Positions 1 to 38,918 of a stretch of 38,918 nucleotides of DNA are shown piece after piece; positions within the stretch are counted from its first letter, which is position 1, and every line of letters starts with the position of its first letter. The notes under the pieces are model-generated. The model did not search any database. It was given only the letters and a program-made list of their open reading frames with translations, and had not been told where the DNA came from. A program made the translations under genes and the position numbers. Where the stretch lies: NCBI GenBank assembly GCA_005779305.1, contig SXJR01000420.1, positions 1 to 38,918 on the forward strand, in the 5' to 3' direction. This DNA is from Myxococcales bacterium (GTDB taxonomy: Bacteria > Myxococcota_A > Polyangia > Haliangiales > Haliangiaceae).

Positions 1-428
1 ATGCCGGCGAAGGCCTCGACGTCCACCCGCGCCGGCAAGCGGACGCGGCCGGCGGCCCCGTCGAGGTGGAGCGGCCGCAGCGCGCCGCTGGTCACGACCA
101 TTCGACCGAGGCGGCCCTCGGCGCGGCCGCCAGCGCCGCGGGCGCGCAGCGCGATGACCAGCGCGTCGCCAGAGGCACGTCCATCGTCGCGTCCATTCGC
201 GTCCGCACCTCCACTGGTGGCCATGCGATCGCCGACGCCGGCGCCGGCGCCGAGCCAGACCAGCCCCTCGGCGCTCAACCACTCGCTGGCGTCGCCCTCC
301 CCATCGAGCACGAGGAGCCCGACCGGCGATGGCGTCCCGGCCAGGGCGTCGCCGCGCAGCCGCAGCGGATCGGCCGCCGCAGGCGCGGCGAGCGCGATCG
401 TCATGGCGAGCGGGGCGAGGTGCCTCAC
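1..428 (-). CDS. Exported protein of the cytochrome operon, N-terminal part (runs off the window)
   Basis: The reading frame stays open to base 1, so only about 142 residues are seen. I chose the GTG at 428 because it overlaps the upstream stop as GTGA and adds a signal peptide (MRHLAPLAMTIALAAPAAA). An internal ATG at 404 would remove most of that signal. After cleavage the chain alternates short hydrophobic and polar stretches (LVLDGEGDASEWLSAEGLVW) and is rich in Gly and Ala, which would suit an outer-membrane beta-barrel or periplasmic beta protein. No haem motif is present in the visible part. As the last visible gene of a multihaem cytochrome operon it could be the porin of an electron conduit, but that is inference from position only. 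Confidence 0.7.
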   Translation of the reverse strand, partial: MRHLAPLAMTIALAAPAAADPLRLRGDALAGTPSPVGLLVLDGEGDASEWLSAEGLVWLGAGAGVGDRMATSGGADANGRDDGRASGDALVIALRARGAGGRAEGRLGRMVVTSGALRPLHLDGAAGRVRLPARVDVEAFAG

Positions 429-706
429 CGCGGCGGCTCCGCGGGCTCGGCGGGCTCGATCCGCTCGGGCGGCAAGAGGACCTCCTTCAGGCTGGGCAGC
501 TGCATCGAATCGCGTCGGATCCGCCGCGATCGGCGGAGATCGACGAGCACCGCCAGCCCGAACATCGCGAACGAGCTGGTGCCGAGTAGCTGGCCCAGCG
601 ACATCGCCAGCATCACCGGCATCGGCGTCGGCACCAGCACCGACCACACCATCAGCGCCAGGGCCACGAGGCTCAGCGCCGCCGAGATACGGAGGAGGCG
701 CCTCAT
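425..706 (-). CDS. Small two-helix inner-membrane protein
   Basis: This 93-residue protein has two hydrophobic segments at about residues 8-28 and 30-55, then a basic stretch (DLRRSRRIRRD) and a Pro/Glu-rich tail (ERIEPAEPAEPPR). The ATG overlaps the stop of the NapC-like gene (ATGA) and follows a strong GGAGGTGA ribosome site. The basic stretch suggests that the tail is cytoplasmic. I do not recognise the family. Its place directly after a quinol-dehydrogenase-type cytochrome suggests a small partner or assembly subunit of that cytochrome. Confidence 0.75.
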   Translation of the reverse strand: MRRLLRISAALSLVALALMVWSVLVPTPMPVMLAMSLGQLLGTSSFAMFGLAVLVDLRRSRRIRRDSMQLPSLKEVLLPPERIEPAEPAEPPR

Positions 707-1350
707 CGGGTCACCTCCTCGATCTCGCCCTCGTCGAGGTGAGGCTTGCTGAACGGGTGCGCCGGTCCGTGGCAGCCGTTGCCCAGGCAGCTCACCGCGT
801 CCCGCCCCAGCTCTTCGACCAGGCTGGCGTGATCACCGACCGCCCGCCAGCCCGGCACCGTCGTCGAGTGGCAGCGCGTGCAGCGATCGTTGGTGAACGG
901 CTCGAGCAGGTGGATGCGCGGCAGCGCCTCCGCCACCGAGAGCTGGCGGAAGTTGAAGGTGTACTCGTAGACGTGGCGGAGCCCACCGATCTTGGTGGTG
1001 ATCGTGCCGAACATCCCGTAGTCGGCGTGGCACGCGTAACAGTTCTCCTTGCCGAAGGCGTCGTTGCGCGAGTGGCGAGCGGCGAGCGACGTGCTCTCGA
1101 GATCCTCCGAGTCCTGCGCGTACGGCGTCATCACGTGGCACGAGCCGCAGAAGCGGCGGGTCTTGGTGGCCTCGTATCCGGCGATGTTGCCGCTGCCGGC
1201 GGTGAGGATGGGGAACACGCCGATGCCGAGCAGGAGGGCGAGCTTGGTGGTGCGCACCAGGGGCGGGCGCGCAACCAGGTACCAGATCAGGATCGGCACC
1301 GAGAGCGCGGCACCGGCGAGCGCGGCCCAGGCGAAGGGATCATGGGGCAT
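703..1350 (-). CDS. NapC/NirT-type membrane tetrahaem cytochrome c
   Basis: This 215-residue protein probably passes electrons from the quinol pool to periplasmic or outer-membrane cytochromes. Two N-terminal membrane segments lie at about residues 7-27 and 35-52. They are followed by CGSCH, CYACH, CTRCH and a C-terminal CX4CH (CLGNGCH), four haem attachment sites in all. NapC/NirT proteins normally have a single anchor helix and four CXXCH sites, so the extra helix and the CX4CH are variations. The start at 1350 has GGAG seven bases upstream. It overlaps the end of the preceding gene (stop 1340-1342), so translation is probably coupled. A longer frame upstream is low-complexity shadow sequence. 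Confidence 0.85.
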   Translation of the reverse strand: MPHDPFAWAALAGAALSVPILIWYLVARPPLVRTTKLALLLGIGVFPILTAGSGNIAGYEATKTRRFCGSCHVMTPYAQDSEDLESTSLAARHSRNDAFGKENCYACHADYGMFGTITTKIGGLRHVYEYTFNFRQLSVAEALPRIHLLEPFTNDRCTRCHSTTVPGWRAVGDHASLVEELGRDAVSCLGNGCHGPAHPFSKPHLDEGEIEEVTR

Positions 1351-2809
1351 CGACGTCTCCATCGAGGTGAGCGCCGCCGGGGATGAACCGGCCGATCGCG
1401 TCCATCGTCGCCGGGTGACAGGTGGCGCAGTCGGTGAGCGCCATCGCGGCGGTGTGCGGCGCGCCGGACGGCGGCACCGCGTGGCAGGTGCCGCACGCGG
1501 CCTCGCCGGTGAATGTCCACCGTGGCTGGGCGGTGCCATGACACCAGGCAGTCGCGCACGTGCCGGGGCCGCGGTCCCAGCCCAGGGCGGCGTTGACCTC
1601 GGCGGGACCGACGCCGTCGAGGTGTCCGGCCGACGTCACCACCACCGGCACCTGGTGACACGAACCGCACGCGATCGGCGCCGACAGCCCGGCGGGGGCG
1701 CGCAGGTGGGCCTGGTGGGCGCCCACGCCGATGGCGGTGGTGAAGACGTTGCCGGACAGATCGCGCGGCGGCGCGGGTGAGTCGGCACCACCGTGGCACG
1801 CGCTGCAGCCGCTGCCGCCCGTGCCGACGTCGGTGACACCATCGAGGTGCGCGGCGCCCGCCGCGGCGCCCGACGGGTGACAGACCGAACAATGATCGTC
1901 GGCGTGCGACGGCGGTGGCGCGCCGTGGCAGCTCGCGCACGACGCCGGTCCCGGCGGATCGCTGGCCCACGACGGTTGGCGCGCCGCGCCACCCGCAGCG
2001 CCCAGCACGTCGCCGTGGCAGTAGACGTTGCGGCAGGTGCCGGCCTCGAACACCGGCGGACCGGCGCGATCGGCGGCGTCGACGGTGAGCTCGGCCAGGC
2101 CGGTCATCTCGACCTCTGCCGGCGGCGGATCGCCCGCGCCCGCGCGTCGAATGTGGCCCTCGTCGTCCCAGGACTGGGGCACGCGGTGACAGGTCACGCA
2201 GGCGAGGCCGGCCGAACCCACCCCGACGTGCGCCCCATGGGCGCCAGTCGTGGGCACGCCGTCGTGGCAGGTGTCGCACGCGTCGGGGCCACGGGCGTGA
2301 CAGCTGGTGCAGCTCGCGTCCGCCGCGCCACCGCCGAAGTCGGCGCCGTGGCAGCCGGCGCACAGCCCCAGGTCCCAGCCGCGGTCGCGCAGCTCGATGC
2401 CGTGGAAACCGGCGCTCGCCGGATCGAGCACACCGGCAGGATGGATCGACGAGTCGAGGTACGTGAGCTCGCAGTCCAGCGCCCAGCGCGCGAGCAACGC
2501 GTGCAGCGCACCCTGTCCCGCGTGCGCCGCGCCGGCCGCGGGAGCTGCCGGATCGATCGCGGACAGGAGCCGGGAGCTCGCGTCACCGGCGATCGCGTTG
2601 GCGGTGTCGTCGGAGCCGGGCCCCAGCGCGCCGAGGTAGGTGGTCAGGTCGTAGCCCACCGCCGGCGTCGCACCGCCGTGGCACTCGGCGCACGGCGCCA
2701 GCGCGGCAGCCACCTCCCGCTGCCACGACGGGCACGCGCCTGGGCCGGACGGCCGCGGCTCGGAGCACGCGGCCATCAGCAGGGTCAAGGTGAGGATCGG
2801 GCCGCGCAC
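1340..2809 (-). CDS. Lipoprotein with 13 haem-binding motifs (CXXCH/CX4CH type)
   Basis: This 489-residue protein starts with a lipoprotein signal (LTLTLLMAAC). I count 13 attachment motifs: eleven CXXCH (CAECH, CAGCH, CTSCH, CDTCH, CVTCH, CASCH, CSVCH, CSACH, CGSCH, CGTCH, CATCH) and two CX4CH (CRNVYCH, CATAWCH). The alternation of CX4CH with CXXCH resembles the repeat family known from Geobacter multihaem proteins. The GTG start lies three bases after the stop of the decahaem gene. The probable role is that of an electron wire in the periplasm or on the outer membrane, linking the NapC-like cytochrome with the OmcA/MtrC-like protein. Confidence 0.85.
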   Translation of the reverse strand: MRGPILTLTLLMAACSEPRPSGPGACPSWQREVAAALAPCAECHGGATPAVGYDLTTYLGALGPGSDDTANAIAGDASSRLLSAIDPAAPAAGAAHAGQGALHALLARWALDCELTYLDSSIHPAGVLDPASAGFHGIELRDRGWDLGLCAGCHGADFGGGAADASCTSCHARGPDACDTCHDGVPTTGAHGAHVGVGSAGLACVTCHRVPQSWDDEGHIRRAGAGDPPPAEVEMTGLAELTVDAADRAGPPVFEAGTCRNVYCHGDVLGAAGGAARQPSWASDPPGPASCASCHGAPPPSHADDHCSVCHPSGAAAGAAHLDGVTDVGTGGSGCSACHGGADSPAPPRDLSGNVFTTAIGVGAHQAHLRAPAGLSAPIACGSCHQVPVVVTSAGHLDGVGPAEVNAALGWDRGPGTCATAWCHGTAQPRWTFTGEAACGTCHAVPPSGAPHTAAMALTDCATCHPATMDAIGRFIPGGAHLDGDVDAP

Positions 2810-2812
2810 GGG

Positions 2813-4996
2813 TTACCGCGCGTGGACCACGGCCACGTCATGGGTCTTGCCGGGGCCGTGGCAGGTCGCGCACGCCTCGGATCCGTTGGCCAGCGTGTTG
2901 AGCATCGCGTGGACCGCGACGTAGGGCTGGTCGTGGCAGCTCGTACACACCGACGACTCGGGCGCGACGCGATAGGTCTGGGTGACGTTCCAGTACGGGC
3001 TCTGGCAGTACAGGTCGGGGTCGCCGGGCGTGGCCGGCTCGGTGCAGGTCAGCTCCTGCAAGATGCTGGGCGCACGGCCCTGCGCCGCGGGCAGGCCGTA
3101 GGTGCCGGGCTGGTGGCACGCGGTGCACTCGGCGCGGGACCGCGGGTAACGGACCTCGCCGAAGTCGTAGATCGTCCCGGCCGGGTTGGTCACGCTCGGA
3201 AGCGGGAAGCCACCGAGGAGGTACGGCTGCGACAGCTCCTCGCCAGCGTGGATCTTGTGGATCATCACCCGGAAGTCGACGCTCTCGGCGAGGACCGTCG
3301 AACCCTCGAAGCGCGAGATCCGTTCGTTGTTGGCGTTCTCCGGGTTGTGGCACATCACGCAGTACTCGGCGCCGCGGCGGCCGCCACCGTGGAAGGTGAG
3401 GTCGTAGTGGCAGCCGTCGCACTTGGCGGGGTCGATGATCGACCGGCGCGGCTGAGCCACGGTGTCGGTCACGGCGAAGGCGCGCATCGGCGACACCGTC
3501 GCGTAGCGCGGTGTCGCGCTGTTGAGCGACGCCTCGATGCCGACCGTGTAGCTGCCGGTCGCGCCGGCCGGGACCGTGATCGTGGCCGGGAAGGTGTAGC
3601 TGAACACGCCCGCCGCCGCGTCGACCGCGGCCAGCGTGCCGGTCGCGCCGCTGCCCTGGATGGTCGTCTGCGCGAACGGGTTGGTGCTCGTGCCCACGGT
3701 CCAGTAGGTCGTGAAGTCGCCGTTGGGGCCGGCCAGGGTGGCGCGGAGCTGCCCGAGCGGCGTGGTGAGGATGTTGCGGGGCTGGCCGTTGGCGGTGACG
3801 CGGAAGGTGAACGAGGGTGACGTGCCGGGCGGGACCGTCGCCATCGGATCGATCGTCACCACCAGCGACTGCGAGGTGTCGAACGTGGAGTCACGGTGAC
3901 TGGCGTCCACCGGCGACACGCCGGTCGTGGCGCCATGGCAGACGCCACACGGCGCGTTCTCCGGCACGCCGTAGGCGTGTCGAGTCTTGCCCGGTGGCGG
4001 AGCATCGACGAAGACCACGTCGTCATGGCAGGAGGTGCAGGCGTCGACCGTGGGCTTCCGTTGCCAGAAGTCGCCCTGGGCGCCGCCGTGGCAGGCGTCG
4101 CAGCGCTCGATCGACTGCGGGAACGTCACGGTCGAGTAGTCGTGGACGGCACCGCCGAAGCCGATGATCTGGTAGGTGCCGCCGGCGACCACCGTCGGCA
4201 GCGCGGCGCCGCGGTGGATCTTGTGGGCCATGACGCGGAGGTCGACGGTGTTGCCGGTGTCGGGGTCGCTGGTCTGCTGGGTGTGGCACACCACGCATTG
4301 ATCGACCGCGTCGTAGCGACCACCGTGGGCCGCGAGCGTGCCGTGGCAGGTGTCGCAGCGCGCGTCGTCGGCGACCTGGCGGGTGACCATGGTGCCGCCG
4401 TCGGGACGGACCGAGCGGACCGAGCGGTCCATGCGGGTGACGCCGTCGACGGTGCGGCTGGCGATCGCGATCACGGTCTGGGTGCGCGCCGCATCGAACG
4501 CGGTCAGCGGCGCGGCGAAGGTGTACCGATAGGTGCCCTGGGTGACGGCGACGGTCACGACGTTGGCGGCCACCGACTCGGTGGTGGCCTGGGTTGCGCC
4601 GCCGACCACACGCGTGGTGTACGCCGTGTACGGACCGGGCTCGCCGGCGCCGTCGACGGCGAGCTGACCGAGCACGAACGAGAGACTCACCGCGCCCTGG
4701 GTCAGGCGACCCTCGCGATCGAGGGCGGCGCCGCCAGCGCCCAGCTTGTCATCGAGCGTGAAGCTCACGATCGCCGAGCCGTTGGCGAGACTCAGGTCGG
4801 TGACCTCGATGTCGACGCCGTCGTCGGTGAACCAGGGCGAAGTGCCGTCGTCCCCTGTCCCCGGCTGCCCGACGGCACCCTCGGGGCCCTCGGGGCCTTG
4901 CTGGCCGTCGGGCCCGGTCGGGCCGGCGGGCCCCGGGGGTCCTGCCGGGCCCTCGCATCCAGCCAGGACCAACGCGGAGACGAGCAGCCTGCGCAT
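2813..4996 (-). CDS. OmcA/MtrC-family decahaem surface lipoprotein
   Basis: This 727-residue protein opens with a lipobox (ALVLAGC), then a short collagen-like Gly-Pro-rich stretch. A beta domain (about residues 45-205) is followed by five CXXCH motifs near 214, 234, 298, 316 and 350, a second beta domain (about 370-515), and five more near 526, 545, 624, 684 and 711. Ten haems in two pentahaem domains, each behind a beta domain, is the OmcA/MtrC plan. Such proteins reduce extracellular metals or other acceptors. I chose the ATG at 4996 because it puts the lipobox at the proper distance; a GTG at 5011 is possible. It is the first gene of the operon and divergent from hemN. Confidence 0.88.
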   Translation of the reverse strand: MRRLLVSALVLAGCEGPAGPPGPAGPTGPDGQQGPEGPEGAVGQPGTGDDGTSPWFTDDGVDIEVTDLSLANGSAIVSFTLDDKLGAGGAALDREGRLTQGAVSLSFVLGQLAVDGAGEPGPYTAYTTRVVGGATQATTESVAANVVTVAVTQGTYRYTFAAPLTAFDAARTQTVIAIASRTVDGVTRMDRSVRSVRPDGGTMVTRQVADDARCDTCHGTLAAHGGRYDAVDQCVVCHTQQTSDPDTGNTVDLRVMAHKIHRGAALPTVVAGGTYQIIGFGGAVHDYSTVTFPQSIERCDACHGGAQGDFWQRKPTVDACTSCHDDVVFVDAPPPGKTRHAYGVPENAPCGVCHGATTGVSPVDASHRDSTFDTSQSLVVTIDPMATVPPGTSPSFTFRVTANGQPRNILTTPLGQLRATLAGPNGDFTTYWTVGTSTNPFAQTTIQGSGATGTLAAVDAAAGVFSYTFPATITVPAGATGSYTVGIEASLNSATPRYATVSPMRAFAVTDTVAQPRRSIIDPAKCDGCHYDLTFHGGGRRGAEYCVMCHNPENANNERISRFEGSTVLAESVDFRVMIHKIHAGEELSQPYLLGGFPLPSVTNPAGTIYDFGEVRYPRSRAECTACHQPGTYGLPAAQGRAPSILQELTCTEPATPGDPDLYCQSPYWNVTQTYRVAPESSVCTSCHDQPYVAVHAMLNTLANGSEACATCHGPGKTHDVAVVHAR

Positions 4997-5131
4997 GATG
5001 AACTGAGCCACTCCAAGTCCTGTGCCATCGCAGGGTTGCGGAACGAAGCGCGCGAATGCGCAAAACCTGCTGGGCATGCGCTTACCTCGGCAAACCCTGC
5101 GCGCAATCGGTCGGTCGACGCACCCCAGCGG

Positions 5132-5147
5132 TGGTACGCGCCGTGCT
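5132..5147 (+). promoter_or_regulatory. Sigma54-type promoter of hemN
   Basis: TGGTACGCGCCGTGCT has GG and GC separated by ten bases. The C of the GC lies 14 bases before the hemN ATG, so the predicted start of transcription is about two bases ahead of it. Confidence 0.55.
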
Positions 5148-5159
5148 GGATGAGGCGGG

Positions 5160-6557
5160 ATGGCCCCTCGCCTGCTCCCGGTCTTCCCGGCCCGCCTCGA
5201 ACAACCGTGCGAGGTGATCGCCGACCACGCCCGCCCTGGTCCTCGCTACACCAGCTATCCCCCGGCGACCCAGTTCTCGGCCCGGTTCGATCCGGCGGTC
5301 GCGACCCGCGAGCTCACCTCCATCGGCGCCGACGACGACATCGCGCTCTACGCGCACGTCCCGTTCTGCTCTCAGCTCTGCTGGTACTGCGGATGCAACG
5401 TCACCGCCACCCGCGATCGCAGCCGCGGCACCGCTTACGTCGACGTGCTCCTGCGCGAGCTCGAGCTGCTCGGCGATGCGTTCTCGGGCAGACCGCGCGT
5501 GGTCGACCTGGCACTGGGTGGCGGCTCGCCCAACTTCCTGGAGATCGCCGACCTGACCCGACTGCTCGCCGGTGTTCGCCGCCACGCGACCATCACCCCG
5601 CACGCCACGCTGGGCATCGAGCTCGATCCGCGCGACACGCGACCCGATCAGATCGATGCCCTGGCCGAGCTCGGCTTCCGCCGGGTCTCGGTCGGGGTCC
5701 AGGACTTCGACGAGCGCGTCCAGACCACGATCCATCGCTTGCAGACCGCGGCCATGACCCGCGCGGTCATCGATCGCGCCCGCGCCCGCGGCTTCGACAG
5801 CGTCAACGTCGACCTGGTCTACGGTCTGCCCGGGCAGACTCCCCAGAGCATCGGCCGCACCCTCGACGAGGTGGTCCGGCTGGCGCCCGATCGCCTCGCC
5901 GTCTTCGGGTACGCCCACCTGCCGCACCTGCGCCCGCACCAGCGCCTGGTCGAGCGGGCCGCGCCGGTGCCCGGCGTGGCCGAGCGCATCGAGTTGCTCC
6001 GCGTGGTCATGGACAAGCTCGCCGACGCCGCCTACGTGCGCGTCGGCCTCGACCACTTCGCCCGCCCCGGCGATCCCCTGGCCCGGGCCAGCGTCACCGG
6101 CCGCCTCGGCCGCAACTTCCAGGGATACGTGGTCCACCGTACCGACCGCCTGATCGGTGTGGGCGCGAGCGCCATCTCCGACACCGGGCACGCCTACTGG
6201 CAGAACCACGTCGACGTCGAGGCCTGGACCGAGGCCGTGAACGCCGGCCACCTGCCGATCGCGCGCGGAGTCGCGCTCGAGCGCGACGACGAGCTACGCC
6301 GCTACGTGATCATGCGCCTGATGTGCGAGGGACGCCTCGAGTTCGCCGAGGTCGAGGCCCGTTACGGCATCGCCTTCACCAGCGCCTTCTCCCGCGAGCT
6401 GGCGACCCTGACCCGCGAGCACGCCGACCTCGCCACCGTCGACCGGACGCGCGGCGCGATCTCCGCCACTCCGCTCGGCCATCACCTCATCCGCAACGTG
6501 GCCGCGGTCTTCGACCGCTACGCCGAGAGCGCGGCCTCGGGATCGCCGTCGATCTGA
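5160..6557 (+). CDS. hemN: Oxygen-independent coproporphyrinogen III dehydrogenase (HemN)
   Basis: This radical-SAM enzyme of 465 residues makes protoporphyrinogen IX without oxygen in the cytoplasm. The N-terminus carries the family sequence GPRYTSYP. The cluster-binding motif is HVPFCSQLCWYCGCN (CX3CX2CXC) near residue 66. GGGSPNF, the DLVYGLPGQTP segment, NYAHLP-like GYAHLP, DHFARP and NFQGY match HemN rather than the HemW/HutW relatives. The length is close to that of the E. coli enzyme (457). The start agrees with the promoter-to-ATG spacing seen through the region. It is divergent from the cytochrome operon and could supply haem for it under low oxygen. The last 40 bases overlap a convergent gene. 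Confidence 0.93.
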   Translation: MAPRLLPVFPARLEQPCEVIADHARPGPRYTSYPPATQFSARFDPAVATRELTSIGADDDIALYAHVPFCSQLCWYCGCNVTATRDRSRGTAYVDVLLRELELLGDAFSGRPRVVDLALGGGSPNFLEIADLTRLLAGVRRHATITPHATLGIELDPRDTRPDQIDALAELGFRRVSVGVQDFDERVQTTIHRLQTAAMTRAVIDRARARGFDSVNVDLVYGLPGQTPQSIGRTLDEVVRLAPDRLAVFGYAHLPHLRPHQRLVERAAPVPGVAERIELLRVVMDKLADAAYVRVGLDHFARPGDPLARASVTGRLGRNFQGYVVHRTDRLIGVGASAISDTGHAYWQNHVDVEAWTEAVNAGHLPIARGVALERDDELRRYVIMRLMCEGRLEFAEVEARYGIAFTSAFSRELATLTREHADLATVDRTRGAISATPLGHHLIRNVAAVFDRYAESAASGSPSI

Positions 6558-7012
6558 TCGGCCGGGTCGACCGGATCGAGGTCGTCGAACATCGGCTCGC
6601 CTCCACACACCGCGGCCTGACCGCAGCGTGGGTTGCAGAAAAGCAGCGGCCGGATCACCGAGCGAAAGACCGCGGCCAGGCGCAGGGCCAGCGCCGGATC
6701 CTGAGCGCGGCCGACGCCGATCAGGTCCACCGCCGCGGCCGCGAACATGTCAGGCAACCCGCGCGGGTCGGCGTCGAGCCACTGCGCGGTCTCGGGCCGC
6801 GGGTGCGTACCGATGCCCAGGAGCGGCCCGTCGGGGCGGCACGCCGGATCGGTGCCACAGGCAGCGGTGCGCCGCAGCCGGACGATGAAGATGAGCGCCA
6901 CCAGCTGCCGGCATCGATCGTGATCGAGCGCGGGCGCGACCTGGCAGGCCCGCTCCGTGATGCGATCGATGACGGAGGCGACGCGCTCGTCGCCCAGACA
7001 CAGCTGGTACAT
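6518..7012 (-). CDS. Cysteine-containing protein of unknown function, end of the usp-CBS operon
   Basis: This 164-residue protein is of a family I do not recognise. It has many cysteines, including C5, C23, an ACGTDPAC pair and a C-terminal FCNPRCGQAAVCGG cluster that could bind a metal or form disulphides. A moderately hydrophobic helix (LVALIFIVRL) lies near residue 40. I chose the ATG at 7012 because GAGGTG sits five bases upstream and the preceding small gene ends eight bases before. The longer frame that starts further upstream only reads through that small gene in another frame. The end overlaps hemN convergently. Confidence 0.6.
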   Translation of the reverse strand: MYQLCLGDERVASVIDRITERACQVAPALDHDRCRQLVALIFIVRLRRTAACGTDPACRPDGPLLGIGTHPRPETAQWLDADPRGLPDMFAAAAVDLIGVGRAQDPALALRLAAVFRSVIRPLLFCNPRCGQAAVCGGEPMFDDLDPVDPADQIDGDPEAALSA

Positions 7013-7020
7013 GGCGCACC

Positions 7021-7140
7021 TCAGGTGATCATGAAGACGACGAGGAAGGCGATGAGTGCCAGGCTGAAGGTGGTCCACATGAGCACCTGGAGGACCAGGA
7101 GGAAGCCGCTGCTCGGGTTCGGGTTCGGGCTCGAGCTCAT
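7021..7140 (-). CDS. 39-residue single-helix membrane microprotein
   Basis: The peptide has a polar Ser/Asn/Pro start (MSSSPNPNPSSG) and one long hydrophobic helix from about residue 13 to the end (FLLVLQVLMWTTFSLALIAF). The ATG overlaps the stop of the CBS gene (ATGA), and the next gene begins eight bases after its TGA, so it sits in a tightly coupled operon. Both the overlap and the amino-acid composition argue that it is translated. It could be a small modulator of a membrane protein. No family is recognised. Confidence 0.7.
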   Translation of the reverse strand: MSSSPNPNPSSGFLLVLQVLMWTTFSLALIAFLVVFMIT

Positions 7141-7916
7141 GTCGCGACCACGTTTGCAAAGTCGAGACCGCTGACGATGCCGGCCAGGTCGTGGTCGACG
7201 CTCACCAGCACGCGTCGCACGTCCAGGCTCGAGGCCAGCGCGGCGGCGTGGTGGACCGAGGTCCGCCCGGGCACGCAGATCACCGCGGGGTCCATCACGT
7301 CATCGACGCGCGTGTCGGCAGGCAGCGCGCGCGCGGCCAGGAGCTCGGCCTGCCCGAGCATCCCGATCGGCCAGCGTTCGTCGGCGACCACCAGGCTGGT
7401 CCAGCGCGTGCGATCGAGCAGCTCCGCGGCCGCGCTGATCGAGGCGGTGTACGCGATGGTGGTCACCGGCGCCGACATGATCTCGGCGACGGGCAGCGCG
7501 ACGCGAGCGTCGCGGACCGCGCGGGTCAGGTCGAGCGTGGAGATGACTCCGAACGGCCGGCCCGCGTCGACCACGAACAGGCGGTGGACGCGATGCTCGA
7601 GCATCATCCGCGCCGCCTCGCGCAGCGGTGTGCGCGCCTCGCAGACCACCGGCGTGCGAGCGATGAGCGAGCCGGCCGAGCGCGGCGGCAGGACCAGCGC
7701 CTCGATGGCGCCGCCGCGCCCTGCGGTCAGGCGGCCCGCGCGCAGCAGATCGCTGCGCGACAGCACCCCAACGACGGTGCCGTCGCCGGCGAGCAGCGGC
7801 ACTGCCGAGATCCGGCGCCGCTCGAGCAGGAGCGCCACCTCGTCCAGTGAGGCCTCGACGCCGATGGCGTCGAGCTCGGTGGTCATGTACGCCGAGACCG
7901 GCAACGAGAAGCGCAT
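7137..7916 (-). CDS. Protein with four CBS domains
   Basis: This 259-residue protein consists of two tandem CBS pairs (Bateman modules) and little else. Repeated features are the start of each unit (VSAYMTTELDAIG, AEIMSAPVTTIAY, VDDVMDPAVICVP), central hydrophobic strands, and closing strands such as VVGVLSRSDLL and FGVISTLDLTRAV. Bateman modules usually bind adenine nucleotides and act as energy sensors, so a regulatory role in the cytoplasm is likely. GGAGG precedes the ATG at a good distance. It lies 20 bases after the universal stress gene and is co-transcribed with it. The partner it regulates cannot be told from sequence. Confidence 0.85.
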   Translation of the reverse strand: MRFSLPVSAYMTTELDAIGVEASLDEVALLLERRRISAVPLLAGDGTVVGVLSRSDLLRAGRLTAGRGGAIEALVLPPRSAGSLIARTPVVCEARTPLREAARMMLEHRVHRLFVVDAGRPFGVISTLDLTRAVRDARVALPVAEIMSAPVTTIAYTASISAAAELLDRTRWTSLVVADERWPIGMLGQAELLAARALPADTRVDDVMDPAVICVPGRTSVHHAAALASSLDVRRVLVSVDHDLAGIVSGLDFANVVAT

Positions 7917-7936
7917 CGGACCCTCCAGGGCGGGAT

Positions 7937-8398
7937 TCACGGGTGCTCGAAGGTGTGGCCCGAGAGCCGTACCGTGAGCACGGCGCAGGGAGCCTTGCGG
8001 ACGACCTTCTCGGCCACCGAACCGAGGAGCGCGTGCTTGATGCCGCTGCGTCCATGGGTGCCCATGACGATGAGGTCGGAGCCAGCGGTGCGGGCGTAGG
8101 CGACGATCTCCCGGAAGGGAATGCCCTCGCGCACCGTGGTCTCGACCGCCGTGCCGGCGGCGCGCACGCCGGCGGCGATCACGTCGAGGTGCTTGGTGGA
8201 CGCCGCGACGGCCTCGGCGTAGGCGTTCGGCATCACCATGAAGGCGCCTTCGGGCATCGGATAGATCGGCGGCGAGAACACGTTGATCAGCGTGAGCGAG
8301 GCATCGAACACCTTCGCCAGCTCGCGGGCCACGCGCAGCGCTTCGTCCGAGTGCGGTGAGAAGTCGACCGGGACGAGGATCTTGCGGAACGTCACCAT
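7937..8398 (-). CDS. Universal stress protein, single domain
   Basis: This 153-residue Usp starts with the typical FRKILVPVDFS strand. It ends with the ATP-binding signature MGTHGRSGIKHALLGSVAEKV followed by the family strand CAVLTVR, so it belongs to the ATP-binding UspFG-like type. It heads the operon usp - CBS protein - microprotein - Cys protein. No ribosome site precedes the ATG. Instead a sigma54-type element ends 13 bases upstream, so a leaderless message is expected. Confidence 0.9.
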   Translation of the reverse strand: MVTFRKILVPVDFSPHSDEALRVARELAKVFDASLTLINVFSPPIYPMPEGAFMVMPNAYAEAVAASTKHLDVIAAGVRAAGTAVETTVREGIPFREIVAYARTAGSDLIVMGTHGRSGIKHALLGSVAEKVVRKAPCAVLTVRLSGHTFEHP

Positions 8399-8410
8399 GC
8401 CAGCTGGTTT

Positions 8411-8426
8411 TGCAAGGCCGAGGCCA
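8411..8426 (-). promoter_or_regulatory. Sigma54-type promoter of the usp-CBS operon
   Basis: On the minus strand TGGCCTCGGCCTTGCA matches the -24/-12 consensus well. The -12 C lies 14 bases before the ATG at 8398. Confidence 0.65.
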
Positions 8427-8562
8427 GCAGGCGCCAGCTCGCATCGGGTCGTCCGTGATGAGTTCGCTCGCAGCGACTGCGTCGCGGGGCTGCGACCGCG
8501 CAATCCGTGCGCGCTACGCAACCGCCGCTGCGGTAGGTTCAGGTCGCACGGCGGTCGGAGGT

Positions 8563-8578
8563 CGGCCCACCGCGTGCA
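8563..8578 (+). promoter_or_regulatory. Sigma54-type promoter of the host-attachment/ATPase operon
   Basis: CGGCCCACCGCGTGCA has the GG-N10-GC spacing, and its -12 C is 14 bases before the ATG at 8591. It is divergent from the usp promoter 137 bases away. Confidence 0.55.
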
Positions 8579-8590
8579 ACCGCCCTCGTC

Positions 8591-9031
8591 ATGCCCCGTA
8601 TCACCATCGTCGTCGCCGACGCCGCGCGCGCCCGGCTCTACACCTACGAACCTGGCTCCACGCAGGGTGATCGGGCCCAGATGGTCGAGCGCCTCGACCT
8701 GATCAACCCCGACGAACGCCTGCGGCCCGGCCCCATCCACGACGATCTCCGCGACCAGCGCCAGCACGAAGTCGAGCGGCGATTCGCCGGTGAGATCTAC
8801 CGGGCGCTGGGCGAGCTGCTCGACGCTCACCCGTGCCGCCGCGTGTTGATCGTCGCGCCGCCGAAGATGATGGGCCTGCTCCGCATCTGGACCGGAGGGC
8901 TCGCCGCCCGCAAGGTCGAGCTCAGCGAGCTGGCGCGCGATCTCACCCTCGAGACCACGGCCCAGCTCCACGATCATCTGGCCTCGCTCGATCTCGTCCC
9001 CGCGCGCCAGCGCATCGGAGCCTCGCCCTGA
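8591..9031 (+). CDS. Host-attachment-family protein (PF10116-like, baeRF-related fold)
   Basis: This 146-residue protein begins with the family start ITIVVADAARARLYTYE. It continues with a charged middle (RQHEVERRFAGEIYRAL) and the conserved core RVLIVAPPKMMGLLRIW, then ARDLTLETTAQLHDHL. The family is named for attachment to host cells but is widespread in free-living proteobacteria. It is related to the release-factor-like RNA/ribosome-associated fold, so a role in translation or stress is at least as likely. It has no secretion signal. Its stop overlaps the start of the P-type ATPase. Confidence 0.8.
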   Translation: MPRITIVVADAARARLYTYEPGSTQGDRAQMVERLDLINPDERLRPGPIHDDLRDQRQHEVERRFAGEIYRALGELLDAHPCRRVLIVAPPKMMGLLRIWTGGLAARKVELSELARDLTLETTAQLHDHLASLDLVPARQRIGASP

Positions 9032-11751
9032 CCCACGATTGGCACTCGCTCCAGGCCGACCACGTCGTCGCCGCGACCTCGTCGGACGCTGACGACGGGC
9101 TCTCGGCCGAGGAGGCCGCGCGCAGGCTCGCGATCCACGGACCGAACGCGCTGCCCGAGGCGACGCGGCGATCGATGCTGGCCGTGTTCCGCGGCCAGTT
9201 CGCGAGCCCACTCATCTACCTGCTCCTCGCCGCCTCCGCGATCGCCCTGGCGCTGGGTGAGGTGAGCGACGCCGCCGTCATCTTCGTCGTGGTCCTGCTC
9301 AACGCGGTGATCGGCACCGTCCAGGAGGGCCGCGCCGAGCACTCGCTGGAAGCGCTGCGCCGGATGGCCACCCACAAGGCGCGGGTGATCCGCGGTGGGC
9401 AGCACGTGATGATCGAGGCCCGCGAGGTCGTGCTTGGCGATCTGCTCGTGCTCGAGGCCGGCGACGCCGTCGCGGCCGACGCGCGCCTGGTCGACGGTGC
9501 GGCGCTGCAGCTGGCCGAGGCCGCGCTGACCGGCGAGTCGATGCCGATCAGCAAGGACCTGCGACCGCTGGCGCCCGAGACCGCCCTCGCCGATCGCCGC
9601 AACATGGTCTACGCCGGCACCCACGTCACCGCCGGTCGCGCGCGGGCCGTGGTGGTCGCGACCGGGCTGGCCGCTGAGATCGGCAAGATCGCGGCGCTCG
9701 CCGAGTCGGCGGCGCAGCCGAAGACGCCGCTGGAGCGGCGCATCGCGCAGTTCGGCCGCTACCTGATCGGGGCAGCGGCGGCGATCTTCGTGCTCGTCAT
9801 CGCCATCGGGCTGGTGCAGGGCGTGCCCACCAGCGACATCGTCATGATCGGCATCAGCCAGGTCGTCGGCATGATCCCGGAGGGGCTGCCGGTGGCGATG
9901 ACCATCGCGCTGGCCGTCGGCGTCCAGCGCATGGCCCGCCGCCGCGCCGTGGTCCGCCGGCTCAGCGCGGTCGAGACGCTGGGCTCGACCACCGTCATCT
10001 GCAGCGACAAGACCGGGACCCTCACCCGCAACGAGATGACGGTCACGACCATCGCCCTTCCCGGCGGCGGCGAGCTGACGGCGACCGGCGCCGGCTACGA
10101 TCCAGCCGGTGAGCTGGTCGAGGCCGGGCGCGGCCTCGATCGCCTGTCCGACCAGCTTCGCGAGCTGCTCGAAGCGGCCGTGCTGTGCAACGACGCCCAG
10201 CTCCACGGGCCCGAGGAGTCCGAGCCGCGGTGGCGGCCGATCGGTGATCCGACCGAGGTCGCGCTGGTCACGCTCGCCATCAAGGGCGGCCTCATTCCCG
10301 ACCAGGTACGCGGACGGTGGCCGCGGCGCGCCGAGATCCCGTTCGACGCTGGCCTCAAGATGATGGCGACGCAGCACGGATCGGCCGGGACCTCGCGGGT
10401 GATCGTCAAGGGCGCGCCGGAGGTGGTGCTCGAGCTCTGCCGCGCGGCCCGTCACGAAGCGCACGACCTGGACCTCGACGACGAGGCGCGCCAGGCGCTG
10501 CGCGCCGCGGCCGATGGCATGGCCAGCCGGGCCCTGCGCGTGCTGGCCATCGCCGTCGCCGACGGCGCCGAGCTCGACGGCCACGGCGGCATCGAGGCGC
10601 TGCGCGGCCGGCTCACGCTGCTCGGCCTGGCTGGCCAGATCGATCCGCCGCGACCCGAGGTGAAGGAGGCGGTGGCCCGCTGCCGCCAGGCCGGCATACG
10701 TCCGGTGATGGTGACCGGCGATCACAAGGCGACCGCGGTCGCCATCGCCCGCGACCTCGGGTTCGGCGGCGACGGCGAGGGCGCCCTCGACGGTCGCGAG
10801 CTGGAACAGCTGTCCGACGCCGAGCTGGCGACGCGACTCGACACGGTCTCGGTCGTGGCCCGTGTCCACCCGGCCCAGAAGCTCCGCATCGTCGCCGCCT
10901 TCCAGCGGAGCGGCGAGGTCGTCGCCATGACCGGCGACGGCGTCAGCGACGCCCCGGCGCTGGTCAAGGCCGACGTCGGCGTTGCCATGGGCATCTCGGG
11001 GACCGAGGTCGCGAAGGAGTCGGCCAAGATCGTCATCACCGACGACAACTTCGCCACCATCGTGGCCGCGGTCGAGGAAGGCCGCGTCGTTTACCAGAAC
11101 ATCAAGAAGGCGCTCTTGCTGCTGTTCTCGACCTCGGCCGCCGAGGTGCTGGTGCTGCTGGTGGCGATGATCCTCGGCTATCCGCCGCCGTTCGCGGCCG
11201 TGCAGATCCTGTGGAACAACCTGGTCACCGAAGGGCTCATCACCGTCAACCTGGTCATGGAGCCGGCCGAGGGCGACGAGATGACGCGGCCACCGGTACC
11301 GCCGGACGAACCCCTGCTCGGCCGGCTGCTGATGACGCGGATGGCCTTCATCGTGCCTGCGATCGCGGTGTCCACGCTCGGCTGGTTGATCACCCGCACC
11401 GCGGCCGGCGTGCCCGCGGCGCAGGTCCAGACCGAGACCTTCACGCTGCTCGCCATCTGCGAGTGGTTCAATGTCCTCAACTGCCGCTCGGCGACCCGCT
11501 CGGCGCTCACCCTGGGGATCTTCAAGAACCGCTGGCTGGTGGGCGGGCTGGTGGTCGGCAACCTCCTCCAGATTGCGGTGGTGTTCTGGTCTCCCCTCAG
11601 CGCGGTCTTCCACACCGTGCCCTTCAGCCTCACCGAGGTCGTCGCGCTCGGCGTGGTCGGGAGCCTGGTCCTCTGGGTCGAGGAGCTGCGCAAGCTATTC
11701 GTGCGCCGCCGCGCGAGGAGGCACGCAGGTCCTGCAGGTTCGGGCATCTAG
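9028..11751 (+). CDS. P2-type cation-transporting ATPase
   Basis: This is a membrane ATPase of about 907 residues. The N-terminal cation-ATPase domain (GLSAEEAARRLAIHGPNALPE) is followed by LTGES (about residue 169), the PEGLP ion-binding helix (about 286), the phosphorylated aspartate in DKTGT (about 327), GDGVSDAPAL (about 635), and C-terminal helices with NNLVTEG. The overall plan is that of P2 Ca/Na/K pumps, but the ion cannot be fixed. No ATG, GTG or TTG lies where the family N-terminus requires. The CTG at 9028 overlaps the preceding TGA as CTGA and has GGAG seven bases upstream, so I take it as the start. The DosR regulon has a comparable pump, CtpF. Confidence 0.9.
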   Translation: MTHDWHSLQADHVVAATSSDADDGLSAEEAARRLAIHGPNALPEATRRSMLAVFRGQFASPLIYLLLAASAIALALGEVSDAAVIFVVVLLNAVIGTVQEGRAEHSLEALRRMATHKARVIRGGQHVMIEAREVVLGDLLVLEAGDAVAADARLVDGAALQLAEAALTGESMPISKDLRPLAPETALADRRNMVYAGTHVTAGRARAVVVATGLAAEIGKIAALAESAAQPKTPLERRIAQFGRYLIGAAAAIFVLVIAIGLVQGVPTSDIVMIGISQVVGMIPEGLPVAMTIALAVGVQRMARRRAVVRRLSAVETLGSTTVICSDKTGTLTRNEMTVTTIALPGGGELTATGAGYDPAGELVEAGRGLDRLSDQLRELLEAAVLCNDAQLHGPEESEPRWRPIGDPTEVALVTLAIKGGLIPDQVRGRWPRRAEIPFDAGLKMMATQHGSAGTSRVIVKGAPEVVLELCRAARHEAHDLDLDDEARQALRAAADGMASRALRVLAIAVADGAELDGHGGIEALRGRLTLLGLAGQIDPPRPEVKEAVARCRQAGIRPVMVTGDHKATAVAIARDLGFGGDGEGALDGRELEQLSDAELATRLDTVSVVARVHPAQKLRIVAAFQRSGEVVAMTGDGVSDAPALVKADVGVAMGISGTEVAKESAKIVITDDNFATIVAAVEEGRVVYQNIKKALLLLFSTSAAEVLVLLVAMILGYPPPFAAVQILWNNLVTEGLITVNLVMEPAEGDEMTRPPVPPDEPLLGRLLMTRMAFIVPAIAVSTLGWLITRTAAGVPAAQVQTETFTLLAICEWFNVLNCRSATRSALTLGIFKNRWLVGGLVVGNLLQIAVVFWSPLSAVFHTVPFSLTEVVALGVVGSLVLWVEELRKLFVRRRARRHAGPAGSGI

Positions 11752-11766
11752 CCCCGCTGTGATGCG

Positions 11767-11782
11767 TGGCGCGCCGGATGCA
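11767..11782 (+). promoter_or_regulatory. Sigma54-type promoter of the 347-residue lipoprotein
   Basis: TGGCGCGCCGGATGCA has the correct GG-N10-GC spacing. The -12 C is 14 bases before the ATG at 11795, which selects that ATG over one at 11762. Confidence 0.55.
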
Positions 11783-11794
11783 ACAACCGTGGGC

Positions 11795-12838
11795 ATGCGC
11801 TCGATGTCCCTCTCGTTGGTCCTGCTCGCCGCCGCGGCCGCCTGCTCGTCGCCGGCCCGCGTGCCACGCGGGCCGCTCGGCGCTGCCGATCACCTTGCCG
11901 AGGCCGACCGTCACGAGGCCGACGCCCGTCATCACGAGGAGCTGGCCGCTTCGGCCGAGGGCACGCCTGCCCGCACCAGCTTCGCCTGCGGTGATCGTGC
12001 GCTCGCCGACCAGGCCAGCTCGGGTGGCGAGACGCTGGCTCCTCGCTCGCCCTGCTGGACCGAGGCCCGCACCGACGCGGAGCGCCACCACCTCGCCGCC
12101 ACCCGGCTGCGGGCCGACGCCCGCGCCCATCGCGCCGCGGCCCGCCAGCTGGTCGGGGCCGCCCACGACGCCTGCGCGGCGATGGCCGAGTCCGAGCTCG
12201 AGCACAGCGCGTTCTCGCACCGCGAGGACATCGCCGCGGTCGAGGCGGTGCTCGACGGCGACCTGGTTCGCGGGGCGCGCATCCGCTTCGAGCGCGTGCC
12301 CGGCCTGACCGCCGACTGGCTCGGCCGCTCGCTGACCTGCCACCAGGCCCTCGCCGCCGCCAGCGGCTTCGACGCCACCTACATGACCGACTGTCCGTCG
12401 GTGATCGCCGGCGCCGAGACCACGGTCGAGGACACCGACGCCGGGCTGGTCGTCGAGGTGCGGGCGGCCGATCCGGCCGCGGCGCTCGTCGTCTACCAGC
12501 GGGCCGAGGCGCTGGTGAGCGAACGGTCGCGCGGCGTCGACACCCACGCCGGCGTCCTGGCGCCGTGCCACACCGCGCGCGGCCGCGTCGCCACCGCCGC
12601 GTCCAACGCGCTGCGCACCGGCGACGTTCGCCACGCCCTGCTGTGGGTCGATGCCGCCGGCGAGGCGGAGGTGCGCGCCCTGTTCAAGCAGATCAGCGCC
12701 GTCCACAAGAAGGGCGAGGGCGCGGCCGGGCTCGCCATCTTCGAGCGCTACTTCATCGAGACCGTGGTGCGTCTCCACCTCGCCGCCCACGGCGAGCCCT
12801 ATCGCGGTCTCGCGGAATCGTGCGCCACCGCGCGCTGA
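11795..12838 (+). CDS. Lipoprotein of unknown function, His- and Ala-rich
   Basis: This 347-residue protein starts MRSMSLSLVLLAAAAAC with a lipobox at residues 14-17. The N-terminal third is helical and rich in Ala, Glu and His (HLAEADRHEADARHHEELAA). That pattern suggests coiled-coil packing and possibly metal binding. The middle contains AIRF-type beta stretches and paired cysteines (TCHQ, TDCPS, APCHT). The C-terminal part (GDVRHALLWVDAAGEAEVRALFKQI) looks globular. No family is recognised. The promoter element lies between an ATG at 11762 and this ATG, so the shorter start is preferred. Confidence 0.75.
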   Translation: MRSMSLSLVLLAAAAACSSPARVPRGPLGAADHLAEADRHEADARHHEELAASAEGTPARTSFACGDRALADQASSGGETLAPRSPCWTEARTDAERHHLAATRLRADARAHRAAARQLVGAAHDACAAMAESELEHSAFSHREDIAAVEAVLDGDLVRGARIRFERVPGLTADWLGRSLTCHQALAAASGFDATYMTDCPSVIAGAETTVEDTDAGLVVEVRAADPAAALVVYQRAEALVSERSRGVDTHAGVLAPCHTARGRVATAASNALRTGDVRHALLWVDAAGEAEVRALFKQISAVHKKGEGAAGLAIFERYFIETVVRLHLAAHGEPYRGLAESCATAR

Positions 12839-12884
12839 GGTGTCGTCGGCATCGTCGCGGTGCTGACGCTGATGCTGCGCGCGG

Positions 12885-13394
12885 TCAGGGCGCGGTGACG
12901 CCCAGCAGCCCGAGCACGGCGTCGATGACGCGGGAATCGTCTCCGGACGGCGCCACCGCGTCGGGGTGCGCGGGCGGCTCGTAGGGGAACCCGATCCCGG
13001 GAAGGTCGGCGCGCGCCTCCGCGTCCGCGTACAGCCCTCGGGGATCGCGGCGCTGGCACTCTTCGAGCGGCGTCGCCACGTGGACCTCGATGAAGCGTGG
13101 CGCCTGGGCCCGGGCCTGATCGCGCCAGCCGCGGCGATGCGCGGTTGCGGCGACGATCGCCACCAGATCGCGGTGGGCCAGGAGGCAGGCCAGCCCGGCC
13201 AGCGTCCGGTAGAAGGCGTCGCGACCCTCGCGGTCGTGGCCGGGCCGCGGCACCAGGACGTCGCGCACCTCGTCGCCGTCGAGCACCACCGCCGCGACCC
13301 GCTCGGCGCGGAGCCGCGCCGCAAGGCGCTCGGCCAGGGTCGACTTACCCGACGCCGGCAGGCCGGTGAACCAGACCACGGCGCCGTCGCTCAT
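12885..13394 (-). CDS. Adenylylsulphate-kinase-like P-loop kinase
   Basis: This 169-residue protein has a Walker A motif GLPASGKST near the start, then LDGDEVRD and the C-terminal FIEVHVATPLEECQRRDPRGLY block typical of APS kinases. The usual DGDNVR is DGDEVR, and the following HGL is missing, so the substrate need not be APS. No sulphate assimilation gene is nearby. Its ATG overlaps the stop of the APH-like gene (ATGA). The pair recalls mycobacterial Rv2004c, where, as I recall, an APH-like and a P-loop kinase domain are fused and the gene is under DosR control. Confidence 0.8.
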   Translation of the reverse strand: MSDGAVVWFTGLPASGKSTLAERLAARLRAERVAAVVLDGDEVRDVLVPRPGHDREGRDAFYRTLAGLACLLAHRDLVAIVAATAHRRGWRDQARAQAPRFIEVHVATPLEECQRRDPRGLYADAEARADLPGIGFPYEPPAHPDAVAPSGDDSRVIDAVLGLLGVTAP

Positions 13395-14464
13395 GGCGCG
13401 AGCCCGTCGGCGGAGCGGGGATCGAAGCCGGACGCGTCGAGGGTCCGCTCGATCCACGACAGCAGGTGATGGCGGCCCGAGGTGGTCAGGTTCGGGTACC
13501 AGCGAGGGTTGGCGATCACCAGCGCCCGCCACGCCAGCCACGGCGCCACGACCTCGAGCATCTCGTGATCACTGGTGGCGTTGAGGTAGCGCGACCAGAG
13601 CCGGTGCCACAGCGTTCCGAGCCCGCGGCTCCAGGCGCCAGGGACATCCAGGGCGAAGAACACGAAGTTGATGGCCAGCGCGGTCACGTCGTCGGCAGGC
13701 TCGCCCATGCCGCCGCGGCTGGCGTCGAGCAGCGCCAGCTCGGCGTCGCCCGAGAACAGGATGTTGAACGGGTGGAAGTCACCGTGGACACGCGCGACCC
13801 GCGGCTCGCGCCCGCGCAGGCGCCAGCGCCAGGCCACACAGCGCTCCTCGATCCGGCGCAGGCGCTGCGGCGGCGCGCCCGGGACGTCGTCACCGAAGCC
13901 ATCGATCATGCCGAAGATGCCCTCGCCCGAGCCGACTAGATCGCGGACGGCGCGATCGTAGACGGCGAGCCGGCCGTGGTGACGGGTGTGGAGCTGGACC
14001 AGGTAGTCGGTCAGGGCGTCGAGGCGATGAAGATCTCGCGGCCGCGTGCCCTCGACGGCGATGCGGCGCAGATCCTGGGCGTAGAGCTCACCCTCCGCCC
14101 AGCCGGTCAGCAGGTAGACCTCGTCAGCGTCGGCGATCGAGCGCAGCTGTCCGTCCTGGGTGATCACGCCGACATCGAGCGCCGGCACGTGCTGCGGCAG
14201 GTGCGGGTAGGTGTCGAACGCGAGCAGCATCTGGGCGGCGCGGTCGGCGCGGCGATCGTGTCCAAAGTCGTCGGCGCGGGCGGTATGGAAGACCACGGCG
14301 TGCTCGCCTCCATCGGGCTCGCGCAGCACCACCTTCACCGGGATGCCGTAGCCGCTACCCTTGGTGGTGGCGTCGCCCGGCCGCTCGTCGTCGCCGAGTC
14401 GCTCGCACGAGACGACCGTCGCTCGCGGGAAGCGGCGCGCGGCGAGCTGACGGATCGCGTCCAT
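13391..14464 (-). CDS. Aminoglycoside-phosphotransferase-like kinase
   Basis: This 357-residue protein has the APH/choline-kinase catalytic loop VHGDFHPFNILF (Asp and Asn present) near residue 225 and a following metal-binding segment LLDASRGG, where the second Asp is kept. A nucleotide-binding lobe with VKVVLRE lies near residue 38. The family phosphorylates small hydroxyl compounds; the substrate is unknown and drug resistance is unlikely. The frame continues upstream, but the ATG at 14464 has a sigma54-type element whose -12 C is exactly 14 bases upstream, and no ribosome site. It is co-transcribed with the APS-kinase-like gene. Confidence 0.82.
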   Translation of the reverse strand: MDAIRQLAARRFPRATVVSCERLGDDERPGDATTKGSGYGIPVKVVLREPDGGEHAVVFHTARADDFGHDRRADRAAQMLLAFDTYPHLPQHVPALDVGVITQDGQLRSIADADEVYLLTGWAEGELYAQDLRRIAVEGTRPRDLHRLDALTDYLVQLHTRHHGRLAVYDRAVRDLVGSGEGIFGMIDGFGDDVPGAPPQRLRRIEERCVAWRWRLRGREPRVARVHGDFHPFNILFSGDAELALLDASRGGMGEPADDVTALAINFVFFALDVPGAWSRGLGTLWHRLWSRYLNATSDHEMLEVVAPWLAWRALVIANPRWYPNLTTSGRHHLLSWIERTLDASGFDPRSADGLAP

Positions 14465-14476
14465 GACAGGTGGTAG

Positions 14477-14492
14477 AGCAAGCGCGATGCCG
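14477..14492 (-). promoter_or_regulatory. Sigma54-type promoter of the APH-like/kinase operon
   Basis: On the minus strand CGGCATCGCGCTTGCT has the -24/-12 spacing, and its -12 C is 14 bases before the ATG at 14464. Confidence 0.6.
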
Positions 14493-14535
14493 GGTGCAGA
14501 GGCCCGGATGTGCGCCTCGAAGCCGTGGACCGGCG

Positions 14536-14551
14536 CGGCCCGACGCTTGCT
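14536..14551 (+). promoter_or_regulatory. Possible sigma54-type promoter of the SRPBCC gene
   Basis: CGGCCCGACGCTTGCT fits the consensus well but lies 118 bases before the ATG at 14668. It would give a leader of about 106 bases. It is divergent from the APH promoter, so it is plausible but less certain than the close-spaced ones. Confidence 0.35.
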
Positions 14552-14667
14552 TGCCACCGATCGCGGATCGCGGGGACCAGGCAGCTCGAGCACTCCGCGC
14601 ATGACCTGCGCCGGTGACTCCGATCCATGCACCCGTTGCGCACCTTCACCATCGCAAGGAGAGGCTC

Positions 14668-15753
14668 ATGACGTCGATCCAGCAGTTCATGCCGCACTGG
14701 CGGATGCGCCAGGTCGACCACGTCGCGGTCATCGCCCACCCAGACGTCGCGTACGAGGCCGTGCGCGCGGTCGACCTCTACCGCCTGCCGTTGGCCCGCG
14801 GTCTGTTCGCGTTGCGCCTGCTGCCCGAGTGGATCGCGGCGCTCCTCGGCGGCCAGGGCCCCCGCCTCCGCCCGACCGCGACCATCGAGGACATCACCGC
14901 GCCCGGCAACGGCTTCCACCTGCTCTCCGATGGCGACCACGAGGTGGTGGTGGGAGCGGTCGGCCGCTTCTGGCAGAAGAACATCGAGTTCGCCGACGTC
15001 GATCGCGAGACCTTCGCTGGATACGACCATCGCGGCTGGGGCAAGCTGGCCTGGAACATCGCGGTCGCGCCCCGCGCGCCCAGCGGTTCGTGGATCACCG
15101 TCGATCTCCGCGTCGACGCCGGCGACGAGGCGGCGTGGGATCGCTTCCAGCGCTACTGGCGCTTGATCGGACCGTTCTCGCACGCGATCCGGCGGGCGCT
15201 GATGCACCGCTTCGCCCACGACCTCGGCACGCCACCGCCGGACGATGCCCGTCGCCTGGTCGGCGACGACCTCCTGCCCGGCGCCCGCGCCCAGCTCACC
15301 CACGCCATCGACATCGAGGCCCCGCCCGACCGGGTGTGGCCATGGCTGGTGCAGATGGGCGGTCGTCGCGCCGGCTGGTACAGCTGGGATCGCCTCGACA
15401 ACGGCGGCGTGCCCAGCGCCGATCACATCGTCCCCGAGCTCCAGCAGCTGGCGGTAGGCGACCTCATCCCGGCGACGCCCCACGACACCGCCGGCTTCGA
15501 GGTCCTCGGCGTCGAGCCCGGGCGCGCGCTGGTCCTCGGCGGCGGCACGCACCTCTACGACGGCACCTGGACCTTCGCGCTCGAGCCGATCGGCGACACC
15601 GCCACGCACCTGGTCACGCGCTACCGGGCGGCCTACGAGCCCGGCCCGCGCATGGTGCTGATGCGTTCGGCGCTCACGCCGGTCCATGCGTTCATGGAGC
15701 GCAAGCAGCTCCGCACGCTCAAGCAGCGCGCGGAGAGCGCGCCGCGCGCCTGA
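14668..15753 (+). CDS. SRPBCC-fold (START-like) protein
   Basis: This 361-residue protein has a C-terminal half with polyketide-cyclase/SRPBCC features: THAIDIEAPPDRVWPWLVQMG near residue 215, then GWYSWDRLDN, GFEVLGVEPGRALVLGG and a C-terminal helix. The first half is a related beta/alpha domain (IAHPDVAYEAVRAVDLYRLP), so it may be a tandem of two hydrophobic-pocket domains. Such folds bind lipids or aromatic ligands. AAGGAG eight bases before the ATG marks this start. Unlike most neighbours it has a normal ribosome site. The end overlaps the convergent HPF-like gene by 35 bases. Confidence 0.75.
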   Translation: MTSIQQFMPHWRMRQVDHVAVIAHPDVAYEAVRAVDLYRLPLARGLFALRLLPEWIAALLGGQGPRLRPTATIEDITAPGNGFHLLSDGDHEVVVGAVGRFWQKNIEFADVDRETFAGYDHRGWGKLAWNIAVAPRAPSGSWITVDLRVDAGDEAAWDRFQRYWRLIGPFSHAIRRALMHRFAHDLGTPPPDDARRLVGDDLLPGARAQLTHAIDIEAPPDRVWPWLVQMGGRRAGWYSWDRLDNGGVPSADHIVPELQQLAVGDLIPATPHDTAGFEVLGVEPGRALVLGGGTHLYDGTWTFALEPIGDTATHLVTRYRAAYEPGPRMVLMRSALTPVHAFMERKQLRTLKQRAESAPRA

Positions 15754-16066
15754 CGTGCGCGTCCAGCTGCCGGCGAGCCGCGCGGAACGAGTCGCGAACC
15801 GCGACCCGCACGTCCTCGTGGGCGTCGTCGTCGCCGGGTTCGTGGCTCACGGCGATCTCGCGGCCCGGCAACGCGATCGCGATCTGGGCGCGGAATCTGC
15901 GCCCGTGCTCGTGATGACGGTGGGGCAGATCGATGGTCACGTCGCAGCGCTGGATGCGCGGTTCGAGGCGGGTCAAGCGGTTGGCCCACCGGCGCACCAG
16001 GGCGTCGACAGAAGGACTTGGAGGCATGTCGCGAAAGGTGACGGTGACGGGGATAGGCATGATCAT
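15719..16066 (-). CDS. hpf: HPF/RaiA-family ribosome hibernation factor
   Basis: This 115-residue protein carries the S30AE-domain pattern: an initial strand VTVTFRDM, a helix SVDALVRRWANRLTRL, the strand CDVTIDLPHRHHEHG, then IAIALPGREIAVSHEP and the family segment HEDVRVAVRDSFRAARRQLDAH. It lacks the long C-terminal dimerisation domain, so it is of the short type. Such proteins bind the 30S A/P sites and silence idle ribosomes. The ATG at 16066 overlaps the stop of the histidine kinase (ATGA), so its expression is tied to that gene. A second ATG at 16060 is possible. Confidence 0.85.
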   Translation of the reverse strand: MIMPIPVTVTFRDMPPSPSVDALVRRWANRLTRLEPRIQRCDVTIDLPHRHHEHGRRFRAQIAIALPGREIAVSHEPGDDDAHEDVRVAVRDSFRAARRQLDAHVRRAARSPRAA

Positions 16067-17232
16067 TGGGATTGCACGCGGCGCGCCAGTCCCGGGAACC
16101 ACAGCCGGATGCTCGTCCCTCGACCGGGCGCGGTGGTCAGCGTGGCATGACCACCGTGGCGCTGGACGAACGCGTAGATCATGGCCAGGCCGAGACCGGT
16201 TCCCTCCAGCTTGGTGGTGAAGAACGGCTCGAAGACCCGCCGCTCGATCTCGGGTGACATCCCAGGGCCGTCGTCGGCGACCTCGACCCACGCCCCACCG
16301 TCGTCGGTGCCGGTGGTGACGCTGATCCGGCCGCGCTCGCCAAGGGCCTCGGTGGCGTTGACGATGAGGTTGACCACCGCGGTCGCCAGCTCGGAGCGGC
16401 GGGCACGCACCGGCTGCACCGGGGTGACGGTGGCCCGCAGCTCGATGGCCGGGTGCTGGGCCACGCGGGCGCGGCTCAGCTCGATCGCCTCCGACACCGT
16501 CGCCGCGAGATCGACGGGCTCGCCCTCGTGCTCGGGGTCCTGGCGGCTGAAGTCGCGGAGGCGCTCGACCACGTCGACCCCGTGGCGGACGATCTGCTGC
16601 AGGGTGGCGACGGTCTCGCGCATCGCGTCCTGATCGCCGCGGTCGATGCGGCGGCGCAGCACCTCGAGCTGCAGGCCGATCGGGTTGAGCAGGTTCTTGA
16701 CGTCGTGTGACACGCCGGCCGACATCTGGCCCAGCAGGCGGAGGCGCTCGGTCCGCGCCAGCACGTCGCGCGAGGAGCGCAGCTCGGCATACGAACGGGC
16801 CAGCTCGTCATGAGCCGCGGCGCGGCCGGCGGCGATCGCGGCGAGATCGACCAGCGCCACGGCCAGGGGGCTGGCGCCGTCGGCGAGGGTGATGGGGCCG
16901 GCGCCGAGAAGGACGAGCACGCCATAGAGGTCGCCGTCGGCGACCAGCGGGAACTGCACGGCGTGGGTGAAGTCACCTCCACAGGCAGCGAGCAGCTCTT
17001 CGGAGAGCTCGGCGCCGATGGTGTCGGTGGCGGTGTCCCACGTCATCGCGCGCGCCGGCAGACCGCGCGAGGCGACCACCGACAGGCGATCGGCGCCCAC
17101 CTGGAGCACGGCGGCCGCCGGCGCGCCCAGGGCGTCCACCGAGACCTCCGCCAGTCGCTCCATGACCTCGCCGGGCGTCCGGGCCGCGGCCACGACGCGG
17201 CAGAAGTCGACCAGCGCCTCGGACGAAAACAT
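16063..17232 (-). CDS. GAF-domain sensor histidine kinase
   Basis: This 389-residue soluble kinase has an N-terminal GAF domain (about residues 10-140), a short coiled-coil linker, and an H-box GVSHDVKNLLNPI with the phospho-accepting His near 176. The ATPase domain shows N (NLIVNATEAL), G1 (DDGPGM), F (FEPFFTTK) and G2 (GTGLGLAM) boxes. There are no membrane helices, so the signal is cytoplasmic. The ATG at 17232 is preferred to an in-frame TTG nine bases upstream. A 21-base palindrome abuts this ATG. No response regulator lies in the window. With hemerythrin upstream and HPF downstream it may sense oxygen or redox state. Confidence 0.88.
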   Translation of the reverse strand: MFSSEALVDFCRVVAAARTPGEVMERLAEVSVDALGAPAAAVLQVGADRLSVVASRGLPARAMTWDTATDTIGAELSEELLAACGGDFTHAVQFPLVADGDLYGVLVLLGAGPITLADGASPLAVALVDLAAIAAGRAAAHDELARSYAELRSSRDVLARTERLRLLGQMSAGVSHDVKNLLNPIGLQLEVLRRRIDRGDQDAMRETVATLQQIVRHGVDVVERLRDFSRQDPEHEGEPVDLAATVSEAIELSRARVAQHPAIELRATVTPVQPVRARRSELATAVVNLIVNATEALGERGRISVTTGTDDGGAWVEVADDGPGMSPEIERRVFEPFFTTKLEGTGLGLAMIYAFVQRHGGHATLTTAPGRGTSIRLWFPGLARRVQSQ

Positions 17233-17253
17233 CGCGCGCAAGTTTTGCGCGCG
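17233..17253. promoter_or_regulatory. Perfect 9-base inverted repeat next to the kinase start codon
   Basis: Arms CGCGCGCAA and TTGCGCGCG are separated by GTT and end directly at the ATG of the histidine kinase. It could be an operator or an RNA hairpin that hides the start codon. Confidence 0.5.
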
Positions 17254-17273
17254 GAAACCGATGGAGTCAATCG

Positions 17274-17289
17274 CGCACGGCAGGCACCG
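17274..17289 (-). promoter_or_regulatory. Possible sigma54-type promoter of the kinase-HPF operon
   Basis: On the minus strand CGGTGCCTGCCGTGCG has GG-N10-GC. The ATG lies 43 bases downstream of the -12 C, with the palindrome in between. Weak support. Confidence 0.3.
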
Positions 17290-17310
17290 CCGGCGCCGCG
17301 CTCGCGGCGA

Positions 17311-17739
17311 TCAGCTCCCTTCCTCGACGTTCAGGATGTCGTCGCGCAGCACGCTCGGGCTCAGGAACGTCCGCTCCTCCGCCGCCATGTGGGCGTCGAT
17401 CTCCTCGATCACGTCGCCCATGCGCTCGGCGACCTCGAGGTCGGGGCCGGCCAGGGTCTCGCGGAACATCGCATGCTCGGCTGCGTGCTCCTCGAGCATG
17501 CGCTGGATCCGAGGAGGTCCCCAGGCGAAGTCGAGGCGCAAGATCGGCTCGAGCAACGTCTCCTCGCTGGCGTTGTGCTCGGCGAAGGCCGCGCGCAGCT
17601 CCTCGAGCTGCTCGTGGAGCTCGGCGACGACGCCCTCGCCCTCGAGCACGCGATCGGCGATCACCTGGATCTGGGTGAGCAGCCGGCGAAGTCGATCGTG
17701 CTGAGAGAGGAGTATCGCTCGCGCCTGTGAGGGTTCCAT
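17311..17739 (-). CDS. Hemerythrin-like HHE domain protein
   Basis: This 142-residue four-helix protein has the iron-ligand pattern of the family: His in SQHDRLRRLL (helix 1), AEHNASEE in helix 2, EHAAEHAMF in helix 3, and DAHMAAEE in helix 4. It probably binds a di-iron site for oxygen, NO or iron sensing in the cytoplasm. GGAGG five bases before the ATG sets the start. The sigma54-type element is 37 bases upstream, leaving room for a true leader. It may be read through into the histidine kinase 78 bases downstream, and shares a divergent control region with the next gene. Confidence 0.85.
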   Translation of the reverse strand: MEPSQARAILLSQHDRLRRLLTQIQVIADRVLEGEGVVAELHEQLEELRAAFAEHNASEETLLEPILRLDFAWGPPRIQRMLEEHAAEHAMFRETLAGPDLEVAERMGDVIEEIDAHMAAEERTFLSPSVLRDDILNVEEGS

Positions 17740-17774
17740 CGCGGCCTCCGGCTGGGTGTGCCTCGGTAGCCTTG

Positions 17775-17790
17775 AGCAAGGTGCGAGCCA
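17775..17790 (-). promoter_or_regulatory. Sigma54-type promoter of the hemerythrin gene
   Basis: On the minus strand TGGCTCGCACCTTGCT is a near-consensus element. Its -12 C lies 37 bases before the ATG, giving a short leader that carries a GGAGG site. Confidence 0.65.
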
Positions 17791-17805
17791 GCCGCAGGTC
17801 CAGGC

Positions 17806-17821
17806 TGGCGCAGGGTTTGCT
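17806..17821 (+). promoter_or_regulatory. Sigma54-type promoter of the 221-residue unknown gene
   Basis: TGGCGCAGGGTTTGCT is a near-consensus element, 15 bases from the divergent hemerythrin element. The predicted leader carries GAGGAG before a TTG start. Confidence 0.65.
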
Positions 17822-17846
17822 GCCTGCATCAATCGAGGAGCTCACC

Positions 17847-18512
17847 TTGCAGACCGCCTCTCGTCCCCGTCGCAAACCCCGCCGATCCTACGAGCACGGC
17901 TCCCTGCGCGTGCAGGGCTGGCTCTATTCCGCCCTGTGGCCGCTCCGCGAGGAGATGGTCGGTGCCATCACCCACCTGGAGCGCGGCGACGCCACCTGGC
18001 GCCACGGCTCGGCCCACCTGGAGTGGTTACGCGATCCACGTCATCACCTCGGCGCCGCCGGCCGGGTCAACCTCGACGATCTCATCACCGTCCACGGCGG
18101 CCAGCTGGGCAACCTGCTCGAGCACTACGCCGCGTCGCTCGCGGCCCTGGTCACGGCCGCCACCGACGCCCAGGTCGTGTTCGAGCGGGTGGTCAGGCAG
18201 ATCAGCCGCGAGCGCCGCATCCGCGACGCCGGCGACGACGTGGTCGGCGCGGTCGCCGCCGATCTCGTCAACGACAACCTCGACGGCAACCAGGGCGGGG
18301 AAGGAGCGCTGATCATGGCCCTGCGCGACGAGCTGCCGCGGTTGCGCGCCGCTCGCCCGCCCCGCCTCGACGACGCCTACCGCGAGGCGGCGGCCGCCGC
18401 CTCGGCGCTGCTGGCCGAGATCGACGACGTGCGCCGCGAGCTGTGTGACGCCTGCGATCTGCCGCCGGCCCCGATCACGGTGAACGTGCACGGATTCCGC
18501 AGCGGCCACTGA
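17847..18512 (+). CDS. Protein of unknown function, helical, TTG start
   Basis: This 221-residue protein has a basic N-terminus (SRPRRKPRRSYEHG) and mostly alpha-helical sequence with many Arg/Glu/Asp pairs, including long helices near residues 88-118 and 165-200. A single CDAC pair lies near the C-terminus. No family is recognised. The upstream frame is open, but the TTG at 17847 has GAGGAG at the right distance inside the short predicted transcript leader, so earlier starts would precede transcription. The basic N-terminus could bind nucleic acid. It is divergent from hemerythrin and likely shares its control. Confidence 0.65.
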   Translation: MQTASRPRRKPRRSYEHGSLRVQGWLYSALWPLREEMVGAITHLERGDATWRHGSAHLEWLRDPRHHLGAAGRVNLDDLITVHGGQLGNLLEHYAASLAALVTAATDAQVVFERVVRQISRERRIRDAGDDVVGAVAADLVNDNLDGNQGGEGALIMALRDELPRLRAARPPRLDDAYREAAAAASALLAEIDDVRRELCDACDLPPAPITVNVHGFRSGH

Positions 18513-18546
18513 TCCAGCGCGCATCAGCTGCGCGGCCCCCCCGTCG

Positions 18547-18562
18547 CGGCGCAGGGCTTGCG
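18547..18562 (+). promoter_or_regulatory. Sigma54-type element placed before an ATG-TAG start-stop
   Basis: CGGCGCAGGGCTTGCG has the -24/-12 spacing. Its -12 C is 14 bases before an ATG at 18575 that is followed at once by TAG. Confidence 0.45.
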
Positions 18563-18597
18563 CAGACCCCCGCCATGTAGACCACGCCATCCGTGCG

Positions 18598-18613
18598 TGG
18601 CACGGACATCGCA
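18598..18613 (+). promoter_or_regulatory. Sigma54-type promoter upstream of the MBL RNase gene
   Basis: TGGCACGGACATCGCA fits the consensus except for TCGCA in place of TTGCA. Its -12 C is 14 bases before the ATG of a 36-codon frame at 18626. Confidence 0.55.
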
Positions 18614-18625
18614 CTCACGCAGATC

Positions 18626-18736
18626 ATGCCCCGACCGGTCACCCCATCACCGCCGAGGGCAAGCCCCGCGCCGACCTGGTCCCCCGACGCAAGGCGCGCT
18701 GACGACCTCGGCTCCGGTGCCGGCCGGTGCGGCTGA
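18626..18736 (+). CDS. Possible 36-residue leader peptide overlapping the MBL RNase start
   Basis: The frame is Pro/Arg/Ala-rich (MPRPVTPSPPRASPAPTWSP at its start) and has no recognisable fold. It is listed because its ATG has the exact promoter spacing of the region, and its TGA (18734-18736) lies just inside the GTG start of the RNase gene. Translation could therefore feed the RNase gene by coupling, since that gene has no ribosome site of its own. The peptide itself may be dispensable. Confidence 0.35.
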   Translation: MPRPVTPSPPRASPAPTWSPDARRADDLGSGAGRCG

Positions 18737-20118
18737 CGTTCCTGGGCGCCGCCCGCGAGGTCACCGGCTCGATGCTGCTGGTCGACACCGACCGCGCCGC
18801 CGTGCTCATCGACTGCGGCCTCTACCAGGGTCGTCGCGCGGACGCCCGCCAGCGCAACGCGCACCTGCCGGCGGAGGCGCTCGACGCCAGCGCAGCCATC
18901 CTGACCCACGCCCACATCGATCACGCGGGCAACCTGCCCGTGCTGGTGCGCTCGGGGTGGCGCGGTGCGATCTACACCACCGCGGCCACCCGCGATCTCT
19001 CGGCGTACATGCTGCGCGACGCGGCGCGCATCCAGCAGGCGGACGCCGAGTACCTCAACCGCCGCCATGCCGACGACCCGACCTGGCAGCCGATCGCGCC
19101 GATCTACGACGAAGATGACGTCGCCGCCGCCCTCGAGCATGTCGTCTGCTTCCCCTATCGCCGGCGCTTCGAGGTCGCCGCCGGCGTGACCGCGACCCTT
19201 TACAACGCCGGCCACATCCTCGGCTCGGCCCAGGTCGTGCTCGATCTCGAGGACCGCGGCCAGCGCCGGCGCGTGGTGGTGTCTGGCGATCTCGGCCGCC
19301 GCGGCTTGCCCATCATCCGCGATCCCGATCCGCCGCCGTTGCCCATCGACGTCCTCGTCATGGAGAGCACCTACGGCGATCGCCGGCACGCGCCGGTCGA
19401 GCAGATGGCCGACGATCTGGCCCAGGCGATCGAGCAGACCTGCGCGCGGGGCGGCAAGCTGCTCATCCCGGCCTTCGCGCTCGGGAGGACCCAGGAGGTC
19501 CTCCTCGTGCTCCATCAGCTGCACCGCGCCGGACGGCTGCCGCCCATCCCGGTGTTCATCGACTCGCCCCTGGCCATCGACGTCACCTCGGTGTTCCGCC
19601 TCCACCCCGAGTGCTTCGACGCCGAGACTCGGCGCTTCCTCGACGGCCCCGACGACGTCTTCGGGTTCGAACGCGTGCACACGACTCGCACCCGCGAGGA
19701 GTCGATGGCGATCAACGACGTGGTCGGCCCGGCCATCATCATGGCCGCCTCGGGGATGGCGGAGGGCGGCCGCGTGCTTCACCACCTGCGCAACCTGGTC
19801 GAGGATCCGCGCAACACCGTGCTGGTGGTCGGGTTCATGGCCCAGCACACCCTCGGGCGGCGGCTGGTCGAGCGGCGGCCGCAGGTGAAGATCTGGGGCG
19901 TCGAGCGCGACCTGCGGGCCCAGGTCGTCACCCTCGACGCGTTCAGCGCCCACGCCGACGCCGACGACCTCGTCGCCTACGGCGCCCGCTGCGCGGCGCG
20001 GCGGACGTTCCTGGTCCACGGCGAGCCGACCGCCCAGGAGCCGCTGCGCGAGCGCCTCGCCGGCCGTGGGCTCACGGTCGAAGCGCCCGGACGCGGCGAC
20101 GTGATCGAGCTGGACTGA
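18727..20118 (+). CDS. MBL-fold beta-CASP ribonuclease
   Basis: This 463-residue protein has the metal-binding HAHIDH motif (about residue 61), YNAGHILGSAQ, SGDLGRRG and ESTYGDR. These are followed by the beta-CASP insert (LIPAFALGRTQEVLL and ASGMAEGGRVLHHL) and the C-terminal FSAHADADDL and FLVHGEP motifs. This is the CPSF-73/RNase J-like set, so it should cleave RNA with two zinc ions. The start is a GTG without a clear ribosome site. It overlaps the end of a small frame that carries the promoter spacing, so translational coupling is likely. A role in RNA turnover under stress fits the neighbours. Confidence 0.9.
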   Translation: MRLTFLGAAREVTGSMLLVDTDRAAVLIDCGLYQGRRADARQRNAHLPAEALDASAAILTHAHIDHAGNLPVLVRSGWRGAIYTTAATRDLSAYMLRDAARIQQADAEYLNRRHADDPTWQPIAPIYDEDDVAAALEHVVCFPYRRRFEVAAGVTATLYNAGHILGSAQVVLDLEDRGQRRRVVVSGDLGRRGLPIIRDPDPPPLPIDVLVMESTYGDRRHAPVEQMADDLAQAIEQTCARGGKLLIPAFALGRTQEVLLVLHQLHRAGRLPPIPVFIDSPLAIDVTSVFRLHPECFDAETRRFLDGPDDVFGFERVHTTRTREESMAINDVVGPAIIMAASGMAEGGRVLHHLRNLVEDPRNTVLVVGFMAQHTLGRRLVERRPQVKIWGVERDLRAQVVTLDAFSAHADADDLVAYGARCAARRTFLVHGEPTAQEPLRERLAGRGLTVEAPGRGDVIELD

Positions 20119-20133
20119 TCGGTCGGGGCCGGC

Positions 20134-20685
20134 TCAGCGCGCCGGATCGCCGGCGGCCCCTCGCGCGGCCTTGCGCTTGGGCACCTCGTCGGGCGCGGCC
20201 AGCACCTGTAGCAGGTCGAAGGTGGTGAGGATCCCGACCAGCTCGTGATCATCGACGACCAGCACGCGGTGGATACGCTGGGTCCGCATCAGGTGAGCGG
20301 CGTCGGCGATCGACGTCTCGGGCGTGACCGAGATCCGGTCCTTGACCATCGCGTCGGCCGCGGTCAGGGCCTCCATCCGCTCGGCGAAGTCGCCGGGCGC
20401 GTCGTTCCAGTCGGGGTCGGAGCCGGGCAGCTCGTCGCGGAAGTAGGCGCCGGCGGCCGGCGCGATGTGATCGAACTCCTCGCGCACCGCCCGCAAGAGG
20501 TCGAGGCTCGAGATCACGCCGACGATCTTGCCGTCGCCCTCCTCCACCACTGGAGCGCCGTTGATCTCCTCCTCGATGAACAGGCGGTGGACGTCCAGCA
20601 GCGACGTCTCCGGGGAGACCACGATGAGGTCGCGCTGCATCAGATCACCGACCCTGGGAGTGTGCATGTCCACTCGCAGATGCAT
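20134..20685 (-). CDS. Two-CBS-domain protein
   Basis: This 183-residue protein has a CBS pair split by an insert of about 45 residues. The first unit is VGDLMQRDLIVVSPETS to IVGVISSLDLLRAV, the insert covers about residues 75-115 and is acidic, and the second is AADAMVKDRISVTPETS to LVGILTTFDLLQVL. A Lys/Arg-rich tail follows. It probably senses adenine nucleotides. The start is uncertain: ATGs at 20685 and 20667 are both in frame, and neither has a good ribosome site or a clear -24/-12 element. It is divergent from the glyoxalase-fold gene. Confidence 0.8.
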   Translation of the reverse strand: MHLRVDMHTPRVGDLMQRDLIVVSPETSLLDVHRLFIEEEINGAPVVEEGDGKIVGVISSLDLLRAVREEFDHIAPAAGAYFRDELPGSDPDWNDAPGDFAERMEALTAADAMVKDRISVTPETSIADAAHLMRTQRIHRVLVVDDHELVGILTTFDLLQVLAAPDEVPKRKAARGAAGDPAR

Positions 20686-20732
20686 GAGACGTACCCGCTC
20701 CGAATCGGGTCGCGCCACGCCAGCGGCCGCAG

Positions 20733-20760
20733 GCCCTGCGCTGACGCCGCCCCGCAGGGC
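20733..20760. promoter_or_regulatory. 8-base inverted repeat, candidate activator site
   Basis: Arms GCCCTGCG and CGCAGGGC are separated by 12 bases and centred about 92 bases before the predicted glyoxalase-gene transcript start. Enhancer sites for sigma54 activators usually lie at this distance. Confidence 0.35.
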
Positions 20761-20811
20761 AGCTCTTGCACGTCGGATCCTCGCTGGGCGCGGTGACCCC
20801 GCGCACCGCCG

Positions 20812-20827
20812 CGGCCCGTGGGTTGCA
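20812..20827 (+). promoter_or_regulatory. Sigma54-type promoter of the glyoxalase-fold operon
   Basis: CGGCCCGTGGGTTGCA is a close match, with its -12 C 15 bases before the ATG at 20841. Confidence 0.6.
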
Positions 20828-20840
20828 AGCGCGTGCACGC

Positions 20841-21203
20841 ATGTCCAGTCCAATCGAGCACTGGGAGCTGATGGTGTCAGACGTCGAGCGGACCAAGGCG
20901 TTCTACGCGCGGGTCTTCGACTGGACGTTCCAGCCGTCCGGGCCGGAGTACACGCTGATCGACACGGGCACACCGCCGGGCGGCGGGATCATGCCACGCC
21001 CGCCCGGCGTCGAGATGTCCGCGCTCAACACGTACTTCCGGGTCTCCGACCTCGATCGGACGCTCCGGACGGCCGTCGAGGCCGGTGCGACGGTGATCGT
21101 TCCGCGCATGGAGGTTCCGGAGGTCGGGTGGTTCGCGATGTTCCTCGACCCCGAAGGCATCGCGATCGGCGTGATGCAGCTGCGCGAGCCGCCATCCCCA
21201 TGA
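20841..21203 (+). CDS. Glyoxalase/bleomycin-resistance (VOC) fold protein
   Basis: This 120-residue single-domain protein has two beta-alpha-beta-beta-beta modules: IEHWELMVSDVERTKAFYARVFDWTF at the start, and VSDLDRTLRTAVEAGATVI with the closing FAMFLDPEGIAIGVMQ in the second half. Candidate metal ligands His (EHWEL) and Glu (DPEG) are present. The reaction is unknown. It begins at the ATG set by the promoter spacing, although an upstream frame is open. Its stop overlaps the ATG of the small downstream gene (ATGA). Confidence 0.82.
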   Translation: MSSPIEHWELMVSDVERTKAFYARVFDWTFQPSGPEYTLIDTGTPPGGGIMPRPPGVEMSALNTYFRVSDLDRTLRTAVEAGATVIVPRMEVPEVGWFAMFLDPEGIAIGVMQLREPPSP

Positions 21204-21430
21204 CCATCGACGAGCTCCTCGAACGTATCCGCTCGCAGCAGAAGCGCTCGGGCGACGCCAAGACCAACGTGCTCGTCTACACGACCGGCGCTCATGGCTT
21301 CTTCGCCGGCCAGCTGCTCGACGTCGCCTCGCCCGAGGCGATCCTGCTCCGGCAGGACGACGGCACCGAGGTGCTGATCTTCCGCAGCCACGTGGTGGCC
21401 ATCGCCACCCCTGGCGACGACGGCGCCTGA
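21200..21430 (+). CDS. Small protein, possibly with an LSm/Hfq-like barrel
   Basis: This 76-residue protein has an N-terminal helix (IDELLERIRSQQKRSG) and then strands: NVLVYTT, GFFAGQLLDVASPEAILLRQ, EVLIFRSHVVAIATP. The order of a helix followed by five strands, with G-x-L in strand 2 and the R-x-H-V-V-A-I-A-T-P end, resembles Hfq (...YKHAISTVVP). The resemblance is by eye only and the similarity is weak. It is co-translated with the VOC protein through an ATGA overlap. RNA binding is speculative. Confidence 0.65.
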   Translation: MTIDELLERIRSQQKRSGDAKTNVLVYTTGAHGFFAGQLLDVASPEAILLRQDDGTEVLIFRSHVVAIATPGDDGA

Positions 21431-21503
21431 GCATCCTGATCGATGTAACCCGTGGGCGCCGGCGCTCGGCCGAGCGCGGCTGCCAAGGACGCCGCGCCAG
21501 AGC

Positions 21504-21519
21504 TGGCCGGTCTGTTGCA
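21504..21519 (+). promoter_or_regulatory. Sigma54-type promoter of the tandem universal stress gene
   Basis: TGGCCGGTCTGTTGCA is a near-consensus element, with its -12 C 15 bases before the ATG at 21533. Confidence 0.65.
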
Positions 21520-21532
21520 CCTGGCGCCTGGC

Positions 21533-22405
21533 ATGGGATTCCGCAAGATCTTGTGTCCGACCGACTTCTCCTCCGGCAGCCGGCGTGCCCTCGGCATCGC
21601 GGCGCAGCTCGCGCAGCAGCACGACGCCGAGCTGGTCGTGGCGCACATCTGGTTCGCGCCGCCCATCGCCTACGGCGGAGAGCTCGTGATCGAGCCGACG
21701 CTGATCGACGAGGTGATGAAGGGGAACCAGGTCGGCCTCGACGAGGCGGTGAGCGCGGCGACCGCCGCCGGCGCGCCGCGTGTCACCACTCGCCTGGCCA
21801 CCGGGGTGCCCTGGGCCGAGATCGTGTCGCTGCTCGACCATGAGGACTTCGATCTCTGCGTCATCGGCACCCACGGACGGACCGGGCTGTCGCGAGTTCT
21901 GCTCGGCTCCGTCGCCGAGAAGGTCGTGCGTCACGCGCCGTGCGCGGTGATGACGGCACGCCCCGACGGAGGGGTGCATCCGTTCCGACACGCGCTGGTG
22001 CCGACCGATTTCTCACGGCGCGCCGAGCAGTCGTTCGACCTCGCCAGGGAAGTCCTTCCGGCCGACACCCGCATCACGCTCCTGCACGTGGTCGAGCTTC
22101 CGGTGCCGTTCGCCGGCGTGCTGCCGGCCGACTTCGCCCTCGACATCGACAAGCGTTCCGCCATCGCCCTTGGCAAGGAGGCGGTGCGGGAGCCGACGTT
22201 CCAGCGGCCCACGGTCTTCACCCTGTCACGGGTAGGGAACCCCGGCGCGCAGATCCTGGCGGCGATCGACGAGGATCCGACCATCGATCTCGTCGTCATC
22301 GGCAGCGAGGGGCGGACCGGCATCAAACGCGCGCTCATCGGCTCGGTGGCGGAGAAGGTGGTGCGCCACGCCAGCGTACCGGTCCTGGTTTCGCGGCAGC
22401 GGTGA
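21533..22405 (+). CDS. Tandem universal stress protein
   Basis: This 290-residue protein has two Usp domains. The first runs from FRKILCPTDFSSGSR to the ATP signature IGTHGRTGLSRVLLGSVAEKVVRHAPCAV. The second runs from FRHALVPTDFSRRAEQ to IGSEGRTGIKRALIGSVAEKVVRHASVPVLV. Both keep the nucleotide-binding G-x2-G-x9-G-S pattern. The preferred ATG at 21533 starts the first Usp strand at once and has the promoter spacing; a longer upstream frame lacks Usp-like sequence. It is a single-gene unit. Confidence 0.9.
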   Translation: MGFRKILCPTDFSSGSRRALGIAAQLAQQHDAELVVAHIWFAPPIAYGGELVIEPTLIDEVMKGNQVGLDEAVSAATAAGAPRVTTRLATGVPWAEIVSLLDHEDFDLCVIGTHGRTGLSRVLLGSVAEKVVRHAPCAVMTARPDGGVHPFRHALVPTDFSRRAEQSFDLAREVLPADTRITLLHVVELPVPFAGVLPADFALDIDKRSAIALGKEAVREPTFQRPTVFTLSRVGNPGAQILAAIDEDPTIDLVVIGSEGRTGIKRALIGSVAEKVVRHASVPVLVSRQR

Positions 22406-22428
22406 TCCGGCACGCGGGCCACGGCGAG

Positions 22429-22444
22429 TGGCCCGACACTTGCT
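22429..22444 (+). promoter_or_regulatory. Sigma54-type promoter of the E2-type acyltransferase gene
   Basis: TGGCCCGACACTTGCT is a near-consensus element, with its -12 C 14 bases before the ATG at 22457. Confidence 0.65.
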
Positions 22445-22456
22445 CGTCGATCGGCC

Positions 22457-23272
22457 ATGTTCGGCGCTCGACTCACCGGCTGGCGTCACATCGCGAACGC
22501 GATGTGGGGCCCACCCGACGATCCCCAGATCTACGGCGCGCTCGACGTCGACGCGGCGGCACCCCTCGCCTTCATCGAGCGCGCGCGCGCCGCCGGTCAC
22601 CACGTCACGGCGACCCACCTGGTCGGCCGCGCCCTCGCCCACGCCTTGGTCGAGGTGCCCGACCTCAACGTCCGCATCCGTGGCATGCGGGCCTATCCGC
22701 GATCGTCGGTCGACGTCTTCTTCATCACCGCGGTGAGCGGTGGCCACGATCTGTCCGGGGTCAAGGTGGAGGCCGTCGACACCCACTCGGTCTACGACGT
22801 TGCCGTCGAGCTCGGCCGCCGCGCCCGGCGCATGAAGTCCGGCGACGATCGCGAGTTCGCCCGCAGCAAGCAGGTGATGGATCGGCTGCCCCGCCGGGTG
22901 CTCCGCGCCGCCCTGCGGGCGACGTCGTTCGTGACCTCCACGCTCCAGCTCGACGTCGCTCCGCTGGCCCTGCACCGCAACCCGTTCGGAAGCGCCATGG
23001 TGACCAGCGTCGGCATGTTCGGGCTGCCCCAGGGCTTTGCCCCGCTGGCCTGGATGTACGACGTCCCGCTGCTGGTGCTGGTCGGCGAGATCACCGAGCG
23101 CGCGGTCGTGGTCGACCATCAGGTGGTGGTCCGCTCGGTCCTGCCCATCACCGCGACCATCGATCACCGCTACGTCGACGGCTGGCACGTCAGCCGACTG
23201 ATGCGCGCATTCAAGGCCTACCTGGCCGCCCCCGATCAATTCGAGCCGGAGCTCGCAAGGAAGGGAACCTGA
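22457..23272 (+). CDS. Stand-alone 2-oxoacid-dehydrogenase-type acyltransferase domain
   Basis: This 271-residue protein corresponds to the catalytic domain of E2 dihydrolipoamide acyltransferases. It has the active-site motif DHRYVDGWH near residue 237 (His and Asp present) and the core NPFGSAMVTSVGMFGLPQGFAPL. It has no lipoyl or E1/E3-binding domain, and no E1 or E3 gene is near. It may therefore use a free acyl-CoA or act as a CAT-like transferase on another acceptor. It is a single-gene unit with the regional promoter and no ribosome site. Confidence 0.85.
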   Translation: MFGARLTGWRHIANAMWGPPDDPQIYGALDVDAAAPLAFIERARAAGHHVTATHLVGRALAHALVEVPDLNVRIRGMRAYPRSSVDVFFITAVSGGHDLSGVKVEAVDTHSVYDVAVELGRRARRMKSGDDREFARSKQVMDRLPRRVLRAALRATSFVTSTLQLDVAPLALHRNPFGSAMVTSVGMFGLPQGFAPLAWMYDVPLLVLVGEITERAVVVDHQVVVRSVLPITATIDHRYVDGWHVSRLMRAFKAYLAAPDQFEPELARKGT

Positions 23273-23313
23273 CCGGCGAATTCGCGCAACTCCTGCGCGA
23301 TCTGGAGGAGGCA

Positions 23314-23331
23314 CCGGGCGATTCCGCCCGG
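23314..23331 (+). terminator. GC hairpin, possible terminator
   Basis: A perfect 7-base stem (CCGGGCG / CGCCCGG) with an ATTC loop lies 40 bases after the acyltransferase stop. No T-run follows, so termination is uncertain. Confidence 0.3.
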
Positions 23332-23348
23332 AGCGTCCCCGCTTGCGC

Positions 23349-23364
23349 CGGCACGGGACGTGCT
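23349..23364 (+). promoter_or_regulatory. Sigma54-type promoter of the Ser/Thr kinase gene
   Basis: CGGCACGGGACGTGCT fits the -24/-12 pattern, with its -12 C 14 bases before the ATG at 23377. Confidence 0.6.
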
Positions 23365-23376
23365 CACAGTCTAGAC

Positions 23377-24687
23377 ATGGCCCCTGTGTACGCGGAGGAC
23401 CAGACGTCGAGGCCTGGCACCCTCGCCGGCAAGTACACCCTGGGCGACTGTATCGGCGCAGGTGGTATGGGCCGCGTGTACCGCGCCGAGCAACCGGACC
23501 TGTCGCGCACGGTGGCGATCAAGATCATGCATCGCACCCTCGCCGAGGACGCGCGCCTCGCCCGCCACTTTCGCACCGAGGCGATCGCCGCCGCCCGCTT
23601 CAGCCACCCCAACTCGGTCGCGGTCATCGACTACGGCGAGACCGAGGACGGCGCCCCGTTCCTGGTCATGGAGTACGTCCACGGCCAGATGTTGTCGCAG
23701 ATCGTCCGCGACCAGGGTCCGCTCGACATCGCGCGCGCGCTCGGTTTCGCGATCCAGATCCTGGACGCGCTCGCCGACGCCCACACGCTCGGCATCGTCC
23801 ACGCCGACGTCAAGGCCGACAACGTGCTGGTCGAGACCACGCGCGATCGCGGCGAACAGACCAAGCTCGTCGACTTCGGCCTGGCCCGCATCGCGCGCGA
23901 TCGCGGCCACGAGACCGACGACTTCGACAGCGGCGAGTTCATTGCGGGCACGCCCGAGTACATGGCTCCCGAGGTCATCCGCGGTGCCCCACCGTCGCCG
24001 GCGTCCGACGTGTACGCGGTCGGGGCCATGCTCTACGAGATGCTGACCGGCTCGACCCCGTTCGCGGGCGGGTCCTACGTCGAGATCATGCGCCGGCAGG
24101 TCGAGGACATCGTGGTGCCGCCGTCGCTGCGCTGCGCGGAGCCGTGCGTGCCCCGTCACGTCGAGAGCGCCATCCTGCGCGCGCTGAGCAAGGACCCCGG
24201 GCATCGGTTCACGACGGCCGCCGAGTTCATCAACGCGCTCACGGTCATCCCGCCACCGACGGCGCCACGGGTGCGACGGTGCGTCGCCTCCCGCAGCCCC
24301 GACGCCGACGGGATCTCGACCCTGGTCCTGCCCGCCGCCGACGCCGATCCGCATCTACGACGCACCCCACGCGGCTCCAGCCAGCAGTTCTCCGCCGAGC
24401 TCGCCGCTCGCCGGGACATCGGCGACGCCATCCTGCGCGGAGCTCGCGACGAGGTCGCCACCGGGTACCTGGCCCTGGCCGAGCTCCTGCGCGCCAGTGA
24501 TCACCCACGGGCGGCGACCAGCGAGCTCGAGGAGGCGCTCGAGATGCTGGGCGCCGCGTCGGAGCGGACCGAGCCCATCCTGATGGCGCTCTTGCCGCTC
24601 TACCTCGAGCTCGGCGACCACGACGCGGCCGCCCGCACCTCGCGGGCCCTCGATTCGCGGACGACCCTCACGATGTCACGCACCTGA
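23377..24687 (+). CDS. Soluble eukaryotic-type Ser/Thr protein kinase
   Basis: This 436-residue protein has a kinase domain at about residues 20-290: glycine loop IGAGGMGRVY, catalytic Lys in VAIKIM (about 49), catalytic loop VHADVKADN (Asp about 144), DFGLAR, and GTPEYMAPEV. The usual HRD is HAD, so the Arg that receives activation-loop control is missing while the catalytic Asp and Asn remain. The C-terminal 100 residues form helical pairs that look TPR-like. No membrane helix is seen, in contrast with many myxobacterial kinases. The start follows from the promoter spacing. Confidence 0.9.
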   Translation: MAPVYAEDQTSRPGTLAGKYTLGDCIGAGGMGRVYRAEQPDLSRTVAIKIMHRTLAEDARLARHFRTEAIAAARFSHPNSVAVIDYGETEDGAPFLVMEYVHGQMLSQIVRDQGPLDIARALGFAIQILDALADAHTLGIVHADVKADNVLVETTRDRGEQTKLVDFGLARIARDRGHETDDFDSGEFIAGTPEYMAPEVIRGAPPSPASDVYAVGAMLYEMLTGSTPFAGGSYVEIMRRQVEDIVVPPSLRCAEPCVPRHVESAILRALSKDPGHRFTTAAEFINALTVIPPPTAPRVRRCVASRSPDADGISTLVLPAADADPHLRRTPRGSSQQFSAELAARRDIGDAILRGARDEVATGYLALAELLRASDHPRAATSELEEALEMLGAASERTEPILMALLPLYLELGDHDAAARTSRALDSRTTLTMSRT

Positions 24688-24691
24688 TCGC

Positions 24692-24707
24692 CGGCACGGT
24701 GGCTGCA
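24692..24707 (+). promoter_or_regulatory. Sigma54-type promoter of the acyltransferase/epimerase operon
   Basis: CGGCACGGTGGCTGCA overlaps an in-frame GTG at 24699. Its -12 C is 14 bases before the ATG at 24720, so that ATG is the likelier start. Confidence 0.55.
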
Positions 24708-24719
24708 TTCTCCTGGTTC

Positions 24720-25496
24720 ATGTCCCGCCTCCCGCCGGCGTTCCATGATGCCGGGCACGGCTATGACGTGTTCGGCCTCGAACCGCGCGCGGTCCAGCGC
24801 GCCGCCGCGCTCTGCCGTCCCATCTACCGCCACTACTTCCGGGCCACCTCGGTCGGCATCGAGCACGTTCCGACCTCCGGTGCGGCCATCCTGGTCGCCA
24901 ACCACGCCGGCACCCTGCCGATCGATGGCGGGATGCTCTGGCTCGACGTGCTCGAGCGGACCGGTCGGGTCCTGCGCCCGGTCGCGGACTTCTTCGTGTC
25001 GTCCTTCCCGATCATCAACACCGCGTTCGCGCGCGTGGGTGTGGTCGGCGGTACCCGCGGCAACGTCCGCCGCCTCCTCGACGACGGCGAGCTGATCGCG
25101 ATCTTCCCGGAGGGCGTGACCGGGGTGGCCAAGCCGTTCCGCGAGCGCTACCGGCTGCAGGCCTGGCGCGTCGGTCACGCCGAGCTGGCGATCCGCCATC
25201 GGGTCCCGATCGTACCGGTCGCGATCATCGGCGCCGAGGAGAGCTGGCCGATCGCGCTCCGGCTGCGTCACATCCGCGCCTTCGGCGCGCCCTACCTGCC
25301 CATCCCGGCGTCACCACTGCCGCTGCCGGTCCGCTACCACTTCCACTACGGGATCCCGATCGAGGTAGGTCGCGATCTCCCGGCGGAGGCGGCCGACGAC
25401 CCCACCGTGGTCAGCGCCGCCGCCGACCGGATCCGCGACGCGCTCACCGATCTGATCGCCGCCGGCCTCCGCGCCCGCCGCGAGGGGCGGCCGTGA
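24720..25496 (+). CDS. PlsC-type lysophospholipid acyltransferase
   Basis: This 258-residue protein has the acyltransferase motif NHAGTLPID (NHX4D form with a one-residue shift) near residue 62, GGTRGNVRRLL in the glycerol-phosphate region, FPEGVTG near 126, and a VPIVPVAIIGAEE strand. It probably acylates a lysolipid or glycerol-phosphate at the inner membrane, although no clear membrane helix is seen. A GTG seven codons upstream lies inside the promoter element and is rejected. The stop overlaps the start of the epimerase gene (GTGA), so the two are co-translated. Confidence 0.85.
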   Translation: MSRLPPAFHDAGHGYDVFGLEPRAVQRAAALCRPIYRHYFRATSVGIEHVPTSGAAILVANHAGTLPIDGGMLWLDVLERTGRVLRPVADFFVSSFPIINTAFARVGVVGGTRGNVRRLLDDGELIAIFPEGVTGVAKPFRERYRLQAWRVGHAELAIRHRVPIVPVAIIGAEESWPIALRLRHIRAFGAPYLPIPASPLPLPVRYHFHYGIPIEVGRDLPAEAADDPTVVSAAADRIRDALTDLIAAGLRARREGRP

Positions 25497-26452
25497 GGGT
25501 CCTCGTCGTCGGCGCGACCATGCCGCTTGGAGCCGCGCTGGTGCAGCGGCTGCTCGACGACCCCGACGTCGAGCACGTGCTCGAGGTCGGGTCCGAGCCC
25601 TATGCCAGCGCCACCCCGCGCCTCTCCTACCAGCGCGTCGACCTGACCCGCGAGCGCGCCGTCCACGATCTGGTGCACGGCGTGGCCCGCAAGCTCGAGA
25701 TCGACGCGGTCGTCCACCTCGCGCTCCACCGTAGCGCCCGTGACGAAGGCGCGCGCATCCATGCCCGCAACGTCGAGGCCACCCGCCAGCTCCTCCGTTG
25801 CTGCGCCGAGGTCCCGACCATCCGGCGCTTCGTCTTCCAGAGCACGGCCGCGGTCTACGCGTTGCGTTCGACGGCGCCCGCGTTGCTCGACGAGGATGCC
25901 GCCCTCGAGTTCGATCCTGGCGCCACGCAGTGGATCCGCGACCGGGTCGAGGCCGATCTCACCGTGTGCGCGCGCATGGGCATGTCGCCCATGTCGATCG
26001 TCGTCCTCCGCGCCGCCGAGATCCTGGCCCCCGCCATGGGCAGCCAGCTCTGGGACTACCTGCAGTCGCGCGTGTGCCTGCGGCCGCTGGGCTTCGATCC
26101 GATGATCAACGTGCTCTCCCTCGAGGACGCCGCCGACGCGATCCGCCTGGCGCTCGCCACGACCAGCCAGGGCGTCTTCAACATCGCCGGCGCCGACACC
26201 CTGCCGCTGTCGCGCCTCATCGCGCGCTGGGGCCGACGCGACGTGCCGGTGCCCGGGCCGCTCCTGGCGCCGCTCTACCGCCTGCGCGCGTGGTCGATCG
26301 GGCTCGAGTTCCGCTACGACCTGAACCTGCGTCGCTTCCACGTCGGCGGTCAGGTCGACGACACCCGCGCCCGCGCCGAGCTCGGCTACGGCGCGACGCG
26401 GCCCACGGCGTGGCCCCGACCGGCCGGCGACGATCACTCGACGGCGACGTAG
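25493..26452 (+). CDS. NAD-dependent epimerase/dehydratase family protein
   Basis: This 319-residue short-chain-type protein has an N-terminal strand RVLVVGATMPLGAALV, which is a looser form of the GxxGxxG nucleotide motif. It is followed by AVVHLALHRS, HARNVEATRQLL and FVFQSTAAVYA. The usual YxxxK is not obvious: the matching area reads QWIRDRVEADL, so catalysis may be altered or absent. The GTG start overlaps the acyltransferase stop. Its end overlaps a convergent lipoprotein gene by 19 bases. The pairing with PlsC suggests work on a lipid or sugar headgroup. Confidence 0.82.
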   Translation: MRVLVVGATMPLGAALVQRLLDDPDVEHVLEVGSEPYASATPRLSYQRVDLTRERAVHDLVHGVARKLEIDAVVHLALHRSARDEGARIHARNVEATRQLLRCCAEVPTIRRFVFQSTAAVYALRSTAPALLDEDAALEFDPGATQWIRDRVEADLTVCARMGMSPMSIVVLRAAEILAPAMGSQLWDYLQSRVCLRPLGFDPMINVLSLEDAADAIRLALATTSQGVFNIAGADTLPLSRLIARWGRRDVPVPGPLLAPLYRLRAWSIGLEFRYDLNLRRFHVGGQVDDTRARAELGYGATRPTAWPRPAGDDHSTAT

Positions 26453-27072
26453 CCGGTGACGGCGAGGTCGAGATCGCCGAGCGCGACCAGGTCGGCCCAG
26501 CTCCACATCACGCCCTCGGCGACGGCGCCGAGCTCGAGACGCACGCCGGCGTCGTCGCGGGTGAGAGCGAGCTCGAAGCCGAGGCCGGTGAGCGTCTGTG
26601 ACCCGAGTCCGTAGGTGTTGCCGTCGACCGCCAGGCTCCAGTCGAGCGTGAGGTCACCCTGACCCGCGCCGGTGGCGGCCTCGTCGTCGTCGGTCCAGTA
26701 GGCCGGCGACGACATCGGCGTCGCCAGGTGGACGTGGACCTGGGTCAGGATCAGCCGGGCCGGGAAGATGTCGACCGGCAGCGCGATGTCGCCGACGTCG
26801 ATCTGGAGAGCGTCGAGGGTGATCCGAGCGCCGGGAGCGCCGGCGGTGAACGCGCCGCCGGTGACGACCAGGGCGACGTCGGCCTCCTCGAGCTTGTCGC
26901 CCCGCCGGAGCTCGGCGTGCAACGAGGCGGCGCTTTCGGCCGCCACCACGGCGAAGGGTTGTGGGTCGGCCAGGATCCCACGCGTGGTCAGCGCAACGTC
27001 GTCGTCGGCGGCGCCGCCGCCGCAAGCCGCGAGCGGGACCAGAGCCAGGAACGGAACCAAGTGAGCGCGCAT
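26434..27072 (-). CDS. Lipoprotein of unknown function
   Basis: This 212-residue protein starts MRAHLVPFLALVPLAAC with a lipobox. The mature part is mostly short beta strands (DVALVVTGGAFTAG, RLILTQVHVHLATP, DLTLDWSLAVDGNTYGLG) with acidic loops. It resembles the many exported beta-sandwich lipoproteins of myxobacteria. GGAGG at a good distance marks the ATG. It has a sigma54-type element 24 bases upstream, so it is one of the few members of the group with a leader and ribosome site. No family is recognised. Confidence 0.75.
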   Translation of the reverse strand: MRAHLVPFLALVPLAACGGGAADDDVALTTRGILADPQPFAVVAAESAASLHAELRRGDKLEEADVALVVTGGAFTAGAPGARITLDALQIDVGDIALPVDIFPARLILTQVHVHLATPMSSPAYWTDDDEAATGAGQGDLTLDWSLAVDGNTYGLGSQTLTGLGFELALTRDDAGVRLELGAVAEGVMWSWADLVALGDLDLAVTGYVAVE

Positions 27073-27094
27073 CGGAACCTCCGCTCTCGATGTG

Positions 27095-27110
27095 TGCATT
27101 CGACGTACCA
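27095..27110 (-). promoter_or_regulatory. Sigma54-type promoter of the lipoprotein gene
   Basis: On the minus strand TGGTACGTCGAATGCA has the -24/-12 spacing. Its -12 C is 24 bases before the ATG at 27072, leaving a 12-base leader with GGAGG. Confidence 0.55.
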
Positions 27111-27161
27111 GGGTGGGCGGCCGCGCCGCAGCGCGTCTAGCGCCGGTTTGGGCAGAACCGT

Positions 27162-27188
27162 CTGCGCGTCCGGTCGGATCGGACGCAG
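27162..27188. promoter_or_regulatory. Inverted repeat between divergent sigma54-type promoters
   Basis: CTGCG and CGCAG flank a 17-base centre that also holds the pair GCGTCC and GGACGC. It lies about 90 and 115 bases from the two predicted starts, fitting an activator site. Confidence 0.3.
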
Positions 27189-27263
27189 CGCCTGCGCGAA
27201 CCTGCTTCGCCGTCGATCGTGTCGCGGCTGGGCCCGACCTGACCCCTCGGCCGCGCACGTGCC

Positions 27264-27279
27264 TGGCGCGCCTCGTGCA
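27264..27279 (+). promoter_or_regulatory. Sigma54-type promoter of the CBS/AAA ATPase operon
   Basis: TGGCGCGCCTCGTGCA has the -24/-12 spacing, with its -12 C 14 bases before the ATG at 27292. Confidence 0.6.
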
Positions 27280-27291
27280 AAAGACCCGATC

Positions 27292-27645
27292 ATGCTTGTT
27301 GCCGACGTCATGATCCCCGACGTCCCGGCCGTGTCACCTGGGTGCCTGATGCGCGAGGCCCTGATGACCATGCGCCGGCTGGGCGTCCATCACCTCGTGG
27401 TTCTCGACGACGGCCGCATCGTTGGTGTGATCTCAGACCGTGACACCGGCGGCGCCGACGCTCGCGTCTGCGACACCATGTCGGAGCCGGCGATCACGGC
27501 GAGCCCGACCATGACGGTCCAGGAGGCCGCCGATCTCATGGCCGAGAACGACGTGGGTTGCCTGCCGGTGATCCAGGACGGCCGTCCCGTCGGCGTCGTG
27601 GACGCACGCGACCTCCTCCACGCCCTCTCCCGCGGCGTATCGTGA
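27292..27645 (+). CDS. Compact two-CBS-domain protein
   Basis: This 117-residue protein is a bare CBS pair: VADVMIPDVPAVSPGC to IVGVISDRDT, then VCDTMSEPAITASPTMTVQEAADLM to PVGVVDARDLLHAL. It resembles mycobacterial Hrp1 in size and plan, and Hrp1 is a DosR-regulon member. It probably binds nucleotides. The stop overlaps the GTG of the next gene. An upstream open frame is shadow sequence; the ATG at 27292 has the regional promoter spacing and no ribosome site. Confidence 0.87.
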   Translation: MLVADVMIPDVPAVSPGCLMREALMTMRRLGVHHLVVLDDGRIVGVISDRDTGGADARVCDTMSEPAITASPTMTVQEAADLMAENDVGCLPVIQDGRPVGVVDARDLLHALSRGVS

Positions 27646-28304
27646 GCGACGCCGCCGTTCCTGCTCGTGAACCGTGCGGGTGCCGCGAGCTGCCTGCGGC
27701 GCCGCCGCGGATCGTCATCACCGGAGGACCTGGCGCCGGCAAGACCGCGCTGCTCGAGGTGGCACGACGCATGTTCTGCGACCACGTCGTGATCCTGCCC
27801 GAAGCCGCATCGATCTTGTTCCGGGGCGGGTTCCCGCGCCGGCCGACCGCACCGGGCCGCCAGGCCGCGCAGCGCGCCATCTTTCGCGTGCAGCGCGAGC
27901 TGGAGCGGCTCGCCATGGACGAGCACCGTGCCGCGGTCATCCTCTGCGACCGCGGCACCGTCGACGGCCTGGCCTACTGGGACGACGAGCCGGCGCGGTT
28001 CTGGGCCGAGCTCTACACCAGCCACGCCGCCGAGCTCGATCACTACGCCGCGGTGATCCACCTGCGCACGCCCCCGGACGGCAACGGCTACGACCACGCC
28101 AATCCCCTGCGCCTCGAAACCGCCGCCGAGGCCGCGTTGCGCGATCGCCGCATCCTCGACGCCTGGGCCCCGCACCCGATCCGGACCGTGATCGGCAGCG
28201 AGGTCACGTTCCTCGACAAGTTGACCGCAGCGCTGGCCGTCCTTCGCCCGCTGATCCCGACGGGCTGTCACAAGCGCGAGCACCGGTCGATGACCGGGGT
28301 CTGA
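27642..28304 (+). CDS. AAA-type P-loop ATPase/kinase
   Basis: This 220-residue protein has a Walker A motif GGPGAGKT near residue 31, a segment ILPEAASILFRGGFP, and ILCDRGTVDGLAYW as the likely Walker B and catalytic area. It belongs to the small P-loop group resembling NadR or nucleotide kinases (AAA_28-like). The substrate is unknown. The N-terminus holds a short CGC. The GTG start overlaps the CBS stop (GTGA), so a CBS sensor and this ATPase are made together and may interact. Confidence 0.82.
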   Translation: MSDAAVPAREPCGCRELPAAPPRIVITGGPGAGKTALLEVARRMFCDHVVILPEAASILFRGGFPRRPTAPGRQAAQRAIFRVQRELERLAMDEHRAAVILCDRGTVDGLAYWDDEPARFWAELYTSHAAELDHYAAVIHLRTPPDGNGYDHANPLRLETAAEAALRDRRILDAWAPHPIRTVIGSEVTFLDKLTAALAVLRPLIPTGCHKREHRSMTGV

Positions 28305-28323
28305 CTCGCGCACGCGGACGTGC

Positions 28324-28776
28324 TCAGGCCGACATCCGGGCGGTGTCGACTGCGGTCACGGTCGCGACCACGTCGACCGGCACGCGCAGCGAGGCCGAGA
28401 CCAGACAGTGGCGGGCTCGATTGACGACGGCGCGGGCCCGCTCGACCGACGCCTCGTCGGTGACGATCTCGAGGTTGGCCGTGATCGAGGTGAAGGCCAG
28501 CCCGGCCGCGGTGCGATCGACGTCCCCACGCATGGCCACGCGCACGCGCTCGACCACCAGGCCGTCGCGGCGGGCGAGGCCGTCGAACGTCGTCTCCAGG
28601 CAGAGCCCGACGGCCGACAGCAGCAGGTGCTCGGGCGACCAGGTCTCGGCGACGCCGCCGAATTCCGGGGGCGGGCCGCCTTGCAGGGTCGGGCGCGGTG
28701 GCGCATCGAGCTCGGCCCGGCCCGGGCCGGTGCGGTTCACGCTGACGGTGTAGTGATGGGGAAACGGTGCAACCAT
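28324..28776 (-). CDS. OsmC/Ohr-family peroxiredoxin-like protein
   Basis: This 150-residue protein has the two family cysteines: the reactive one in SAVGLCLETTF (about residue 59) and the second in NRARHCLVSASL (about 122). The family N-terminal part (GGVAETWSPEHLLLSAVG) is also present. It should reduce organic hydroperoxides in the cytoplasm. The ATG at 28776 has the regional promoter at 14-base spacing and no ribosome site. It lies 39 bases after the universal stress gene of the same strand but has its own promoter inside that gap. Confidence 0.87.
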   Translation of the reverse strand: MVAPFPHHYTVSVNRTGPGRAELDAPPRPTLQGGPPPEFGGVAETWSPEHLLLSAVGLCLETTFDGLARRDGLVVERVRVAMRGDVDRTAAGLAFTSITANLEIVTDEASVERARAVVNRARHCLVSASLRVPVDVVATVTAVDTARMSA

Positions 28777-28788
28777 GCCCTCGGCTGA

Positions 28789-28804
28789 AGCACGCGCCGT
28801 GCCG
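28789..28804 (-). promoter_or_regulatory. Sigma54-type promoter of the OsmC-family gene
   Basis: On the minus strand CGGCACGGCGCGTGCT matches the pattern, with its -12 C 14 bases before the ATG at 28776. Confidence 0.62.
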
Positions 28805-28815
28805 GAGCAGCTCGA

Positions 28816-29727
28816 TCAGCGAACCACCAGCACCGAGCACGGGGCATGTCGCACCGTGGCCTCGGCGACACTCCCCAGCACCAGCCGACGCAACCCGCGG
28901 CGGCCATGGCTGCCCACGACCACCAGATCGGCGCCAGCCGCCACCGCCCGCTCGCACAGGGCCGGACGTGCCGGCCCATCCACCGATCGGAACGTCACCC
29001 TCACGCCGCGCTGACGCCAGGCCTCGACCAGCGACGCGCCGGTTCGTCCGACGTCCTCTTCGAGCTCGTCGCGCAGCTCGGCCAGCGCCGCCCCGATCGT
29101 GCCTTCGGCGGTCAGATCGTACGGGACCTGCCAGGCGTGCACGACCTCGATGTGGGCGTCGGGCGCCGCGACCGCCACCGCGCGTTCCAGCGCCTCCTCG
29201 CAGCGACGGGAAAAGTCGCTGCCCACCACGATGCGCTCGTAGCCACCCTCGGCCGCGCTCGAGGTGCCGCGGGCCACCAGCACGCTCGACGACGCGAACC
29301 GGACCGTCTTCTCGGCCACGGAACCGAGGAGCATGCGGCTCAGGCCATGGCGGCCGTGGCTCCCGACCACGAGCAGGTCGGCGCCGTGATCGGCGGCGGT
29401 CGCGGCCACGCCGTGATCGGCATCGCCGGTGGCGACGAGGTGCGAGACCTCGACGCCCTGCCCGACCAGCCGCTGGCGCAAGGCCTCGAGCTCGCGGCGG
29501 TCGACGGCGAGCCGTTCGCGTCGCGCCGCCCGCAGCCGGGTCTCCGACCCTTGCAACGAGGTGGGCAGGTCATCGACCGACGCCGGTTCCACCTCGACCA
29601 TCATCAGCACGACCGGCGCAGCGCAGCGCCGGGCGAGGCTCATGGACTGCCCGACCGCGACCAGGCACGAGTCCGAGAGGTCGACGCCGACCGCGATCCG
29701 CGAGAACACGGGGGCGGGGAGAGTCAT
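28816..29727 (-). CDS. Tandem universal stress protein
   Basis: This 303-residue protein has two Usp domains. The first starts FSRIAVGVDLSDSC and ends with VGSHGRHGLSRMLLGSVAEKTVRFASSSVLV. The second starts YERIVVGSDFSRRCEE and ends with VGSHGRRGLRRLVLGSVAEATVRHAPCSVLV. Both ATP-binding loops are intact. It is a separate copy from the one at 21533 and differs in linker length and charge. The ATG has a near-consensus sigma54-type element at 14-base spacing; a longer upstream frame is rejected on that ground. Confidence 0.9.
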   Translation of the reverse strand: MTLPAPVFSRIAVGVDLSDSCLVAVGQSMSLARRCAAPVVLMMVEVEPASVDDLPTSLQGSETRLRAARRERLAVDRRELEALRQRLVGQGVEVSHLVATGDADHGVAATAADHGADLLVVGSHGRHGLSRMLLGSVAEKTVRFASSSVLVARGTSSAAEGGYERIVVGSDFSRRCEEALERAVAVAAPDAHIEVVHAWQVPYDLTAEGTIGAALAELRDELEEDVGRTGASLVEAWRQRGVRVTFRSVDGPARPALCERAVAAGADLVVVGSHGRRGLRRLVLGSVAEATVRHAPCSVLVVR

Positions 29728-29739
29728 GCACCGACCTAC

Positions 29740-29755
29740 AGCAACCACCGCGCCA
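29740..29755 (-). promoter_or_regulatory. Sigma54-type promoter of the second tandem usp gene
   Basis: On the minus strand TGGCGCGGTGGTTGCT is a near-consensus element, with its -12 C 14 bases before the ATG at 29727. Confidence 0.65.
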
Positions 29756-29850
29756 TCCCGGAACCACCGCCGGCCGGCAAGTCCGGCGTCAGCTCTGCGC
29801 AGGAACTGCACCCGCGCCCCATCTTCGCGCGCCGTCTGCGCCCACCGGGG

Positions 29851-31062
29851 TCAGCGCGGCATGGCGAAGAACGCGACGAGCTCTCGGTGGCGGGCGCGGG
29901 CGTCGGCCCGTCCCAGGGCGATGAGCGTCGAGGCAAACCCGCCGTCGAACAGCAGGTAGGACAGCAGATCACCGGCTCGCGCAGGCTCGCCGTCGGCGAT
30001 CCAGCGCAGCACGCGGGCGGCGGCGCCGTGGACTCTCCGGGTGAAGTCGCGCTCACCGACGTGGGCGGCGGCCAGGGTCCCGAGGTCGCACGACGGCTCG
30101 ATGTGGAGGACCTCGACCGGGAACACCGGTGGATGTCCCATCGCCGTGAGCTCCTCCCCGAGCGCGGTGGCGAATCCGTCGCCGAAACGCCGCCGCCCGG
30201 CCTCGAGCACCCGATCGAGGTGTTCCAGCCGGTCGAGGTCGCCGACGATCCCGTCGGTGAACAACGCGTGCATCGCCTTGCCGGCGAGGTACAGCGGCGA
30301 CGACGCCCACGGCCGGAGATCGGCGACCGGCGTCGGGTTCGCCTGCCCGTGCGCCGCGCAGCTCACCACCAGCAGTCGCCGGCCACCGAGATGGATCGCC
30401 GGCGACAGCGGCACCATCTGCCGCAAGCCGCCGTCGCAGTAGAGCTCACCGTCGATCGGGACCGCGGCGAACATGAGCGGCACCGCCGCCGAGGCCCGGG
30501 CGTGGACGGGCTCCAGCCGCACCGCCGCCATGATCGATCGGCCACCGCGCCGGGGCGGCGCGGTCGACTGGTGGAAGACGATCGCGCGGCCGGTCGAGAC
30601 CTGGGTCGCGGCGACGGCGACCGCGTGCAACCGTCCGGCGCGCAGGTGCTCGTCGATGCGCGCGCCGTCGACGGCCTCGCCGCACAGCCGCGCAAGGGGG
30701 GAGTCATCGAGGAGCCCGCCGCGCAGGCCGCAGGCCGTCACCGCCCGCCGCGTCGCCGCCGGTCCGCCGGCGACGTCACCCAGCATGGCCAGGAACTCGA
30801 TCGCCGACGGTCGCAACATCTCCTCGAGCCGAAGCGCGCTCCATGTCTCCTGCAGCCGGGCGATCATCGGCGGCAACTCGTCCGCCGACGACGCCAGCGC
30901 GGCCACGTTGATCGCACCGGCCGAGGTCCCCGACAGGACGTCGAAGCGCAGCGGCCGCTCCAGCTCGAGCGCCACCTCCTCGATGACGTGGCTGAGGACG
31001 CCCACCTGATAGGCGCCGAGCGCTGCCGCGCCGGAGAGCACGAGGCCGATCCGATCTTCCAT
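29851..31062 (-). CDS. Patatin-like phospholipase
   Basis: This 403-residue protein has the glycine-rich oxyanion segment GAAALGAYQVGVL near the start, the nucleophile elbow GTSAG (Ser about 47), and the catalytic Asp in YCDGGLRQ (about 207). These make up the Ser-Asp dyad of patatins. No signal peptide is seen, so it acts in the cytoplasm or at the inner membrane on lipids. The ATG at 31062 lies 19 bases after the -12 C of a sigma54-type element, slightly more than in its neighbours, and no ribosome site is visible. Confidence 0.88.
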   Translation of the reverse strand: MEDRIGLVLSGAAALGAYQVGVLSHVIEEVALELERPLRFDVLSGTSAGAINVAALASSADELPPMIARLQETWSALRLEEMLRPSAIEFLAMLGDVAGGPAATRRAVTACGLRGGLLDDSPLARLCGEAVDGARIDEHLRAGRLHAVAVAATQVSTGRAIVFHQSTAPPRRGGRSIMAAVRLEPVHARASAAVPLMFAAVPIDGELYCDGGLRQMVPLSPAIHLGGRRLLVVSCAAHGQANPTPVADLRPWASSPLYLAGKAMHALFTDGIVGDLDRLEHLDRVLEAGRRRFGDGFATALGEELTAMGHPPVFPVEVLHIEPSCDLGTLAAAHVGERDFTRRVHGAAARVLRWIADGEPARAGDLLSYLLFDGGFASTLIALGRADARARHRELVAFFAMPR

Positions 31063-31079
31063 CGATGGAGGCTCGTGCT

Positions 31080-31095
31080 TGCGACCGCCGTGCCA
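31080..31095 (-). promoter_or_regulatory. Sigma54-type promoter of the patatin gene
   Basis: On the minus strand TGGCACGGCGGTCGCA keeps the consensus -24 half with TCGCA at -12. Its -12 C is 19 bases before the ATG. Confidence 0.5.
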
Positions 31096-31115
31096 GCGCG
31101 AACACGGCCACCGCC

Positions 31116-31131
31116 TGGCACGCCACTTGCG
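31116..31131 (+). promoter_or_regulatory. Sigma54-type promoter of corA
   Basis: TGGCACGCCACTTGCG is the best consensus match in the window, with its -12 C 15 bases before the ATG at 31145. Confidence 0.72.
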
Positions 31132-31144
31132 ATACCGCCTGGCG

Positions 31145-32011
31145 ATGTTGATCTCGCATCATCCCCGATGGGTGCACGCCGTCGCCCCGGACGCCGCCGA
31201 GCAGGCCGACCTGCAAGCGCGCGGCGTCCCCCCTGACTTCGTCCGCCACGCCCTCGACGTCGACGAGGTGGCGCGCATCGAGCACGCCCCGTCGGGCGCC
31301 ACCCTGATCGTGCTGCGCGTGCCCGACGGCGAGGCCGGCGGGCGATCGACGTCGCTGTCGGTGATCGTGCGGCCCGAGCTCGTCGTCACCGTCGCCAGCC
31401 ATCGGCTCGAGCTGCTGGAATCGTTCTCCGCGCGACTCGCCGAGGACCTGCCGGCGGCGGGGCTCTTGCCCGAGCTGGTGCACGCGGTCTCGGCGGCCTT
31501 CCTGGTCCGACTCGACCGGATCGACCAGGCCGTCGAGCGCCTGGAGGAGTCGCTGCGGACCTCGTTGCGCAACCAGGAGGTGCTCGGACTGCTCGACTGT
31601 CAGAAGACCCTGGTCCACCTCGAGCGCGCGCTCGCCGCCAACCAGATCCTGCTCGAGCGCCTCCGTGACGACACCACGCTCGCGCTCGACGCGCCCGCGC
31701 GCCGCCGGCTCGACGAGGCCCTGATCGAGCTCCGGCAGGCCATCCAGATGACGACCATCTCGGCCGAGATCCTCGCGACCATGATGGACGCCTTCGCCTC
31801 GATCATCAGCAACAACCTCAACCACGTCATGAAGACGATGGCCGCGCTCACGATCATCGTCTCGATCCCGACCATGGTGGCCGGGCTGTGGGGCATGAAC
31901 GTGCCCATCCCCGGCGGTCACGTCCCGTGGGCCTTCGCCGCGCTGGTCAGCGGCCTCATGGCGTGTTCGGTGGTGATCGCGATCTTGTTCCGGCGCCGCC
32001 GGTGGCTTTGA
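31145..32011 (+). CDS. corA: CorA-type Mg2+/divalent cation channel
   Basis: This 288-residue protein has the CorA plan: an alpha/beta N-terminal domain, long helices (VERLEESLRTSLRNQEVLGLLDCQKTLVHLERAL), and two C-terminal membrane helices. The first ends in the signature LWGMN (about residue 252; usually YGMN). A basic RRRRWL tail follows. It forms pentameric inner-membrane channels for Mg2+ or related ions. A longer open frame upstream would start ahead of the promoter and is rejected. It is divergent from patatin, with only 82 bases between the two start codons. Confidence 0.9.
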   Translation: MLISHHPRWVHAVAPDAAEQADLQARGVPPDFVRHALDVDEVARIEHAPSGATLIVLRVPDGEAGGRSTSLSVIVRPELVVTVASHRLELLESFSARLAEDLPAAGLLPELVHAVSAAFLVRLDRIDQAVERLEESLRTSLRNQEVLGLLDCQKTLVHLERALAANQILLERLRDDTTLALDAPARRRLDEALIELRQAIQMTTISAEILATMMDAFASIISNNLNHVMKTMAALTIIVSIPTMVAGLWGMNVPIPGGHVPWAFAALVSGLMACSVVIAILFRRRRWL

Positions 32012-32030
32012 ACGGGGGTACGATGCGCCG

Positions 32031-34877
32031 GTGCCGGGATCCAGACGAAGAACGATCGCGTGGCTCGTCCTCCTGATCGTGCTGGTCGCCGGTGGCGCCG
32101 CCTGGTGGAAGCTGCGCGGCGACGGACCGCGCAAGGCCGTGATCGCCGCCGGCGACGATCCGTGGGCGGGCACCGACGAGGAGGCCACCAAGGCACTCAT
32201 CGCCCGCAAACGCGCCGCGCGCGGCGACGCCCCCGCCGACGCCACGCCGGCGTCGCTGTCGGGGCGCGTGACCCGCAAGGCCGACGGCAGCGGCGTGGCC
32301 GGCGCAGTGGTGACCATCAGCGTGCGCGAGTTCGGCGGCGCGCTCTTCGCCACGCTCACCGGCGGCAGCTCGATCGTGGTGGTCGCGGACGGCGGCGGCG
32401 CGTGGACCGCGACCGACGTCTCACCCGGGCGTCACGTCGTCACCGCCGCGGCAGCCGGGCTGCTGCCCGGCAGCGTCGACCTGGTGGTGGCGCCTCGCGA
32501 GGCCCGCCGCGGCGTCGATCTGGCGCTCGCGGCCGGCGGCGCCGAGGTGAGCGGGATGGTCAGCGACATCGGCGGCGGTGCCATCGCCGCCGCCCGCGTC
32601 ACCGTCCGTCCCTACGGCCTGTCGGCGCTCGACTCGTCGGCGGCGTACGTGGCGGTGACCGGCGACGACGGCCGCTACGCCATGACCCTGCCAGAAGGCA
32701 GCTGGCACGCCAAGGTGACCCAGGACGACTACACCGACGGCGACCGTGCCTTCGAGCTACGCGCCGAGTCGCTCACCCTCGACTTCTCGCTCACGCCGGG
32801 CGGATCGATCCGGGGCCAGGTGGTCGCGCGCGACAGCGGCAAGCCGGTCGCCGGCGCCCGCGTCACCGTCAGCGGCGGCCACGGCCGCGACGACGACGAC
32901 CTCGGCGGCCTCGGCGGCGTCGAGACCGACGACGACGGCAACTTCGTCCTGCGCGGCCTGGCCTCGGGCGCCCTTGCGCTGCGCGCGACCGGGCGCGGCT
33001 ACGCGTCGGCCGAGCCGACCGGCGTCGATCTTGCCATCGGCGAGGAGGTGACCGGCGTGAAGGTGATGGTCGACCGCGCGTACACCATCTCGGGCTTCGT
33101 GGTGCGCGACGGCACCGCCGGCGAGGGCGTGGGCGGCGTGCGGGTCGGCGTGTTCTCGATCGCCAAGGAGACGGGCATGTTCGCCCAGCATCCCAGTGCG
33201 GCCGATGGCTTCTTCGAGATCACCGGCGTGCGCCCGGCCAGCTACATGATCGCCGCGCTCGGCGAGGGCGTGATGCTCGAGATCGGACGGCCCATCGCCG
33301 TCGTCGATCGCGATCTCACCGACGTCCTGGTCACGATGAAGACCGGTGCCACGCTCTCGGGCAAGGTCACGCCCGCGGCGGTGGCCAAGCTCTCGCTCGA
33401 GATCGATCCGGCCAAGATCGGGATCGGCAACATGTTCGACGTCGCCAAGGCGGCGCTGGTCCACGGCCAGAGCGACGCCACCGGCGCCTTCACCATGCAC
33501 AGCGCGCCGCCCGGCGCCTTCAAGCTGGTGGCGCAGACCGGTGACGGCCGCACCGGCTCGATCGAGGTCACGATCACCACCGCCGATCAGACCGGGCTGG
33601 TGATCCCGCTCGAGGCCCGCGGCTCGATCAGCGGCCGCGTCGTCGATCCCGGGGGCGCGGCCGTGGCTGGAGTCACCGTCGAGGCGTCGGGCAGCGGCGG
33701 CGGCCTGCGCCTGGCCATGGGCGGAGGTGCCAGCGAGACCATCACCGCCAGGGACGGCAGCTTCCGCGTGGGCGGGCTCGATCCCGGCACGGTGATGCTC
33801 AGCGTCAGCGACGAGGACGGACCGCTGGAGTGGGCCGACGCCGCCCACAAGGACGCGCCCGGCGTCCCGATCGCACACACCATCGACGGCGCCGAGGACG
33901 TCACCGGCGTCACCCTCACCGTCGAGGCCCGTGACGGCGTCATCCGCGGCATCGTGCTCGGCACCGATCGAGCGCCCATGCCCGACGTGTGGATCTCGGC
34001 GCGATCGTCCGAGTCGCCGTGGGCCGCGCGGATGCGCGCGGCCGGCGCGGAGGCCGAACCGAAGCAAGGAGCCGGCGGCGACTCGGGTGAGGTGACGGTC
34101 GAGGTCCGCACCGGTGACGACCCGTCCGGCGGCGACGGCGAACCCGGCGGCGGTGATGGCGACGGCTGGGGGGGCAATCGCGCCCACACCGCGCTCACCG
34201 GTCCCGACGGTCGCTTCACCATCGCCAGGCTGCGTCGGGGCACATACTCGGTGGTCGCCGAGCCGGCCAAGGGCGGTACCCGCGCCCAGCAGCGCGGCGT
34301 GAAGACCGGCGACACCGTCACGCTCGTGCTCGAGAAGATGGGATCGCTGGCCGGCGTGGTCACCCAGGGCGGCACGCCGGTCGCGACCTACGATCTCGTC
34401 TGCCGTGGCCCCGGCGGCAACCATCGCCGCCATGTCGCGGCCGCCGACGGCGCCTACAGCTTCGATCGCCTGCCGCCTGGGAAGTACACCTGCGACGCGA
34501 CGTCCGGGGACGGCAGCACCTCGGGCACGGTGACGGTGGCGAGCGCGCCCGCGCGGCTCGACCTCGCGCTGGCCGGCTGGGGCTCGGTGACCGGCGTCAT
34601 CGTCGATGCTCAGGGCAAGCCGCTGGCCGGGATCAAGGTCCTCGCCGGCGACGAAGACGACATGGGCGAGGCCTTCACCGAGCTCATGTCCGGCGGCGGG
34701 CCCACCACCGACGCCGCCGGCCGCTTCGAGATCGGGCGCCTGTCGGGCGGCAAGGGCCAGCTGATCGCGTTCTCGGCCGCGAGTGGCATGACCCCGCTGG
34801 TCGAGAAGGAGTTCGAGCTCGTCGCCGGTCAGCGACTCGATCTCGGAACGCTCACCGCCACGGCCGGCGCTCCGTAG
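32031..34877 (+). CDS. Membrane-anchored protein with repeated carboxypeptidase-regulatory-like domains
   Basis: This 948-residue protein has one N-terminal membrane helix (IAWLVLLIVLVAGGAAWW), then about eight repeats of a beta-sandwich of the CarboxypepD_reg/CNA-B kind. The repeats show phrases such as SGRVTRKADGSGVAGAVVTI, GQVVARDSGKPVAGARVTV, SGRVVDPGGAAVAGVTV and GVIVDAQGKPLAGIKVL, each with a DGRF/DGNF-type turn. A Gly/Asp-rich linker lies near residues 685-720. The function is unknown; such proteins serve as extracytoplasmic scaffolds. The start is a GTG without a clear ribosome site, 20 bases after corA. The regional promoter pattern ends before this gene. Confidence 0.82.
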   Translation: MPGSRRRTIAWLVLLIVLVAGGAAWWKLRGDGPRKAVIAAGDDPWAGTDEEATKALIARKRAARGDAPADATPASLSGRVTRKADGSGVAGAVVTISVREFGGALFATLTGGSSIVVVADGGGAWTATDVSPGRHVVTAAAAGLLPGSVDLVVAPREARRGVDLALAAGGAEVSGMVSDIGGGAIAAARVTVRPYGLSALDSSAAYVAVTGDDGRYAMTLPEGSWHAKVTQDDYTDGDRAFELRAESLTLDFSLTPGGSIRGQVVARDSGKPVAGARVTVSGGHGRDDDDLGGLGGVETDDDGNFVLRGLASGALALRATGRGYASAEPTGVDLAIGEEVTGVKVMVDRAYTISGFVVRDGTAGEGVGGVRVGVFSIAKETGMFAQHPSAADGFFEITGVRPASYMIAALGEGVMLEIGRPIAVVDRDLTDVLVTMKTGATLSGKVTPAAVAKLSLEIDPAKIGIGNMFDVAKAALVHGQSDATGAFTMHSAPPGAFKLVAQTGDGRTGSIEVTITTADQTGLVIPLEARGSISGRVVDPGGAAVAGVTVEASGSGGGLRLAMGGGASETITARDGSFRVGGLDPGTVMLSVSDEDGPLEWADAAHKDAPGVPIAHTIDGAEDVTGVTLTVEARDGVIRGIVLGTDRAPMPDVWISARSSESPWAARMRAAGAEAEPKQGAGGDSGEVTVEVRTGDDPSGGDGEPGGGDGDGWGGNRAHTALTGPDGRFTIARLRRGTYSVVAEPAKGGTRAQQRGVKTGDTVTLVLEKMGSLAGVVTQGGTPVATYDLVCRGPGGNHRRHVAAADGAYSFDRLPPGKYTCDATSGDGSTSGTVTVASAPARLDLALAGWGSVTGVIVDAQGKPLAGIKVLAGDEDDMGEAFTELMSGGGPTTDAAGRFEIGRLSGGKGQLIAFSAASGMTPLVEKEFELVAGQRLDLGTLTATAGAP

Positions 34878-34878
34878 C

Positions 34879-35670
34879 TCAACGCTGCGACGCGGCCCAG
34901 GCCCGCTCGGCGGGGATGCCGTGGGCCTCGAGGCCCGGGATGATCACCGAGCGCACGGTCTCGAAGAACAGGACGCGGGCCTCGTCGCCGTCGCACACGC
35001 CATAGCTCTCGGCCAGCGCCGACGGCGCCGGCCGCGGCGGCAGGTGCGCCAGCTCGTGCTCACGCAGGTGCCGGAAGGCCGCCACCAGGTAGTCGCCGAG
35101 CCGCGCGCGCAGGTCGGGCGTCAGCCTCGGACCGAGCGTCTCGAGCAGGCGCCACCCGAAGCGGGCGTGCCCGACCTCGTCGGCGAGGATCGTGGCCAGC
35201 GTCGATTGCAGGACCGGCGGACCGGCCAGCTCGCGCTCGGCGCCGATCAGCGCCACCGCCACGGTCTCCGACAGGCACGCGATCGACAGCACGTTGCGCA
35301 AGAGCGCCTCGAGCGGCTCCGCGTCGGCGTGGAGCGGCACCGCCGGCAGCGGTGGCAGCTCGGCGGTGGCGTCACCGCCGAGGGCGTGGACCACCGCGGC
35401 GCACAACACGCCGTGGCGCAGCTCCTCGGCGATCATGTCGGCGACCTCGGCCGTGCACGAGGCGGGGACGCCCGCCGCCATCATCTGCGGGATCATGCCG
35501 GCGAACACCCGGGCCGAGATGTGCTCGTTGACCATGCGCCCGCGCCAGGTGCCGATGGCGGCGCCGCGCTCCAGCTCGTTCAGCGCGGCCCGATCGAGCG
35601 CCAGCGCCGCGGCTGCGGCCTCGGCGCGCAGATCGAGCATCACCGGCGTGGCCATCGCTCCGCTGTTCAC
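34879..35670 (-). CDS. Ferritin-like di-iron domain protein
   Basis: This 263-residue helical protein has candidate metal ligands in MVNEHISARVF, MIAEELRHG, SETVAVALIGAERE and ADEVGHARFGW, which is the E, EXXH, E, DEXXH order of ferritin-like di-iron carboxylate proteins. Some members oxidise small molecules, and the substrate here is unknown. The GTG at 35670 overlaps the stop of the lipoprotein gene (GTGA) and has GGAG eight bases upstream. An ATG at 35655 is the alternative. Its stop lies next to the end of the convergent repeat-domain gene. Confidence 0.78.
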   Translation of the reverse strand: MNSGAMATPVMLDLRAEAAAAALALDRAALNELERGAAIGTWRGRMVNEHISARVFAGMIPQMMAAGVPASCTAEVADMIAEELRHGVLCAAVVHALGGDATAELPPLPAVPLHADAEPLEALLRNVLSIACLSETVAVALIGAERELAGPPVLQSTLATILADEVGHARFGWRLLETLGPRLTPDLRARLGDYLVAAFRHLREHELAHLPPRPAPSALAESYGVCDGDEARVLFFETVRSVIIPGLEAHGIPAERAWAASQR

Positions 35671-36020
35671 GCCAGCCGCTCCCCCGCGTACGCCGGCGGG
35701 GCCGGCGGGCCCCACGGCGTGCAGGCCATCGGCGACAGGCCAGCCTCGCGCTGGGCCTCGCAGCACTTGCTGCTGTAGCCGGGATCGTCCTCGCACGTCA
35801 CCTCGGCGGCGACCGCGGCGTCGGGCGCCGTCGTCGTCGCCGACGTGTCGACCGGATCGCCGGCGCCGGACGGCGGTTGCGCCGGCGCGCCCTTGGAACC
35901 GCCGCAGCCGGCGAGCACCAGCGTCCCGGCCACCAGCCCGATCGACGCGCTCCGCTTGAGCACACCCGTGGTCGCCGCAGCCGCGCGCAACGCGCGCACG
36001 AACACCTCGTGATTACGCAT
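35667..36020 (-). CDS. Small lipoprotein of unknown function
   Basis: This 117-residue protein has a long basic signal region and a lipobox (LVLAGC) near residue 39. The mature part starts with an unstructured Pro/Ala/Thr stretch and ends in a small Cys-containing segment (VTCEDDPGYSSKCCEAQ and MACTPWG). An AGGAGG-like site precedes the ATG. The gene is co-translated with the ferritin-like gene. No family is recognised. Confidence 0.72.
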   Translation of the reverse strand: MRNHEVFVRALRAAAATTGVLKRSASIGLVAGTLVLAGCGGSKGAPAQPPSGAGDPVDTSATTTAPDAAVAAEVTCEDDPGYSSKCCEAQREAGLSPMACTPWGPPAPPAYAGERLA

Positions 36021-36117
36021 GCTCTCGTCCCTCCTGCGCCCAGTCTATCGCAGTACCGGACCATTCGGGCAGCCCGCGCCCACCGTTTGCCGCGCGCATG
36101 CGTGGTACGCCGGGGAC

Positions 36118-36621
36118 ATGTCGATCTACCCGTTCATTCTCGAGATCAAGAAACACGTCCGCAGCGTCGAGGGCTGGCTCGACAAGGCCAGCGCCCACGC
36201 CGAGGCCAAGAAGTACAACACATCGGTGCTGCTGCAGACCCGGCTGGCTCCCGACATGCTCCCGCTGGTCTTCCAGATCCAGGCGACCTGCGATCAGGCC
36301 AAGTACGCGGCCGCGCGCACCACCGCGAAGGATCCGCCCTCGCACCCCGACACCGAGCAGAGCTTCGACGAGCTGAAGCAGCGCCTCGCCGCGGTGGCGG
36401 CCTACCTCGACACCTTCACCAGCGCCGACTTCGAGGACCTCGGATCGCGCACCATCAGCCTGCCGCGCTGGCAAGGCAAGACGATGACCGCGCTCGACTA
36501 CTTCATCGAGCACGCCCAGCCCAACTTCTACTTCCACTACACGACCACGTACGCGATCCTGCGCAATAGCGGCGTCGACATCGGCAAGCGCGACTACCTC
36601 GGCGCGCTCAGCCAGCGCTGA
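36118..36621 (+). CDS. DUF1993-family protein
   Basis: This 167-residue protein follows the DUF1993 pattern: an N-terminal helix MSIYPFILEIKKHVRSVEGWLDKASAHAE, the LLQTRLAPDMLPLVFQIQATCDQAK segment, HPDTEQSFDELKQRL, and the C-terminal HAQPNFYFHYTTTYAILRNSGVDIGKRDYLG. The family is a helical bundle related to DinB-like folds and its role is unknown. The ATG at 36118 matches the family start. An in-frame ATG far upstream is shadow sequence. Confidence 0.85.
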   Translation: MSIYPFILEIKKHVRSVEGWLDKASAHAEAKKYNTSVLLQTRLAPDMLPLVFQIQATCDQAKYAAARTTAKDPPSHPDTEQSFDELKQRLAAVAAYLDTFTSADFEDLGSRTISLPRWQGKTMTALDYFIEHAQPNFYFHYTTTYAILRNSGVDIGKRDYLGALSQR

Positions 36622-36689
36622 GTGCCGGTCGCGACCTTGCCGGCGGTCCTGGCCGGCTCGGTGGTGACGTCCCTGCTACGCTCGGGCCA

Positions 36690-37139
36690 ATGAGCCAGTC
36701 CCCCTCGGGCTTCGACGTCACCCCGCTCACCGACGACGAGGTCGCGCAGCTCGCCACCGACCTCTCGCCCGAGGAGCGCCACGTCGTGCTCCACCACGGC
36801 ACCGAACGGCCCGGCTGCGGCGTGTTCCTCGACAACAAGCGGGCCGGCGTCTACACCTGCCGGCTCTGTGGGCTGCCCCTGTTCCGCTCGAACGCCAAGT
36901 TCGAGTCCGGCACCGGCTGGCCGAGCTTCTTCGCGCCGTTCGACAAGGATCACATCACCTACCTCGAGGACGAGAGCCACGGCATGCGCCGGGTCGAGAT
37001 CCGGTGCCGGCGCTGCGACGGGCACCTCGGCCACGTCTTCCCCGACGGTCCGCCGCCGACGCGCCAGCGCTCCCGCCTGAACTCGGCGTCACTGTCGGTC
37101 GTCGACGAGGGCACGCCGATCGTGATCCGCACGACCTGA
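36690..37139 (+). CDS. msrB: MsrB-family methionine sulphoxide reductase homologue lacking the catalytic Cys
   Basis: This 149-residue protein aligns with MsrB throughout: HHGTERP, FLDNKRAGVYTCRLCGLPLF, SGTGWPSFF, HGMRRVEIRC and RCDGHLGHVFPDGPPPT. The four zinc cysteines are present (57, 60, 106, 109). The active-site segment, normally GxRYCxNSASL, reads RQRSRLNSASL here: Tyr is replaced by Ser and the nucleophilic Cys by Arg at residue 129 (codon CGC at 37074-37076). As written it cannot carry out the normal reaction. A sequencing error is possible, but two neighbouring codons would have to be wrong. Confidence 0.88.
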   Translation: MSQSPSGFDVTPLTDDEVAQLATDLSPEERHVVLHHGTERPGCGVFLDNKRAGVYTCRLCGLPLFRSNAKFESGTGWPSFFAPFDKDHITYLEDESHGMRRVEIRCRRCDGHLGHVFPDGPPPTRQRSRLNSASLSVVDEGTPIVIRTT

Positions 37140-37151
37140 CGATCCCGCGGC

Positions 37152-37216
37152 TACCCCTGCCCGGTCGCTGAGCAACGCCGACCAGGACGACGCCGACGGC
37201 GACGGCCTCGCCTGTC
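37152..37216 (+). pseudogene. Remnant of a thrombospondin type-3 (Ca-binding) repeat
   Basis: The sequence encodes YPCPVA in one frame and, after one extra base, SNADQDDADGDGLAC. Together they match the TSP3 consensus (CPxVxNxDQxDxDGDGxGDxC). No open reading frame surrounds it and the frame is broken, so it looks like a decayed piece of a larger gene. The following 60 bases are less GC-rich than the rest. Confidence 0.45.
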
Positions 37217-37270
37217 TCCGGTTTCCTGTTTTCAGCGAGACCGTGCCACCAAGGTCACTCCTGTGTTTGT

Positions 37271-38918
37271 TCAGAGGGCAGCCTTGGCCGTCGCCAGAGC
37301 CTTCCGCGTTCGGGTCAGCTCGGTCGCGTCGACCGCCGTCCCCTCGCGCAGCGCCAGCGCTCGCTCGAGGATCGGGACCGCGTCGCCGGGCTGCCCGGCG
37401 GCGGTCAGCGCCTCGCCCTGGCAGGTCAGGCTGTACGCCAGCTCGGGTGAACGCTCGCCCGAGGCCCGGACCTCGACCTCGTAGGCGCGCTGGCACAGGC
37501 TCCGGGCCCGCCCCGCGTCGCCGCGGGCGAGGGCGACGTCGCCGAGGTTGCCCAGCGGGATGGCCAGGCTCGGATGGTCCGGGCCGAGCGTCTTCTCCCA
37601 CGTGGCCAGGGCCCGACCGAAATGCTCGTCGGCGCGCGCCAGATCGCCGCGATCGAGGAACACGCCGCCCAGGTTGTTGAACGACGTGCCCACGTCCTCG
37701 TGCTCGGCGCCGAGCGCGGCGATGCGCGCCGCCAGCGCCCGCTGGTAGAGGTCGAGCGCCTCGTCGAGCCGACCCTGGTGGTAGAGCACCGCGCCCAGGT
37801 TGTCGAGCGACGACGCCACGTCGGGGTGACCGTCGCCGAGCAGCGAGGTGCGCAGGGCCAGCGCACGCCGGTGCTGCGTCTCGGCGGACGCGTGATCGCC
37901 CTGCCGCGAGCTGAGGATCGCGCGGTGGTTGAGGAGGTCGGCGACGCCCAGTTCGTCGCCGGCACCGTCGCTGGTGCGCAAGGCCAGCGCCTCGTCGTCG
38001 CGCGCGATGGCGGCGGCGAACTCGCCGGTGGCCTCGAGGGCGATGGCCTGGGCCTCGAGCAGATCGGCGCGCAGGAGGCCCGGTCGCTCGACGCGGGTGA
38101 GCGCGGCGTCGGCGGCGTGGGCCAAACTCAGCGCCTCGCGCGGCCGCCCCAGCGCGGTCAGGACCCGCACGGCGGCGATCCACGCCTCGGTCAAGGTGCG
38201 ATCGGCGCGAGCCTCGGCGGCCAGCCGGGTGGCGCGGAAGACCGACTCCTCGAGCCCGGCGTACTCCCCGGCCGCCAGCGACGCGTCGACATCGGCGATG
38301 AGCGCCTCGGCCAAGAGCGGTGCCCAGCCGGCACGATCGGCGACCACGACCGCCTCGCGGGCGCGGAGCTGGGTGCTTCGCACGTCGGCGGCATAGGCGG
38401 CGGCGCGGACGCCGGCCACCGCCGCCTCGGCAGCGGCCAGATCACGCTGGCGAGCTGCGTCGCGGGGGCGCGGCGTCATCGACAGGAGCGCGGTCGCGTC
38501 GCCGCACGCATCGAGCGGCGGCAGGGCGGCGATGGCGTCGAGCGCCCGATCCATCAGCGTCGTGTCGGGTTCGCCGCCGAGGCGATCGATCAGCGCGCCC
38601 AGCTCGCCGGCGCGACGATCCAGGCAGGCGATGCGTAGATCGAGCAGCGCCGGCGATTGTTCGCGACGCACGCTGGTCGCCTCGCACGCGGTGATGCGCG
38701 CCGCGCCCAGCGCGCCGACGCGGCGCTCGAGCTCGCCGGCGACGCGCGCCGACCAGGCGTCGGCGGACGGACGTCCGGTGGATCGGAACGCCGCGCTCAC
38801 CCGCGCCCGCGCCGCCGGATCCCACAGCCGGAGCACTACCTGATCGGCGCCGAGGCAAGGCGGCGTGGCCGCCGGCCGCCGCAACACCCCGAACAGCGCG
38901 AGGCCGCCGAGCCCGACC
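37271..38918 (-). CDS. TPR protein, C-terminal part, probably of a membrane Ser/Thr kinase
   Basis: The frame is open to the window end (at least 548 residues). The visible part starts with a hydrophobic stretch (GLGGLALFGVL), as after a membrane helix. A helical region with PCLGADQVVLRLWDPAARARV follows, then at least seven TPR-like 42-residue units (LDNLGAVLYHQGRLDEALDLYQRALAARIAALG and similar). This layout, including the cysteine-containing start, is the usual C-terminal half of myxobacterial membrane Ser/Thr kinases. The kinase domain would lie beyond the window. The repeats bind partner proteins. Confidence 0.8.
   Translation of the reverse strand, partial: VGLGGLALFGVLRRPAATPPCLGADQVVLRLWDPAARARVSAAFRSTGRPSADAWSARVAGELERRVGALGAARITACEATSVRREQSPALLDLRIACLDRRAGELGALIDRLGGEPDTTLMDRALDAIAALPPLDACGDATALLSMTPRPRDAARQRDLAAAEAAVAGVRAAAYAADVRSTQLRAREAVVVADRAGWAPLLAEALIADVDASLAAGEYAGLEESVFRATRLAAEARADRTLTEAWIAAVRVLTALGRPREALSLAHAADAALTRVERPGLLRADLLEAQAIALEATGEFAAAIARDDEALALRTSDGAGDELGVADLLNHRAILSSRQGDHASAETQHRRALALRTSLLGDGHPDVASSLDNLGAVLYHQGRLDEALDLYQRALAARIAALGAEHEDVGTSFNNLGGVFLDRGDLARADEHFGRALATWEKTLGPDHPSLAIPLGNLGDVALARGDAGRARSLCQRAYEVEVRASGERSPELAYSLTCQGEALTAAGQPGDAVPILERALALREGTAVDATELTRTRKALATAKAAL

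Follow-up and report, generated by a model that had tools for sequence, protein, structure and literature searches.

Geobacter and Shewanella are the well-studied examples of extracellular electron transfer; within the myxobacteria, the process is established chiefly in Anaeromyxobacter. A cluster of multihaem cytochrome genes at the start of a 38,918-nucleotide stretch of DNA from a Myxococcales bacterium (assembly GCA_005779305.1, contig SXJR01000420.1; the window) raises the question of whether this organism, a soil/sludge myxobacterium, can pass electrons from its quinol pool to the outside of the cell. Gene content and order, homology, a barrel fold, lipobox motifs and conservation indicate that five genes of the window very probably form the 5' portion of an operon of seven, encoding a porin–cytochrome electron conduit that would start at the inner membrane, cross an outer-membrane barrel and end at the surface; its function and the direction of electron flow are inferred. 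Machines of this type are known in iron-breathing bacteria. The gene set, kept across many myxobacteria, appears to be a variant for which no description was found: a literature search, with subscription papers and preprints outside its scope, returned no account of such an operon in Polyangia.

Operon Organization and the Contig Break

The operon reads mtrC–C13–napC–smallTM–barrel–CytM–CytL, with 10, 13, 4, 0, 0, 13 and 27 haem motifs, respectively, or about 67 by motif count. Genes one to five lie within the window on the minus strand, from position 4996 to position 1. A preliminary description had presented them as one overlapping operon, which holds from C13 onward: C13 and napC overlap by 11 bases, napC and smallTM by 4 (ATGA), and smallTM and the barrel gene by 4 (GTGA). 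The stop codon of mtrC and the GTG start of C13 do not overlap and are 3 bases apart. For all five window genes, dN against the closest relatives is well below dS, a sign of purifying selection; for mtrC compared with its counterpart in the related locus L070, dN is 0.135 and dS is 0.525. Chance CXXCH matches were rejected on the basis of family scores, conserved gene order and dN/dS. Lipoprotein and transmembrane calls throughout are by simple motif and hydropathy rules. Upstream of the operon, and divergent from it, is a HemN-like radical-SAM gene, which the three closest relatives also have in this position; such a neighbor would suit cells that need much haem when oxygen is low.

Assembly contig C384 stops at base 1, so that the operon is truncated by the assembly in the window. 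A second contig from this genome, C402, encodes the C-terminus of the barrel followed by the 13-haem lipoprotein CytM and the 27-haem lipoprotein CytL. About 17 barrel residues are absent between the two contigs, and no overlap was found between their ends. By eye, the first ~110 bases at the C402 end resemble part of an ISL3-type transposase that runs into the barrel frame. The strain could therefore have an interrupted barrel gene, or else this contig end may be a chimera. Both this junction and the non-overlapping ends would agree with a system that has decayed or been interrupted by a transposase fragment inside the barrel gene. We consider such a loss unlikely, however, as the remaining frames are all open, purifying selection acts on the genes in the window, the C384 side of the break is clean barrel sequence without any element, and repeats break contigs in a fragmented assembly such as this one, which is 75% complete.

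Candidate Surface Cytochromes

The first gene (2813–4996, minus strand, ATG at 4996) encodes a 727-residue lipoprotein of the OmcA/MtrC family with 10 CXXCH motifs and the lipobox LAGC. It matches TIGR03507 with an E value of 3e-114 and 383 bits (cut-off 209) and the MtrC/MtrF domain PF22113 with an E value of 4e-49, and about 11 collagen-like Gly-X-Y triplets follow its lipid-bearing cysteine. The second gene (1340–2809, minus strand, GTG start) encodes C13, a lipoprotein with the lipobox MAAC, 11 CXXCH and two CX4CH motifs, which scores above the cut-off of TIGR01904 (E value 1.5e-16; GSu_C4xC__C2xCH domains). Both proteins carry a signal peptide and a lipobox by motif rules, and their initial reading as a decahaem OmcA/MtrC-type lipoprotein and a 13-motif lipoprotein is thus borne out. 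Well-studied OmcA/MtrC lipoproteins act at the cell surface as terminal cytochromes, a role presumed for the MtrC-like protein as well; C13 is presumably an outer-membrane or surface cytochrome beside the barrel.

The NapC/NirT-Type Protein and Its Small Partner

The third gene (703–1350, minus strand) encodes a membrane-anchored tetrahaem cytochrome of the NapC/NirT type with two predicted transmembrane helices. Its PF03264 score of 34.9 bits (cut-off 24.1) upholds the original assignment, and the family profile matches the NrfH chain 2j7a_C (E value 2e-6), the closest solved relative. The methionine of the haem-1 CXXCHxM motif is invariant in 16 of 16 sequences. The protein departs from the canonical four-CXXCH pattern of NapC/NirT proteins such as CymA and NrfH in having three CXXCH motifs and a CX4CH at the fourth site. 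Among 112 aligned homologues, this site is CX4CH in 84, CX2CH in 19 and CX3CH in 8, which makes a natural series for studying haem-attachment spacing. From its sequence family, the protein is presumed to be a menaquinol oxidase. The next gene, smallTM (425–706, minus strand), is the small membrane protein noted earlier; it has two helices and matched no Pfam or NCBIfam family. It lies directly downstream of napC in all 76 loci where this position is visible, and it is presumably an accessory subunit of the NapC-type protein.

Members of the NapC/NrfH family usually feed periplasmic reductases, and several Anaeromyxobacter NapC matches stand apart from any conduit gene, so that NapC could also serve other reductases. 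The family's habit, together with NrfH as the closest solved relative, would suit the respiration of a soluble acceptor (nitrite, sulfite, arsenate, selenium or metal oxyanions) in the periplasm or at the outer membrane, with the barrel as a mere pore. This reading is rather improbable: a search of the operon genes in the window and in 11 loci of the same order revealed no catalytic reductase, the surface position of OmcA/MtrC lipoproteins in the well-studied cases speaks against it, and so does the constant pairing of the barrel with a 12–13-haem lipoprotein described below.

The Outer-Membrane Barrel and the Cytochromes Beyond the Break

The gene cut at base 1 (1–428, frame 3–428, minus strand) has no stop before the contig end; its product in the window consists of a signal peptide and only the first about 120 mature residues of a porin-like scaffold. 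The fragment is 73% identical to the full-length homologue of locus L070 and 59% to that of L039. The preliminary description had made the nature of this exported protein one of two tests of its proposal. An AlphaFold (AF2) model of the L070 homologue, built from a 43-row alignment that includes the window fragment, has about 20–21 strands with a pLDDT of 81.2 and a pTM of 0.77 (an earlier model from 11 sequences had a pLDDT of 56), and it aligns with TonB-dependent transporter, AlgE and Occ barrels at VIA-align Z scores of 16–18. Judged by this model, the gene encodes an outer-membrane beta-barrel; a non-membrane identity was rejected on the model and its structural matches to outer-membrane barrels. 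Full-length homologues of both barrel subtypes gave no MtrB/PioB-type match in Pfam or NCBIfam, and no PDB chain was matched by sequence. MtrB is absent among the matches listed, but the barrel could still be related to it.

On C402, CytM follows the barrel directly and has 13 CXXCH motifs. Its homologues, with 12–13 motifs, showed no match to TIGR03508 (MtrA/DmsE) near the 192-bit cut-off. All 56 CytM genes of the relatives adjoin a barrel gene on the same strand, and the CytM lipobox is present in all loci scored. CytL has 27 CXXCH motifs here and 22–27 haems overall; in roughly half of the relatives its predicted anchor is an inner-membrane helix, and in the rest it is a lipid. Both proteins match the 12-haem 3ov0, the sixteen-haem 1h29 and 1z1n, and chain A of 6r2q in the PDB, only as generic c7/c3-type repeats. 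With about 67 haems per operon copy and a CytL far bigger than known shuttles, the envelope haems might be pictured as a capacitor, an electron store or redox buffer for oxic/anoxic swings in which exchange with the outside is incidental, a function that has also been suggested, as speculation, for secreted cytochromes of very large size (PMC11495043). However, storage needs no barrel, surface lipoprotein or quinol oxidase in one operon, and a capacitor is highly improbable.

Comparison with Known Conduits

In two Anaeromyxobacter genomes, the barrel and CytM profiles match neighboring genes for a barrel and a 12-haem cytochrome (E values about 1e-83 and 1e-76 for CytM, and about 1e-27 and 1e-31 for the barrel), a pair that is equated with the published Adeh_3392-type pair by matching description, not by accession. 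Pcc group IV comprises a porin and a 12-haem cytochrome of 338–344 residues, and the A. dehalogenans cytochrome Adeh_3392 increases under Mn(IV)-reducing conditions (PMC4245776). The present locus resembles this group of Anaeromyxobacter in its barrel and adjacent 12–13-haem cytochrome of about 340–350 residues. Because its barrel/13-haem pair is homologous to the Anaeromyxobacter pair that matches the group IV description, the conduit is considered Pcc-type and not MtrAB-type. Two marks of a Pcc are a porin-like protein of about 18–22 strands, as in the L070 model, and an adjacent gene for a periplasmic multihaem c-type cytochrome, here CytM on C402; for a further mark, surface-exposed multihaem cytochromes of the outer membrane, MtrC and C13 with their lipoboxes and signal peptides are candidates. 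Unlike this locus, the Anaeromyxobacter clusters have two genes only, without an outer-membrane cytochrome, and their NapC and small membrane pair lies elsewhere, whereas here it shares one operon with MtrC, C13 and the 27-haem CytL.

The MtrB barrel has 26 or more strands. An MtrAB-type conduit was rejected, since neither the barrel nor CytM matches the MtrB/MtrA models. The locus shares with Shewanella MtrCAB and CymA, and with cymA-mtrAB of Ferrimonas, Rhodoferax and Sideroxydans (PMC6295460), a decahaem MtrC-family cytochrome, presumed here to lie at the surface, a NapC/NirT-type quinol oxidase and one barrel. It differs in that the barrel has about 390–410 residues and about 20–21 strands and lacks an MtrB/PioB Pfam match, the periplasmic cytochrome is not DmsE/MtrA by the NCBIfam cut-off, C13 and CytL are extra, and the NapC, in contrast to CymA, has a CX4CH fourth haem site, two predicted transmembrane helices and a small partner.

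Geobacter ExtABCD/OmcB conduits (PMC6148476) are similar by their parts list, namely a 12-haem periplasmic cytochrome, an 18-strand barrel and multihaem lipoproteins, but these clusters lack a quinol oxidase, an MtrC-family member and a 27-haem protein. C13 shares with them the TIGR01904 CX4CH domain, which is named after Geobacter. Geobacter ImcH is likewise a NapC-related inner-membrane quinol oxidase with extra transmembrane helices, and its homologues have one atypical motif, CX3CH (PMC6295460); it has three transmembrane helices and 6–10 haem motifs, unlike the two predicted helices and four motifs, with CX4CH at site 4, seen here.

Proposed Mechanism and Direction of Electron Flow

In the proposed mechanism, the NapC-type protein and its small partner would draw electrons from menaquinol at the inner membrane, as their family suggests, and CytL would take them across the periplasm. 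CytM would dock in or on the barrel from the periplasmic side and pass electrons across the outer membrane, a role suggested by its invariable pairing with the barrel and the homology to the Anaeromyxobacter barrel/12-haem pair. The presumed surface lipoproteins C13 and MtrC may then pass the electrons on to other cells, to shuttles, or to humics and minerals. The cell would probably employ the system to respire without oxygen or when oxygen is limiting, or to balance its redox state. The quinol-to-outside conduit first envisaged thus keeps its barrel, lipoboxes and NapC and gains two further multihaem lipoproteins, but its core is Pcc-type, and five of its seven genes lie in the window.

The anatomy of a conduit leaves its direction unfixed. 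The same conduit could work in reverse, with electrons from Fe(II), other cells or cathodes entering the quinone pool; CymA-type proteins have been proposed to be bidirectional and occur beside mtoAB in Fe(II) oxidizers (PMC6295460), and the genome contains an alternative complex III-like cluster, so that an aerobic chain probably exists. On the other hand, Anaeromyxobacter, the relatives of known physiology, are Fe(III) reducers (PMC4245776), and the adjoining HemN-like gene suggests anaerobic or micro-oxic expression, which leaves uptake a small chance of being right.

If tethered CytL reaches across the periplasm and binds barrel-bound CytM directly, outward flow could run along an unbroken, hard-wired chain of haems between the quinol pool and the surface, with no need for a diffusing shuttle. 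We offer this arrangement tentatively, as less probable than not. If true, it would represent a separate design for extracellular electron transfer that is common among predatory and soil Myxococcota, and the 27-haem CytL makes a fixed periplasmic wire a testable question.

Distribution among Myxobacteria

Through a conduit of this kind, a large group of predators and degraders that are supposed to be aerobic would join the candidate electroactive bacteria, and napC–smallTM, barrel–CytM and CytL offer a simple marker set. The identical seven genes occur in the same order at 11 loci in public genomes; the relatives' loci were collected via NapC, so that its presence in them is built in. Rearranged versions are found across Kofleriaceae, Polyangiaceae, Labilithrix, Sandaracinaceae and Myxococcaceae. 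The carriers are mostly uncultured members of Kofleriaceae, Polyangiaceae and other families from soil, sediment, groundwater and sludge.

The Operon and Its Continuation

Five genes run head to tail between 4996 and 1 on the minus strand of the window, which is the entire contig C384 of an 8.08 Mb genome (611 contigs, 75% complete). The first encodes a 727-aa decahaem lipoprotein of the OmcA/MtrC family (2813-4996; TIGR03507, 383 bits, cut-off 209), followed by C13, a lipoprotein of 489 aa that combines 11 CXXCH with two CX4CH motifs (1340-2809; TIGR01904, CxxxxCH/CxxCH), a 215-aa NapC/NirT-type cytochrome (703-1350; PF03264, above cut-off), smallTM, whose 93 residues include two hydrophobic helices (425-706), and the barrel, an exported protein that runs off the contig (1-428). 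Every component named in the preliminary description is present, with clear family scores for the three cytochromes. The overlapping operon it described holds for the three later junctions (C13/napC, napC/smallTM, and smallTM/barrel; 11, 4, and 4 bases), but 3 bases lie between the mtrC stop and the C13 start. Purifying selection acts on each of the five (dN 0.14-0.25, dS 0.37-0.64 against the closest relatives). In MtrC, about 11 collagen-like Gly-X-Y triplets directly follow the lipid Cys (4850-4960); in other families the octahaem lipoprotein C8 has such a stretch in the same place (loci L041, L042, L052, L084, L086), and it could form a trimerising stalk.

The missing part was sought by a family-profile search of the same genome. 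Contig C402 (7938 bases) supplies the barrel's C-terminal two thirds (profile positions about 145-392, against about 7-133 in the window), then CytM, a lipoprotein of about 340 aa with 13 CXXCH motifs, and CytL, a lipoprotein of about 560 aa with 27, all in one direction. The two contigs do not overlap, and about 17 barrel residues are absent between them. The outermost ~110 bases of C402 (7830-7938, minus; locus L168), recognised by eye as resembling a piece of an ISL3-type transposase and joined in frame to the barrel, could reflect either chimeric assembly of the contig end or a genuine insertion.

The Barrel

Among the sequence families searched, none known was found for the barrel. Its homologues (43 aligned) are headed by that of locus L070, 73% identical to the window fragment; the AlphaFold2 model of this L070 protein, built from the alignment (pLDDT 81, pTM 0.77), has about 20-21 long antiparallel strands. 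The top structural matches are outer-membrane barrels, led by the BtuB/FyuA class with a Z of 18 (330-350 residues superposed at an rmsd of about 4 Å), followed by AlgE and Occ porins (Z 16). The preliminary description, which considered a beta-barrel possible, would have been undermined by a last gene that was no barrel; because the model matches outer-membrane barrels, that outcome did not arise, and the gene is predicted to encode one.

The Probable Kind of Conduit

The MtrB and MtrA models matched neither the barrel nor CytM, and an MtrAB-like core was rejected on this ground, although the surface protein does belong to the MtrC family. In both Anaeromyxobacter oryzae and Anaeromyxobacter sp. 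PSR-1, profiles of CytM and the barrel recovered a barrel gene next to one for a 12-haem cytochrome (E about 1e-83 and 1e-76 for CytM; about 1e-27 and 1e-31 for the barrel subtype). Shi et al. 2014 (PMC4245776) describe group IV of the porin–cytochrome conduits (Pcc) in Anaeromyxobacter as two-gene clusters of a porin and a 12-haem cytochrome (338-344 aa), and note an increase in the cytochrome Adeh_3392 during Mn(IV) reduction. The pair matches this group by description, so the core is probably Pcc-like. In Anaeromyxobacter, napC–smallTM lies away from the conduit genes and its NapC has four plain CXXCH motifs; in the cultured strains (L096, L120) the two genes are free-standing and CymA-like.

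The extracellular electron-transfer conduit proposed at 1-4996 is supported, with CytM and CytL as an extension and with its core corrected to the Pcc type. The genes probably encode a Pcc-type conduit that is conserved in Myxococcota and brings along a NapC-type quinol oxidase of its own as well as a 27-haem cytochrome; we infer its conduit function and the direction of electron flow. No description of such a conduit was found in the open papers searched. There is precedent for a quinol oxidase within a conduit cluster: cymA adjoins mtrAB in a few Proteobacteria (PMC6295460).

Conservation and Gene Order

Strong NapC matches (at least 199 bits) occur in about 15 of the 284 genomes of the phylum searched, the source genome included. 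Among named genomes, the NapC search yielded 80 loci, almost all of which carry the label of myxobacteria or, under an older nomenclature, of deltaproteobacteria; they were annotated by profiles, and counts from this collection are silent on systems lacking NapC. The exact order mtrC–C13–napC–smallTM–barrel–CytM–CytL is found in 11 loci, mostly of Kofleriaceae-type MAGs. In Polyangiaceae/Labilithrix types, barrel–CytM–CytL is divergent from napC–smallTM with C13 nearby, and in Myxococcaceae, napC–smallTM–CytL is divergent from a second barrel subtype–CytM–C13. Among these NapC-collected loci, smallTM directly follows napC wherever visible (76/76), and every CytM gene (56/56) has a same-strand barrel gene as its neighbour. 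Nearly all loci encode MtrC and CytM as lipoproteins, and most do so for C13. In some loci, C8, with its collagen-like stalk, stands beside or replaces MtrC; it lies near the operon in L041, L042, L052, L053, L084, L086, L097, L132, and L134, and there it also has carboxypeptidase-regulatory-like segments.

The Presumed Quinol Oxidase and CytL

In 112 NapC-type sequences, haem sites 1-3 never depart from CX2CH, and site 4 is CX4CH in 84, CX2CH in 19, and CX3CH in 8. All spacings fall at one site in the alignment, so CX4CH represents an ordinary haem site in variant form. The motif with the Met ligand of haem 1 (CXXCHxM) does not vary, and the nearest solved relative is NrfH.

CytL packs 22-27 CXXCH motifs into about 500-600 aa, with an extra conserved His close to many of them. 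Its membrane attachment varies between families: among L070-L149, about 25 of 51 proteins have a plain transmembrane helix as their N-terminal anchor, and most of the others have a lipobox. CytL would bridge the periplasm, which is the least certain step of the proposed route and also the most interesting.

Genomic Surroundings

Divergently upstream of the operon lies a HemN-like radical-SAM gene (5160-6557), present also in the three closest relatives, and beyond it are universal-stress, CBS-domain, and P-type ATPase genes; together these look like a low-oxygen/stress gene island. Elsewhere in the genome, contig C489 (L170, 1019-6142) encodes a pentahaem cytochrome and, next to it, large molybdopterin-type and NrfD-like proteins, a cluster resembling alternative complex III (ACIII). 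Contig C186 (L169, 8951-12192, minus) carries a second 13-haem CytM-like gene (142 bits) overlapping or adjoining a large uncharacterised ORF, and the two might form another porin–cytochrome pair; contig C308 has a second, partial OmcA/MtrC-type match.
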